The notes below the pieces were generated by a model, which was not told where the DNA came from, ran no database searches, and was given only the letters and a program-made list of their open reading frames with translations. From a virus, in the IMG/VR virus record IMGVR_UViG_3300020122_000371, positions 1 through 48,451 of that record: 48,451 bases of DNA; one strand, 5' to 3'. Below are positions 1 through 48,451 of the stretch, piece after piece; position 1 is the stretch's first letter, and each line of letters starts with the position of its first letter. The position numbers were made by a program, and so were the translations under genes.

Positions 1-1510
1 CGGCACCGCCGGCGGCGAGAGAAGGTCCGCTCTTGGCTACTTGAAAAGCGCTCCAGTTCCCCTTCTTCTGCGCGTCGACGATGGCATCCTCGAAATGATC
101 TCGCACATTGATCAGATCTCCGACACGTTTGCGAAATTCCCGAATTGGAACCGGACGACCATCCACATCCACGGCTTGAATTCCCGCTTGTTCCAGCAAG
201 CCGGGATTGGCGGCATCTCCATACAACATGTCGCGCATGGCATTGGCTGTGGCACGCTGCGTAACCGCAGTAGCTTCACTTTTGGCGATCAAACGCTGAT
301 CTGCTGGTTTCGACCTGTAATACGCGCTGGCTTCAGAATCCAGGCGGCGGCGGATACGCTCCATCTCAAACAAACTGATGTCTGGATTGTTGCCGATCAG
401 ATTCAGAACTTCCTGCTTGGCGGCCATCTTTTCCTTGTCGGAAAAATGGCTCAAATTCTGCTTGAACGCACTGTCGATGTGGCGGTCGGCACTGGCCACG
501 ACGTCATTCACGGGAACTGGAGTGGTCGGCTGCGTCTGTAGTTGAGTGCTGATGGGCGATTCCATCTGGCCGATTCTGTTGGTGATCGCATCGGACGCAT
601 CTTCAGGATTCTTGATTTTCCCACGGTTATCCTGTGCAATGCGCTGCATGTCGGGCATTACATTGGAAACCGTTTGCGCGTATTCGGTTTCACTCATCCG
701 CGGTGGTTTGACGGTGAGGATCTGTTTTTGCGCCGCAGCAAGTTTTCCCGCTTCAGTCAACGGAGTGCCGCGGACCACTTTGTCAGCAAGCTTCAAAGGC
801 GCTTTTACTGTTTCGAGAGGATGAGCAGCCGCTTCTCCTCCAAGAACAGCTCCAGTGGCTTGCCCTGCGGCGCCGCCGACATCTCCGGTCCCGGCTTGTT
901 CGCCCAGCGATGCGGCCCATGGGCCAACCAGAGGAACCATCGAAGCGATACGGTGGCCAACAGCAGAAGTCGCATGGCTCACAGACCCTGGAGTTCCAGC
1001 AGTTTCTTCCTGGCGGGATTGTTCTTCTAGTTGTCTCGCCTTTTCTGCTTCCTGTTTGTAGGGATCGGTGATGTATTTCTCCCCGAGCCACTTCAGGCGG
1101 CCGATAGGATCTATCTTCCCTTCGGCATTCATGCCAACCAATCCGCCAAGCCCATGCTGTTCTTCGCCTTGGGCGTTTTTCCCTTCGCCAAAAGTCAGAT
1201 CGTAAAGACCCTGCGCGGCTGATCCCACCGCTCCTTTTGCGCCTTCATAAATATTCCCCAGCACGTTCCCGGGCGTGAATCCGTAGTTCTCTGGGATTTG
1301 AGGAGTTTCTTTTTCGGTGCGTGTCGGCTTCTGAAATGTTTTTCCGGCGGCGGCACGCAACCGCGGCGTCGACGAAGGCAGGTTTTCTTCAGTAGCTGCC
1401 GTTGCTGGCGCAGTTTTGTGCGCACTTGGAACGTCCTCCCATTCGTCATCATCGGCGGTGGCAGTTCCCCCAGGATTTTTTACATCTTCCCAATCGTCGT
1501 TTGTCGCCAT
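1..1510 (-). CDS. Large virion-associated protein, C-terminus cut by window edge
   Basis: An uninterrupted reading frame of 503 codons runs from an ATG at 1510 to the left edge, so the C-terminus is missing. The N-terminus carries the acidic motif DDWEDV and then DDEWEDV, followed by a proline/threonine-rich stretch. A glycine/alanine-rich region lies near residues 190-240, and long charged helical segments follow. It is the last visible gene of the leftward structural cluster, directly after a 560-residue protein. I know of similar acidic repeats at the N-terminus of large internal or ejection proteins of podovirus-like phages, so an internal virion protein is my inference. No catalytic motif was seen. 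Start choice: the ATG lies one base before the stop codon region of the next upstream gene. Confidence 0.75.
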   Translation of the reverse strand, partial: MATNDDWEDVKNPGGTATADDDEWEDVPSAHKTAPATAATEENLPSSTPRLRAAAGKTFQKPTRTEKETPQIPENYGFTPGNVLGNIYEGAKGAVGSAAQGLYDLTFGEGKNAQGEEQHGLGGLVGMNAEGKIDPIGRLKWLGEKYITDPYKQEAEKARQLEEQSRQEETAGTPGSVSHATSAVGHRIASMVPLVGPWAASLGEQAGTGDVGGAAGQATGAVLGGEAAAHPLETVKAPLKLADKVVRGTPLTEAGKLAAAQKQILTVKPPRMSETEYAQTVSNVMPDMQRIAQDNRGKIKNPEDASDAITNRIGQMESPISTQLQTQPTTPVPVNDVVASADRHIDSAFKQNLSHFSDKEKMAAKQEVLNLIGNNPDISLFEMERIRRRLDSEASAYYRSKPADQRLIAKSEATAVTQRATANAMRDMLYGDAANPGLLEQAGIQAVDVDGRPVPIREFRKRVGDLINVRDHFEDAIVDAQKKGNWSAFQVAKSGPSLAAGGA

Positions 1511-3193
1511 TTACTGAGTCTCAGGAACTTCTCGATATTCTCCGGTGCGTTTGTTTTGCTGCCACTTCATTCCCTGCTTAGGCGCTCGCGGTGGACCGCC
1601 AGAAGTTTTTCCAGCAGCGCTCCCACCACCCTTGGATTCCTCGATCGCATTACGGCGGCGATTAGCATCGTTGAGGAAGGTCTGCACACTGCCTCGCGCC
1701 TCACCGATAGCAGCTTTCGTCGCATCCGGTTCATTTTTCAAACTATTCATCACTGCGTCGGCAGCCGTCTCAACGTGTTGAGCATTCTTCATCGCGTGCG
1801 CTCCGACCGAAGCCATTCCCAAATATTCCTTGATGGTATGCAGCCTAGCGATGTCTTTATCTCCGGTTCCCAGCCAATCACGAATTGAAGTAAGTCGCCC
1901 GGCGCCAGGACCGAAAAGATCCGGCCTGCGGTCCACGATTGCTTCCAATTCATCGAGATTCTTAATCATGTTTTCGCCGAGGTCGGCGCGGCGCTGCTCA
2001 TCAATAGTAGGCTCTTTGGATTTTTCCACTTGTCCACGCAGCAACTCTTTGCGCAATTCCTTTGTCTCTTCATCGGCGCTGCTGCGGTCTCGCGTTTTCA
2101 AAATGCTGCGGGCCTTGTCGCGATTCGTCGGAGTATTGGCGAGTTTGTGCCCCTGTAAATAATCATCGATCGCTTTGTCTTCTTCCGATGGTTTGCCCTG
2201 TCCTTCTTTCTGGTTGACCAGTTTTTCTTTTTCCTGCTCCAGGAATTGCACTTGCTTGTCAGTCGCCGGGTCGCCACCCGCGGCGTAAACATCTTGAATT
2301 CTTCCGGCCAGCATTTGCTCGATATTCTCTGCACGCTTCTGCTTATCCGGAGTCCCTTCCCAGTCTTTAGCCATGTCCTTGATGGCTTGCGGCGTTTCAG
2401 GATCATTGAGCGAATGCAGTCCGCCTTTCGCGTCATGCCAGCCGCGAATGTTTCCGGCTTTATCGAGAATGAGATCCTGGTCGCCTTCCTGGCCGAGTTT
2501 CTTGGCGCGGGCTTCGGCTTCCGCCGTCTGTGCGGTCTCTAGTTTTCCTTTGCTCTCGCGCTCCTGCTCTCCGGCGAGATCCTGCTGCGCTTTTCTCTCC
2601 TCGAGCCGCTTGTTGAGATCGCTTCCCGGGATCATTGCGGCCACTCCCGGCATCAGGCTCTCGAGCGCCACATTGCCGACTCGCCCAAGCACATGCCCGA
2701 CCTTGCCCATGAACGAAGGGTGCGAAGCCAGAGTGTCGCCGCGGCGTGCGGCGGTAGCGCGGTCCAGTTCCGATTGATAATACGGAATGCTTCCTGCCTG
2801 TGGAGTGGAAACCGGATTTACGCCTTCTGCTCCGGAGGTAAACGGCAGACCACCCTCCGCTCCCGTCGGTGCTGGCGGCGCAGCAAGATTCGGCGCCGAC
2901 ATCGGATTCACGAGCTTTGATGATTCCGGCGGCATGATCGGAGCCGCAGCCATGCTTGGCGCTTCCGGCAATTCCGCAGATTTCATGGCCGGAAGATGTG
3001 GATGAGATGGAGGCGTGAATGGTTTCAGTGCCGGCGTTGCCGCAGTATTTGTGGGCGGAGTCAGTTCCGGAACCACCGTGGGCGCGGCGGGCGGCGGCGG
3101 AGGCTGCAGAGCTCCGACACCGTAGAGATGCTCCCGCAATTCATCCGGATCGCGAGGCAGGCTGATTACGTCTTCAAGGTTGGGTGTCCACAT
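1511..3193 (-). CDS. Hypothetical virion-associated protein, 560 aa
   Basis: The first 130 residues are proline-, alanine- and threonine-rich and look disordered. The middle holds a small glycine-rich hydrophobic segment (about 165-190), then a highly charged helical region (about 190-370) rich in K, E and Q, and a more globular C-terminal third that ends with a basic/glycine linker. It sits between a 225-residue protein and the large partial gene at the edge, in the late structural order. I recognise no enzymatic motif. The composition fits an internal head or ejection-apparatus protein, but this rests on context only. Confidence 0.75.
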   Translation of the reverse strand: MWTPNLEDVISLPRDPDELREHLYGVGALQPPPPPAAPTVVPELTPPTNTAATPALKPFTPPSHPHLPAMKSAELPEAPSMAAAPIMPPESSKLVNPMSAPNLAAPPAPTGAEGGLPFTSGAEGVNPVSTPQAGSIPYYQSELDRATAARRGDTLASHPSFMGKVGHVLGRVGNVALESLMPGVAAMIPGSDLNKRLEERKAQQDLAGEQERESKGKLETAQTAEAEARAKKLGQEGDQDLILDKAGNIRGWHDAKGGLHSLNDPETPQAIKDMAKDWEGTPDKQKRAENIEQMLAGRIQDVYAAGGDPATDKQVQFLEQEKEKLVNQKEGQGKPSEEDKAIDDYLQGHKLANTPTNRDKARSILKTRDRSSADEETKELRKELLRGQVEKSKEPTIDEQRRADLGENMIKNLDELEAIVDRRPDLFGPGAGRLTSIRDWLGTGDKDIARLHTIKEYLGMASVGAHAMKNAQHVETAADAVMNSLKNEPDATKAAIGEARGSVQTFLNDANRRRNAIEESKGGGSAAGKTSGGPPRAPKQGMKWQQNKRTGEYREVPETQ

Positions 3194-3196
3194 AGA

Positions 3197-3874
3197 TTAA
3201 CCGAATCCCGCCGCCTTTGCCGCTCCAAGTCCCATGCCTCCGAGAGTGTTGATGGTAGCCAAAGTATTTTGCAGCCAGCCGCTCTTGCCGCCTTCCAGTT
3301 GTGTCTGCAAATCTCTATTTTGCATTTCCTCTTGGCCTAACTGCTGTCCGGTGTCAATGCCATAAAGCTTCATCAGATTCGATCTGGCTTCTTGCCGTTT
3401 TTGTTCCGCCAGTGCCGCATCGCCCATGTTGATCTGCAATCCGGTCGAGGCCGCCGCACGGCCTTTCGCTCGCGCTGCTTCAGCAAGAGCAGGAGCAAAT
3501 CCGGCGGCGTTGCGCGTACGCATGGAATTCAAGCGCGCTTCTCCGCTGGCGCCTGAATTCACTCCACCCAAAGCTTCGTTCCCCGAAGTAATCATGGAAG
3601 CTCTCTGGAGGGGAGTATATCCAGTGGGGTTTTGCGCATCCTGCACTAAGCCGGGAATGATGGCATTTTCTTCCGTAGTTCCACGGGAACCGTATTGATC
3701 CGCTTGCGCTCCCGCTTGTTTGCCGGACGTCGAAGCAGCTTTCTGCACGCCTCGATCTGCGCGAATCAATATCTCATGGTCGGGAATTTCGTATTGGCCG
3801 TCGTGCGAGGCGAGAGTGAATCGCTGGAGTTCGTCGCTCCAAAGAAATCTCGGGTTGATGGTGATTTTTGCCAT
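3197..3874 (-). CDS. Hypothetical structural-cluster protein, 225 aa
   Basis: The protein is alanine-, glycine- and glutamine-rich. The N-terminal 45 residues look globular, with several aromatics and charged residues. They are followed by helical, small-residue-rich sequence that ends in a glycine-rich tail. It lies just upstream of the 560-residue gene, with stop and start only three bases apart, and is probably co-translated with it. Alanine-rich helical proteins of this size in this position are often ejection or internal head proteins; that is inference. I do not recognise the family. Confidence 0.72.
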   Translation of the reverse strand: MAKITINPRFLWSDELQRFTLASHDGQYEIPDHEILIRADRGVQKAASTSGKQAGAQADQYGSRGTTEENAIIPGLVQDAQNPTGYTPLQRASMITSGNEALGGVNSGASGEARLNSMRTRNAAGFAPALAEAARAKGRAAASTGLQINMGDAALAEQKRQEARSNLMKLYGIDTGQQLGQEEMQNRDLQTQLEGGKSGWLQNTLATINTLGGMGLGAAKAAGFG

Positions 3875-3918
3875 ACCGATGGCTCACGCAATCTCCCCGA
3901 TTTCAGTTGCAAACTATA

Positions 3919-4335
3919 TCACAAGTTCAAAGTCCAGCAGACATAAGGTGATTTTTTAAATCCCATGCCTTCCATGCGCTTGGCGAAGCTCTTGTCGATC
4001 TCCTCCGGCAGCCAGGCCGACAATTGCTCTAACCCCAACTTCCACGCCTCCAGCGCGAACCATCCCTTGAACTCCAAAAGCCATTGCCAGCGCTCGTCCG
4101 GAGTGCCCACTTCGTGATTTAGCAGCAGAAAAAGTTCTCCCTGCATTTTACAGAAAGCCATCATGGCCGGGACGCCTTGGTGCTCGTACACCGCGTTGAT
4201 GATGAATAACGGATTGGGCACAGTGCGGCCATCGACTTCGATGTTCAATTGCGGCAAGCATCCTTCGGGAAGTTCATTGGCGCGGTGAATTTCTTTGGCT
4301 GTCTCTAAATCTTTTTCAGTGAACGGTCTGATCAT
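3919..4335 (-). CDS. GNAT-fold acetyltransferase-like phage protein
   Basis: A 138-residue protein opening with MIRPFTEKDL, the typical first strand and helix of GNAT proteins. A central strand pair (around residues 55-75) and a helix with W and F residues follow, and the C-terminus MGFKKSPYVCWTLNL resembles the last GNAT strands. The acetyl-CoA loop (Q/RxxGxG/A) is not obvious, so activity is uncertain. Small GNAT-like genes of this sort are frequent inside phage structural clusters. It overlaps the preceding gene by an ATGA junction, so the two are probably translationally coupled. Confidence 0.6.
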   Translation of the reverse strand: MIRPFTEKDLETAKEIHRANELPEGCLPQLNIEVDGRTVPNPLFIINAVYEHQGVPAMMAFCKMQGELFLLLNHEVGTPDERWQWLLEFKGWFALEAWKLGLEQLSAWLPEEIDKSFAKRMEGMGFKKSPYVCWTLNL

Positions 4336-4928
4336 AGAGCTTTGGGCGTGGTGATTCTGACGGTGGCCGGGCGGTGCAGATTATTTCCGAATCCTTGCCC
4401 TGCGGATTGCCCATTTGCTGGAGCTGTGCCGCTTCCGGTGGACGGGAGCAGCGTCATCTGAAATGTTCCGCCTGGATCTACCGCTGTAGCCCGTTCGCCG
4501 CCGAAACGGATCTTGGAACTTGGTTTTCCACCCGGCAATTGTGAGTAAGAGCGGAAATAAAACTTCTGCGGATTGCCATCGTCATCGAGCGCCGGAAGAT
4601 TTAGAGGATGCATGGTCCTGCTGGTTCCCATATGCACGACATGCGGCTGTTTGAACGATGGGTCCGTGTCGTATTCCACAAAATAGTGAATACCGCGGCG
4701 CAACTGGCTTTGATCGTTGATTACCGCATGCACGAGGCCTCCGCTGGCCTTCACGGTCAAACTTTGCGGAGCATCTGGCGGCGGCAGCGTCGCCGAAGGG
4801 TCCGCGCCCACGTTATTTCCAAGATTGGTGACTCCGGTGGCCAGACGGCCGAGCGCCAGCGCCAGATAGCGCCCAAACTCCGGAAGTTTCTTTATATAGT
4901 CGAGTTCTCGATCGATATTGACAGCCAT
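4332..4928 (-). CDS. FN3-like virion-associated protein, 198 aa
   Basis: The N-terminal 40 residues form a helix (YIKKLPEFGRYLALALGRLA). A proline-rich linker and a beta-rich domain follow. The segment PDAPQSLTVKASGGLVHAVI at about 51-70, plus later strands ending in KFYFRSYS, resembles a fibronectin-III fold. The C-terminal 50 residues are glycine/proline-rich and low-complexity. It lies between the 1579-residue tail protein and the GNAT-like gene. A structural or tail-associated role is inferred from position and fold. Confidence 0.7.
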   Translation of the reverse strand: MAVNIDRELDYIKKLPEFGRYLALALGRLATGVTNLGNNVGADPSATLPPPDAPQSLTVKASGGLVHAVINDQSQLRRGIHYFVEYDTDPSFKQPHVVHMGTSRTMHPLNLPALDDDGNPQKFYFRSYSQLPGGKPSSKIRFGGERATAVDPGGTFQMTLLPSTGSGTAPANGQSAGQGFGNNLHRPATVRITTPKAL

Positions 4929-4931
4929 GCA

Positions 4932-7900
4932 TCACCTGTTGCGGCCGCTGTACGGAGCAAAGCCCGAAGTGCTCATCAGCATGGTCATTCCCGACAAAGT
5001 ATAAGCCGAACCGACGCATTGCGCGATGAATTCGATGAACAAACGGTTGGCTTCCTCGTCGAGAGGCACTTCCGCATCGCCAAAAGTGGAAACTGGGAAC
5101 GTCAGATCCGGCAAAAGTCTGCGCGTGCCAGCTCCGTCAACGTAATTGTTGTGCGCGACGATGCCGAAGCTACCCTGGCCGTCGATAATCAGCGTCATGG
5201 TGTCGTAGCCGCAGCGCAGCACGCCAACATTCTGCGCTTGAGCGTCGGAACGCGGCAAAAACGATGAAGTGATGTAGCGCTCGGAGAATGGCGAGCCGTC
5301 ATCCTCCAAAAGTCCTTCGATTAACTGGAAAATCTTGCCGTTTCCGTCTGAATTGCCCACAAACACCGGAGCAGTGTTGTCAGAACGGGTCAGAAACGCC
5401 GCGGAAGGCGCTTTAATGGTCCACAAGGCCCATTTGCGGGTGATTTCCGAGGCCAAAAGCTTGCCTGAATAGCTGCGATGCACTCCCACCGAGGAAGACA
5501 GGGCGCTGGCCGTGTTTAATTGCTTGTAATTCAGCTCCAGAATCACATTGGGCGTGGTCGGAGCCGGATCGTCCGGAATCACTCCCGCCGGCAACCATGT
5601 TCCGCGCTGCACATTGCCGTAAGCGTCGAGCCAGTAAGTTTTTAGAGGCACGCCAAAGAGAATTCTGCGGTTGATGATGTCGTTCAGCGTCCAGATGGTG
5701 TGCTCGAAGTCCCAGTTGATCTTGTTCCAGATGGATTGAATCTCTTCAGAAAGTTTTACTGGCTCTCCTCCGTCGTAAATGTAGGCTCCCGGCTGTCCCG
5801 CAAGGATCGCCCAATCCTCTCCGGAGTTTGGCTGGTCGATAGCCGTGGTGATTCCGTAGACGCTGGTGGTTCCAATCGATTGCGACACGGTGCGCACGCC
5901 CCATCCGGCATCGGCAACCACAGGTTCCGTGGTTCCATTGTCGGCCGTCGAGAACAGCGAATTCACTTTGCCCATGTAGAACGTATCGAACTCCACGAAA
6001 CAGCTCTTGATCGGCTGCGAATTCTGCGCGGGCTTGATCACTCCGGTGAGGCGGTCGAAAGCTTCAAAATTCTGCGCGTAAGAGAAGATCACCTGCGTAT
6101 GCAGATTCGGCGCTTCGGTCGGGAAGGCCTCTTCTCGATCGAGCGTCACCACCGCGCCATCCGGAATATTCTGCGCCCAGATGCGCAGCAGCAGATCCTG
6201 GGGAACCGGAGCCAGCATGGTGGTGAGCAATGTTCCACTGAAGAGTTGCATGCGTGTAGTCAAGCTCGATAGCGGAAGAGAGAACGTTCCAAGCGCCGTA
6301 TGCAGCAGCGGACTGTAGAGATCGATGATCAGATTGCCAGAAGCTACCAATGCAGAGACTGCGGCCGTCACGCGCACGCTGTAAGTCGTCGACGCGTTGA
6401 TGATATCCACGAGGAATTCATCTTTGTAGGCGGGCTGCGAGATCATTCCGTAAACCGCTTGCGGCGACCCGGTCGAATTAGTGATCTGATACGCATTACC
6501 AAAGATTGGCGACGTCACCACACTTCCGCCTGCGCCGTTTGCCGGATCTACCGTCCAGCCCAGCGGGTAAGTCTGCCCTCCGGCGCCTCCTCCGACTCCA
6601 CCGTCAAAAGAATGATTGCGGAAATTGAATACCTTGTTCTGTTCTCCGATGGCCGCAAGACGCTGTGCTCCGGAGTACGGAACTAGGGCTGTGCATGAAC
6701 CCAACTCGTAGCACGCGAACAGATTGTTTCCCTGAATATCGATTTCGTCGGCCGCCAGCAGCACTTCATCTGAGAACGACAGCACGACGTTGGTGGTGGT
6801 GTTATCCATCACCCAGGTGGAATCGTTGGTGATTTTCTGTCCGGTAATCGGATCGGTGACGAAGACCGGATCCGGAATGTTGTAAAACTGTCCGCCATTG
6901 GCTCCGGTGAAGTGGATTACCCGTGCGATGACATTCTCCGGACCGGGAGAAAGATTGGACACCGCGATTCCTGTAGATCCGACGATGATATCAGCCGTGG
7001 CGATAGGCGAAGGCTGAGTCAAGAAACCATTGCGCGTCAGGAACGAGTAGCAAAGCTTGCGAATGCCGAAGGCGAAGATTCCCGCAACCACCACGGTGCC
7101 TATGCCTGCGATATTTCCTACGGGCTGGCCGGGCTCGAACTTGAAAATGGTTCCAGCCACGATTCCCGTGCCACTCTCCGCAGCCGATGGAATGTCAGGA
7201 CTCACCAGAGAGATCGAGAAGACTCCCGGGCTGGTCGAGGTGATGGTGGCATTGGAGACGTTGAAGATTCCGCCGCCATTGAGCGTTTCACCCACAGTCA
7301 CTTTCGATCCGATGGCCGGCGTTGCCCCAGAGATCACGATATATCCGTAGGTCGCAATATTTCCTGCGAGCACGGTCGAAGTGATCTGCAACTGCGCGGC
7401 GTTCGTCGAGTCGGTCACCAACCAACTGCCATCGTATCCGGCCGCAGGAGATCCTCCAGTTCCCGCAATTTCCATGGTGCTGCCGATCTGCATGTTGGGA
7501 ATAGGCAGAGTCGAAGTAAGCGTGGCGGTGGTGACCTGATAATTTCCGTCCGGAGCGTTAGCCTCGATGTGGTCGGCCTGATTCACGAACTGGCTCACAG
7601 GCACCTGCACCGTGAAGTACCAGCGACCGAAGGTAGCTCCCGGGGGGATGCCCTCGCCAACGCTAGTTACAGTGTAGTTAGCATCGATTAACTGGCCATT
7701 GAACTGGTTATTCGGATTAGCCGTGTCCGCGCCGGAAATAGTTACTCCCACGCCAACCTTAAGGTCCGGATCATTGGTGGCCGAAGGCCCAGGAGGCGAA
7801 GAGCGCCCCCAGTAAACTGTCAACACGTTTCCTGCGGCGGTGCTGCCAGGTCCAGCGGACCACAGGAACCCTGAAATATGCCCGGGATTTTCCGGATCGC

Positions 7901-9671
7901 TTTTCACCGTTGGCTGGGTGATGCTGGCAATTGGAATGGTGCCGCCAACATTCGATCCTGTTCCGGTCGGAGGAGCGCCTGGCCCGACCTGCGAGAGTCG
8001 ATCAAAATTCGGCGGAGAATAAACTCGCGGGATATCCGTTCCATTCACCAGATCCGAAATAGCGATGTACTCGCGGTTATCGAGCGTTGCGCTCTGCGCG
8101 AAACTGTCCGGAAATATATTCGAGAACAGCGGCGCCAGAAGATTTGGAGCGTTGATGGCGTCTTCCTTGTACATGACGCCATTGCTTCCCAAAACAAGAG
8201 AAGTAAGTTCTCCTCCCGTTTCAGAAAAGGATTTCATGTAGTTGACGTCGGGAGGCGGATCGGGAACCGAGAAAGCCACCAGAACTTCAACGCTGACAGT
8301 GAACGTGACCAGTTCACCGCCCGGTGCCTGCGCCACGATATTCACCGTGAAGTTAGGATCATTGAGCAGCGCCGCGGTCAATTGATCCGTGGTAAATCCC
8401 CACAGGTCCGTCGGCGAGCCAAGTGTGACGGTTCCAGAGACCAGCGGCATCTGCACTGTTTTGATGTCCGGAGAAAGAGTTCCGTCCGGTAATTGCAGTT
8501 GCACCAGAAGTTCAGCATCCGGAGGCTGGGCGCTCTGGCTTCCGGTGAGTTCGACCTCGACGCCAAGAATCGGCAATCCGGTAGGAGCATCGATGATGGT
8601 ATATGTGGATCCGCAGCCTGAAGCGATTTGCCCTTGCGGAACATCGACAGGAATATTCAAAGCAAAATTGGTGGCCTGCAAAGTCTGAGAAAGCGGACTA
8701 CCGCCTCCACCGCAGTCGTGAGTAACCGGAAACGACATATTCTTCATCGCCACTTGCGTCGTACCGCCACCAGCTACTCCGTGATAATTACCTCCGTAAG
8801 TCCCTGCGGGACTGTGAAAGTCGGAAGTGTCTGGACTAACGTAGTGAGCGGTGATTAAACTTCCGCTTACTCCAGGGGTCGTTCCTAGGTTTGTATAGTC
8901 TGGGTCAGTTTGGGCATCCCGTGGACTCAATAGAAAACTCATCACAAATTCCGTAGCAAGAGTGGTAATTGGAGGTCCGCTGTACGGAGTCGGCGGCGGT
9001 CCAGGTTCTGTAAACACACCTTCATTCAAATGCGATACGGTGGGAAGTATTCCGCGAATCACTGTACCGATCACAGTCTGTTCTACTTCTATGACCGGAT
9101 GATTATAGGTGACCGAGAATGAATAGGCTCCGCCTGCGGCAACCGCTGCTGTCAACGGGCCGCTGAAAACCTGAAGAATTTCTCCGACGGCGACCAGCCT
9201 AGTGCCTATTTGAGAAAAGATCGTTCCCAAACTATCGGTAATCCCAATGCAAGCGGTGTCTGCATGAAATAAAGTCCCAGTCTGAATATAAAAAAACACC
9301 ACATCATTTACCTTCATCTCGTTTACGAGAGGTGAAATGACGTCCGATGCGACATTTCCTATGAAGCTCGGACTGCTGGGACCAGAAATGCTATACGCGA
9401 TCAGTGGACAGAGACCTGCTTGGTTCAGCGTGACGCTGCCGCCGCTCCATGACACTCCGGCTGGTCCCACCGATTGCGTGAATCCTGCGTTCGATTCAAA
9501 AGCATCTTCAGGAAAAGTGAATGCACTGCGCTTCCCCGGGCGAGGTCCAACCGCGCCGACCACATAGTCGACGTTGATGGCCCGGGGAGAAGCGCCCTGC
9601 GGCAACCCTTCCGGCGAGGCTTCAGTGAACAGCCCGGCGAAGAGCTCCTGTGCTGTCTTGATCTGCGGCAT
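4932..9671 (-). CDS. Very large tail protein, nozzle/tail-tubular-like termini
   Basis: At 1579 residues this is the largest complete gene of the window. It starts after GGGAG and opens with a pattern I associate with podovirus nozzle or stabilisation proteins: a short helix, then FTEASPEGLPQGASPRAINV and a PRPGKRS turn. The C-terminal 350 residues (W-rich, with repeated strands and VFVGNSDGNGKIFQL) look like beta-propeller blades. The centre, roughly residues 80-900, is a chain of beta-rich, Ig-like stretches full of S, T, G and V, probably inserted domains that enlarge a nozzle-like protein. A tip or adhesin function for the inserts is inference. Position after the fibre-like and connector genes fits a tail protein. 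Confidence 0.65.
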   Translation of the reverse strand: MPQIKTAQELFAGLFTEASPEGLPQGASPRAINVDYVVGAVGPRPGKRSAFTFPEDAFESNAGFTQSVGPAGVSWSGGSVTLNQAGLCPLIAYSISGPSSPSFIGNVASDVISPLVNEMKVNDVVFFYIQTGTLFHADTACIGITDSLGTIFSQIGTRLVAVGEILQVFSGPLTAAVAAGGAYSFSVTYNHPVIEVEQTVIGTVIRGILPTVSHLNEGVFTEPGPPPTPYSGPPITTLATEFVMSFLLSPRDAQTDPDYTNLGTTPGVSGSLITAHYVSPDTSDFHSPAGTYGGNYHGVAGGGTTQVAMKNMSFPVTHDCGGGGSPLSQTLQATNFALNIPVDVPQGQIASGCGSTYTIIDAPTGLPILGVEVELTGSQSAQPPDAELLVQLQLPDGTLSPDIKTVQMPLVSGTVTLGSPTDLWGFTTDQLTAALLNDPNFTVNIVAQAPGGELVTFTVSVEVLVAFSVPDPPPDVNYMKSFSETGGELTSLVLGSNGVMYKEDAINAPNLLAPLFSNIFPDSFAQSATLDNREYIAISDLVNGTDIPRVYSPPNFDRLSQVGPGAPPTGTGSNVGGTIPIASITQPTVKSDPENPGHISGFLWSAGPGSTAAGNVLTVYWGRSSPPGPSATNDPDLKVGVGVTISGADTANPNNQFNGQLIDANYTVTSVGEGIPPGATFGRWYFTVQVPVSQFVNQADHIEANAPDGNYQVTTATLTSTLPIPNMQIGSTMEIAGTGGSPAAGYDGSWLVTDSTNAAQLQITSTVLAGNIATYGYIVISGATPAIGSKVTVGETLNGGGIFNVSNATITSTSPGVFSISLVSPDIPSAAESGTGIVAGTIFKFEPGQPVGNIAGIGTVVVAGIFAFGIRKLCYSFLTRNGFLTQPSPIATADIIVGSTGIAVSNLSPGPENVIARVIHFTGANGGQFYNIPDPVFVTDPITGQKITNDSTWVMDNTTTNVVLSFSDEVLLAADEIDIQGNNLFACYELGSCTALVPYSGAQRLAAIGEQNKVFNFRNHSFDGGVGGGAGGQTYPLGWTVDPANGAGGSVVTSPIFGNAYQITNSTGSPQAVYGMISQPAYKDEFLVDIINASTTYSVRVTAAVSALVASGNLIIDLYSPLLHTALGTFSLPLSSLTTRMQLFSGTLLTTMLAPVPQDLLLRIWAQNIPDGAVVTLDREEAFPTEAPNLHTQVIFSYAQNFEAFDRLTGVIKPAQNSQPIKSCFVEFDTFYMGKVNSLFSTADNGTTEPVVADAGWGVRTVSQSIGTTSVYGITTAIDQPNSGEDWAILAGQPGAYIYDGGEPVKLSEEIQSIWNKINWDFEHTIWTLNDIINRRILFGVPLKTYWLDAYGNVQRGTWLPAGVIPDDPAPTTPNVILELNYKQLNTASALSSSVGVHRSYSGKLLASEITRKWALWTIKAPSAAFLTRSDNTAPVFVGNSDGNGKIFQLIEGLLEDDGSPFSERYITSSFLPRSDAQAQNVGVLRCGYDTMTLIIDGQGSFGIVAHNNYVDGAGTRRLLPDLTFPVSTFGDAEVPLDEEANRLFIEFIAQCVGSAYTLSGMTMLMSTSGFAPYSGRNR

Positions 9672-9683
9672 AGGCTCCCGCGA

Positions 9684-10064
9684 TTAGATAGAAGCGTTGC
9701 GCTTGACGACGGCCACGAAGTTGATCACTTCGTTCTGCAGCGTGACGTTGTCGATGGTGCTGGGCAACTGCTGCAGCGGCGCGGCTGTCGTGAGAGAGCC
9801 CGTGGGCGGAACCTGCAAGCCCATGGCTTTCCCGGTCAGAGGCTGGCGCTGCCAGATGTATCCACTGCCCACATCCGAAGTCAGCAGCACGCGTGCGATG
9901 ACGCCTGTCGCTTCCGGAAGAGCCAGAATGACGGAGTCGAGTGGAATGCCGCCCACCGGATAATTTCCGGTTCCGACGATAGTCATGCGTCCGGAAAGAG
10001 TGGTCGTCTTCTGATCGTTGCTGGCCATGTAATTGGCGGCGGTAATTGAAAATGAAAGCGGCAT
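9684..10064 (-). CDS. Small beta-rich virion protein, 126 aa
   Basis: The start at 10064 is chosen because AGGAG lies eight bases upstream; a longer frame adds an arginine-rich leader without such a site. The protein (MPLSFSITAANYMASNDQ at the N-terminus) is rich in T, V and I and has alternating strands, typical of small phage structural or decoration proteins. It sits between the fibre-like gene and the giant tail gene. A tail- or head-accessory role is inferred from position. I do not recognise a named family. Confidence 0.7.
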   Translation of the reverse strand: MPLSFSITAANYMASNDQKTTTLSGRMTIVGTGNYPVGGIPLDSVILALPEATGVIARVLLTSDVGSGYIWQRQPLTGKAMGLQVPPTGSLTTAAPLQQLPSTIDNVTLQNEVINFVAVVKRNASI

Positions 10065-10083
10065 TCTTTTTCTCCTAGTCTGC

Positions 10084-10099
10084 CGATGCCTTGGCATCG
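10084..10099. repeat. Palindrome in the leader of the 126-aa virion gene
   Basis: CGATGCC, two bases, then GGCATCG form a perfect seven-pair stem. It lies 20 bases before the start codon at 10064 on the leftward transcript. There is no U-tract, so it is not an intrinsic terminator. It may affect mRNA processing or translation. Confidence 0.4.
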
Positions 10100-10155
10100 C
10101 GCCAGCTGTGTTGATGGAATCCTGCGCTGGTCAGGCCGCGTGCCCGTGCCGTACC

Positions 10156-11172
10156 CTAAACCAAAGTCGTATTACCGGGCGTAACCGCACGCCACAAATT
10201 TCCCGATGAAAGCTTGAACCCCTGAATGGTCACGTTGTTGGCGCCTGTATCGACCGAAGCGCCGCCTCGTGTGTTGGCTGGCCAAGCGAAGGCGTGGCCT
10301 CCAGCGCCATCCTGCGCCACGGCAATCCAGATGACTTGTCCTGCGGTGCCATTGGTGATCGTTCCGAAATTAGCGTCTCCGGTAAGCGTAAGAGAAAAAG
10401 CATTCGACAACGAAGCATCGAAGACCGGAGAGCCGGCGTTGAAAGCGACCGAAACATCCAGAGGGAAATCCGGAGGGAAGATTCTCCGCGCCGTGACTGG
10501 ACCTGCGCCGCCGGAAACCGGACCCGCCAGAAACAGATTGGCGTTCTGATTGGTGAAGTTGATGGTCAGCGTAATCGTTCCACTGGTGGTGATCGGGCTT
10601 CCGCTGACGGATCCCGAAAGCAGCGAACTAAGCGACTGCGAGATGGCCACGCTGGTGACTGAGCCGCTGCCGACACCTGCTGCGGTAAGAATATCGGTAA
10701 GCAGTTTGAATGTCGGCGCGGCAGCAGGCCCCGAAAGCGGTCCAGCCCACACAGTAAGAATATTCTGCAGCGCTTTACTTAAGCCAAGAGTTCCGTTGGT
10801 GATGATCGGCGAGCCGCTGATTGTAAACTCAGGCGGCACAGTCATAGCCACACTAGTAACCGTGCCCGATCCAGCGCCGGAGGAAAGAATCAGAACATCG
10901 GGAATGATGATTGTCTCGATGCGCTGCAGCGTGTCGTAAATCACCAGCGTGTACAGCCCTGGATTTGCGTAGAAATCGAAATTGCCGTTGCCGTCGCTGA
11001 TGACTGGATTTGCGCCGGGAGTCGCTCCACTGCTGTCGGTGAACAATGTAGCCAGCGGCGAAGGCGGAATGATCGAAGTGTTTGCTGGCTGCGTGCAGAC
11101 GTAGATCAGCACGCCATCGATAGCATTGCCTACCGCGGACTGGATCTGATTCTGATAACGGGTAGCGCTCAC
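10156..11172 (-). CDS. Tail-fibre-like protein with repeated GTVTSVA-type motifs
   Basis: A 338-residue beta-rich protein. Residues 1-100 form a compact N-terminal domain. Two copies of a fibre repeat follow, one beginning GSGTVTSVAMTVPPEF and the other GSGSVTSVAISQSL, each continuing into an SGSPI(I/T)T(N/S)GT(L/I) strand. Such repeats are characteristic of phage tail fibres. The C-terminal 100 residues (strands plus a G/W-rich end) could be a receptor-binding or trimerisation domain; that is inference. It is coupled to the upstream connector gene by an ATGA overlap. There is no sign of an enzymatic (depolymerase) motif. Confidence 0.7.
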   Translation of the reverse strand: MSATRYQNQIQSAVGNAIDGVLIYVCTQPANTSIIPPSPLATLFTDSSGATPGANPVISDGNGNFDFYANPGLYTLVIYDTLQRIETIIIPDVLILSSGAGSGTVTSVAMTVPPEFTISGSPIITNGTLGLSKALQNILTVWAGPLSGPAAAPTFKLLTDILTAAGVGSGSVTSVAISQSLSSLLSGSVSGSPITTSGTITLTINFTNQNANLFLAGPVSGGAGPVTARRIFPPDFPLDVSVAFNAGSPVFDASLSNAFSLTLTGDANFGTITNGTAGQVIWIAVAQDGAGGHAFAWPANTRGGASVDTGANNVTIQGFKLSSGNLWRAVTPGNTTLV

Positions 11173-12002
11173 TGGACTAAGCCCCCGATACCGCCCATCT
11201 GTCCGGTGTCAGCACCATCGCCCTGGCCCGATCCGCCGCCACCGTAACTGGGTCTGCGGCGGTTGATGCCTTGTTGCTGGCGCACGTACGCTTCGGCCAT
11301 CCCTTGTATCGCAGCATCAGCCGCTTTTTCCTTGGCGGCAATCAATCCAGGTTCGCCGTTATTTCTTTCCGCGTAAAGTTGCGCCATCTTGTTGGCTATA
11401 GCGCTCTTGCAATCTTGAACATGGATGATGGTCGTCGTGAAATCCTCCGGCAAAGTATTTAAAGGCAATTGCCCTGAGACATAGCGGAACATCAGATCCA
11501 TTGTTTGCAGCGAACCGTTCAGGCGGATCTCGTAGTTGATCCATTCCCACTGCCCGAAAAACTGTTGCGGGAAAGAAGAGATCAGTCCTTCCTGCGCTTC
11601 ACTCATGCGTGCGAAAGGTAGTTGTGTCCCACTGACTCTCTGCTGCAACACGAGCGGCTGCATCAGATCGCCGGGAAGTTTCTTGGTTCCGTGCATGGTC
11701 TGGCCGTCGAAGTATCCGTCAAACCCTACGCGCACGTTGACTGCTGGTTCGTTGATGGCTTGCGGTGGAATCTGGTAGATAATGACGTTGTCGCGAATCG
11801 GAAATGTCACGCCTTCGTTGCGCAGCGCACGATTCATCCAATCCAATGCCTCATTCAGAAAAGGAAGAGTGAATGGCGAATCGTTGGTGAAGATGCGGCC
11901 CTGCTGCCCCCCGACGCCGGAGAAAGTATCACGCGACATCGATCTCACTAACTGCATGATCTGGTCGAGCGTCGGGAAGAGCTGTGGTTGTCCAATGGGC
12001 AT
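11169..12002 (-). CDS. Head-tail connector / tail-tubular-like protein, 277 aa
   Basis: The start at 12002 has AAGGAG eight bases upstream; a longer frame from 12068 lacks one. The N-terminal half holds helices with the pattern (P)TLDQIMQLVRSMSRDT and FLNEALDWMNRALRNEGVTF, typical of adaptor or gatekeeper proteins that bind the portal. A middle beta region and a helical segment (about 205-250) follow, and the tail is glycine-rich. Position after the capsid group and before the fibre and nozzle-like genes fits a tail-tubular-A or connector role. Assignment is by architecture, not by clear motif. The 113 bases upstream (12003-12115) carry no gene, only a possible stem (TCCACTT pairing with AAGTGGA). 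Confidence 0.6.
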   Translation of the reverse strand: MPIGQPQLFPTLDQIMQLVRSMSRDTFSGVGGQQGRIFTNDSPFTLPFLNEALDWMNRALRNEGVTFPIRDNVIIYQIPPQAINEPAVNVRVGFDGYFDGQTMHGTKKLPGDLMQPLVLQQRVSGTQLPFARMSEAQEGLISSFPQQFFGQWEWINYEIRLNGSLQTMDLMFRYVSGQLPLNTLPEDFTTTIIHVQDCKSAIANKMAQLYAERNNGEPGLIAAKEKAADAAIQGMAEAYVRQQQGINRRRPSYGGGGSGQGDGADTGQMGGIGGLVQ

Positions 12003-12115
12003 TGCTAAACTCCTTGGGAGCGCACCGACGCTTCGTCGAATCGGGGTTGCTCCACTTACTGAATCCACACAGCAAGTGGACCGACGATGTACGACGAGCG
12101 CCCCCCAGAAGAACG

Positions 12116-12985
12116 TTAGGCCTGTTGCTGCTTGCGGCCTGATCTCTTGGGCTTCGGCGCTTCGTTTTCCTCGTCTTCATCCACTTCCGCGGCGGCCTTG
12201 ATGATTCCAAGCTTCACGCACCGTTCGTAGTCGATGATGCATTTATCGCCGAAAGCGTTCTTGTGGTACGCGATGCCGTCCCTCACCGAATCTCCGCAGG
12301 TCGGGCAGGACACCATGTGATCCGTGTTCATGTGCCAGTTGGCCTGCTTGCCCAGATAATCCATGGCGAAGTGCATGTTGGGAGTGACATCGCCAACCTT
12401 GTGCTGCGCCACCAGCAATTCCGCCTGCTTGACCAGAGAGTTCATGTGGCGCAAGACGATGTCTTTGAACAGTTTGATTTCCGCGTCGAGCTTTTCGGTT
12501 TCATCCGGCTCGGTCAGCGACCAGAAGCATCCCCACTTGTTCAGATTGTTTCCGCCTCCGGTAATCGCGGTCTCCGGAGAATCCCAGGAAGCCAGTTGCG
12601 ATTCCCACTCCGTGCCCGGGAAGGCCTCAGGGTTCAGCAGCGTGGTTGCGTCCTTGCGCCCGTCCATCACTTTGTAACTGATTTCATTCGGGTCGCTGGC
12701 CTTGAAGAAAGTTTCCTTGGTGAATGCCGGAATCATGGTGAACGAAAACTTCTGCCCCTTGGGGCAAGCCGGAATCAGGAACTTCGGCCACTTCGGTTCC
12801 TGCCGCACCACATACTCGCGGTCCAAAATGTTGTAGATGTAAATGCAGTAGCCCGCTTCTCGTCCCATGTCCTGCACGGAAAGCGTCAAGCCTTCGTGAT
12901 TCTCTCCGGCCATCATGTCTTTAGCCATGCGCGAAGCTCGAGCCTGGCTCCTTACCATTGCTGCGTTTGGTGCGAACGTTCCCAT
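12116..12985 (-). CDS. Virion-cluster protein with C-terminal zinc ribbon, 289 aa
   Basis: The start follows GGGGAGGAAG. Residues 1-190 look globular, with many aromatics. Near the C-terminus a CPTCG knuckle is followed by H and a second Cys in a DKCIIDYERC stretch, suggesting a zinc ribbon at about residues 227-255. The end is acidic then basic (EDEENEAPKPKRSGRKQ), a likely disordered tail. The gene lies between two structural-cluster genes. The function is unknown; a virion or assembly role is inferred from its place. Confidence 0.7.
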   Translation of the reverse strand: MGTFAPNAAMVRSQARASRMAKDMMAGENHEGLTLSVQDMGREAGYCIYIYNILDREYVVRQEPKWPKFLIPACPKGQKFSFTMIPAFTKETFFKASDPNEISYKVMDGRKDATTLLNPEAFPGTEWESQLASWDSPETAITGGGNNLNKWGCFWSLTEPDETEKLDAEIKLFKDIVLRHMNSLVKQAELLVAQHKVGDVTPNMHFAMDYLGKQANWHMNTDHMVSCPTCGDSVRDGIAYHKNAFGDKCIIDYERCVKLGIIKAAAEVDEDEENEAPKPKRSGRKQQQA

Positions 12986-13001
12986 CGTCTTCCTCCCCGA
13001 T

Positions 13002-13790
13002 TTATCTGTATCTTGAAACTAACGGCCGATCACCCTGTGTCAGCCCCGTCTGGAACACCGGGCGAAGTCCGTTGCGTGCCAACTGATCCCAATGCTTTTG
13101 GATCGCGTGCATCTTCTGATCAAGCAGCGAAGTGCGGCAACCTTGCCTTGAAAAACTCACTGGCCCGTACCACGCCGGCAGAGAATCCATCATGCGTTCC
13201 GTCAACTCCGCATTCTCGCGTGCGGCTTCGGCTTCCGCTTCGGCGTACTGCGCCGCTTCTTTTTCTTCCTGCGTCAGTTCCTGCCACGCCAGAATCAGCG
13301 GGATGATCACGTCTATCAGGTAGTGCGAGAGCGGCATGTGCTCGATCTTGAGCTTGTTGTCGACGAACTCCTTGTGCATCAGCGGCACTACAATTTCGTA
13401 GCGCCCCTTGTACGGATATTCCGCGGTAACGTAGAAACCTTCTGGACTGTCGTAGCCTCTGCCGTCCGCACGCTCTGCCGAATCTTCTCCTGCGGTCTTC
13501 AGCGGAATCCATGTGTTGGCGTAGTACGTTTCCGGAGACCCGTAATGCGACGGCGGCTTCCAGCACATGATCATCCAGCAGGGATTGGCATCGCCCTGAT
13601 AGCAGTCGCGGTAGTAATGCACGCGGCGCCCGTATTTGTCTTTATCCTCGCGGCCTAAGCGAATGAACTGCGACTGGTTCCACACAATCTTGAAGTGCGG
13701 CTCGCCGAATTGATTCCTTCCGAATTTGCGCGTGAGCCGCTCTTGGAACTGCGGAGGGCATTGGCGCGTCTCTCGTCCGGAGATGTACAT
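13002..13790 (-). CDS. Hypothetical capsid-cluster protein, 262 aa
   Basis: The N-terminal 150 residues are rich in aromatics, H, C and R and look like a compact domain. A coiled-coil stretch of E, A and Q (about residues 178-205) follows, then a C-terminal globular end. It starts three bases after the stop of the GroES-like gene and is followed by the zinc-ribbon protein, so the three probably form one translational unit downstream of the capsid gene. I do not recognise the family. Confidence 0.7.
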   Translation of the reverse strand: MYISGRETRQCPPQFQERLTRKFGRNQFGEPHFKIVWNQSQFIRLGREDKDKYGRRVHYYRDCYQGDANPCWMIMCWKPPSHYGSPETYYANTWIPLKTAGEDSAERADGRGYDSPEGFYVTAEYPYKGRYEIVVPLMHKEFVDNKLKIEHMPLSHYLIDVIIPLILAWQELTQEEKEAAQYAEAEAEAARENAELTERMMDSLPAWYGPVSFSRQGCRTSLLDQKMHAIQKHWDQLARNGLRPVFQTGLTQGDRPLVSRYR

Positions 13791-13793
13791 CGG

Positions 13794-14183
13794 CTATTCG
13801 TCGTCCTCGAGCACGGTATAGATTTCTTCCTCGCGCACCAGAAACAAAGTCTTGTCTCCAGTCGCGTCTTCCATCTCGTCCAGTTGAATGGCGAAGTTGG
13901 TGTACAACACCACATCGCCGCGCTCGAGATCGGTAACCTTCGGAGAAAATGAAACCACTTCTCCGATACTTGATCGAGCTTGGCCCTCGGTGATCAGCAG
14001 TCCAGCCGCGCTCAACTTGTCGCGTGGATCGATCTTCCGGACCACGACCCACTCGTGCCGCGGACGAAGTCTCTTTCTTTTTTGAGTGCTGATGGGAACT
14101 GCGGATTCGGCGCGTCTCTTCACCGTTTCCCGCGCACGTTCAAGCATTGCATCTATGACTGGAACCGTCGCCGTACTTTTCAT
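13794..14183 (-). CDS. GroES-like co-chaperonin
   Basis: Residues 40-128 align by eye with bacterial GroES. RPRHEWVVVRK (40-50) matches the first GroES strand. SAAGLLI (58-64) matches the mobile loop, whose hydrophobic tripeptide binds GroEL. GEVVSFS (74-80) and RGDVVLY (88-94) match the following strands, and the C-terminus EEEIYTVLED resembles the closing strand. A charged 38-residue N-terminal extension precedes the fold. Phage co-chaperonins such as T4 gp31 replace GroES so that the host GroEL can fold the capsid protein. The gene lies directly after the major capsid gene, which fits that job. Alternatives such as a decoration protein are less likely given the mobile-loop match. Confidence 0.8.
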   Translation of the reverse strand: MKSTATVPVIDAMLERARETVKRRAESAVPISTQKRKRLRPRHEWVVVRKIDPRDKLSAAGLLITEGQARSSIGEVVSFSPKVTDLERGDVVLYTNFAIQLDEMEDATGDKTLFLVREEEIYTVLEDDE

Positions 14184-14207
14184 TCTGTACCCCGATTTAC
14201 ATGGATT

Positions 14208-14239
14208 GAGGGAAGCCAGGATTGCTCGCAGCCTCCCTC
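14208..14239 (-). repeat. Ten-pair hairpin just after the capsid gene
   Basis: On the leftward transcript GAGGGAGGCT pairs with GGCTTCCCTC (two G-U pairs) around a 12-base loop, starting eight bases after the capsid stop codon. No U-tract follows. It could stabilise or process the abundant capsid mRNA, or act as an attenuator before the GroES-like gene. Function is inferred. Confidence 0.4.
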
Positions 14240-14246
14240 GTGGAAA

Positions 14247-15581
14247 TTACGTGGTGACGGAAGGCACGGCCAAGTTGGTGATGTAGGCTCCGGCCTTCAT
14301 GTTCGCGTTGAAGAGATTCAAGAACGCGTTGTAGTAGAAAATGGAGCTGGTCTTGTAAGCTCCGGTGGTCGCATCCGGAATCGGCATGGTGGTTACGCCG
14401 TCGCCGAAATCGTACAGGGACGGCTCGACAGTTTCCACAATCCCCCATGTGCCAGGGTCAATCGCGTCCATGCGCCCTTGTCTCGCGGTCACCGTAACAT
14501 GCAGTGGCCGTCCGTTGAAAGTCTTGGGCATGTTCTTCTTGCTCATGTCCAAGGCGCTATCGCCGGGCGGAACGTAGTTCTGCTGCAGCACGTTGGTGTA
14601 GAGCTGAGTAACCGCCAGTTCCTGATCGGGTCCGCAGATCCACTCGAACTTTTCTACTTCGTCGGCGTCATCGCCCAAGCCGCGGCGAATCAGAATCCCG
14701 ACTTTGTAGCCGTCAGTGGTGTTGAGCGCAGCGCCACCCTTGTTGATATTCGGAGTGGACAATTGCCCGGGATAAGTTGCGCGGGAAATGTTCAGCACGG
14801 TTCCGGTATTGGACTGCACCTGATAGGTGTAGATGCCGGCAACGCCGTTGCCCAGTGCGCCCGAAGAACCCTGAATCATGATGAAGTCTCCGGCTGCGGT
14901 GCCGTTGGGCAGAGCAGTCGAGAAGTACACCGTGTCCAGTGCGCCGTCGACGTACGACACTGTCGCGTTAGCTACGCCGCCAGTGCGCGGTGCGCCGCCT
15001 TCCGCCGCGAAGAACTGCACGACTTGCTGTTCCTGCAGTTGGTTCGCTTGGCCGTTCAAGCCCACGATCGATGACGGGTTGGCGCCGCCGAGGGTGTTGT
15101 TGTTGACGGTGGCGGTCGCCGGAATCTGCAGCAGCGAGCCAGCCGAATCAGAAAGGAACTGCGCATCGACGCCGCGCATGAAAGAGTTCAGTGAGTTCTT
15201 CAACTCTTCCGCACGCAGTGAAATCAATCCGCGCTTCGGGCCGTTGGTGGCGATGCGGGAGAGGTACGTGATCTCGCAGCCAGCGAACAAGCCGATGGGA
15301 ACGATATCCCCACCTTCCCAGCGGGAGCCAGTGCCGCGCTGCAATCCGTCGCCGTCTCCAGTTGCCTGGAAGATCGCCGCGCCGGACTGAATGCGCCACG
15401 GAATCCTGAACGAAGGCCGCGTAGTTCCACCCGCAGCCGTGGTGACGGCGGTCGGATAAGTCTTCGCGCCTTTCTTCATCAGGTTGTAAATCGTTTTGAA
15501 AGTTGGAACTAAATCAGGGATGCCTTTTGCAAAATTCTCGAGTTCGACTGCTTGGACGGCAGCTTCCTGTAGCGGAGCCAT
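14247..15581 (-). CDS. Major capsid protein (HK97-like)
   Basis: A 444-residue protein of the expected size. The N-terminal arm includes ELENFAKGIPDL (13-24) and a helix reaching a YNLMKKGAK segment. A glycine/threonine-rich region (about 45-80) follows. The central part (about 140-280) is a beta-rich insertion, and the C-terminal third carries strands typical of the HK97 P and A domains, ending in a helix (IFYYNAFLNLFNANMKAG) and a short tail. It follows the scaffold gene in the transcript. No maturation protease is seen nearby, so a scaffold-type assembly is likely. The Shine-Dalgarno GAGG sits in a palindrome. Confidence 0.82.
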   Translation of the reverse strand: MAPLQEAAVQAVELENFAKGIPDLVPTFKTIYNLMKKGAKTYPTAVTTAAGGTTRPSFRIPWRIQSGAAIFQATGDGDGLQRGTGSRWEGGDIVPIGLFAGCEITYLSRIATNGPKRGLISLRAEELKNSLNSFMRGVDAQFLSDSAGSLLQIPATATVNNNTLGGANPSSIVGLNGQANQLQEQQVVQFFAAEGGAPRTGGVANATVSYVDGALDTVYFSTALPNGTAAGDFIMIQGSSGALGNGVAGIYTYQVQSNTGTVLNISRATYPGQLSTPNINKGGAALNTTDGYKVGILIRRGLGDDADEVEKFEWICGPDQELAVTQLYTNVLQQNYVPPGDSALDMSKKNMPKTFNGRPLHVTVTARQGRMDAIDPGTWGIVETVEPSLYDFGDGVTTMPIPDATTGAYKTSSIFYYNAFLNLFNANMKAGAYITNLAVPSVTT

Positions 15582-15584
15582 GAG

Positions 15585-15594
15585 GGTATATACC
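15585..15594 (-). promoter_or_regulatory. Palindrome overlapping the capsid gene's ribosome site
   Basis: GGTATATACC, a perfect ten-base palindrome, overlaps the GAGG Shine-Dalgarno and ends four bases before the capsid ATG. As RNA it could hide the site; as DNA it could bind a protein. A translational operator is inference. Confidence 0.35.
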
Positions 15595-15810
15595 TCTGCG
15601 CTGACTCAACGCGGCGATTTGGGCATCGCTCTGCCACTTTTCGCGTTGGTGATCCGTCGCATTCAAGCGATTCGGATTGTCGTTCACCCCGATTAAGGTG
15701 TCTTGCTATTGCAGTGCTCAGAGCAGAGGTACTTCTACATGCACTTTCTTAGCGCCCTGCATATAGGCCGGTTTAACAGTTTTCCTTCTAAGGTTGCCTG
15801 AGCGAATCTA

Positions 15811-15840
15811 GCTATACACCGCTTCTGATATCAAGCGCAA
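15811..15840 (-). promoter_or_regulatory. Candidate promoter upstream of the capsid gene
   Basis: TTGCGC (15840-15835), an 18-base spacer and TATAGC (15816-15811) form a sigma70-like site on the minus strand. The same -10 hexamer occurs in the stronger promoter at 32.07 kb. The -35 region overlaps the stop codon of the small gene upstream. The expected start near 15804 would give a capsid mRNA with a leader of about 220 bases. The leader (15582-15804) holds no certain gene; a GTG-started frame from 15688 is possible. Confidence 0.4.
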
Positions 15841-16013
15841 GTCTTTTTAAGAACCTGGCCGCAAGATCTGCAACGTGGAGCATTTGCTTTGCGCTCCTTG
15901 GACGCGTCTATGGCTTCCTGTTTCTTCCGCTCGCATTCGTCTGGAGTGAGCAAAAACTCTCTGTACTTTATATTTGTGAATTCACCTGCGGTATCAGTGG
16001 CGAGGTGGGACAA
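15831..16013 (-). CDS. Small zinc-knuckle protein, start uncertain
   Basis: The frame ends in CRSCGQVLKKTC, a likely zinc knuckle, after a charged helix (ECERKKQEAIDASKERKAN). The only canonical start is a TTG at 16013, which has GGAAGA too close upstream. The frame stays open for nine more codons to a stop, with an ATT at 16025 better placed behind GGAAAG. The protein composition looks genuine. It lies between the 86-residue gene and the capsid promoter. Function unknown. Confidence 0.45.
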   Translation of the reverse strand: MSHLATDTAGEFTNIKYREFLLTPDECERKKQEAIDASKERKANAPRCRSCGQVLKKTCA

Positions 16014-16056
16014 TTCTTCCGTAATGCTCTGGACTAAATTCTTTCCAAATCACTAA

Positions 16057-16317
16057 TCACAGCGTGGCCTCGTCGTGCAGCATCAATAGGAATATATCGA
16101 ACAATTCGAGCGCAATATTTTGGCTGCGGCTGAATTCTTTTCTCTCTTCCAGAAGTTTGCGCGTGCCTTCCCAGTTTCCTTTGCTTTCTGAAATGGCTTT
16201 ATCCAGATGTTTGATGGCCATGTGCGTGAGGTGACTGCCATGGGATTTATTGATTACCGCGATGGCTTCGGCTTGCACGATAGCCACTTCCTGCTCGGTT
16301 GGCGTTCTGATGGGCAT
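16057..16317 (-). CDS. Small helical protein, 86 aa
   Basis: The start is set at the ATG at 16317 because a longer frame would run through the tRNA-like gene. Residues (MPIRTPTEQEVAIVQAEA at the N-terminus) suggest three amphipathic helices with alternating K/E. The Shine-Dalgarno is poor, and the start lies 13 bases after the CCA end of the tRNA, so translation may follow tRNA processing. No family recognised. Confidence 0.6.
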   Translation of the reverse strand: MPIRTPTEQEVAIVQAEAIAVINKSHGSHLTHMAIKHLDKAISESKGNWEGTRKLLEERKEFSRSQNIALELFDIFLLMLHDEATL

Positions 16318-16330
16318 TGTTTTGCAGTTT

Positions 16331-16406
16331 TGGTAGCGGCGGACAGAATCGAACTGTCTACTGTTCAGGTTATGAAGCTGATGCGCATCCGGAGCGCCTC
16401 GCCGCA
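16331..16406 (-). tRNA. tRNA-Met-like (CAU anticodon), encoded CCA
   Basis: On the minus strand the sequence folds as a cloverleaf. The acceptor strand TGCGGCG pairs with CGCCGCT except for a T-T mismatch at 1:72. The D stem is GCGC/GCGC with loop TCCGGAT. The anticodon stem TCAGC/CCTGA has a C-C mismatch at its last pair, and its loop TTCATAA gives anticodon CAT. The variable loop has six bases, the T arm is GACAG-TTCGATT-CTGTC, the discriminator is A, and CCA is encoded. The CAU anticodon may mean elongator Met, or Ile if modified to lysidine. The open 1:72 pair recalls initiator tRNA, but the three G-C anticodon-stem pairs of initiators are absent. Confidence 0.7.
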
Positions 16407-16505
16407 CCAATTTTGTAAAGGAGCCATGAGTTGCGGTTGCAACCTACCGGAGTAGTGACTCACAGCCCCCTCGTCATGTCCCGTGACTGCCCGGGGATTC
16501 TATCA

Positions 16506-16673
16506 CTACCTGCCAGCGAGAGCCACTAGCTTTGCGCCGCTTTCAAAGCAGATGGCGAATGCTGCGGCCGCGAACATGAGCCTGCCGATTTCTTGAAGCT
16601 TGGGGTTGGCAGACAGGGCGTACATGAGCACACCAACGATTCCGATGATTACGCAAACGGATGCAATTAACAT
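16506..16673 (-). CDS. Small two-helix membrane protein, 55 aa
   Basis: The ATG at 16673 follows GGAGG. The protein MLIASVCVIIGIVGVLMYAL starts with a membrane helix. A short loop SANPKLQEIGR and a second hydrophobic segment (FAAAAFAICF) follow. Very similar small proteins with the SANPKLQEIGRL/I-MF pattern occur near capsid genes of many uncultured phages. Their role is unknown; a membrane or holin-like function is only a guess. It lies between the scaffold and the tRNA. The bases 16407-16505 upstream of the tRNA contain no supported gene. Confidence 0.75.
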   Translation of the reverse strand: MLIASVCVIIGIVGVLMYALSANPKLQEIGRLMFAAAAFAICFESGAKLVALAGR

Positions 16674-16737
16674 TTAGCCCTCCTTTGGGCGAGCACGATA
16701 GACTTTCCGCGAACGACTTGTCTGTACTGTTTTGTAC

Positions 16738-18150
16738 CTAGACGCGCACGGCCTTCCAGTCCAGATTCACTGTCTTGCCGTTCTTGAGCACGATGCCTTT
16801 GCCGGAGATCCAGTTGAGTTGATCTGTTTTGTTCCAGTCCACATCTTCGCGGTTTGGTTTTGTGACCGCTCCCGAGGCCTGAGTGGTTGCGGTGCGTGCG
16901 CCGTTGGTTGCCGCAGTTCCGTTGGCATTTGGCTTGGCTGGAGGCGTCGCTTGCCCGGGCTTCCAGTTGGGATACAGGCTGTTGCGCAGTTCGCGGAAAT
17001 GATGCGGCAGCAGTTCAGCAAACTTGGCGTTCATGAAACGAATGGTCGCTTCATTGTCGCCCTTGCTCTTTTTGTTGTTGGCCTGGCGCTGGTAGGTTTT
17101 GTCCTTGCGCATGGCTGCGTAGATTTCCGATTCCAGATTCTTCAGGAACTTTGCGCGTCCGACCGGAGGAAGCTTGATGTCCTTGAAGAATGTGTCGGTG
17201 AGTTTGCTCATCGAGGTGTTGTTCAGTTTTGTGACGCCTTCGCCGATGCGCGTGTCCACTTCCTTGGCTTTCTGTTCCGCGAATTCCTGCCGCTCGCGGT
17301 CGAAAGCTTCGCGCTCTGGATCCACTTTGCTCTTCTGCTGTTTTTCACCGTTCTTCTGCGCCAGGTTCTTCAGGTGCCCGAACCATGCTTTCATCTGCGC
17401 GAACGAATCCGTAACCTCCGGATTCCGCAGTTGCTGCATGATGTCGTAAGCCTTTTGCCCGTCGCCTTCCTCGATCGCTTTCTGGATTACATCGAGAGTG
17501 GCGTCGATCCGCGCCATGGCTTTGTATGCGCCGCCGCCGTCCAGACGTGCGTACATCGCCGGAATCACGGCTTGATCAAAGTGCTCGCCGTTTTTCTCCA
17601 TCAGCATGTCCATCAAGTTTTGTGCCGCGGTGATCGTGGACTCTGGGCTGTTGGCGTAGAGATCCTGCAGTAATGCCGGATCGCCATCCCTGAATTGCGC
17701 TATCTCTTTGCGGAAGTCGCCGACCTCGTCCTGCAGAGCGTTGATGCCTTCTTCGCCACCCAGGGAATCGATCGTGGCCTTTGCGCCGCGAGCTTCCTGC
17801 ACCGTGCCGAATTCTTTTTGGTAAGCGCCCAGCGAGTAGTGTTCCTTGGCCCATTGCTTGGCTGCTTCCGGATTTGTTTTCTTCAGTTCCGCGATGTCTT
17901 TGCGGATCTTTAACTCGGCAGGACTGGCGTCTCCGCCGCCGCTTAACTCCGCTTCTTCGCTGCCTTCGTCGCCGGCTTCCGCTTCTGCGCCTTCTGGAGT
18001 TTCTGGCGTTGCAGGTTGCGGCAGATCGTCGCTGACTGGCGGTGGCGTGCTGATCGGTGTTTCCGTGGTTTCAACCGCTGCTCCGGTGTCGGCGGTTTCT
18101 ACAGCAGCGCCATCGGTTACAGCAGTGCCTACATTTCCTAGATCGTCCAT
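16738..18150 (-). CDS. Capsid scaffolding-type protein, 470 aa
   Basis: Residues 1-75 are acidic and low in complexity (T, P, E, A). The centre is helical and charged (about 80-330), with a coiled-coil-like basic/acidic stretch near 275-310. The C-terminal part (about 370-470) has a disordered A/T/N linker and ends in a small W-containing beta unit (KGIVLKNGKTVNLDWKAVRV). Position between portal and major capsid is the classical place of scaffold genes in podoviruses. The N-terminal acidic and helical composition agrees. No protease motif was found. The Shine-Dalgarno is GGGGAGGAAA. Confidence 0.7.
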   Translation of the reverse strand: MDDLGNVGTAVTDGAAVETADTGAAVETTETPISTPPPVSDDLPQPATPETPEGAEAEAGDEGSEEAELSGGGDASPAELKIRKDIAELKKTNPEAAKQWAKEHYSLGAYQKEFGTVQEARGAKATIDSLGGEEGINALQDEVGDFRKEIAQFRDGDPALLQDLYANSPESTITAAQNLMDMLMEKNGEHFDQAVIPAMYARLDGGGAYKAMARIDATLDVIQKAIEEGDGQKAYDIMQQLRNPEVTDSFAQMKAWFGHLKNLAQKNGEKQQKSKVDPEREAFDRERQEFAEQKAKEVDTRIGEGVTKLNNTSMSKLTDTFFKDIKLPPVGRAKFLKNLESEIYAAMRKDKTYQRQANNKKSKGDNEATIRFMNAKFAELLPHHFRELRNSLYPNWKPGQATPPAKPNANGTAATNGARTATTQASGAVTKPNREDVDWNKTDQLNWISGKGIVLKNGKTVNLDWKAVRV

Positions 18151-18174
18151 TACTTTTTCCTCCCCGATTTTTTC

Positions 18175-20763
18175 TTACTGTACTCGACTGGGCGGCTGTT
18201 CAGGCGCACCCGTGGGTAGTGGTTTTGCGGGTTCTTTTTGCGGCGTTGCTGCAGCAGGCGGACCTGCGGGAGGTTGTGTGGCTCCGGCTGTGGGCGTGAT
18301 TCCGCCCTTCAGCAGCAACTGATCGGCTGCGCCCTTATCGAGAGCCGCAACATCTTTGTAATTTGCGCTGAGACTTGGCGGCTTGCCTTGCTGTGCGCCC
18401 GATGCGGCGGCCTTGGCTTGCGCCGCGGCAACCGTCTCCAAATAGTGCAAGCGCACGTTGGCATATCCGTTGGGCTTTTGCCGCTTGGCTTTGCGCCCTT
18501 CGGCGCCGTTCAACCACTGCCACAATGTCGCGGCTTCGGTTTCGTTGTCCTCGGTCGGGCCATCGACAGGAATCGAGGAAGACCACAAAGATTGATCGGC
18601 GCTCTGCACATCCTCAGGGCCGGAATTTGCGAGTTGTTGTTGCGCTCTCGCTAATTGAATATCAACAACACCCATGGTCTTCATCTTCTCGAGTTGCTCG
18701 TGCGCCAGTTCCCATTTCTGATTAGGCACGGCTTCTGAGGCCAGCAGTAATTCGATTTCCGCCAGTTGCTTGTTGCGGGCCGCTACCTGCGGTATATACA
18801 GTTCGCGCAAGCCGATCATACTCTGGAAGAAAGAAACGTTTGCGGCGTTATATACCACCTCGCCCAGCATGGGGTTCTTGGCCGCGTCGTCGAATAGTTT
18901 CATCACTGCATTCTTCTTTTGCGTGTAAGTCTCTGGGAAATTCTCGTCGCTCTCGGCGTAGCAAAGAATATTTCCCTTGAGATCGTTGATCTCCAGCTGG
19001 ATCACTTCGCCGCCGGGAATCTTTTCATTCACACTTCCGTCGCGGCACTTCGCGGCCCAGCGCACCATCTGCTTGCTTGATTCCGCTTCGCATTTCTTCA
19101 GCGCGTGCCAGGTCGGCGCAAGGCGACCCAACGCAGAGTCACGTTGAGTGGCAATGGCGACGCCAGAATCTGCCGTTCCCACGTCGCCACCAGCCAGTGC
19201 GGGATATGCTCCCGAGAGCAACTCTGCCAAAGGCCCAGAGTATTCCTTGATGAAGTCGGCGAGACTCTGTGGAGGAATGACTGCGGGTTCGACAAAGATC
19301 AACTCGGTGACCGGAACGCCGGGCTTCCATTTGAATGGCCGGATATCCCCCGGGATGTTGGTCTGGCCGCGCACCGCTTCCACATTGAATGTTTTGTTGT
19401 CCATCCATTTGGTGGGAATGGCCCGGGTAAAGAAATCGTTCATTAAATCGAGCCAGTTATTCAAGCGTTTCTGAATGGGCATGGTCGATGTGCCCATGGC
19501 GTTGCGGTTCTGTCCGTCGCCTGAGTACGCTTGCCCGATAGAGATCGAATCGTCCATTGATTCATTGCGCGAATAGCAGTAGGTGTCTCCCGCGTAGCAC
19601 ACCAGACACCCATTCGGAAACATTTCGATGAACTTGTCGCGGATCTCCGCTTTTTCCTTGGGAATCTCCATGAACCATGTGGGGCGCATCCAGATGCGTT
19701 TCACCGTGCAGTCGCTGGCGATTGAATCTGAAGTCACGTAGGAAGACTGCATGCCCAGCTTGACGTTCTGTCTTGCGAGGCGGGCGATCTCGCCGTCGGC
19801 CGGAGCGTTCGATCCGGACTTGATGTCGTCGGCCACCCACGGAAACATTCCCTTGGCCCGTGCGCAGTCCACTTCGTACTCCAAAATAAATACATCGGCT
19901 TCGTTCTGATCATTCGCCGACATCGGCACAATCTTGGTTTCGAGTTTTCCGTGGCAGGTTCGCACTTCCTGGCCGCGAGGCGTGCGCTTCGCTGGAGTTT
20001 GTTGCACCTCTTCAGGCTGCGCTTCTTCGTCCTGGGGAACCGCTTCTGAGGTTTCCACACTCTCCGGCGTGGCCTCGGCGGCTGCGCCTTCCACCGGACC
20101 TTGCGCTCCGGCATCGGGCGGTTCTGTTTCCGGCGTGATGTTGTCTGGCGCGTCATCTTCTTCCAAGCCGAAGCGTTGCCCGTCCTTCACGAAACGATTC
20201 CAGTAAGTCCAGCGGCCGTCGGTCCACGCATAACGCGATGCGTCGGTCTGGGTCATGATCAAATCATTGTTTCTGCGGATGACTTCGATGTATTTGTCGG
20301 CTGATTCCGCTGCGGTGATCTGCGCGTCGTCGTTTCCGCTCTCAGGGCCGAAACGCACACCGGGCACGGCGCGGGTCAGCGCCGCGATGATCATCTGTCC
20401 TCGAGCCGAATAAATATTCGTGGCCAGCAGCGACAGATCCATCTGCATGGATGGTCCGTAGCCTGTCGATTCACCGGGGATCAGCCAGCCGCCGCCGCGC
20501 TGCGGAACTAGGAATTGAAAGCCGCGGTAGAACAAAGCCGCTTCCCAGGCTTGAATCACTTCGACAAGGCGAGCAGGGTAGTCACGCTTCTCGGCCTTCT
20601 TCACCAGCTCCTGCATGACTTTCTTTTGTTCGTCGTCCAGTTTCGCGTTGGGAACATTCGAGAACTCGAGGCCCGCAAGCACACCGATGCCGTACTTCGG
20701 CTCATCGTGCTCTTGCGTGTCCGACCCGGTCAGCCCGTGCGGAATTGTCGCCGCCGTAGCCAT
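18175..20763 (-). CDS. Portal protein, 862 aa
   Basis: Size and position between terminase and scaffold identify the portal. The N-terminal 200 residues include helices and a tryptophan-rich stretch (RYAWTDGRWTYWNRFVKDG) typical of large podovirus portals. An acidic, proline-rich insert (about 205-262) interrupts the fold. The core (about 270-680) includes IGQAYSGDGQNRNAMG and the conserved ATQRDSALGRLAPTWH, part of the stem/crown helices. The last 180 residues contain helices plus an alanine/proline/glutamine-rich disordered tail. At 862 residues it is larger than T7 (536) and P22 (725) portals, which may reflect the insert and tail. Confidence 0.8.
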   Translation of the reverse strand: MATAATIPHGLTGSDTQEHDEPKYGIGVLAGLEFSNVPNAKLDDEQKKVMQELVKKAEKRDYPARLVEVIQAWEAALFYRGFQFLVPQRGGGWLIPGESTGYGPSMQMDLSLLATNIYSARGQMIIAALTRAVPGVRFGPESGNDDAQITAAESADKYIEVIRRNNDLIMTQTDASRYAWTDGRWTYWNRFVKDGQRFGLEEDDAPDNITPETEPPDAGAQGPVEGAAAEATPESVETSEAVPQDEEAQPEEVQQTPAKRTPRGQEVRTCHGKLETKIVPMSANDQNEADVFILEYEVDCARAKGMFPWVADDIKSGSNAPADGEIARLARQNVKLGMQSSYVTSDSIASDCTVKRIWMRPTWFMEIPKEKAEIRDKFIEMFPNGCLVCYAGDTYCYSRNESMDDSISIGQAYSGDGQNRNAMGTSTMPIQKRLNNWLDLMNDFFTRAIPTKWMDNKTFNVEAVRGQTNIPGDIRPFKWKPGVPVTELIFVEPAVIPPQSLADFIKEYSGPLAELLSGAYPALAGGDVGTADSGVAIATQRDSALGRLAPTWHALKKCEAESSKQMVRWAAKCRDGSVNEKIPGGEVIQLEINDLKGNILCYAESDENFPETYTQKKNAVMKLFDDAAKNPMLGEVVYNAANVSFFQSMIGLRELYIPQVAARNKQLAEIELLLASEAVPNQKWELAHEQLEKMKTMGVVDIQLARAQQQLANSGPEDVQSADQSLWSSSIPVDGPTEDNETEAATLWQWLNGAEGRKAKRQKPNGYANVRLHYLETVAAAQAKAAASGAQQGKPPSLSANYKDVAALDKGAADQLLLKGGITPTAGATQPPAGPPAAATPQKEPAKPLPTGAPEQPPSRVQ

Positions 20764-21012
20764 TTATCTTTTGCGAGCTCCTGAGAATATCTGGCCCATG
20801 CGCGATTTCTTTCCATCGCTCTTGCCGATACCAGGGAATTTGCGATGCACTGCGGCACGCACTTTCGATTCAACCTCGCCGCCCTTGGCTCCGGCACGAG
20901 ACAATGCATTGCGGGCGTGAGAGGCATCGGGAATGGGGAACTTGCGCTTTTCTGGGAACACAAATGATTTTGACGATAGCGCATTGCGCCCTGCGGAAGT
21001 CAGTTTAGCCAT
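20764..21012 (-). CDS. Conserved small phage protein, 82 aa (SHARNALxRA motif)
   Basis: The pattern AGRNAL-S-K-F and DASHARNALSRAGAKGG, followed by KVRAAVHRKFPGIGK, is shared with many small phage proteins located near the portal. The sequence is basic and helical. It starts after the HiPIP-like gene with an 8-base overlap and ends one base before the portal start, so it belongs to the same unit. Biochemical role unknown. Confidence 0.72.
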   Translation of the reverse strand: MAKLTSAGRNALSSKSFVFPEKRKFPIPDASHARNALSRAGAKGGEVESKVRAAVHRKFPGIGKSDGKKSRMGQIFSGARKR

Positions 21013-21247
21013 TGGTTCCTCGCATCAGCAGATTTCTCGGCTCGTACCACATCGAGCAATATGCGTCGATGTTCCCAGGAATGATTTCCGATCCGTTCCA
21101 CTTCACGAAATTAGGTTCGCCGCAGACTTTCTTTTCCCGGTCCTTCAGGAACTTGCAGTTGCCGCACATGCTGCCGCCCTTAGGGACGCGCATCCCCGCT
21201 ATGTTTTTGTCCTTGGCGGGGTAGTGCGGGATGGGATGGTCTTTCAA
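21005..21247 (-). CDS. Small four-cysteine protein, HiPIP-like
   Basis: The start is a TTG at 21247 overlapping the upstream stop (TTGA). The 80-residue protein has four cysteines in the order CGNCKFL, a later single C (VCGEP) and YCSMWY near the end. Spacing and the final CSMW resemble high-potential iron-sulfur proteins, and related phage proteins exist. Whether it binds an Fe-S cluster or zinc cannot be told. It overlaps the next gene and is part of the unit leading to the portal. Confidence 0.6.
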   Translation of the reverse strand: MKDHPIPHYPAKDKNIAGMRVPKGGSMCGNCKFLKDREKKVCGEPNFVKWNGSEIIPGNIDAYCSMWYEPRNLLMRGTNG

Positions 21248-21417
21248 GTTTTCTTTTTCGCCTGTTTGAAGATTCGCCCCATGCGCGACGATCCTTTTTG
21301 CATGTGCCCCATCGCCGGATTGGCGTGCAGCTCCGCGTGCATCTTGTTCTTCTGCTCGCCACTCAACGGAGAACCGGACGAGAATAAATACTTAACTTGT
21401 TTCCTGGTCCAGGGCAT
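21244..21417 (-). CDS. Small basic phage protein, 57 aa (MPWTRKQVKYL)
   Basis: The ATG at 21417 follows the TAA stop of the upstream His-rich gene (TAAATG). The protein begins MPWTRKQVKYLFSSGSPL and continues with QKNKMHAELHANPAMGH and a basic C-terminus ending in KKKT. This pattern recurs in small phage proteins encoded near the portal. Function unknown. It couples through a TTGA overlap to the four-cysteine protein. Confidence 0.7.
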   Translation of the reverse strand: MPWTRKQVKYLFSSGSPLSGEQKNKMHAELHANPAMGHMQKGSSRMGRIFKQAKKKT

Positions 21418-21840
21418 TTACGCCATCCCGGGGATCGCGCCTTGCCCTTCTTCCTGCTCGTTCTCGTTCGCCGCTTCGTCCGGTGTTTCGGTTTCTTCTT
21501 CGTCTCCGGTATTCATCCCGGCCGCCATCCCTGCGTGCATGTGCGCTTCGTCGGCGCTGCCGTGCGTCGACTTGTGGTGTGCGCCTTTGTGGTGCGAGGT
21601 GACGTGATGCATGCCGCCGGCGTGGTCGTGCTTGATGTGGATCTCGTGCGCCGATCCGTGCTTGGCGACCACATCCTTGATCTTCATGTTGGAGACGTCT
21701 TGCGTTTGGCCGGAAACACCTGACTGAGGATTTCTGTGCTCTGCGTTTGGCTTGTTCAGTTTGCGTTCGCCTAATTCGTCATGAAGACTTGCCCTCGACG
21801 CGCTGTGGTGCGTCGACCCGTCCTTCGCGTTGTACGCCAT
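21418..21840 (-). CDS. Histidine-rich protein with acidic tail, 140 aa
   Basis: The start at 21840 is preferred since AGGGAG lies eight bases upstream; the longer frame adds only a basic leader. The centre carries clusters of histidine (HIKHDHAGGMHHVTSHHKG and HHKST), suggesting metal binding. The C-terminal 35 residues are acidic. It overlaps the end of the upstream helical protein by 62 bases in another frame. No family is recognised. Confidence 0.65.
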   Translation of the reverse strand: MAYNAKDGSTHHSASRASLHDELGERKLNKPNAEHRNPQSGVSGQTQDVSNMKIKDVVAKHGSAHEIHIKHDHAGGMHHVTSHHKGAHHKSTHGSADEAHMHAGMAAGMNTGDEEETETPDEAANENEQEEGQGAIPGMA

Positions 21841-22174
21841 CTGTTTCTCCCTGTGCCAGCGTGGCTTGCTTGGCTTGCGCCTTGCGCCAGCGTTCATCGT
21901 CTTCTCTGATCATTTGTGCTTTGAGACGCTGCCATGGAGTCCCGCTCAGTGGTTCCATTACAGGCGGTGGCGTTTCGTCGTCGTTCTCGTGCGGAAGTGT
22001 AACAGCTTGCAGGCCGGGCGAAAGAAGAATCCGTGTCCTCTGTAGCTCGTCCCGCAACTTATCGTTTTGCACCATAACACGGGAAAGTTCCTCGGCGTGA
22101 GTCTTTTTCAGGAACTCGACCTCTTTCTCGAGCCACAGGGTATGCGAAGATTTGAAGAAATCACGCCAACTCAT
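21779..22174 (-). CDS. Helical protein, 131 aa
   Basis: The first 55 residues form a continuous charged helix (WLEKEVEFLKKTHAEELSRV), likely a coiled coil. A proline-rich linker with PPPVMEPLSGTPWQRLKAQM follows, then a polar end. Short proteins ending in PWxxLK are common in phage packaging regions. It is coupled by ATGA to the Tat-signal gene and overlaps the His-rich gene. Function unknown. Confidence 0.65.
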   Translation of the reverse strand: MSWRDFFKSSHTLWLEKEVEFLKKTHAEELSRVMVQNDKLRDELQRTRILLSPGLQAVTLPHENDDETPPPVMEPLSGTPWQRLKAQMIREDDERWRKAQAKQATLAQGETDGVQREGRVDAPQRVEGKSS

Positions 22175-22533
22175 GTGAACAAACCCCTCTTGGCATGCCA
22201 GATTCCGTCACGAAAAACTGGTTCACTCTTCGCCAGCCTTATGTCCGACATGTTCGATTCTTTAATGAGCAATTCGTAAAGTCTTCGCTTCGCAAAAAAT
22301 AGATCGGGTATTTGCTTGGCGAACGCTTCTAGTTCTGCTGCTGAAACACGCGCTTCGGTTAGTGGACCAGGATACGGAAGACGGGATAGCCCGACAAATT
22401 CTGGCTCAACCAAATCAAACGTTGGCAAGAATATCTTACGGAATGGCCACACTTCGGACGGCAGCGCCGTAGCAGCGGCGACTCCGAGAATTGACTGCAT
22501 GAATTTTCGCCTATCCATCACGGTTTTCGCCAT
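22171..22533 (-). CDS. Tat-signal-like protein sharing a segment with the capsid arm
   Basis: The N-terminus VMDRRKFMQSILGVAAATAL looks like a twin-arginine signal: RR at 8-9, KFM, a hydrophobic stretch, then LP. The middle (28-50) is aromatic and proline-rich (WPFRKIFLPTFDLVEPEF). Residues 67-89 (ELEAFAKQIPDL, then LYELL) align without gaps to residues 13-35 of the major capsid protein, with 12 identities in 22. Similar Tat-signal proteins occur in uncultured phage contigs. What a phage would export this way is unknown. The start overlaps the end of the small membrane gene. Confidence 0.65.
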   Translation of the reverse strand: MAKTVMDRRKFMQSILGVAAATALPSEVWPFRKIFLPTFDLVEPEFVGLSRLPYPGPLTEARVSAAELEAFAKQIPDLFFAKRRLYELLIKESNMSDIRLAKSEPVFRDGIWHAKRGLFT

Positions 22534-22661
22534 ATCAGGTGATTAATAGGCCAGACCTTATACAAACCAACCATAAAAGCCAAAATTGCAAGTCGTCCAG
22601 GGAACCACTTACGGCGCACGGAAACTACTACCAATTCATGGACGGGAATTTTTTCTCTCAC
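22518..22661 (-). CDS. Small single-span membrane protein, 47 aa
   Basis: A GTG start at 22661 overlaps the terL stop (GTGA). The protein is basic, with one membrane helix (RLAILAFMVGLYKVWPIN region) after a VVVSVRRKWFPG segment, and ends WRKP. The 16-base overlap with the next gene supports co-translation. It is too short for a family assignment. A membrane role is inferred from hydrophobicity. Confidence 0.6.
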   Translation of the reverse strand: MREKIPVHELVVVSVRRKWFPGRLAILAFMVGLYKVWPINHLIWRKP

Positions 22662-24397
22662 GGCTGCCCCTTCACCCGGTTTACCCAGGAAGGAATTGTC
22701 GGCCCCACCGGGCCGCGGCGTTCCTGCGCTTTCTGCTTATTGAAATGCTTGTACATCTCCACATGCCGCCGCATCGGATCTTTGATGCCCGCGAGTTTAT
22801 CACGAAGCTTGATGTTGTCGGGCTTTTCTCCTTCTTCCTCGAGCAGCACGCCAGCCACGGCATAGCGAGCCGAATCGTTCAGGTCATCCTCGAGCGACAA
22901 TCCTTTTGGCTTGACCACATCCTCGAGCGAACAGGAGATGCCGTCTCCGCGCACAGCCAGAGGAATCGCCTCGGCCAGCAATGGACACGCCCCGCGCAGC
23001 AGGAACAGTTCGTAGCGATCGAGCAGCGAATATATTTTTGACCATCCAGCCACGCGATCCGTGTTGCTGCGCAGCGGTCGCACAATGTTGTTCAGCGCCA
23101 GCAGATCTCCAAGATCGTCGGACACGCTGCGCTTGATGCCATTCCTCTTGCTGGTCTTCATGAACCGTTCCCAGGAGAAATGAATGCTGGAAATCGGCGC
23201 CGGGATGCAGTCGTCGCGTTCATCCGGCTCGAAAGCGTCATCCGCATCGAGAGGCTGTTCCACCAGCCTGCGCATGTTGATGGTCTTGCCGATTTGCGGA
23301 AGCATGGCCATGAATTGCTGCCCCTGCTCCTCGATGGTCATCTCATGCAGAACCAGTTCTCCGATGCATACGTTGACGATCCGCGCCCGGGAGAATTCTC
23401 CGACAGGCAACCGCGGCTTGAGTGTGGCCTTGGTCCAGAAAGTGATTGTGGCGTAGTGTCCGAATCCATAGTCCCAGCCGACCCACACCGGATTCCATGG
23501 CTCGAACAGAAAAGATTCCGCCGGCAGGATGTGATTGGCCGGATCCCAGTTGTCGAAGTATTGTCCGGTAACCGAATCGAGACGCCCCCAGCGAATCTTG
23601 TCGCGCAGCGGCGAAGCTTCGAGCTTCTCGATATATTCCTTATCCTCGGCGTAAATCGGATTTTGGTCGACAGTGGAGTGAATGAACCAGTAGTCCCGCG
23701 GCTTGTATTTATCCGGATCCATTCCGAAAACAGGCTGCTTGTCGATAAACAGTTTCTTGATCCAGCCCCAGCCGATGCCCATGGGGTTTGTGGACCCGGC
23801 CATGCACGGGCGCGATCCACGTATCGGGCAGCGGTTGCGTCCGGCGAATGCGTCCCAGATGGGAAAAGGGAACTCTCCTAATTCCTCGAATCCCACGAAA
23901 AGGAATTCCGTCGACAGGAACTTGCTGACGTCCTCGATTCGTTCGCATGCGCCGAAATATAATTTGCTCTGCCGGTATTCCTGCTCGCCGTCGGCGCCGA
24001 TCTTTGGCGTTCCGTCCTCGTTCCATTGCAGCACTGGAGGCCAGTACACGATATGGTCCGACTGGTTGTAGGTTCCTTTCTGCTGCGAACCGCGTTCGTA
24101 TAGACCTTTGGGAATATCCGCCAGGAACTTGTCGATCACCGTGCGCTTCAGGTCTGGAATCGTTTTGCGGAGGATGATGTTGTTGCTGCCTGGAACCGCT
24201 TCCGCATGCAGGATTCCTTCCATCAAAAGAGGCCGGGATTTTCCGCTTCCGAACGAGCCAACTTGGAGTCTGTATTTTGCTCCGGATAAATGGAAAGCTT
24301 CCTGATGCGCCCAAGGCTCGTAGAAATCGCTAATGCGGATCTTTTCGTGCGGGGCAATTATGTCGAGGTCTGTTGCTGCTGTAGACATTCCGTTCAA
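22658..24397 (-). CDS. terL: Terminase large subunit
   Basis: The packaging motor. The ATPase part has Walker A GSFGSGKS (47-54) and a Walker-B-like LFVGFEELGE (166-175), where G and F precede the glutamates instead of the usual D. The coupling region holds AGSTNPMGIGWGWIKKL (200-216). The RNase-H-like nuclease begins with VWVGWDYGFGHYATI (304-318), with D309 as the first metal ligand. The length of 579 residues is normal. The TTG start at 24397 overlaps the upstream stop; an ATG nine bases later is an alternative. The C-terminal 40 residues (REAPVGPTIPSWV-type tail) lie beyond the nuclease. Confidence 0.88.
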   Translation of the reverse strand: MNGMSTAATDLDIIAPHEKIRISDFYEPWAHQEAFHLSGAKYRLQVGSFGSGKSRPLLMEGILHAEAVPGSNNIILRKTIPDLKRTVIDKFLADIPKGLYERGSQQKGTYNQSDHIVYWPPVLQWNEDGTPKIGADGEQEYRQSKLYFGACERIEDVSKFLSTEFLFVGFEELGEFPFPIWDAFAGRNRCPIRGSRPCMAGSTNPMGIGWGWIKKLFIDKQPVFGMDPDKYKPRDYWFIHSTVDQNPIYAEDKEYIEKLEASPLRDKIRWGRLDSVTGQYFDNWDPANHILPAESFLFEPWNPVWVGWDYGFGHYATITFWTKATLKPRLPVGEFSRARIVNVCIGELVLHEMTIEEQGQQFMAMLPQIGKTINMRRLVEQPLDADDAFEPDERDDCIPAPISSIHFSWERFMKTSKRNGIKRSVSDDLGDLLALNNIVRPLRSNTDRVAGWSKIYSLLDRYELFLLRGACPLLAEAIPLAVRGDGISCSLEDVVKPKGLSLEDDLNDSARYAVAGVLLEEEGEKPDNIKLRDKLAGIKDPMRRHVEMYKHFNKQKAQERRGPVGPTIPSWVNRVKGQP

Positions 24398-24615
24398 TCT
24401 TCTTTCAGGAGTTCCACCAGCCGGAATCTTTCCGTCCGGTCGTTGGTCATGGCGATGAGCAGCATATCAACAGTGTGCTGCCGGCGAACTTTTCTGCCCA
24501 GCCCGTTCAGGTCATTGCGCAACTGGCGGATCTCGGCGCGTGAACCTGAAATGATTTTGCCAGCAGTATATACAACACCGACAACGAATACGGAGACAGT
24601 AATCCATTCGGTCAC
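24394..24615 (-). CDS. Single-span membrane protein with helical tail, 73 aa
   Basis: A GTG at 24615 overlaps the upstream stop (GTGA) and is preferred to an ATG 33 bases earlier. The N-terminus VTEWITVSVFVVGVVYTAGK is one membrane helix. The remainder (about 28-73) is a charged, coiled-coil-like helix with RQLRNDLNGLGRKV. The size and shape recall Rz/i-spanin- or holin-like small proteins, but its place before terL gives no firm support. Coupled by TTGA to terL. Confidence 0.6.
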   Translation of the reverse strand: MTEWITVSVFVVGVVYTAGKIISGSRAEIRQLRNDLNGLGRKVRRQHTVDMLLIAMTNDRTERFRLVELLKED

Positions 24616-24902
24616 AGCCGATGCTCCGCAGGTATTTTGGCTTCGCACTCGTACAGCTGTTTGATCAGAGCGGAGCGCCTGCTGTTTCTGCCGTTGTGGT
24701 TTCTCTCGAATTCGTCGAGCCTGGCACGCAACAGTTCACGCTGTACGTAGGGACGCAAGGCATCGCGCAGGTCGGCGACATCCCGTGCGCTGGGTCCATT
24801 TCCTGTTTTAGCGTGGCGATCTGAGAATGCGATAGCGATGGAGACCGCAATGGCGGCGAGTCGGCCTTCAGGACTTTCTTCATGCACGAAGCGTCCATTC
24901 AT
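24612..24902 (-). CDS. Hypothetical helical protein, 96 aa
   Basis: The start at 24902 is chosen since an upstream GTG at 24932 lies inside the terminator hairpin. The protein is alanine- and arginine-rich with helices (AAIAVSIAIAFSDRHAKTG, then YVQRELLRARLDEFERNH). It is the first gene after the terminator and is followed by the membrane protein and terL. The position of TerS-type proteins is often here, but no DNA-binding motif is evident and a clear small-terminase gene lies elsewhere. Confidence 0.6.
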   Translation of the reverse strand: MNGRFVHEESPEGRLAAIAVSIAIAFSDRHAKTGNGPSARDVADLRDALRPYVQRELLRARLDEFERNHNGRNSRRSALIKQLYECEAKIPAEHRL

Positions 24903-24914
24903 AGGCTTGAATTT

Positions 24915-24948
24915 AAAAAAGGGCCGCTCCACTCCCGGGGAACAGCCC
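24915..24948 (-). terminator. Intrinsic terminator before the packaging genes
   Basis: On the leftward transcript GGGCTGTTCC pairs with GGAGCGGCCC (ten pairs, two of them G-U) around an eight-base loop, followed by six T residues. This is the textbook intrinsic terminator form. It closes the accessory-gene unit or a leader RNA before the late genes. Confidence 0.75.
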
Positions 24949-24976
24949 TCACCCGTACTGACACTATCCGGAGTTG

Positions 24977-25005
24977 AGTCTACTTTTAGGCGGGACGTTC
25001 TGCAA
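24977..25005 (-). promoter_or_regulatory. Candidate promoter just upstream of the terminator
   Basis: TTGCAG (25005-25000), a 17-base spacer and TAGACT (24982-24977) give a moderate sigma70-like site on the minus strand. Transcription would begin near 24970, only about 25 bases before the terminator stem. The region 24949-25021 contains no gene. Such a promoter, leader and terminator set resembles lambdoid late control. Confidence 0.4.
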
Positions 25006-25021
25006 GGACAATGCTTGGTGA

Positions 25022-25255
25022 TTATTCTCCAGGTTGCGGTTTTGCGCGGCTGGTGGCGAGAATGGCGAGAATTTTCTGCGTGGTCAGTCCACCGTTTCCT
25101 TCAGCTTCGCGGAACGCCGCAGCGGTCCACGCCAGATCGGGAGAAAGAGCCAGCAGCAAATCGGAAGTGGCCAGCGGCTCCGTGCGCAGTGTGATCAGAT
25201 CCGTCTGATCGAGCACCAGCACTCTGGAGCCGTCGGCGTTCTTCAGCGAAATCAT
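25022..25255 (-). CDS. Hypothetical small protein, 77 aa
   Basis: Starts at an ATG two bases after the stop of the upstream gene. The N-terminus forms strands (ISLKNADGSRVLVLDQTD). The rest is helical, with an alanine-rich stretch and a polar tail. It is the last gene before the terminator. No family recognised. Confidence 0.6.
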   Translation of the reverse strand: MISLKNADGSRVLVLDQTDLITLRTEPLATSDLLLALSPDLAWTAAAFREAEGNGGLTTQKILAILATSRAKPQPGE

Positions 25256-25257
25256 TT

Positions 25258-25434
25258 TCAGCCGCGCATAGAATCGAGATTGGACTTCGAGATCACATCT
25301 TGTTTGTGCGCGAGGATGGCATCGATCGCCGCTTGCACTGCGGCCAGCACTTCGGCCGGGGCTTTGCCGCCCTTGAGGCCAGAGAGAAATGGAAGAAGGA
25401 ACTGAATGCCCAGATCGAGCAGAGTTAGGTACAT
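25258..25434 (-). CDS. Hypothetical small hydrophobic protein, 58 aa
   Basis: ATG at 25434 behind GGGGGGAAG. The first 20 residues, YLTLLDLGIQFLLPFLSGLK, may be membrane-inserted or amphipathic. An alanine-rich helix (VLAAVQAAIDAILAHKQDV) follows. It lies between the lipoprotein gene and a 77-residue gene. Holin-like or lysis accessory roles cannot be excluded but are unsupported. Confidence 0.6.
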   Translation of the reverse strand: MYLTLLDLGIQFLLPFLSGLKGGKAPAEVLAAVQAAIDAILAHKQDVISKSNLDSMRG

Positions 25435-25436
25435 TT

Positions 25437-25808
25437 CTACTTCCCCCCCGTGGCGGTTTTGAGATCCGCAGAAATCTGATTGTAGTTGGTGATCGCCGCA
25501 CGTAATTTCGCTTCGGCCTGCACGCCAGCGGCGGTATGCAAGTCTGGAGCGTTGCACGCACCGCCAGCATTGAAGTCTGGACCGCTACAGTAGACGGTGA
25601 TGGCGTCGATCAAGGCATCTTTTGCGCCAACCGCTTTCCCGAGATCCACGCAAACCGTCGAGGTCGCAGCCGCCGGACATTCGGGATGATTCTGTTTTTC
25701 CTTGTCGAGAAAAGCTTTCGCTCCGACCACAACGTTGTACGCCTGGCGCTCGAGGGGAGAACAGCCAGACAACGAGAATGCGAGGAAGAGAAGTGCAAGT
25801 TTTTTCAT
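25437..25808 (-). CDS. Small lipoprotein
   Basis: The start at 25808 is set by AAGGAG. MKKLALLFLAFSLSGC is a short signal peptide with a lipobox (LSGC), so the Cys should be lipidated and the protein anchored to a membrane on the outside of the cytoplasm. The mature part (about 105 residues) is helical, with four further cysteines (ECPAAATSTVCVDL; YCSGP; ACNAP). Phage lipoproteins may act in superinfection exclusion or as outer spanins. It lacks the proline-rich form typical of Rz1, so the former is a little more likely. Confidence 0.7.
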   Translation of the reverse strand: MKKLALLFLAFSLSGCSPLERQAYNVVVGAKAFLDKEKQNHPECPAAATSTVCVDLGKAVGAKDALIDAITVYCSGPDFNAGGACNAPDLHTAAGVQAEAKLRAAITNYNQISADLKTATGGK

Positions 25809-25840
25809 CGGAGCTCCTTGGTGCGAGAGTCTAACACAAA

Positions 25841-26065
25841 TCAATCCTCGCTGGTCACTGCCCGTTGTACGCTGGTATGGTTGCTTGGGCGCTCGACAAC
25901 TTGAGCGAATCTGCTGCTCTGCCAAGTCTCTACATGGCCACCAGCGGCTTCATACTCAATTTTGACCTGCGGGTACTCAAACGGATGATCGTCTATCTCA
26001 GTTACTTTGCCAATAATCCAGGTACCAATGATCTGAACTTTGTCGCCTAGCTTTATGTCGCTCAC
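25841..26065 (-). CDS. Small SH3/KOW-like protein, 74 aa
   Basis: A GTG at 26065 follows AAAGGAAA and overlaps the next stop by GTGA. The sequence VSDIKLGDKVQIIGTWIIGK and VTEIDDHPFEYPQVKIEYEA shows the short strands of an SH3- or KOW-like barrel. A polar tail follows. Such small barrels are frequent phage accessory proteins. Binding partner unknown. Confidence 0.55.
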   Translation of the reverse strand: MSDIKLGDKVQIIGTWIIGKVTEIDDHPFEYPQVKIEYEAAGGHVETWQSSRFAQVVERPSNHTSVQRAVTSED

Positions 26066-26265
26066 TTGCTTTTCCTTTCCGCCCTGCGCCAGATGGCGTG
26101 ACTCCCATGATATTGCTCCCAGTGTGCGCGTTCTTCTTTTGTCGCTGGCCTGCCGTCCTTGAATCCTGAACAGCCGCAGACCGCACACGTCTTGCTCGCT
26201 CCGCGATTATGTTGCGAGCGATAATCGCCGCAGAAGCATGTGTCACTGCCGTGCGTCATTGCCAT
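26062..26265 (-). CDS. Small Cys/His-rich protein, 67 aa
   Basis: The protein carries CFCGDYRSQHN and TCAVCGCSGF, six cysteines and several histidines that could bind one or two zinc ions. The start at 26265 has GGGGAGGGA close upstream; the ATG six bases later is better spaced. It is coupled to the SH3-like gene by GTGA. Function unknown. Confidence 0.6.
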   Translation of the reverse strand: MAMTHGSDTCFCGDYRSQHNRGASKTCAVCGCSGFKDGRPATKEERAHWEQYHGSHAIWRRAERKSK

Positions 26266-26274
26266 TCCCTCCCC

Positions 26275-26595
26275 TTAGCCATTCGCAATTTCTAGTAGCA
26301 CGTCTGCATGACAAGGCTGGTCTAGCGCGCACCAGCACGCCAAATCTTTTCCGCGAAGCCGATCAATCAATCCTGCTGGCTGAACCTTGAGCAATCCAGG
26401 CAGGTAGCGCTGATACGCTTCCACAACTTCCTGCGCGGTTAGTGGTGGGTGCGACTTCGGCCCACAATCAGGATGGTCACAATCCCCGTTGCTTATGCGA
26501 AAAGGGTTACCCCAAATGGTAGGACGGCCAACGTAGACAGCATTTGTCGGCATCTTCCAGCCCTTCGTGCGCTTGCGTTGAATCCGCTTTGGCAT
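26275..26595 (-). CDS. DUF4326 domain protein
   Basis: Residues 19-32 (AVYVGRPTIWGNPF) and the C-terminal LRGKDLACWCALDQPCHADVL match the DUF4326 pattern, with conserved cysteines, D and H. A basic N-terminus precedes it. DUF4326 proteins occur widely in phages; their function is unproven. The Shine-Dalgarno GGGAGGGAAGG lies directly before ATG. Neighbours are other short accessory genes. Confidence 0.78.
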   Translation of the reverse strand: MPKRIQRKRTKGWKMPTNAVYVGRPTIWGNPFRISNGDCDHPDCGPKSHPPLTAQEVVEAYQRYLPGLLKVQPAGLIDRLRGKDLACWCALDQPCHADVLLEIANG

Positions 26596-26629
26596 CCTTC
26601 CCTCCCCTTAGCTCCGTGGCTCTGGCTAG

Positions 26630-26914
26630 TCACAAGGGCGCTCGATATTCCACGCTCTTAACGGCGGTACGTCGTACCCGCATTTCTCTTAAGTTCTTGG
26701 CCTTGACCAAGAAGCGGTTCCTGGTGAAACCGCGAGTGCCCATGTCACTAGCCCCGTCCCTCTTTCTCTGTTCACAGGTGGTGAGAACCAGTGTCATAAT
26801 CTCTTGCACCAGAAAATACTCCACGCCTGCAATGCCGTAACGATACGCAATCTCTTCTGCCTTCTTACGAATAGCTACAACGTCCTGTTGTCCCTTCTGT
26901 TGCTCGTCGCTCAT
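26630..26914 (-). CDS. Hypothetical protein, 94 aa
   Basis: Residues 13-55 form two helices with a YGIAGVEYFLVQEIMTLVLT core. The C-terminal 40 residues are strongly basic (R, K). It overlaps the upstream gene by four bases. Perhaps a small nucleic-acid-binding protein, from charge alone. Not recognised. Confidence 0.6.
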   Translation of the reverse strand: MSDEQQKGQQDVVAIRKKAEEIAYRYGIAGVEYFLVQEIMTLVLTTCEQRKRDGASDMGTRGFTRNRFLVKAKNLREMRVRRTAVKSVEYRAPL

Positions 26915-27105
26915 TGGACTTTCCCTTCAATTTGCGCGAATGCCATCTCATCTGCTTTTTGCGGATCGGCAGGGATAACAAATTGTTGTTCTAGCTTTCC
27001 CTCAAACGGCGGATGAGTGACGTGTGAAACTCTCACACTGCCATCTTCCAGCCGTTTGAAGTACCAACCATCTCGCCAGTGAAAACCGCTTTGTATGTCG
27101 CTCAT
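26911..27105 (-). CDS. Hypothetical beta-rich small protein, 64 aa
   Basis: ATG at 27105 follows AAGGAG. The protein begins MSDIQSGFHWRDGWYFKRLE and alternates strands with W, F and H residues; its C-terminus is a short acidic helix. It couples to the next gene by ATGA. The 66 bases upstream contain CCCCGACGCAGCC, related to linker repeats in the 522-residue gene. Confidence 0.6.
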   Translation of the reverse strand: MSDIQSGFHWRDGWYFKRLEDGSVRVSHVTHPPFEGKLEQQFVIPADPQKADEMAFAQIEGKVQ

Positions 27106-27171
27106 TTTTGCTCCTTCGTGTCCGGCTGCGTCGGGGAATGTTGTGCGGTGTTGGTGGCCGCAAGGGCTGCG

Positions 27172-27531
27172 TCATGGCAATTGCTCCTTATAGTAACCGC
27201 CCAATTCCAGAAAGTGTTTTCTAGCTGCCATCCACCAATCAATCGAGCCACGCAACACTTTGCTATCAGCGAACTCCCGCGATACCTTCCACTTTCCCCA
27301 GAAATTCTTTAATGCAAGGTCGCGTACCGTCCAGTGATTAAACTCGTCCTCGCACTGGTGCCGTTGCAGACATTCGATACAGAACGATTCGCCGCAGGCT
27401 TCGCAAAAACGGCTGGCATAGCGCGGCTGTGGTGAATTGGGGTCGTCGCATCCGGCACAGCCTCTTGAGCAATGCGCATGTGCTCCTCCGCAAACCGGAC
27501 ACCATTCAAAGGCGTTTGAGTTTGCGCTCAC
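27172..27531 (-). CDS. Zinc-finger protein, 119 aa
   Basis: A GTG at 27531 overlaps the upstream stop. The first 60 residues hold WCPVCGGAHAHCSRGCAGC and then FCEACGESFCIECLQRHQC, about eleven cysteines with histidines, enough for two to three zinc sites (B-box-like spacing in the second). The C-terminal 60 residues are helical with many W, F and K. Nucleic-acid or protein binding is likely. Function unknown. Confidence 0.62.
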   Translation of the reverse strand: MSANSNAFEWCPVCGGAHAHCSRGCAGCDDPNSPQPRYASRFCEACGESFCIECLQRHQCEDEFNHWTVRDLALKNFWGKWKVSREFADSKVLRGSIDWWMAARKHFLELGGYYKEQLP

Positions 27532-29096
27532 GGCTGAGCCCTCAGCGTCGGGGTAGCGGCCAGCTTCCAGTTCATCAAAGCAACTATTTTATTGTGGTCA
27601 TACTTGAGATGTGCCACTTCGTACAAGATTCTTTCAGCGTCGTCATACTCGGCTGATTGTCCCGGCAAAGGAACCTTCTCTGGCGGCTGCGTCGGGGTAG
27701 CGGCGCAATCTGGACATGCTGCAAGCGTTCCTTCGTATGCTTGCTCGGCGCTGGCACGAATGGCTGTAATCACATCATCACGCGCCACAAAGCGTATCTC
27801 GCCTTCTGAAGTGTTGCGAGTAGCCTTGATGTAGCCCAGTTTCATCACCTGCTCGGCAGAACGCACTCGCTGTTTGGCTAATTCAACTGGAAGATTAACG
27901 TCCTGCGGTGGCTTCGGGGTGGCCTTGCTAGGAGCCTGCCAGCGCGCTTCGATTTCATTCACAACGGCAGCGTCGTCTGAGTTTAGGGCGGCACCCGTCT
28001 CTTTTTGGAGTTCGCGCAAGTAGTAGATCAACATATTCACGTCCCATCGCGGATGCCACTCAGACGGGAGCACCTTCGCGCTTGGCGAGGGGGGTTTTGT
28101 TACAAGGAATATATCCTCCGTAGACGCAAGGGCTGCTTCGCGTGAGTTGCATTCGGCGCAGTTGGGTTCCCCATGTCTTCCGCAGAGCGGGGTTGCCGCA
28201 CACCCACCATCGTGTATCCCTCCGCATTTAGCGCAAGGCAGAGCGTCGTAGTTCCAGTAACATTGCGGCTGCGTGGGAATGGCGGCTTCTAGCTCGTCAG
28301 CGCACACTTTAAGTTGCCAGCTACAACCCCCGCGCCACTCTGAATCGGCGTCACCCATTACGAACTTAGCGCCAGAACGCCACTTCGCCACCAGCGCCCG
28401 CACCTCCTCCCTCGGCGGGGCGACCGGGCTGGCTTGCAAGTCGCGCTTGAATATCGCGTCAGCAATTCTTTTGTGCAAGTCGATTCGATGTGTGTTGGCT
28501 ATTTCTCGTGGGTACAAACTACACCATGTATCGACAATTTCCTGCGCTACTTCATTCGGATGCGGCTGCGTGCTCGTGGTGGTGGCGGCTCCCAACACCG
28601 AACTGCCAGCGAGGGAGCGGGAACGCGAGACGAGGCATTCTGGCGTGTGCTCAACCTGTTCCCAAGTAGGCATATCTGCATTCCTTGGCGCAGTGCAGAG
28701 CGAGCAGAAATACGACCGTACAGGAGGTTCTTCATTGAGCTTCTCGAAATTCATGGCAGCTTCTCGAACAGCTTCGCTCAATAGCTGCGCCGCCTTCTCA
28801 GCCATTGCCTTCGACCAAGAGTGCGCTCCTGTATGACCATGTGGTTCAGTGCAGCGAATCTCTAGCCCACATTCACGCATCGGACTGATTCGCGTTGTCG
28901 CGTTTACTGTGAACGGCTCCGGTTGCGCTTTCTCCTGTGGCTGGCCGAATACCGAACTAAGCTCATCGGCACAAGACTCCAGCGTGGCAGCACAGTCGGT
29001 ATAGGCCGGGTCGCGACGCAATCTCTTTGCTCGTTCCATCCACAGAGAACGCAACTCAACCAGTGGCTCGCGTGCTTCCTGCTTCTCCTCGCTCAT
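27528..29096 (-). CDS. Modular cysteine-rich protein with ATPTQP-type linkers, 522 aa
   Basis: The protein looks like a string of small modules joined by related linkers: TTTSTQPHP, AAIPTQPQ, KATPKPPQ, AATPTQPP and a final AATPTLRAQP. Two modules share a helix ending in CADEL (about residues 47-51 and 266-270). Others hold cysteine knuckles, such as YFCSLCTAPRNAD (about 130-142) and PCAKCGGIHDGG with CNSR. A linker-like sequence also appears in the intergenic DNA at 27.13 kb. This suggests assembly by recombination between short modules. Each may bind zinc; no enzymatic site was seen. Function unknown. Confidence 0.6.
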   Translation of the reverse strand: MSEEKQEAREPLVELRSLWMERAKRLRRDPAYTDCAATLESCADELSSVFGQPQEKAQPEPFTVNATTRISPMRECGLEIRCTEPHGHTGAHSWSKAMAEKAAQLLSEAVREAAMNFEKLNEEPPVRSYFCSLCTAPRNADMPTWEQVEHTPECLVSRSRSLAGSSVLGAATTTSTQPHPNEVAQEIVDTWCSLYPREIANTHRIDLHKRIADAIFKRDLQASPVAPPREEVRALVAKWRSGAKFVMGDADSEWRGGCSWQLKVCADELEAAIPTQPQCYWNYDALPCAKCGGIHDGGCAATPLCGRHGEPNCAECNSREAALASTEDIFLVTKPPSPSAKVLPSEWHPRWDVNMLIYYLRELQKETGAALNSDDAAVVNEIEARWQAPSKATPKPPQDVNLPVELAKQRVRSAEQVMKLGYIKATRNTSEGEIRFVARDDVITAIRASAEQAYEGTLAACPDCAATPTQPPEKVPLPGQSAEYDDAERILYEVAHLKYDHNKIVALMNWKLAATPTLRAQP

Positions 29097-29218
29097 CGCT
29101 CTCCCCTAACAAGGGCTATAAATAGCTCTGCCGTCCAGCCCCGCGACCACAAGAATACTCGAAAGCCTAAGTCACCAATCCACTCGCGAATCTGTTCGAT
29201 AATGGTCAACTCGCTCAT
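29093..29218 (-). CDS. Very small hydrophobic protein, 41 aa
   Basis: The ATG at 29218 follows GGGAG at good spacing. The sequence MSELTIIEQIREWIGDLGFR then VFLWSRGWTAELFIALV has an amphipathic helix and a hydrophobic end. It overlaps the next gene by ATGA and the upstream one likewise. Possibly membrane-associated. Confidence 0.5.
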   Translation of the reverse strand: MSELTIIEQIREWIGDLGFRVFLWSRGWTAELFIALVRGER

Positions 29219-29352
29219 CGCTGTTCTCCCTTGGCTTGGCGCCGATTCAATTGGCAATCCGTACAGACATTTGCTTTTTCGGCCACTTCTTTCCAATGCT
29301 GCCAGTCACGGTCTGATTTCGAGTAAGTTGCGTGAAACTCCTCATATTCGAT
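29215..29352 (-). CDS. Small CxxC protein lacking a canonical start, 45 aa
   Basis: The open frame reads as a plausible helical protein (IEYEEFHATYSKSDRDWQHW at its N-terminus, then EVAEKANVCTDCQLNRRQ) and ends in an ATGA overlap with the next gene. No ATG, GTG or TTG lies in frame between it and the preceding stop. ATC at 29352, just after AAAGGAGAA, is the candidate start. An ATG in another frame would give only a 32-residue basic peptide. Treat as possible. Confidence 0.35.
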   Translation of the reverse strand: MEYEEFHATYSKSDRDWQHWKEVAEKANVCTDCQLNRRQAKGEQR

Positions 29353-29410
29353 TTCTCCTTTGATTTAACTGCGTAAATTTATCTCTCGCTCCGCTTCATC
29401 GGGTAGTCTC

Positions 29411-29881
29411 CTAACTGACTACAGTCCCGGTTGCAATCCGGTCTTCCGTGAGGCGCTTTTGCATTTGCGCGTAAATCTCCACGTTCAGGTGTAGGTTGTG
29501 AACCATCTTTTCATACAACTGAAAAGCCTTGTCTGCTACGGCTGCGTCGGGATGACAATAAGCGATTATTTCTAGCGCGTGCATCGCGTGCGAATACCAA
29601 TGCTGCGGAAGGTGCCCAAACTCCGATGGCTTGAACGGGTCGGGTGGCGATGACATAAAAAAAGCGCCTTCCTCGCTGTCTACTTCCCGTACGTCGGCAG
29701 GATTCATAAAGCACCAGCGAATGAAAGCCGTCAACCTGCGCCCCGGCGAGTAGGCCACGCCAGTGCTAGTCCAGCGTTTAGCCTCGTCGTCGCAACCGCG
29801 CACGGCGGTCAAAAGCGTGCCCTGAAAACGCAGCGGCAAATCCATAACCCAATTTTGCAAAACACTATTCTCTTTGCTCAT
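29411..29881 (-). CDS. Conserved phage protein of unknown function, 156 aa
   Basis: Start at 29881 follows GAAAGAGAG. Motifs NSVLQNWVMDLPLRFQGTLL, AVRGCDD and FKPSEFGHLPQHWYSHAMHA are found in a widespread family of accessory phage proteins of about this size. The protein is mostly helical, with conserved R, W and H residues. No catalytic role is known to me. Coupled by ATGA to the upstream gene. Confidence 0.7.
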   Translation of the reverse strand: MSKENSVLQNWVMDLPLRFQGTLLTAVRGCDDEAKRWTSTGVAYSPGRRLTAFIRWCFMNPADVREVDSEEGAFFMSSPPDPFKPSEFGHLPQHWYSHAMHALEIIAYCHPDAAVADKAFQLYEKMVHNLHLNVEIYAQMQKRLTEDRIATGTVVS

Positions 29882-30111
29882 CGTCCGCTCTCTTTCTCTG
29901 GCTCGCCCTGCGCTGCTGCGAGGGCAGCGTCCCAAGCTTCAACATTTTCTAATCTTCTTCGGATTGGATGCTCCCGCATCTCCTGACCTGCTAGTAGCAA
30001 TGGGCCTAAGCGTTCTTCCAGCACTAACTGAATAAACGTAACGTCTCTACGCCGACAATCAAACGCAATCTGCTCCAGCACCGCTCGCATCTTCTCGTCT
30101 GCGCCGCTCAT
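29878..30111 (-). CDS. Small helical protein, 77 aa; resembles the 95-aa gene upstream
   Basis: Residues around LVLEERLGPLLLAGQEMREH resemble EMLMERVQPVLVAGQQCAEW in the gene at 30.6-30.9 kb, and both end in an alanine-rich helix (AWDAALAAAQ, MWIAALAKL). The two are probably paralogues separated by a short gene. Helical, slightly acidic; no known function. Confidence 0.6.
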   Translation of the reverse strand: MSGADEKMRAVLEQIAFDCRRRDVTFIQLVLEERLGPLLLAGQEMREHPIRRRLENVEAWDAALAAAQGEPEKESGR

Positions 30112-30341
30112 GGCAGACCAGCCAAATATTTACCAATACCTTCCAGCAAACCTTCATGGGTTTCAATTGCAAATCCCTCTACGGGATATTCCAAAATAAC
30201 CTTTTTATTCTTCGTGGCTCTAAAGCCCCAGATTTCGCCATTTTCATTTCTTCCGTATTCATAGCCATAGTAAAAACGAAACACTCCAGCTTCCATGACG
30301 GCGTAATCAGAAGCGATGCTGATATTCAGTTTCTTGCTCAC
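30108..30341 (-). CDS. Hypothetical beta-rich protein, 77 aa
   Basis: A GTG at 30341 follows GGAGGGGGAAG. The protein starts VSKKLNISIASDYAVMEAGV and continues with strands rich in Y, F and G; the end is a short helix. It overlaps the paralogous helical gene by ATGA. The start overlaps the stop of a short relict frame. No family recognised. Confidence 0.6.
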   Translation of the reverse strand: MSKKLNISIASDYAVMEAGVFRFYYGYEYGRNENGEIWGFRATKNKKVILEYPVEGFAIETHEGLLEGIGKYLAGLP

Positions 30342-30380
30342 AGCTTCCCCCTCCACTTCAGATACTGCTTCACCACCAGG
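30339..30380 (-). pseudogene. Relict of a duplicated gene start (VVKQYLKWRGKL)
   Basis: A frame ending in TGA at 30339 reads VVKQYLKWRGKL and is nearly the same as VVKEYLKWKGK at the start of the gene at 30402-30581. The matching DNA, 30344-30379 versus 30537-30572, differs at only a few positions. The frame begins soon after a stop, so it is too short to be a gene. It is probably left over from a duplication or recombination. Confidence 0.55.
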
Positions 30381-30401
30381 CCTGAGAATCAGGTGCGTTG
30401 C

Positions 30402-30581
30402 TCAGTCACCAACTCCAATATGAATCGAGTTGCGTAAGTCTTTTCCGCATTTTGCACAGCGATCAAATATCCCGTGCTCTCCCGCAACATGATAGTGACG
30501 CTCCTGTGACACGGCGGGAGACGCACGCAACACTCGTTTCCCCTTCCATTTCAAGTATTCCTTCACCACCAGCTTGTACAC
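30402..30581 (-). CDS. Small CxxC protein, 59 aa
   Basis: The GTG at 30581 is the first start after the stop of the upstream gene; the Shine-Dalgarno is weak. The protein starts MYKLVVKEYLKWKGKRVLRA and ends with FDRCAKCGKDL, a probable zinc knuckle. A copy of its N-terminal sequence lies 190 bases downstream. Function unknown. Confidence 0.5.
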   Translation of the reverse strand: MYKLVVKEYLKWKGKRVLRASPAVSQERHYHVAGEHGIFDRCAKCGKDLRNSIHIGVGD

Positions 30582-30585
30582 ATCT

Positions 30586-30873
30586 TCATAGGCTGTGCGG
30601 CCCTTGTTCTCTTAACTTAGCGAGAGCGGCTATCCACATATCCCTTGCACGGTCATCGCCCGGAATCCCTGGTTCGAGCCACTCCGCACATTGCTGCCCT
30701 GCCACCAGCACCGGCTGCACCCTCTCCATCAGCATCTCAAACGCTCGATCAATCGAATCATTGCCGCTGGTGCCAAGCACGGCATTGGTTACATCCGTCC
30801 CCAGCAGGTACATTTCCCGCTCAAACGGTTTCAGGTCCCGCCCATTCATGTCGTTTTTACCTTGGTCGCTCAT
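30586..30873 (-). CDS. Helical protein, 95 aa; paralogue of the 77-aa gene
   Basis: Residues 21-30 form a helix, and LMERVQPVLVAGQQCAEWLE with the end MWIAALAKLREQG match the smaller gene at 29.9-30.1 kb. The first 20 residues are polar. It overlaps the PEP-CTERM gene by ATGA. Function unknown. Confidence 0.6.
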   Translation of the reverse strand: MSDQGKNDMNGRDLKPFEREMYLLGTDVTNAVLGTSGNDSIDRAFEMLMERVQPVLVAGQQCAEWLEPGIPGDDRARDMWIAALAKLREQGPHSL

Positions 30874-31502
30874 AGCTTCCTCTTAGGCAAGCGCAGAACC
30901 AAGAAATAAAGCAGCCCACATCCCAGCAGCGCTACGGACGCGGGTTCCAGCGTGGAAACAGGAATTTCTCCGAAGTGTACGGACAGTGGAGCGAGAGTCA
31001 CGCTGACGCGGTCGTCGATGGCGATCATCGATTGCGAATTGGCGATGGTGCAGTTGGTGAGATTGCAAAAAGTTAATCCGGCCAGCGATTGCTCGAGGCC
31101 GATGGCTTTGAGCACCGCGTTGATGGACAGTTGCAGCGAATCAGGCTCCTGTGCGCAGTAGGAACAAACCGCGGGATCCTGCGCCGCCAGGAGATTGCTG
31201 GCCCAGAGGTATGCGACATTCTGGTGCAGAGAAAGAGCCGACTGCTGCTTGATCTCCTGCGCGATCTGATTGGTGGTCAGCGAATCCGCTTTCGCAGGCC
31301 AGACGTTCAGAAAAAGAAACGACAGCAGAAATGCGGCGATGATGATCACGGCCATCCGTAAAGTAATGCGCGGCCGGGAACGCTTGGAATAAACGGCAGT
31401 CGTGGCTTGCACCAAACGTTCGCGGTCTTCCTGTTCGTCATCCAGCAAACGGATCGCAGCAAACGGGTCGTGGCGGTACGGGGCATTGAGATTTACTTTC
31501 AT
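30870..31502 (-). CDS. Exported protein with near-PEP-CTERM sorting tail
   Basis: Start at 31502 follows AAAAAGGAGAA. A 47-residue charged cytoplasmic segment precedes a membrane/signal helix (MAVIIIAAFLLSFLFLNVW, 50-68) ending in AKADS, a probable cleavage site. The outer part has four cysteines (C113, C116, C146, C151). The tail TLEPASVALLGCGLLYFLVL (184-203) plus RLPKRKL matches PEP-CTERM apart from L for the first P. Such tails are processed by exosortase in Gram-negative bacteria. A phage protein with this tail is unusual. It may use host sorting to reach the cell surface. Exclusion or adhesion is only a guess. Confidence 0.7.
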   Translation of the reverse strand: MKVNLNAPYRHDPFAAIRLLDDEQEDRERLVQATTAVYSKRSRPRITLRMAVIIIAAFLLSFLFLNVWPAKADSLTTNQIAQEIKQQSALSLHQNVAYLWASNLLAAQDPAVCSYCAQEPDSLQLSINAVLKAIGLEQSLAGLTFCNLTNCTIANSQSMIAIDDRVSVTLAPLSVHFGEIPVSTLEPASVALLGCGLLYFLVLRLPKRKL

Positions 31503-31522
31503 GGGAGTTCTCCTTTTTATTT

Positions 31523-31603
31523 TTACTGCACATAGACCAGAAACAGGATCAGAAGCACGAAGCCGATCAGAGTGATGGCCATGCTGATGAAGAATTTTTT
31601 CAT
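31523..31603 (-). CDS. Tiny membrane protein, 26 aa
   Basis: The ATG at 31603 overlaps the stop of the RHH gene (ATGA), with a purine-rich stretch upstream. MKKFFISMAITLIGFVLLIL and six more residues form a single membrane helix. It directly precedes the PEP-CTERM gene. Possibly a toxin-, holin- or leader-like peptide; unproven. Confidence 0.5.
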   Translation of the reverse strand: MKKFFISMAITLIGFVLLILFLVYVQ

Positions 31604-32058
31604 TTCTTTTCTTTCTTGATGGGACCGCCCACAGGAATGCCATTGCACTTGCGCCAGCCGACGCAGGTGGGACAGAGGCAGGTATAGCGATGGGAGGTTG
31701 CTGTGTGGACTACTGGCTGGGGAACGTTTTCGCGCCCCGTTTGATCATCTCGTACAGTTTCTTGATTTCTTTCGGTGACAGCCGTGGCTCGGGCGGGTAC
31801 ACCAGCCGTTCCTGAGGCACCCACCAAGTCCGAATCTCTGCGTCCGGGCTGATGTCCGGCGGCAGTAGTGCGCCGTCGTGGAACTTCACGACTTGCAGCC
31901 CGTGACAGGTTTTGATCATTCGTGTTTCCATTGCCGTTTCTCACTTCACGATTGCATTGCCGGCGGATCCATTCCGAGACTTTCAACTGCGCCTCGGTCG
32001 CCGAAGCTTTCCAACTGTTGTAAATGTCGTCGTCCAGTTTAAGCAATAAGGTTTTCAT
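31600..32058 (-). CDS. Ribbon-helix-helix protein with long basic tail, 152 aa
   Basis: Residues 1-35 (MKTLLLKLDDDIYNSWKASA and VSEWIRRQC) look like a ribbon-helix-helix DNA-binding domain. The next 85 residues are R-, T- and N-rich without clear structure. The C-terminus TCLCPTCVGWRKCNG is a cysteine-knuckle motif before a basic end. The stop overlaps the tiny membrane gene by ATGA, which supports this frame. A second, more protein-like frame lies inside it (31710-31931). Expression is from the leaderless promoter at 32.07 kb. A repressor role is likely. Confidence 0.6.
   Translation of the reverse strand: MKTLLLKLDDDIYNSWKASATEAQLKVSEWIRRQCNREVRNGNGNTNDQNLSRAASREVPRRRTTAAGHQPGRRDSDLVGASGTAGVPARATAVTERNQETVRDDQTGRENVPQPVVHTATSHRYTCLCPTCVGWRKCNGIPVGGPIKKEKK
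31710..31931 (-). CDS. Nested ORF inside the RHH gene, 73 aa
   Basis: The frame starts METRMIKTCHGLQVVKFHDG and continues with RTWWVPQERLVYPPEPRLS and a helix KEIKKLYEMIKRGAKTF. Its composition is more natural than the arginine-rich RHH frame over the same DNA, suggesting overprinting. The Shine-Dalgarno is weak (GTGAG at distance). Either frame could be the older one. A frameshift in the sequence is an alternative, but both ends of the longer gene are supported. Confidence 0.45.
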   Translation of the reverse strand: METRMIKTCHGLQVVKFHDGALLPPDISPDAEIRTWWVPQERLVYPPEPRLSPKEIKKLYEMIKRGAKTFPSQ

Positions 32059-32065
32059 AGGACAA

Positions 32066-32094
32066 GCTATACCTAATAGGGGATATACTGTCAA
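32066..32094 (-). promoter_or_regulatory. Strong promoter for the RHH gene; leaderless transcript
   Basis: TTGACA (32094-32089), a 17-base spacer and TATAGC (32071-32066) form a near-consensus site on the minus strand. The start point would fall about one base before the ATG at 32058, with no room for a Shine-Dalgarno. The spacer holds a CCTATTAGG near-palindrome, a possible operator for the RHH protein. The -35 box overlaps the terS stop. Confidence 0.65.
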
Positions 32095-32651
32095 GCGGGA
32101 TATTCTCTGGGGGGCTTGTTTCCGTTCGTTTTCGCGCCATTTAGCCCATTTGCTCCGTTTGGCTTTGGACTCACTGGCGGCAACTGTCCCGGGCCGACGT
32201 CTGGCATGTACACGCCAATCTGCGGCCGGGGCACGTCGATGATCACCACTTTCACGCCGAATTGCGCAGCCTCGCGGGGATCCGTCGGGGCGTAAGCTCC
32301 ATGCATGCGCAGCATTTTATCGATGGCATTCAGTTGCGCGGCGTTGTCTTCCATCTCCACGAAGTCGGTGAATTCTCCTTCGTCCGTCGCGAACTTCGTT
32401 TCCTTGGCCTCGAGTTTCGGAGCCAGATATTTCTTGATCAAAACGGGTAGTGAGTATCCGGCTTCGTCCAGCAACTCCGGAACCTTCAATTGCCGTAGCG
32501 CCTGATATCCGGATTGCGCGGCATGCTTCGGAGAGTATCCTGCGGCACGAGCAGCTTGCGCGGCACTCTTGCTGACCATGTACTCTTTAGCGAAGCGGGA
32601 CTGGAGTGCCGTGGGCCGCTTCCTGGGTTTTCCTGATTCTCCCTTTTTCAT
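32091..32651 (-). CDS. terS: Terminase small subunit
   Basis: Residues 16-62 (RFAKEYMVSKSAAQAARAAG and HAAQSGYQALRQLKVPELLD) give the helix-turn-helix pattern of Terminase_2-type small subunits. A linker follows. Residues 72-117 include a helix (QLNAIDKMLRMHG) that fits the oligomerisation core. The tail (about 135-186) is proline/asparagine-rich and disordered. TerS recognises packaging DNA. It lies 7.7 kb from terL, an unusual separation. Its stop is part of the next promoter's -35 box. Confidence 0.78.
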   Translation of the reverse strand: MKKGESGKPRKRPTALQSRFAKEYMVSKSAAQAARAAGYSPKHAAQSGYQALRQLKVPELLDEAGYSLPVLIKKYLAPKLEAKETKFATDEGEFTDFVEMEDNAAQLNAIDKMLRMHGAYAPTDPREAAQFGVKVVIIDVPRPQIGVYMPDVGPGQLPPVSPKPNGANGLNGAKTNGNKPPREYPA

Positions 32652-32653
32652 TT

Positions 32654-33115
32654 TTACGGCAACTCCTTCACTAGTAAGTGCTGGCCACTGGTACTGATTT
32701 TAATTTCTCCGTCGTCCGTCCGCGCATTTTTCCAGCCAGCCATTTTGAAACAATAGCCCGCATTTACGCTCGCGATCTTCTTCGGATGAACGTAAGTGAA
32801 CATGCGATTCGGACCCCAGCGATCAAACGCTATTTGCTCGCACTCGAGAATTACATCGCTAGATTTTCTAGAGGATTCGTTTCTGAATATCGCGCAGTTG
32901 TAACCAGACTGATTGTCGAAACGCATATTATCCAGCGCCCAGATCCAACCGAAAAGAATCGTGCCTTCAGTATTGCGGATTACGATCTTGCGTCCGTTGT
33001 TTAGAAACTGGCGAGCTCCAACCGTGCGCCGAGAATAATGGCGATCAGCGAGCGCGGCCATTTCCGGATCGAATGGAGTGGTGACAACCAGCTCTTCACT
33101 GAAAGGTAAAAGCAT
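32654..33115 (-). CDS. Mom-like / GNAT-fold protein, 153 aa
   Basis: Conserved blocks ADRHYSRRTVGARQF (23-37), GYNCAIFRNESS (71-82) and ILECEQIAFDRWGPNRMFTY (89-108), then VNAGYCFKMAGW (117-128), match a family of phage GNAT-fold proteins related to Mu Mom, which modifies adenine in DNA. The proline/glycine-rich middle is typical. Whether this one modifies DNA is unknown. It sits next to terS, a fitting place for protection of packaged DNA. Confidence 0.55.
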   Translation of the reverse strand: MLLPFSEELVVTTPFDPEMAALADRHYSRRTVGARQFLNNGRKIVIRNTEGTILFGWIWALDNMRFDNQSGYNCAIFRNESSRKSSDVILECEQIAFDRWGPNRMFTYVHPKKIASVNAGYCFKMAGWKNARTDDGEIKISTSGQHLLVKELP

Positions 33116-33130
33116 GGGCGAGATTCTACC

Positions 33131-33307
33131 TCACTTCCCGTTGAGTCCGTTTTCGAGAATAGTGCTGATCGTCTTGGAGATTTCGCTCTTGTCAATGCTG
33201 GCCTTGGCGCGAATGCGCTTCATCAATCCCTGCGGCATGCGCACGTAGACGATCTCCGTGGCTTCCTTGCGCGGTCGTCCCACGGGGCGGGGCTTAATTG
33301 CTTTCAT
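33131..33307 (-). CDS. Second ribbon-helix-helix protein, 58 aa
   Basis: The ATG at 33307 follows GAAGAGG at nine bases. The basic N-terminus (IKPRPVGRPRKE, an AT-hook-like GRPRK) precedes TEIVYVRMPQGLMKRIRAKA and DKSEISKTISTIL, a ribbon-helix-helix pattern. Likely a DNA-binding regulator. An ATG 24 bases upstream is an alternative start. The upstream acidic gene overlaps its start by 14 bases. Confidence 0.65.
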   Translation of the reverse strand: MKAIKPRPVGRPRKEATEIVYVRMPQGLMKRIRAKASIDKSEISKTISTILENGLNGK

Positions 33308-33410
33308 CTTGTTCAGCCTCTTCGTCGTCATTGTCCTCTTCCGGTTCCTCGTCGTCTACCGCGCTGTGATAGCGGTAGGCCATATCTTCACGGGCGTCTT
33401 CATAACTCAT
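33294..33410 (-). CDS. Very acidic small protein, 38 aa
   Basis: The ATG at 33410 follows AAGGAG. After MSYEDAREDMAYRYHSAV, about twenty of the last residues are D or E. It overlaps both neighbours. Acidic small phage proteins may mimic DNA or act on host proteins; no evidence decides here. Confidence 0.6.
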   Translation of the reverse strand: MSYEDAREDMAYRYHSAVDDEEPEEDNDDEEAEQDESN

Positions 33411-33607
33411 CAGTGCTCCTTCGGCCTTTCTAGTCTTTCCCTCAATTCCTTTTTGCTGGCCGCGTCGGCCTCGTAGTCAATAAGCATTCCATGCCGGATA
33501 CAACGTGCAATCTCGCCACCAGTTCGCTTCCAAAGCAAACGCATGGACCATTCAGTAAAAATGCAACGGGTTTCCCTGCTTTCGCTACAAACGTAAAAGC
33601 GGCTCAT
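33410..33607 (-). CDS. Hypothetical small protein, 65 aa
   Basis: The start overlaps the upstream stop by ATGA. The protein has strands with cysteine (RFYVCSESRETRCIFTEW), then IARCIRHG and a charged C-terminal helix (DAASKKELRERLERPKEH). No family recognised. Confidence 0.6.
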   Translation of the reverse strand: MSRFYVCSESRETRCIFTEWSMRLLWKRTGGEIARCIRHGMLIDYEADAASKKELRERLERPKEH

Positions 33608-33843
33608 CGCGCCTCCAGTTCGTCGAGGAGCGCGTTGATGGCATCCGTTTCTGTTTCGCCAGTGCCCATCGGGCTAGTGTGCCAAATCGAGCCGGATTCG
33701 TCCTCGCCTTCGTAGCTGGCGTCATAGGTGTCGTCGTCGATGGCTTGCCAATCGAGCGAACGTACTGGAATTGGCGGGTAAACAAAGGAGGTTCTTAGGC
33801 TAATCTCTTGGCGGGTAGCTACTACGGTTAAAAGGCGAGTCAT
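33604..33843 (-). CDS. Conserved small phage protein, 79 aa
   Basis: The ATG at 33843 lies eight bases after GGGGGAA. TSFVYPPIPVRSLDWQAIDD and the C-terminal TETDAINALLDELE occur in a family of short phage proteins, usually near early genes. First gene of the leftward unit next to the control region. Function unknown. Confidence 0.68.
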   Translation of the reverse strand: MTRLLTVVATRQEISLRTSFVYPPIPVRSLDWQAIDDDTYDASYEGEDESGSIWHTSPMGTGETETDAINALLDELEAR

Positions 33844-34025
33844 ATTCACGTTCCCCCGATGTGCCTATCTTCTCACCCCTATTGAATTGTTGTCAAGTGA
33901 AATTAGGTGAATGGCGCAATATTTATTTTCGGTCGCCCTGTCGATTTCGCTTGACAACAATTATGGGTTCCCTCATACTTGGGGTGCATGTTAGGTAGCT
34001 ACAGCCAAGGAGGCTGACGCGAACC
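33844..34025. promoter_or_regulatory. Divergent control region with inverted -35 motifs
   Basis: The sequence TTGACAACAATT is present on the minus strand at 33896-33885 and on the plus strand at 33951-33962, a perfect 12-base inverted pair 54 bases apart. The rightward copy forms a promoter with CATACT at 33974-33979 (17-base spacer). The leftward copy has no clear -10 (GAGAAG or AAGATA). The AT-rich centre (AATATTTATTTTC) could help melting. Two genes diverge from here, so a shared regulator is likely. No gene is present. Confidence 0.6.
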
Positions 34026-34280
34026 ATGATCACCAAACCGCAATTCAAGAACATCACGTATCACGCACAACTTCCGGAAGACATCACAGGTTATGAATCT
34101 GGCACCTCCGGCTGGACCTTTGAAGCGGAGAAAGGCACCTGCTATGCGTACGAATGGGTGCGCGACGGCCAGTCCCTTGTAGTAGTTCCCATTTGTAATT
34201 GCGAATACACCTACAACTCTCCTGAGCAAGCCGCAGCTTCTCATGAATTACTCGATTTCGCTATTGGACATCTCTGCTGA
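34026..34280 (+). CDS. First gene of the rightward unit, 84 aa
   Basis: ATG lies twelve bases after AAGGAGG. The protein has strands around ITGYESGTSGWTFEAEK and VVVPICNCEYTYNSPEQAAA with a CxC. It is the first gene after the rightward promoter, so probably expressed early. No family recognised. Confidence 0.65.
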   Translation: MITKPQFKNITYHAQLPEDITGYESGTSGWTFEAEKGTCYAYEWVRDGQSLVVVPICNCEYTYNSPEQAAASHELLDFAIGHLC

Positions 34281-34413
34281 CCTGATGGCTGACCGCGTCT
34301 CGGGCGACATCGCTCCGGACCAAGTGGATCAGATTGATAACGCCATCGAAATCATTGCCCGGGTGCTTGCGAATGTCTGGTCCGACAATCCGGCCAAGGA
34401 AGGTGGCAAGTGA
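34243..34413 (+). CDS. Small helical protein, 56 aa
   Basis: The frame starts MNYSISLLDISADLMADRVS inside the upstream gene; the next ATG (34285) is an alternative. The rest is a helix with DNAIEIIARVLANVW. It couples to the next gene by GTGA. No Shine-Dalgarno is obvious. Function unknown. Confidence 0.5.
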   Translation: MNYSISLLDISADLMADRVSGDIAPDQVDQIDNAIEIIARVLANVWSDNPAKEGGK

Positions 34414-34634
34414 AAATTAACCGCAAAGCAGACCTTGTTTTTGAAAACCATTTCTCCCTGTTTCTCATCCGTCCGGTCAGCCCCGTAGGCGAGCGCTGGC
34501 TGGATTCCCATATCGAAGGTGACGTGCAGACGCTTGGCAATGCCATCGCCGTCGAACCGCGCTACGTTGCGGATATTTTTTCCGGTGCCACGAACGATGG
34601 ACTCAAATGCATACACGGAGGTCTGCTGCAATGA
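34410..34634 (+). CDS. Hypothetical small protein, 74 aa
   Basis: A GTG at 34410 overlaps the upstream stop. Sequence features include FENHFSLFLIRPVSPVGERW, strands, and CIHGGLLQ at the C-terminus. It overlaps the zinc-ribbon gene by ATGA. No family recognised. Confidence 0.58.
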   Translation: MKINRKADLVFENHFSLFLIRPVSPVGERWLDSHIEGDVQTLGNAIAVEPRYVADIFSGATNDGLKCIHGGLLQ

Positions 34635-34831
34635 AAATTCCAATTTCACTGGACCGGATTGCGGATGCGGCAGAGCGCTGCATGTTCAAAGAAGAAATGG
34701 TTGGTTTCTGCATCTCTTGCGGTGAAGAGATCGAACCCATCGAACCAGACGCCGAAAAAGTCCGCTGCGAATACTGCGGCGAAAAGAAAGTGTACGGCGC
34801 GGAGCAACTACTCCTGATGGTGCAACCGTGA
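34631..34831 (+). CDS. Zinc-ribbon protein, 66 aa
   Basis: Start at 34631 is set by the ATGA overlap; a longer frame adds eight basic residues. FCISCGEEIEP and VRCEYCGEKKV form a four-cysteine zinc ribbon (about 26-54) after an N-terminal helix. Such small ribbons may bind host polymerase or nucleic acid. Coupled to the next gene by GTGA. Confidence 0.65.
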   Translation: MKIPISLDRIADAAERCMFKEEMVGFCISCGEEIEPIEPDAEKVRCEYCGEKKVYGAEQLLLMVQP

Positions 34832-35046
34832 TTGACCAACGCTGCCCGTTTTGCGATTTGCCTGTAACTGGACGGAATGACATCGTTCGCGGAAATAAAC
34901 CGAAACCTGTCTCGCAGTGCCAGCATTGCAAAAATATCGTAGTTCTGAGGTGGCACGAAGAAGGACTCGTGTCGCGGTGGTATTACGAATCAAAAATTGA
35001 CCTAAGGGAGAACCTGACATGCCGAATTCCTACAAACCAGAAGTGA
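34828..35046 (+). CDS. Second small zinc-ribbon protein, 72 aa
   Basis: GTG start at 34828 overlapping the upstream stop. RCPFCDLPV (5-13) and QCQHCKNIVVLRW (30-42) give a four-cysteine ribbon. The rest is hydrophilic. The next gene starts inside its end. Confidence 0.62.
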   Translation: MIDQRCPFCDLPVTGRNDIVRGNKPKPVSQCQHCKNIVVLRWHEEGLVSRWYYESKIDLRENLTCRIPTNQK

Positions 35047-35240
35047 AAACTTCCCGCGATGATTGGACCGGGAATGCCCTGCGATTCGCGACTGAACAGG
35101 AAGCGCTCGACAATGTCCGCGACCTAATGATGCGGTGGTTCGCCGTCACCGACACCCGCGTAGTGCCCAGCGAGGATCAGCCTAATTACACTTACATCGA
35201 CGGCAAACTGGAAGCAATTACAGTAACGGAGATGCAATGA
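35019..35240 (+). CDS. Hypothetical small protein, 73 aa
   Basis: The ATG follows GGGAG. TEQEALDNVRDLMMRWFAVT is a helix typical of short phage proteins that bind nothing known. The end forms strands (YTYIDGKLEAITVTE). Overlaps its neighbours. Confidence 0.62.
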   Translation: MPNSYKPEVKTSRDDWTGNALRFATEQEALDNVRDLMMRWFAVTDTRVVPSEDQPNYTYIDGKLEAITVTEMQ

Positions 35241-35353
35241 ACTTCGGAGCCGGAACTGAACTGCTTAAAAATTTGCTGGTCGGCGTGGCGGTGATTGCGG
35301 TGATCGTAGGCTTTCTGTTCATCGTAGTCTCCAGAGCGGGACGGGAGGATTGA
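35237..35353 (+). CDS. Small single-span membrane protein, 38 aa
   Basis: ATGA overlap sets the start. The segment LLVGVAVIAVIVGFLFIVVS is a membrane helix, followed by RAGRED. It precedes the winged-helix gene. Role unknown. Confidence 0.6.
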   Translation: MNFGAGTELLKNLLVGVAVIAVIVGFLFIVVSRAGRED

Positions 35354-35354
35354 T

Positions 35355-35687
35355 TTGGAACAAGGCAAACTCTTTTCCGAATTCCCGATAGTCGATAAAT
35401 TGCAGCGTGCCACCGGAGCGACCAAGGTCCGCTTCGACGGCGCGGATTACAGTCCGAAACGCGACGATGTACGGCTATCGGGTCAACTTCTGCGGATCTT
35501 TCTTCTGATGCGGGATGGGCGATGGCGCACGTTGGAGCATATCGCTGAACATACTGGCGATCCAGCTCCATCGGTCAGCGCTCAACTGCGTCACCTGCGC
35601 AAGAAAAGATTCGGCGAGCATATTGTGAATCGCCGCCACCTAGGAAATGGACTCTACGAATATCAGGTGGTGGTCAGTGGCAAGTAA
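35355..35687 (+). CDS. Winged-helix DNA-binding protein, 110 aa
   Basis: A TTG start at 35355 lies seven bases after GGGAGG. Residues 45-95 (IFLLMRDGRWRTLEHIAEHT, then VSAQLRHLRKKRFGEHIVN) are a clear winged-helix pattern. Probable regulator or replication accessory. It overlaps the nuclease gene by 11 bases. Confidence 0.7.
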   Translation: MEQGKLFSEFPIVDKLQRATGATKVRFDGADYSPKRDDVRLSGQLLRIFLLMRDGRWRTLEHIAEHTGDPAPSVSAQLRHLRKKRFGEHIVNRRHLGNGLYEYQVVVSGK

Positions 35688-36048
35688 GCCCACGCAACGC
35701 AGTTTGCAATACCTGCGCACGAATGGCTGGCTGTGCCACATTGTCGAGCACTGGAATCAGTTCGCGCACATACGGCAGGACTGCTACGGATTTGGCGACA
35801 TTCTAGCGTGCAACCCCGACCGGAAATTGATTGCACTCGTGCAGACCACCAGCGCCGCCAATTTCAACAAACGTTTCAAAAAGGTTCTAGCGGAACCCAA
35901 GGCCGCGATCTGGCGTACCGCCGGAGGAATGATTCTAGTTCACGGGTGGGGCAAAAAGGGAGCCAGGGGCAAGCGCAAAGTTTGGACGCTTAGAGAAGTG
36001 ATTTTAACAAGTGAAGCTAGTTTAGAACGCGAGGAGAGAAAAGCATGA
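35677..36048 (+). CDS. PD-(D/E)XK-superfamily nuclease-like protein, 123 aa
   Basis: The GTG at 35677 is chosen; the longer frame reads through the upstream gene. Segments LRTNGWLCHIVEHWN, RQDCYGFGDILAC and LIALVQTT follow the family order of helix, metal-binding D and the (E/Q)xK strand. The last motif is Q-T-T in place of ExK, so activity is uncertain. Phage proteins of this size with GDILA and QVT/QAT are probably Holliday-junction or recombination nucleases. It lies two genes before RecT. Confidence 0.55.
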   Translation: MASKPTQRSLQYLRTNGWLCHIVEHWNQFAHIRQDCYGFGDILACNPDRKLIALVQTTSAANFNKRFKKVLAEPKAAIWRTAGGMILVHGWGKKGARGKRKVWTLREVILTSEASLEREERKA

Positions 36049-36701
36049 GCACCAAGAACGTTGCACTGGAAACAGAAATAATCCCGGCACTGGCATTCGC
36101 GAATCCGCTGGAGACGGCGCTCGCCGCCAATGACCAGTTCGATTCTCGGTTGCTGCCGCTGAAAGCGAAAGCCGCTGATCTGAAGGTGAAAACCAAGGAA
36201 GACTACGCAGCCATCGGCGAATTGCTTTCCGAGGTCCGCTCGATCCGCAAGAATGAAATCATTCCCTTGTGGAGTCCGTTTTCCGGCGTCATAGAACGCG
36301 TGCGCGATTACGTGCGCCAGAAGCGCCAAGCCAAGGAAAACATCTGCAACGAAATCGAAGCGATTTGCCTGCCGAAGATGAAGGCTTACGAAGTGGCGGA
36401 AGCCGCAGCGACCGCCAAGGAACAGAAGAAACATCCGGAAGGCACAGTGGCTCCGGAGATCCCCGCCGTGGCTGGATACCGCCGCAGCACCACCTATCCG
36501 ATTACCATCGACGATCCGAAACAATTGTTGCGCGACCTTCTGCGCTCTTACAAGAAGGGCGACACCAAGCGTGTGCAGTTCCTGCAGCAGTTCGTGATGC
36601 TGGACGAAAAGGCTTTGGCCACCTATGCGCGTGAAACCAAAGATCCCAAGAAATTCAACTCGGAAATTCCCGGCGTCACCTGCAAGAAGGATGGCGTGTG
36701 A
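36045..36701 (+). CDS. Recombination-region protein, 218 aa, function unknown
   Basis: Mostly charged helices, with a coiled-coil-like stretch near residues 60-110 (SEVRSIRKNEIIPLWSPF, RVRDYVRQKRQAKENI), a proline linker and a globular end. It precedes the RecT gene, where exonuclease or nuclease inhibitors are commonly found, but no motif for either is clear. ATGA overlap at its start; GTGA at its end. Confidence 0.62.
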   Translation: MSTKNVALETEIIPALAFANPLETALAANDQFDSRLLPLKAKAADLKVKTKEDYAAIGELLSEVRSIRKNEIIPLWSPFSGVIERVRDYVRQKRQAKENICNEIEAICLPKMKAYEVAEAAATAKEQKKHPEGTVAPEIPAVAGYRRSTTYPITIDDPKQLLRDLLRSYKKGDTKRVQFLQQFVMLDEKALATYARETKDPKKFNSEIPGVTCKKDGV

Positions 36702-36916
36702 GGCTCGCCGACGAGATCCGCGCCCTAGGCTACTCGGTGGATGAGTTTGTCCTGCGTGTGAACGGCGTGCTGGACATCTATCTGCCGAGTGGCAAGTGGC
36801 ACGACATGCGCACCGGAGAACGCGGCCGGAAACCCTTAAATCAGTTGATCCCGTTCATCGAATTTAAATTGCAAAATCTGAAAGGACAGTTATGCGAGCA
36901 AAAAGAAAAGCAGTGA
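36698..36916 (+). CDS. Hypothetical small protein, 72 aa
   Basis: GTG start by GTGA overlap. YSVDEFVLRVNGVLDIYLPS forms strands, and the end is a helix (FKLQNLKGQLCEQKEK). It overlaps RecT by 25 bases. No family recognised. Confidence 0.58.
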   Translation: MRLADEIRALGYSVDEFVLRVNGVLDIYLPSGKWHDMRTGERGRKPLNQLIPFIEFKLQNLKGQLCEQKEKQ

Positions 36917-38130
36917 AGACTCCCCGTGCGCAGACCGCCATCATGCGGGTTCCGGTGCCAGGTCCGCGCCCGTGGGATTTGAACGTGGAGCAGATCGACT
37001 TGTTGAAGAAGACCATCTGCAAGGGTGCCACGGACGACGAGTTGAAATTGTGCCTGGAAATTTCCCGGCGCCACAAGCTTGATCCATTCCGCGGCCAGAT
37101 CTGGTTTGTTCCGCGCAAAGATGATGGAGAAAAGAAATGGGTGGCTGTGGTAGGTATCAATGGTTTGCTGCACATTGCCGCTCGTGATCACTCCGATTTC
37201 GGCTCGATCGAGGAGCCGGAGTACGGACCCATGGCTAATTTCGACTGGGCTTACTTTGAGAAAAAAGGAACTCTCAAGGCTCCGGAGTGGGCTCGCGTGA
37301 AAGTGCTCAAGAAAGGTATGAGTACGCCGACAGTAGCCACGGTTTACTTCGAGGAAATCTATTCAAAATTTGCTATCGGAGCTTCTCCGATGGTACGGCA
37401 GATGCCCCGCCACATGCTCGGAAAGGTAGCTACCGCGCATGCGGTGCGCAAGGCATGGCCAGCGACCGACGGACTCTACATCCGCGAAGAGTTGCAGGGC
37501 CGTCCGCACTACACTCCGGAAGGCCGCCAGATCAACTATCCGGACGCTGAAGAACCCATTGCTGCACCGCTCGACGAAAACGCCGCGCACGGTCATGTCC
37601 CGGGAAGTCCGCAAGCGAAGAAAGCTGAAGAAGCTCTCCGTCGAGTGGAAGAAGCCGACGCTGCGCTGAAAGCTGAACGCGAAGCGATTCAGGCCGAGGA
37701 ACCGATAGAGGTGAAACCCACGCCGCCGCCGATCCCCGAGGAGCAGGTTGCGGAGATTTGGCCGAAAGGCGCTACACCGACCGCACAACCAGAACCAGCG
37801 AAAGAAAAGTCCGCAGATGTAGATCTTCTCCCACTGGTGGAAGGCACCATTACGCACTCCATCGCCGGCATGGCCGGAAAGATTCCGGTGCGCGACGTCA
37901 CCATGGTAGTCACCAAGAGCAAAAAGAAACCAACTTTCCGCTGCTTCGACAAGAAACTTTTTTCGTTTCTCGACGCGGGACTGGGTAAGAATTCCAAAGT
38001 GTTCGTGAAGAAGAACGGCAAGTACTGGAATCTTGTCGGTCTGTGGAAGATCGGTTTGCAGGAGTTTGAAGAGGGCCACATCCCGGTGATCTCCGTGCAC
38101 CGTGAACCCGGGGGGAGCCTCTTCAAGTGA
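36892..38130 (+). CDS. RecT-family annealing protein with C-terminal extension
   Basis: Single-strand annealing protein for recombination. AAAGGA precedes the ATG. Residues 50-85 (ELKLCLEISRRHKLDPFRGQ and IWFVPRK), VGINGLLHIAARDHSDFGSI (about 90-109), VATVYFEE and the HMLGKVATAHAVRKAWP helix (about 182-199) are typical of the RecT/Bet fold. After 210 the protein continues with a helical and proline-rich linker (to about 310) and an unusual domain with SIAGMAGKIPV and FRCFDKKLFSFL (about 320-400) that could be an OB-like fold. RecT proteins normally end near 270. Confidence 0.78.
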   Translation: MRAKRKAVKTPRAQTAIMRVPVPGPRPWDLNVEQIDLLKKTICKGATDDELKLCLEISRRHKLDPFRGQIWFVPRKDDGEKKWVAVVGINGLLHIAARDHSDFGSIEEPEYGPMANFDWAYFEKKGTLKAPEWARVKVLKKGMSTPTVATVYFEEIYSKFAIGASPMVRQMPRHMLGKVATAHAVRKAWPATDGLYIREELQGRPHYTPEGRQINYPDAEEPIAAPLDENAAHGHVPGSPQAKKAEEALRRVEEADAALKAEREAIQAEEPIEVKPTPPPIPEEQVAEIWPKGATPTAQPEPAKEKSADVDLLPLVEGTITHSIAGMAGKIPVRDVTMVVTKSKKKPTFRCFDKKLFSFLDAGLGKNSKVFVKKNGKYWNLVGLWKIGLQEFEEGHIPVISVHREPGGSLFK

Positions 38131-38294
38131 TTGTCCTAACAACTTACGGATTACATGAGTTGCAAGAAGCTTTAGATGAAGCGAAACCGTGCCCAAAACA
38201 CGGGAAAGAAGCTTTAGTTGTCTGTCCTTACTGCAAGAGGACAGCTTGCTACTTATGCCGTCCGATGTTTTGCCAATGCGAGAATGACGAATGA
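38127..38294 (+). CDS. Small zinc-binding protein, 55 aa
   Basis: GTG start from the GTGA overlap. After a helix (HELQEALDEAKPCPKHGKEA) it has VVCPYCKRTACYLCRP and FCQCEN, eight cysteines. Likely two zinc sites. ATGA overlap with the next gene. Confidence 0.6.
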   Translation: MIVLTTYGLHELQEALDEAKPCPKHGKEALVVCPYCKRTACYLCRPMFCQCENDE

Positions 38295-38611
38295 TCTGCA
38301 CCAAAAAGAACCACGCAGGTGGCGAACATTGCGTTACCTGCATTGAGCATCAGGTCTTCAAGCGCTTGGGCGAGCACCGCCGCGCCCGGGGCATCAAGCT
38401 TGGCAAGTTCTGCATCCTCTGCGACACGGCGGCCATCGTCAGCCTCAGCGAATTCTGGGAAGATTTTGTACGGATATTAGGCAAAGAAAAAGCAGTGGAT
38501 TTTCTCATCATCTGTATGCGACGCGGACACGAATCGTTACTTCGCGCCGTCATGGAGCGCAGTAATAGAAAAGAAAAACGGGTGAGGGTCAGTGCTCCTA
38601 GGCAAGAATAA
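38291..38611 (+). CDS. Hypothetical Cys-containing protein, 106 aa
   Basis: Cysteines at the N-terminus (ICTKKNHAGGEHCVTCIEHQ) and FCILCDTAA suggest one zinc site. The rest is helical (FVRILGKEKAVDFLIICMRR) with a basic tail. It overlaps both neighbours. Not recognised. Confidence 0.58.
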   Translation: MICTKKNHAGGEHCVTCIEHQVFKRLGEHRRARGIKLGKFCILCDTAAIVSLSEFWEDFVRILGKEKAVDFLIICMRRGHESLLRAVMERSNRKEKRVRVSAPRQE

Positions 38612-38931
38612 TGCTTTGTAATCGGCGCGACCGCAAAGCCACAAAAGCGGCAGGGTTTTCCAGCCGTAAAAGTTACGTGTCGCACGCCGGACATCAGTAT
38701 CTTTACGGAATAGTGGACCATGCCAAGCGTCGAGTCGAAGTCTGGGAGCAAGCCAACGGTATGTGCCAGATGTGCCCAGAACCACACCCAGTTCCTTTAC
38801 ATCTTGGCGAATGGCATCACGCGCAAAAGACTTACGGCGGCCGACGGTGCGACGGGCTGTGCTGCGCGAAATGGAGTTGTGAAAAAGGTCACCCTAAGAT
38901 GAGGCTGAAATGGACACCGCTAGCAACGTAA
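38611..38931 (+). CDS. HNH-like nuclease, possibly degenerate, 106 aa
   Basis: The stop of the upstream gene and this ATG share a base (TAATG). CQMCPEP, then GEWHHAQKTYGGRRCDGLC and CEKGH resemble the Cys-His order of HNH nucleases (HH, N/H, C..C/H). Some ligands are unusual, so activity is uncertain. In phages HNH proteins nick DNA near replication or packaging sites. Confidence is limited. Confidence 0.5.
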   Translation: MLCNRRDRKATKAAGFSSRKSYVSHAGHQYLYGIVDHAKRRVEVWEQANGMCQMCPEPHPVPLHLGEWHHAQKTYGGRRCDGLCCAKWSCEKGHPKMRLKWTPLAT

Positions 38932-39152
38932 AAAATTTCCTACAAGGCTGGCGCGACACGCTGGCACCGGACGAGGATTCATTCCCCACCATGGAGCAAC
39001 TCATGGACTGCCCGTGGGGTTACAGACCATCTCGCGGTCGAATCGAGGAAGAGTTGATCCGGCTTGTCGACGAAGGATTCATAGGTATGGATGGGTTCCG
39101 TTACTGCTGGCCGCAGACCGCGAGACAAAACTGGCGAGTGTGCCACCAATGA
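38910..39152 (+). CDS. Hypothetical small protein, 80 aa
   Basis: GAGG precedes the ATG. DEDSFPTMEQLMDCPWGYRP and IEEELIRLVDEGFIGMDGFR look like a winged-helix-type end with small helices and a turn. It overlaps the HNH-like gene by 22 bases. Not recognised. Confidence 0.58.
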   Translation: MDTASNVKNFLQGWRDTLAPDEDSFPTMEQLMDCPWGYRPSRGRIEEELIRLVDEGFIGMDGFRYCWPQTARQNWRVCHQ

Positions 39153-39352
39153 AATCCCAGAGTAGGAAATACCTAGACGACGTCAGGGCCGAGCAGTTGG
39201 CGGACGCCATCGCGGACGAAAAGAAACCCAGAATGTGCAACCGCCATCCGGAACCTGTTTTTTACGATGAGCTCCGGTGCCCGTGCTGCGCACTGACTTC
39301 TGAAATCGGGCTGAGAAATTTACTTGACGACGGCAAGGAAAACTTGCTATGA
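39149..39352 (+). CDS. Small zinc-knuckle protein, 67 aa
   Basis: Start from the ATGA overlap. It carries MCNRHPEPVFYDELRCPCCA, four cysteines with a histidine, after a helix (YLDDVRAEQLADAIADEKK). The C-terminus is charged. Function unknown. Confidence 0.6.
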   Translation: MKSQSRKYLDDVRAEQLADAIADEKKPRMCNRHPEPVFYDELRCPCCALTSEIGLRNLLDDGKENLL

Positions 39353-39714
39353 GTGGACAACGAATTCGTGGGGTTGGGCTGTTGGTAGTTTGTCTTCGCC
39401 GATACGCTCCAACACTCAACCCTTCTTATTCGAGAAAGCGTATCGGCGAAAATGCGGTCTACATTTCCCCTACAACTTTCGGCCTCCAAATCGAACGCGA
39501 CTTTTGCGCCAGCGTGCGAGGTTGCTCCACATGGCATCCCGGTGAAACCAATGCTCTCGCGAATAGCGAGTTCCCCACGCAACGGGCGAGTAGTTTATCT
39601 CGCAGGAGCGAAGTTGCTCCTTACGGCTACGTCGTGGTCCTTTTCTCAAACCTTAGAAAAGCGTTGGGTATAAGCGTCACTACCGGAGGGTTGGGGATGA
39701 CTTTTAAGATTTGA
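39349..39714 (+). CDS. Doubtful ORF in a hairpin-rich stretch, 121 aa
   Basis: An ATGA overlap at the start and a TTGA overlap at the end favour a gene. The protein is atypical, though: its centre is S- and R-rich with several cysteines, and two other frames are also open for 70 codons. The DNA holds a 14-base inverted repeat and several small hairpins. A structured RNA, or a foreign repeat, could be the real content. Treat as uncertain. Confidence 0.35.
   Translation: MSGQRIRGVGLLVVCLRRYAPTLNPSYSRKRIGENAVYISPTTFGLQIERDFCASVRGCSTWHPGETNALANSEFPTQRASSLSRRSEVAPYGYVVVLFSNLRKALGISVTTGGLGMTFKI
39395..39450. repeat. Perfect 14-bp inverted repeat
   Basis: TTCGCCGATACGCT at 39395-39408 pairs with AGCGTATCGGCGAA at 39437-39450, with a 28-base loop. 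No U-tract follows, so it is not an intrinsic terminator. A recombination or protein-binding site, or RNA structure, is possible. Confidence 0.6.
39556..39621. repeat. Cluster of three adjacent hairpins
   Basis: CTCGC-GCGAG (39556-39570), GCGAG-CTCGC (39586-39603) and AGGAGC-GCTCCT (39604-39621) follow one another. The last two touch, which suggests a folded RNA. The region 39353-39710 has no confident gene. Confidence 0.45.
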
Positions 39715-39746
39715 GAAGGGAAGCCGTGTGCCGAGAGGAAGAAAAA

Positions 39747-40073
39747 ATGCATGAATTCGGATATTTTCGCGTAGCAGAATGGCGATTGCTCGAGTGGGAG
39801 AAGATTTACGCTCCGCTAAACGTCGCCGGCGAGCTGCAGAAAATGAAGCTGTGGCTGGATGCTAATCCGAAGCGCAGGAAAAAGGGACAAAACGGCTACC
39901 GACGCTTCGTGATCAACTGGCTAAACAAAGAGCACGCCAAAGTCGAGCGGCAAGCTATTGAGGCACGCTCCTATGCGCGGATCGGTGCCTACGAAACCGG
40001 GCAGCATGCCACTCCGGAACGCGCCCAGGAAGTTTTGGAGATGATCGAACGGCAAAGAAAGGGACTGAAATGA
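39747..40073 (+). CDS. Replication-associated protein with WLDANPKRRKK motif, 108 aa
   Basis: The start at 39747 follows GAGAGGAAG. YFRVAEWRLLEWEKIYAPLN and KLWLDANPKRRKKG with RFVINWLNKE are found in phage replisome-organiser or helicase-loader C-terminal regions. The protein is short, with a charged C-terminal helix. A replication role is inferred. ATGA overlap with the next gene. Confidence 0.55.
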   Translation: MHEFGYFRVAEWRLLEWEKIYAPLNVAGELQKMKLWLDANPKRRKKGQNGYRRFVINWLNKEHAKVERQAIEARSYARIGAYETGQHATPERAQEVLEMIERQRKGLK

Positions 40074-40543
40074 ACAACGAATATGCATGGGTGTGGTGGG
40101 TAGTCGAGGGCATTGGAGGAATAACTTTTCTACTAATAGTCTGGGGCATTCTGATCGAACCATTCTGGAATGTCTGGGCCAGTCACAAGCAAGGTCAAGC
40201 CGATTTGCAGCGAGCGAAGAATGAGCAGCAAATCCAGATTGCCGAAGCGCAATCCCGTCTAGATGCCGCAGAACTCAACAAGAAAGCCGAAATTATCGAA
40301 GCCGAGGCCGTCGCTGCGCAAGTGCGAGCGATAGGCACAGAGCTTACTCAGCATGATCTGTATCTGAAGTGGCAGTGGATAAAAATGATGGAGGATTGCC
40401 ACAACGAGTCCGGTGGGGCCACCACAATTTATGTCCCGACCGAGGCTAACATTCCAGTACTGGAAGCCACGCGCATGGACAGTGAAAGAAATCGCCTCAT
40501 AAACAGACTGCAAAAGAGAATCGAAGAAGAGAAGAAGTCATGA
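40070..40543 (+). CDS. Membrane-anchored coiled-coil protein, SPFH-tail-like
   Basis: One membrane helix (WWVVEGIGGITFLLIVWGIL, about 9-28) is followed by a long alanine/glutamate coiled coil (about 45-88). The end (LYLKWQWIKMM and ATTIYVPTEANIPVLEATRM) resembles the C-terminal region of SPFH/prohibitin proteins. In T4, rIIA/rIIB-type membrane proteins counter exclusion; a like role is speculative. The conserved N-terminal SPFH domain is missing. Confidence 0.5.
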   Translation: MNNEYAWVWWVVEGIGGITFLLIVWGILIEPFWNVWASHKQGQADLQRAKNEQQIQIAEAQSRLDAAELNKKAEIIEAEAVAAQVRAIGTELTQHDLYLKWQWIKMMEDCHNESGGATTIYVPTEANIPVLEATRMDSERNRLINRLQKRIEEEKKS

Positions 40544-40755
40544 GCCAATGCACGGTAACTATCGAAACCCCACGTATACCGGGGAAATTGACCTACCGCT
40601 TTTCCCAGTGCCCGAACAAGGCCACGGTAGAGGTTGAAATTATCAGCAATGGTGGGAAAGAAAAAATGTGCGATGAGTGTTTTAAGGCATTTGAAATTGA
40701 CTGCGGTGAGCCGTACACAAAAACAGAGTTGGAGGCCTCCGATGACGTCAAGTGA
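40540..40755 (+). CDS. Small zinc-binding protein, 71 aa
   Basis: ATGA overlap gives the start. FSQCPNKATVEVEI and MCDECFKAF give three to four cysteines for one zinc site. The rest forms strands. It overlaps the next gene by 14 bases. Unknown function. Confidence 0.6.
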   Translation: MSQCTVTIETPRIPGKLTYRFSQCPNKATVEVEIISNGGKEKMCDECFKAFEIDCGEPYTKTELEASDDVK

Positions 40756-41044
40756 ACGGGAACAGATGGCCGCGCTGATCCGCAACGATCTGCCGGAGAT
40801 CTCTGCAGTGGAAGACATGATCGCCCACGATGTAAAAGTGCTTGAGCCGTTTATTGACGGTCTGGTGAAACAGGCCGAAAACAGAGGACGTCTCGCGGCG
40901 TTGCTCGAAAAGATTTCCTACTTCTCCGTCGAGCATAGCCACGGATGCATGGTTTGCGGAGATGCCGTACAGTGCTGGTGCCCGTTTCCCGATGAGGCTG
41001 GCGGAGTCACCTGCAACCGCCACGAGGACTACGTGCCCTTCTAA
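40742..41044 (+). CDS. Hypothetical Cys-rich protein, 100 aa
   Basis: The start at 40742 overlaps the upstream end; a longer frame is a shadow of it. The N-terminal 65 residues are helical (VLEPFIDGLVKQAENRGRLA). The end has GCMVCGDAVQCWCPFP and TCNRHED, likely a zinc site. TAATG overlap with the next gene. Confidence 0.58.
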   Translation: MTSSEREQMAALIRNDLPEISAVEDMIAHDVKVLEPFIDGLVKQAENRGRLAALLEKISYFSVEHSHGCMVCGDAVQCWCPFPDEAGGVTCNRHEDYVPF

Positions 41045-41304
41045 TGCAACCCGTTAAATCAGAAACAGTTAGGGCGCAACAGCATCGTCTGGAGATTGCG
41101 GAGATGCTGCTGACCAGATCCGGCCAGCACCTCTTCAAGGAGTGGCGCAGCACAGGCAGATCGGACCTCGCCTTGGAGGAGTCTTTTGAAAAAGTGTGGG
41201 AGTTGAAGGCAGATTTGCGAGCCATTAGGCGTGGATTGAACATAAAATCGCGCCCTGCGGCTCCGGCGGCGTTTAAACACCATCCTAGAAAGGGAAAGCA
41301 ATGA
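41044..41304 (+). CDS. Hypothetical basic helical protein, 86 aa
   Basis: Helices cover residues 5-65 (AQQHRLEIAEMLLTRSGQHL and FEKVWELKADLRAIRRG). The C-terminus is proline- and lysine-rich. It overlaps the next gene by ATGA. No family recognised. Confidence 0.58.
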   Translation: MQPVKSETVRAQQHRLEIAEMLLTRSGQHLFKEWRSTGRSDLALEESFEKVWELKADLRAIRRGLNIKSRPAAPAAFKHHPRKGKQ

Positions 41305-41645
41305 CCAAAACGAAGGGGAACCACCTGCCAGACAAGCGCAATGCTCCAAAACGCAACGGTAAGCGAGGCATTAGCCTAGCCGATTCGGATCTCGGCAAGA
41401 CCAGCCGCTTGCCGGGAATGGAGGATGCCGCAATAGAAGAACTGGAAGACTGCGCCAGAAACTACGCGAAGTTGCGCGACAGGCGCATCGTCCTGCTCAA
41501 CGAGGAAGTGGACATGAAAGAGGATCTGCTGGCACTGATGAAGCGAAACAACAAGGAAAAGTACATCCACGACGGCATCGAGATCAGCATCACCCACGAA
41601 AAAGAAAAAGTGAAAGTGATCATCAAGGAAGACGAAGAGGAATGA
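41301..41645 (+). CDS. Hypothetical charged coiled-coil protein, 114 aa
   Basis: The basic N-terminus is followed by a long helix (EELEDCARNYAKLRDRRIVL, then NEEVDMKEDLLALMKRNNKE) and a strand pair (ISITHEKEKVKVIIKE) with an acidic end. It directly precedes the ATPase gene with an ATGA overlap, and may be its partner. Unknown function. Confidence 0.6.
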   Translation: MTKTKGNHLPDKRNAPKRNGKRGISLADSDLGKTSRLPGMEDAAIEELEDCARNYAKLRDRRIVLLNEEVDMKEDLLALMKRNNKEKYIHDGIEISITHEKEKVKVIIKEDEEE

Positions 41646-43345
41646 CGCGCCATTTCCCCGTACCAACAGAAGTTTTCGACCAGCACATCATCGTGCTCGG
41701 CAAGACACGCTCGGGAAAGTCATCCGCAATGCGTTTTCTTGTCGAGCATCTGCTGGATGCGGAAAAGCCTGTCTGCATCATCGATCCAAAAGGCGACTGG
41801 TGGGGGCTGAAAGCATCGGCTGACGGTAAGCACGCGGGATATCCCGTTGTTATTTTCGGCGGAGAGCATGGAGACGTTCCGCTCAATGCACGCAGCGGCT
41901 CCGCCGTGGCTGAACTCGTAGCGACTGGCAACCGTTCCGCCATCATTGACCTCGGCGGATGGATGCCCGGCGACCGCACGCAATTCTGGATCGACTTCGC
42001 TTCAACTTACTTCCGCACGCACCGCGGCCGACACTGGCTGGTGATCGACGAGGTTCACAACCTTTGCCCTAAAGGCAAGATCATGGACCCCAACGCTGGC
42101 AAGATGCTGCACTGGACGAATCGTTTGGCGAGTGAAGGGCTTGGCAAGGGCATCGCCATTCTCGCCGCCAGCCAGCGTCCGCAAAAGGTCCATAACGATT
42201 TTCTAACCAGTTGTGAAACGCTCATCGCCATGCGCGTGATTCACAAAGCCGACCGGGATGCGCTCAAGGATTGGGTCGACGCCTGCGGAGAACCGGAGAA
42301 AGGCAAGGAAGTGCTGAACACTGTCGCACAAAACGAGCGCGGCGAAGCTTGGGTGTACTCTCCGGAATCCAAATTCGGCCCAGAGAAGATCAAATTCCCG
42401 ATGTTCTCTACCTACGACTCTTTCAAGCCGCAACGTGCCGGAGATAGCGCCAAACTGCAGGGATGGGCCGAGGTAAATCTAGCCGAAGTCACGAAAAAGC
42501 TTGAAACCGTGGTGAAAGAAGCCGAAGCCAACGATCCGGCGAAACTCAAACAGCGTATTCGAGAGTTGGAACAACAGATTCGCAAAATTCCAGAGCATCG
42601 TGATGCGGCACGGGAAAAGGAACTGGAGACATTGGTGGCCGCTCTCAATCGCCACATCGGAAATATGGAAGATTTTATCTCCGATCAAGCCAGCGCCATG
42701 GGTAATGCGATGGGTGTTCTTCAAAAGATGTGCGACCGCCAGCCGCCGGACATCGACTCCAAAAAATTGCAGCCCATCATCAAGAAGAATATTCCGACGG
42801 GAAGCAGTTTCCTGCATCCCAAGCTGTTGTTTCCAATAAAGCCAGCAGAACCTCTTAAAATGAATGGTGATTTTACTGGCCCGCAGAAAAGAATCCTTGT
42901 CGCCCTGGGCGAACTGCTCTCCATTGGCAAGAACGCACCGCCCAAGGAAATGGTCGCAGCGTGGGCTTCTTACTCCGTAAACGGTTCCGCGTTTACAAAT
43001 CCACTCAGCGCTCTAAAGACGTGCGCGGCGGTTCACTACCCTCAACCTGGCCATGTAGCTCTCACCATAGCAGGACAAGTCGACATAGGAGCACCGCTGC
43101 CAACTCCTACGCGTGATGAAATCCTGCACCGCATTCAGGATATTTGCACCGGGCCAGAGTGGAAGATTTTTCAGGCCACATTGAGCGGCGAAGCGCTGAC
43201 ACGCTCAGAACTGGCGGAGAAGAGCGGTTACTCCGAAGGTGGGAGTGCATTCACAAACCCGCTCAGTGCCCTAAAAACGAAAGGGCTTGTGACTTACCCG
43301 CAACAGGGAAGCGTACAAGTGGCAGACTGGCTAAACGAACTGTAA
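41642..43345 (+). CDS. HerA-like ATPase with tandem winged-helix tails
   Basis: Motor-type ATPase of the HerA/FtsK (DUF87) group. Walker A GKTRSGKSS (20-28), Walker B LVIDEVHN (133-140, acidic D136 and E137) and AILAASQRPQKV (about 171-182) are clear. A coiled coil (about 280-350) follows. The C-terminus carries two related units with GSAFTNPLSALKT (448-460 and 534-546), probably winged-helix domains that arose by duplication. Bacterial HerA proteins act in DNA end processing and in anti-phage defence with SIR2 or nuclease partners. A phage copy may serve packaging, replication or counter-defence. ATGA overlap at its start. Confidence 0.7.
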   Translation: MTRHFPVPTEVFDQHIIVLGKTRSGKSSAMRFLVEHLLDAEKPVCIIDPKGDWWGLKASADGKHAGYPVVIFGGEHGDVPLNARSGSAVAELVATGNRSAIIDLGGWMPGDRTQFWIDFASTYFRTHRGRHWLVIDEVHNLCPKGKIMDPNAGKMLHWTNRLASEGLGKGIAILAASQRPQKVHNDFLTSCETLIAMRVIHKADRDALKDWVDACGEPEKGKEVLNTVAQNERGEAWVYSPESKFGPEKIKFPMFSTYDSFKPQRAGDSAKLQGWAEVNLAEVTKKLETVVKEAEANDPAKLKQRIRELEQQIRKIPEHRDAAREKELETLVAALNRHIGNMEDFISDQASAMGNAMGVLQKMCDRQPPDIDSKKLQPIIKKNIPTGSSFLHPKLLFPIKPAEPLKMNGDFTGPQKRILVALGELLSIGKNAPPKEMVAAWASYSVNGSAFTNPLSALKTCAAVHYPQPGHVALTIAGQVDIGAPLPTPTRDEILHRIQDICTGPEWKIFQATLSGEALTRSELAEKSGYSEGGSAFTNPLSALKTKGLVTYPQQGSVQVADWLNEL

Positions 43346-43393
43346 TAGACTGTGGCGTCACAGATTACGCGCTGAAAGCAAAGGAGAAAAATC

Positions 43394-43555
43394 ATGGCCG
43401 GAAGTGGTGGACCAAACCCAAAAGGCAAGCAGATCGACGATGCAAAGGTTATAGAGCTCGAAGACAGACTGGTTAGTTTTAGCATGGAACCAGAGGACGC
43501 AATCTATTTTAAGAAAGACAAATCCTATCGCTTGATTGCCATAGAAAAAGATTGA
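43394..43555 (+). CDS. Small protein, 53 aa
   Basis: ATG after AAAGGAG. The N-terminus MAGSGGPNPKGKQIDDAKVI and then a short strand/helix mix (EPEDAIYFKKDKSYRLI) give little. A TTGA overlap couples it to the membrane gene. Unknown function. Confidence 0.6.
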   Translation: MAGSGGPNPKGKQIDDAKVIELEDRLVSFSMEPEDAIYFKKDKSYRLIAIEKD

Positions 43556-44130
43556 TTCAGCCGTTTTTGCTTTTACTCGCGCTGATGTGGCTCATCACTT
43601 CGGAGCCTCCGCGCTATCTCTGTTACTACATCTCGCTGCAGGGCGCGGCCACACTTTTTCTATATGGGACGCTCGTTTTCTACGACGAAAGCACCTACGA
43701 ATATGCGCATATCTGGGGTCTTTGCACCATCCTGCTGTCCTCCGCATACCTCACGCTGGCGCACTACTTCCTCACCAGGCATCAGGCGAAAGTCAGAGCG
43801 ATCCTTTGTTCTGCTTTTTTCAGTTTCATCTGTTCGATCTCAACTTACCGACATTTAGCGCGACACAATCTTGCGGCGTGGTTGGGAGTCGGAGCGGTAG
43901 CTATTCTAGCTGGCACTGGAATTATTCTATGCGGATCAGCGGTCTATCATTCCGGCAAGAACAAATTGATTGCGTTCACCTTGGGGATACTTTTCATTGC
44001 GCAGAGTCTTTGGAACATCGGCTTCGTGCTGCACTCGAGCCAGTTGTGGGATAAAGCAAACTACGTCCTGCCAACTATGCTTTGTCTTGGAGCGTGGGGA
44101 TATCTTGGGATGAAGCTCAGAAATGCATAA
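43552..44130 (+). CDS. Polytopic membrane protein, 192 aa
   Basis: The TTG at 43552 overlaps the upstream stop. Five or six membrane helices are visible (for example IQPFLLLLALMWLI, WLGVGAVAILAGTGIILCG and IAFTLGILFIAQSLW). The form resembles small bacterial membrane proteins rather than holins. It ends in a convergent overlap of 14 bases with the leftward gene. Role unknown; exclusion or host-membrane change is possible. Confidence 0.6.
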   Translation: MIQPFLLLLALMWLITSEPPRYLCYYISLQGAATLFLYGTLVFYDESTYEYAHIWGLCTILLSSAYLTLAHYFLTRHQAKVRAILCSAFFSFICSISTYRHLARHNLAAWLGVGAVAILAGTGIILCGSAVYHSGKNKLIAFTLGILFIAQSLWNIGFVLHSSQLWDKANYVLPTMLCLGAWGYLGMKLRNA

Positions 44131-44395
44131 TCGGAATAACGAACGTACTACTGATCTTTCCATTCTTTTTGTTATTACCGGACACTGTCAAACTGAATGA
44201 AGCGGCAGTGACTCCTTCTGCCACGCTTACCACTGCGATGAACGGGTTGTCCTTGTCCACTTTCAGTTTGATGTGCGGATCGGTAACACGGAATACCGGG
44301 CCAGCCTGCAAAGGTACGGCGTAAGACGGGATCAAGCTGGCCGTGAATAGACCGCTTGATCCCGCCTGTATTCCGGTGATCTTCCCCGCTTCCGT
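44117..44395 (-). CDS. Ig-like protein, second copy, possible ACG start
   Basis: Residues following ITGIQAGSSGLFTASLIPS match the neighbouring gene throughout (SFxLxVxG, then FxIPI). The best start is ACG at 44395, eight bases after AGGGAG and aligned with the ATG of the first copy. The nearest canonical start (TTG at 44335) would cut off conserved sequence. It may use ACG, or be inactive from loss of the ATG. A pair of Ig-like proteins suggests surface or virion binding. It overlaps the rightward membrane gene. Confidence 0.5.
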   Translation of the reverse strand, partial: TEAGKITGIQAGSSGLFTASLIPSYAVPLQAGPVFRVTDPHIKLKVDKDNPFIAVVSVAEGVTAASFSLTVSGNNKKNGKISSTFVIPIMHF

Positions 44396-44397
44396 AA

Positions 44398-44904
44398 CTA
44401 CGCTCCCTGAGAGAGATCGAAGTCGACGGCTTGCGGAGGAGGAGCCTGCAGAATCGGAATCGTGAAAGTGTGAGTGATCGGTCCATTCGCCGTGGTTCCA
44501 TCCACCTTCAGATCGAACGATGCGTTGGCGTCAGTCGCGTCAACCGCAGCGGTGACCTTGAACGGATTGGTTGTGTCCACTGTCAGCACGACCAATGCAT
44601 CGGTTACGCTGAACGACGGACCCGACACCAGCGGCGCAGCGTTAGACGGAACTAGGCTTGCCGTAAAGAAATCGCTTGAACCTGCTTGAATTCCTGTAAT
44701 AGCTCCCATTTTTTCTCCTTGAAATAATTGAAAGTCAACCGCGGCGGGCGGCTGTAGTGCCTTGCAAATACACTCTAGGCTCTTGCTGATGGACTCGAGA
44801 TGTATGTTGGACGTCGTCAGTTCATTTGCGATGCGGCGCAGTTGCCGGACTTCCTGTTCCTCGTGGTCTGGTCCATGTTCGTGGCGATGAAAAAGATCAA
44901 TCAT
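44398..44904 (-). CDS. Ig-like protein with coiled-coil N-terminus, 168 aa
   Basis: Residues 1-65 hold a charged coiled coil with LRRIANELTTSNIHLESISK and two cysteines. From residue 66 (MGAITGIQAGSSDFFTASLV) an Ig-like beta domain follows to about 150, ending IPILQAPPPQAVDFDLSQGA. An ATG at 44709 with AAGGAG upstream lies at the boundary, so a shorter 103-residue product may be made from an internal start. Tandem related gene lies downstream. Virion or surface role is inferred. Confidence 0.6.
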   Translation of the reverse strand: MIDLFHRHEHGPDHEEQEVRQLRRIANELTTSNIHLESISKSLECICKALQPPAAVDFQLFQGEKMGAITGIQAGSSDFFTASLVPSNAAPLVSGPSFSVTDALVVLTVDTTNPFKVTAAVDATDANASFDLKVDGTTANGPITHTFTIPILQAPPPQAVDFDLSQGA

Positions 44905-44966
44905 TTTCCTAAACCTTCGTCATGCAGAAGCATACGACGAAAAAATGTTACGGTGGAAACAAATTT

Positions 44967-45197
44967 TCATCGTGCCACCCTGGCTTCCGCCTGAACCAGT
45001 TTTACCGAAGCGGCTTGCGGGCCTTTCTCGCCCTTCACCACCTCGAACTCCACTGGGTCGCCTTCCTTCAACTGCTTGTACCCATCCATCTCGATCGCGC
45101 TGAAATGGCAGAATACATCCGGCTGGTTGGGCCTGCCCAGAAACCCGTAGCCCTTGCTGGCATTGAACCACTTCACTGTTCCACGTTCTTTACCCAT
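44967..45197 (-). CDS. Cold-shock domain protein
   Basis: The start at 45197 follows AAGGAG. The 76-residue protein has [15 protein letters not shown] (RNP1 KGYGFLGR) and [20 protein letters not shown] (RNP2 VFCHFS), as in CspA-type proteins that bind single-stranded nucleic acid and melt mRNA structure. Phage copies are known but not common. It lies between the endolysin and the Ig-like gene, in the late region. The leftover 62 bases 44905-44966 hold no gene. Confidence 0.85.
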
Positions 45198-45214
45198 CTC
45201 GCTCTTTCTCCTTG

Positions 45215-45736
45215 TTACGGAATTTCCGCCCACAGCACCGCAGGCCCCTGTTGCCATAAAGCCCGCGCTTCATCGTCTGGCGCCGCCGCCGGAAATCTTC
45301 CTGTCCACTGGAAATGCGGCTTATCGCCCCACGATACGCCGCTATGCAATCCGAGCGATTGCCCTACCGCAACAATTCTCGGCCACGTTGAATCATTTTC
45401 ATCCCAGATCGGGTGGCCGGATCTGAATGGTGCGACATCCACCGCACAGAAAAGATTGTGCCAACTGTATCCCGCATCCGCTTTGGTCACTCTCTCATTT
45501 AGATCTTCAGGTATGGGAGCCAAGCCGCAGTTTGCGCGGCACGCGTTTACATCATAAATATCCGCACGCCCCTGCAGGTACAACGCATGCTGACGCGCCC
45601 AGGTGCGGCCACCTTGCGTCACCCGCAATTCCGTGCCGTCGGTCCACTCAAGCTCCAGCATCGCAGCCATGGTGCGAACCTTCGCCGCCAATGTCGGATG
45701 CACTTCGCTCAAGAGGACGTCGCTGTTGTGGTCCAT
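45215..45736 (-). CDS. Endolysin, M15-type peptidase
   Basis: Peptidoglycan-cleaving D-Ala-D-Ala carboxypeptidase/endopeptidase. [17 protein letters not shown] (42-58) is the typical substrate-side block, [14 protein letters not shown] (about 90-103) holds the first zinc ligands H and D, and WGDKPHFQW (about 136-144) the last H. At 173 residues it is the usual length. It follows the holin gene by three bases. No signal peptide, so export depends on the holin. Confidence 0.8.
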
Positions 45737-45739
45737 CGG

Positions 45740-46117
45740 TTACTTTCCGCCGTTACTCGCCGCCACCGGAGTCGTCGGTACTGCCGGAGCATCACCAGGA
45801 ATTGCCACAGGCCCGAAAGCATTGCGCTGGACCAGATATTGTAGCGCCCATTGCTTTGCCCACTCCCAAACTCCGTGCGCGATTGTCACTAAAGAAAGTC
45901 CGGTGATGGTCAGGGATCCGGCCGCACTGTCCCACACCAAATGGACGCCTATCGCCGTTCCAGCAGAACTGGCCAGAAGGAAAACATGATTGATGGTGGC
46001 CGAATGCTTGTTAAACCAAGGAATCCACGCTTTCGCTTTTAGATAGGCCAGCACTCCGGCAAAAAGAGTGCCCATGGTGATCTGCGTGATAACCACATTG
46101 CTTGTGCCTGCATCCAT
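45740..46117 (-). CDS. Holin, 125 aa
   Basis: Two to three membrane helices (VVITQITMGTLFAGVLAYLK, HVFLLASSAGTAIGVHLVW, GLSLVTIAHGVWEWAKQW region) and a polar, proline-rich tail fit a holin. It directly precedes the endolysin. The class cannot be told. The start at 46117 lies 15 bases after the adhesin stop. Confidence 0.72.
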   Translation of the reverse strand: MDAGTSNVVITQITMGTLFAGVLAYLKAKAWIPWFNKHSATINHVFLLASSAGTAIGVHLVWDSAAGSLTITGLSLVTIAHGVWEWAKQWALQYLVQRNAFGPVAIPGDAPAVPTTPVAASNGGK

Positions 46118-46132
46118 CTCGATTCCTCCTGA

Positions 46133-48451
46133 TTAAGTGTTCCCCGAATGATCTTCATTCTTCCACGGCCGCAATATTGTCTTGATGGTGCGGACATCAC
46201 GTTGCCCACGCCAGTCGACCGCGGCACCCACGCGCAGCACGCCATGTTTCTTTCCCGTTCCGGTGATGGCCACATTTTGCGGAGAACCGATGGATATTCC
46301 TGTGAAAAGAAAAACCAGCGTATCGTTTTGCGATCCAGGGCTGGTTGGCGTGAAGGTCACGCTGGTGGTGCAGGTCGCTCCGGTGGCCAGCGTGCCCACG
46401 CAGGAATTTCCCGAAATGGCGTACTGCGTTCCGGTCGTCAACGCCACGGAAGAAAAGGTAATGGTGGACCCGCTCTGGTTGGTGAAAACGACCGATCTCG
46501 GAGAACTCGCTTTTTTTACCAGTTGGTTTCCGAATGCCAGAGACGTCGGAACGAGCAGCACGGTGGCTGTTCCGGTTACGTCGAGCGAAACTACATCCGG
46601 ACTCTGAGGATCATTGCTGATGATCACAACCGCCGCCTGACGAAGTCCAGTAGCCGACGGCGTGGAGGTGACGGTGATCTGACAAGTTCCTCCAGGGGCT
46701 ATCGATAGAGAATCGGTGCAGGTATTTGCGGAGATGGTGAAATCCGCGGCATTCGCTCCAGAGAGAGAAACGGCGCTGGAATTTCCGAGCACCAGATTGG
46801 CGGTCCCGCTGCTCGTGACCGTGATGACTTGCGGTGCGCTGGTGACCGACTCCACGATCGAGCCGAAATGAATCACCGATGGCGAAGGAGTAGCCGAGGC
46901 CGCCGTCGATACCACCGCGCTCACCGCCGCACAGTAAGCGCTGGTGCCTGCGCTGTTGTACGCCGCAACCTGATAGTAATAAGTTCCGTTGGCTAGACTC
47001 GTATCGGTGAAACTGGTTCCGGTGGTGACATTGGCAATCTGCGTGTACGGCCCGGCAAGAATCGTGGCCCGTTGCAGCAGGTATCCGGTCGGACTGCCCG
47101 TAGAAGGATTCCAACTGAGCGCGACACTCGAGCCGCCGACGACTGCAGCAAGCCCGGTAGGAACCGAAGGAATCGAAACTGAACTTGTTCCGTTTCCTGT
47201 AAGATTTCCGGAACCGTTCACCGTTCCGGTCATGGTCAGCGTTCCGGAATAAGCGGTGATCGCCACGGGCAGGAAATTCACTTTCACGATGCAACTGTTT
47301 CCGGCGTTGATGGTTCCGCTTGCTGGGCACTGCCCGCCGAGTCCCGTATTTCCGTTAGTGAAAACGGATGGCGAAGCCACGATCGATGAGTAAGTCTGCG
47401 TGGCTGTGCCGACATTGGAGATGGTCACATTGAGCGAAGAAGTGACTCCCGTGTTCACATTTCCGAAAGCCGCAGGATTCGGAGAAAAAGAAAGAGACGG
47501 CGAAGAAGTCCCTGAATTGTAGGCTCCGGCATCCCACCGCAGGACACCAGGACGTGCCGTTGCATTGCGGCTGGCTCCGGCCGTGGTGTCGGAATTAAGC
47601 GCGGTGATCCCGAGGCTGGTCAGGTTCTGACCTAGATTGATCAGTGGAGCTCCGGCTTGCGGAATTCCAGTTGCGGACACTCCGACGACAGGAGAAGTGC
47701 TGGAATTGCCGTTCTGCCCGGTGCCAGCGCCAAACACCGCGTTGAATTGGGCGTAGGTTCTGAACCCAAGCGCGGAATTATAAAAACGCGTACCGGAAGC
47801 ACCGTTGACGAAATCGTTGTAGTCCATTCCTCCAGTGACCCCAGTGACTCCAGTTTTGTACTCCATGAGCACCGATCCGCCGTTGATCAGATTGTTTCGC
47901 ACGTCGACCGTGCCTTCGATTACCACGGCGGAATTGACCTGCGCCGAAGACATCAGCACGGTATTGTTGTAGAGTTTTCCGGTTCCTGTCGATCCCACCG
48001 TATTGCAAATCGCTCCGTTGTTCAGATTCCGGTTGTTCACCGTGCCGATGTAGATGTTGTTGTACATGGTCTGATCGCCGGACTGTAATTCGGTGAAGTT
48101 CATGGCGGTGTTGTAGATGCCCCAGTCGCCATCGAAAAGGCTGCTACTGATCACGATCTGGGAAATATTTCCAGTGCCGCCGGGGGTTTTGAACATGTGC
48201 GTGCCGTCGTGGTGGTAGCAGGGGTTTCCGCTGCAGGCTGTTGCAGTGGTATCCCAATTCACCAAGTCGTGTACATGGTTGTCGTGGAACGAAACGCCCA
48301 CGAAGTTTTCGTTGATCACGCCGACCGCGAGGCCGTGGTCTATATTATAGATTTCCGTCCAGCCTACTTCGATTGGGCCCACTCCATTGCCTGCATATAT
48401 CGCCCAGTTGGCATCGTGAATGATCGAATGCAGAACCTTGAAAGTTAGCGC
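46133..48451 (-). CDS. Large host-like adhesin, N-terminus cut by window edge
   Basis: The frame is open up to the right edge (at least 772 codons), so the start is missing. The visible N-terminal 250 residues look like a right-handed beta-helix. A HYDIN/choice-of-anchor-D unit (SFSPNPAAFGNVNTG), a fibronectin-III-like domain (VPTGLAAVVGGSSVALSWNP) and two further choice-of-anchor-D units (IHFGSIVESVTSAPQVIT; LAFGNQLVKKASSPRSVVF) follow. The last 25 residues are basic. Such repeats are frequent in acidobacterial surface proteins. It probably is a receptor-binding or environmental-surface-binding protein acquired from a host. Confidence 0.7.
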   Translation of the reverse strand, partial: ALTFKVLHSIIHDANWAIYAGNGVGPIEVGWTEIYNIDHGLAVGVINENFVGVSFHDNHVHDLVNWDTTATACSGNPCYHHDGTHMFKTPGGTGNISQIVISSSLFDGDWGIYNTAMNFTELQSGDQTMYNNIYIGTVNNRNLNNGAICNTVGSTGTGKLYNNTVLMSSAQVNSAVVIEGTVDVRNNLINGGSVLMEYKTGVTGVTGGMDYNDFVNGASGTRFYNSALGFRTYAQFNAVFGAGTGQNGNSSTSPVVGVSATGIPQAGAPLINLGQNLTSLGITALNSDTTAGASRNATARPGVLRWDAGAYNSGTSSPSLSFSPNPAAFGNVNTGVTSSLNVTISNVGTATQTYSSIVASPSVFTNGNTGLGGQCPASGTINAGNSCIVKVNFLPVAITAYSGTLTMTGTVNGSGNLTGNGTSSVSIPSVPTGLAAVVGGSSVALSWNPSTGSPTGYLLQRATILAGPYTQIANVTTGTSFTDTSLANGTYYYQVAAYNSAGTSAYCAAVSAVVSTAASATPSPSVIHFGSIVESVTSAPQVITVTSSGTANLVLGNSSAVSLSGANAADFTISANTCTDSLSIAPGGTCQITVTSTPSATGLRQAAVVIISNDPQSPDVVSLDVTGTATVLLVPTSLAFGNQLVKKASSPRSVVFTNQSGSTITFSSVALTTGTQYAISGNSCVGTLATGATCTTSVTFTPTSPGSQNDTLVFLFTGISIGSPQNVAITGTGKKHGVLRVGAAVDWRGQRDVRTIKTILRPWKNEDHSGNT

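Follow-up and report, generated by a model that had tools for sequence, protein, structure and literature searches.

A phage gene predicted to encode an envelope protein of the PEP-CTERM family with a Leu-Glu-Pro motif

Results

Organisation of the locus and of the encoded protein

The window analysed here is the whole of IMG/VR virus record IMGVR_UViG_3300020122_000371 (48,451 bases), from a soil phage. Among its phage genes, on the terminase side, lies a gene that we assign to a candidate envelope protein of the PEP-CTERM family, based on its open reading frame, its homologues in phages, and a dN/dS well below 1. A Shine-Dalgarno sequence (AAGGAG) stands just 5' of the ATG at 31502; an in-frame start further upstream (31643) was discarded because the good ribosome site is the one at 31502. 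The features of the gene and of its surroundings are the following:

30870..31502 (-): coding sequence of the putative PEP-CTERM-family envelope protein (LEP variant), 210 aa plus stop
31362..31502 (-): residues 1-47, predicted cytoplasmic N-terminal part, similar to a separate single-transmembrane gene (~75 aa) of relatives
31287..31355 (-): residues 50-72, signal peptide or transmembrane segment, hydropathy 3.06, predicted signal-peptidase site AKA/DS
30954..31286 (-): residues 73-183 (~111 residues), predicted periplasmic ectodomain, 68% identity with L185/L187 and ~40% with L089/L090
31155..31166 (-): cysteine pair 1, CSYC (C113, C116); CDYC in L185/L187, whole segment missing in L089/L090
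31098..31142 (-): residues 121-135, invariant core DSLQLSINAVLKAIG, the same in all five homologues
31050..31067 (-): cysteine pair 2, CNLTNC (C146, C151); kept in L185/L187, missing in L089/L090 along with pair 1
30942..30950 (-): LEP (CTG GAA CCC) at the position of the PEP motif, from codon comparison with relatives
30894..30941 (-): residues 188-203, C-terminal hydrophobic helix, hydropathy 2.36
30873..30893 (-): residues 204-210, basic C-terminus RLPKRKL
31523..31603 (-): 26-aa single-transmembrane open reading frame (MKKFFISMAITLIGFVLLILFLVYVQ), immediately upstream of the PEP-CTERM-family gene, as read from the sequence
32091..32651 (-): gene for the small terminase subunit, same strand, upstream of the PEP-CTERM-family gene (phrog_51, E=8e-11)

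Two other genes of the window deserve mention. The product of 32654-33115 (-) matches phrog_24928 (E=6e-26) and by eye resembles the Mom DNA-modification family, with no Pfam match at E 0.01. At 41642-43345 (+) lies a HerA/FtsK-like ATPase gene matching phrog_2666 (annotated terminase), which is present in 57 viral contigs and, among the close relatives of the window phage, in G012 only.

The initial annotation of this gene had described its product as phage-encoded and membrane-targeted. Both points are borne out, by the homologues in phages and by a signal/membrane segment whose end, AKA/DS, aligns with AHA/DT and ARA/DT, the ends of the signal peptides in relatives. The 47-aa extension preceding this segment is basic close to the membrane and makes the N-terminus unusually long compared with a classical signal peptide. 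Hydrophobic stretches span residues 44-70 and 187-206, and residues 30-49 and 204-210 have net charges of +5 and +4, respectively. Because of this distribution of charges and hydrophobic segments, both ends of the protein are predicted to be cytoplasmic and residues ~73-183 periplasmic. The C-terminus reads ...GEIPVS-TLEP-ASVALLGCGLLYFLVL-RLPKRKL. The four cysteines reported initially are the number in the ectodomain (C113/C116 and C146/C151), whereas the protein has five in total, the last (C195) lying within the tail helix. The joint retention or loss of the two pairs would fit two disulfides or one metal site. Both structure models of the protein have a mean pLDDT of ~45.

Homologues in other phages

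Pattern searches with the window protein against viral and genome contigs returned no relatives, and the INPHARED phages gave no homologues (matches only at E near 1 or worse). Only two routes led to homologues: the phage's own relatives, and a DNA pattern describing the conserved core. The search with the MCP-like protein of the window identified 23 loci in related phages, mostly with 70-80% identity in that protein, several of them near 68 kb. The 68-kb relatives G018 and G016 encode the same ectodomain (~40% identity) with a classical signal peptide and the tails TTPEPSTIAFLFAGLVFAILWRKTT and TTPESSTIAFLFAGLVFAVIRPILRRKREA, and G015 and G022 encode a different ectodomain with a TPEP motif and the tail TPEPSTLAFLFVGLLAILRRR. 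The motif is TPEP in L089, TPES in L090, and PEP in L093. When the viral collection was scanned with the DNA pattern for the conserved core QLSINAVLKAIG, L185 and L187 were added, whose mature part is 68% identical to that of the window protein and which have an intact STPEP (the tail of L185 is STPEPMTIVLLFCGLLYFFAISRKTR). In bacteria, we found no homologue of the ectodomain, either with a profile over 99 genomes from the phylum to which a Bryobacteraceae metagenome-assembled genome (MAG) belongs or in a scan of genome contigs.

We assign the window protein to the PEP-CTERM family because STPEP or TPEP stands at the corresponding position of its homologues. Judged from these sequences, the window gene is a phage-encoded member of the family in which the first proline of the motif became a leucine. 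The motif codons are CTG GAA CCC in the window, CCA GAG CCC or CCA GAA CCT in the relatives with PEP, and CCA GAA TCT in L090 (PES). The motif is hence one residue away from PEP, as initially proposed; where a single base change was then assumed, CTG differs at two bases from the CCA of the relatives.

Comparison with PEP-CTERM profiles

The PEP motif is nearly invariant in PEP-CTERM proteins, which have very low cysteine contents (Haft et al., PMC1569441). At the position of the near-invariant Pro-Glu-Pro the window protein has Leu-Glu-Pro; a helix directly follows the motif (residues 188-203) and a basic cluster ends the protein (RLPKRKL). Four cysteines in so short an ectodomain are atypical of the family. 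The initial annotation had proposed a profile search and would have taken the lack of a hit as evidence against its reading; the window sequence indeed has no match over the curated cut-offs of Pfam PF07589 and TIGR02595, and the other PEP-CTERM family models give only weak alignments at the end of its tail. The kinship that it proposed is nevertheless upheld as one of descent, since some of the homologues with intact motifs pass these cut-offs: the proteins of G015, G018, and G022 that of Pfam PEP-CTERM in the genome search, and those of L093 and L089 that of TIGR02595.

We also built a local profile from 93 PEP-CTERM tails of the Bryobacteraceae MAG and of viral contigs, leaving the window out. 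Searched with this profile, the window tail ranks third among 18,565 ORF tails (21.3 bits, E=1.5e-4). Higher scores are confined to G015 and G022, whose tails are one protein in two records, and the tail of G018 comes next below. The best tail outside the PEP-CTERM set reaches 8.7 bits, and this gap rules out a chance resemblance. In the strict sense, the window protein stands outside PEP-CTERM, because LEP departs from the nearly invariant motif, and its descent from the family is well supported by the comparison of tails and homologues.

Selection, exchange, and gene fusion

The comparison between the window gene and L185 gives a dN of ~0.27 and a dS of at least 1.5, and the dN/dS ratios are near 0.1 in L185 vs L187 and in L089 vs L090. 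These values point to strong purifying selection on the PEP-CTERM-family gene. L185 and L187 are found in 42-kb podovirus-type phages (G125, which carries L185, and G126). G125 has PHROGs matches to portal, major head, and terminase proteins, and from their sequence we read its portal and coat as P22-like. The 42-kb phages have only accessory genes in common with the window. One of these encodes, at 46133-48382 (-) of the window, an ASH/HYDIN-type Ig-domain protein with an fn3-like stretch (~50% identity to G125/G126). Phages of two different structural types thus have the same envelope protein. This suggests that its gene was exchanged between them, probably within a shared host.

The PEP-CTERM gene of the 68-kb relatives overlaps or adjoins, on its 3' side, a gene for a single-helix protein of ~75 aa. 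Residues 1-43 of the window protein are 37-40% identical, over 43 aa, to the N-terminus of these small genes in G015 and G022, with weak E-values (~0.01-0.03). Because of this resemblance, the window protein looks like a fusion of the PEP-CTERM protein with the small membrane protein, in reversed order. In the 68-kb relatives, this gene pair is part of an early operon, beside a regulator, RecT, and genes that we read as VRR-like and Gam-like. In G002, the place of the PEP-CTERM gene beside the small transmembrane gene is taken by a gene for a PAP2-family membrane protein (L091, 666-1331 (-); PF14378, E=4e-16), and the site therefore seems to exchange envelope genes. The core is invariant while the N-terminal modules are exchanged, which suggests that the function of the protein resides in its mature part.

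PEP-CTERM genes in viral contigs and exosortases in potential hosts

A strict PEP-CTERM DNA pattern matched at least 120 stretches of IMG/VR. At least 80 of them correspond to genuine C-terminal tails (80 of the 85 among the matches listed), most in proteins with signal peptides. Some of the PEP-CTERM contigs in this viral collection may be host DNA. G130 is clearly a phage: its PEP-CTERM gene (L319, 9268-10098 (-)) is flanked by genes for tail fibre and coat, and those for portal and terminase follow farther out. Other contigs with PEP-CTERM genes are phage-like, namely G127 (DNA polymerase), G133 (terminase-like), and G132 (231 kb), which has a phage-type nicotinamide phosphoribosyltransferase. 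Three viral contigs encode one and the same PEP-CTERM protein of ~150 aa (L318, 9843-10277 (-); L229; L262); it has an N-terminal cytoplasmic stretch and a helix, an architecture like that of the window protein, with no sequence relation seen between the two. Phage-borne PEP-CTERM genes look common in these contigs, which makes it doubtful that the use of host sorting by a phage is unusual, as had been supposed initially.

No exosortase passed the cut-off in the 30 phage records analysed, and sorting would therefore depend on the enzyme of the host. In the phylum that includes the Bryobacteraceae MAG, 33 of the 99 genomes sampled have an exosortase; the MAG itself has two, together with ~31 PEP-CTERM matches over the cut-off. 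The search for hosts with the MCP-like protein in 247 genomes gave nothing useful. The L185-type coat protein has one full-length match (40% identity), in a genome of the same phylum, in which we found no exosortase.

Discussion

We propose that the gene encodes an envelope protein that is anchored by host machinery, which also sorts its relatives with an intact motif, and that alters the surface of the infected cell, possibly for exclusion; we judge this account about evenly poised between right and wrong. The Sec-type signal segment would bring the protein to the inner membrane, with a probable cleavage after AKA. The ectodomain would then reside in the periplasm, where the C-terminal helix, whose basic end would be cytoplasmic, would hold it. 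In members with an intact PEP, the host exosortase would be expected to recognise the motif, to cut off the tail helix, and to deliver the protein to the outer surface or to the exopolysaccharide. Once there, it would modify the infected cell's surface and so, most plausibly, make superinfection or adsorption harder. The search of the window protein with PADLOC gave no match, which speaks neither for nor against exclusion. Because the first proline is a leucine in the window protein, the exosortase step may be tolerated by the host enzyme, or it may have been lost, leaving a membrane-anchored periplasmic protein.

The last possibility can be taken further. In a protein of PEP-CTERM descent, the proline-to-leucine change could have ended recognition by the exosortase, and the product would now be held in the inner membrane by two helices, with one domain in the periplasm. 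The window sequence falls below every curated PEP-CTERM cut-off, the N-terminal extension could provide a further membrane anchor that stays uncleaved, and the motif drifts in the family, since a second change is found in L090 (PES). Yet the helix, the basic end, and the GxG pattern are well kept, and the tail scores above those of several relatives with intact motifs, and we regard this alternative as less likely than our main account. The canonical PEP tails of homologues with the same ectodomain, of which two have a classical signal peptide, argue against a plain C-terminal anchor that was never related to exosortases, such as one would expect in a protein for lysis or membrane remodelling with two transmembrane segments. 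The two hydrophobic helices, the place of the window gene in the small-terminase-side operon, and the lack of a curated profile call would suit such a protein, but in the 68-kb relatives the gene is in the early operon, by regulator and recombination genes and not by late genes, and we deem it unlikely. Soil bacteria are rich in PEP-CTERM proteins and some of the viral contigs may be host sequence, but fortuitous capture of a host gene, or host DNA wrongly binned as viral, in either case with no phage function, is highly improbable given the phage genes on both sides of the window gene, the occurrence of the family under purifying selection in several phages of two structural types, and the lack of a bacterial homologue of the ectodomain in the 99 genomes and the contig scan.

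The proposed role as a sorted or anchored envelope protein has parallels in concept. SasX is a prophage-borne sortase substrate of Gram-positive bacteria with an LPXTG tail; it is likewise a surface protein on a mobile element that relies on a host sorting enzyme, with a different enzyme, motif, and envelope. Llp of T5 and Cor are phage-encoded cell-surface exclusion lipoproteins, and like the window protein they are small exported phage proteins in the envelope. Unlike it, they are lipid-anchored, and for the window protein exclusion is only proposed.

The closest likeness is to the PEP-CTERM/exosortase (EpsH) system (PF07589/TIGR02595; Haft et al. 2006, PMC1569441), with which the phage family shares a predicted N-terminal export signal, a little-known ectodomain, and the succession of motif, helix, and terminal basic cluster, with an intact PEP in most members. 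In contrast to that system, the phage genes are found in phage multi-gene operons without an exosortase of their own, and the window member differs further in its LEP motif, in the 47 residues of predicted cytoplasmic extension at its N-terminus, and in its two pairs of cysteines. Exosortase-type C-terminal domains in viral sequence data have one precedent: a paper (PMC11003980) names, in a single sentence, TIGR03118 proteins of hot-spring viral contigs, which carry a putative exosortase-interaction domain, as products of gene transfer. Our literature search, which covered mainly titles and abstracts, largely of open-access papers, found no paper treating phage-encoded PEP-CTERM proteins as a group.

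More generally, unrelated soil phages may share and exchange genes for substrates of host exosortases, by which they would place their own proteins at the cell surface, and the window protein would be a fused member of this set whose recognition motif is evolving; this broader view we consider as probable as its opposite. Exosortase substrates are known from bacterial chromosomes, and, if this is true, a recurrent phage-borne set would represent tools of infection. It would also offer small substrates with which to test a sorting system that is still thinly characterised in biochemical terms, and would account for some of the uncharacterised exported proteins found in soil phages.
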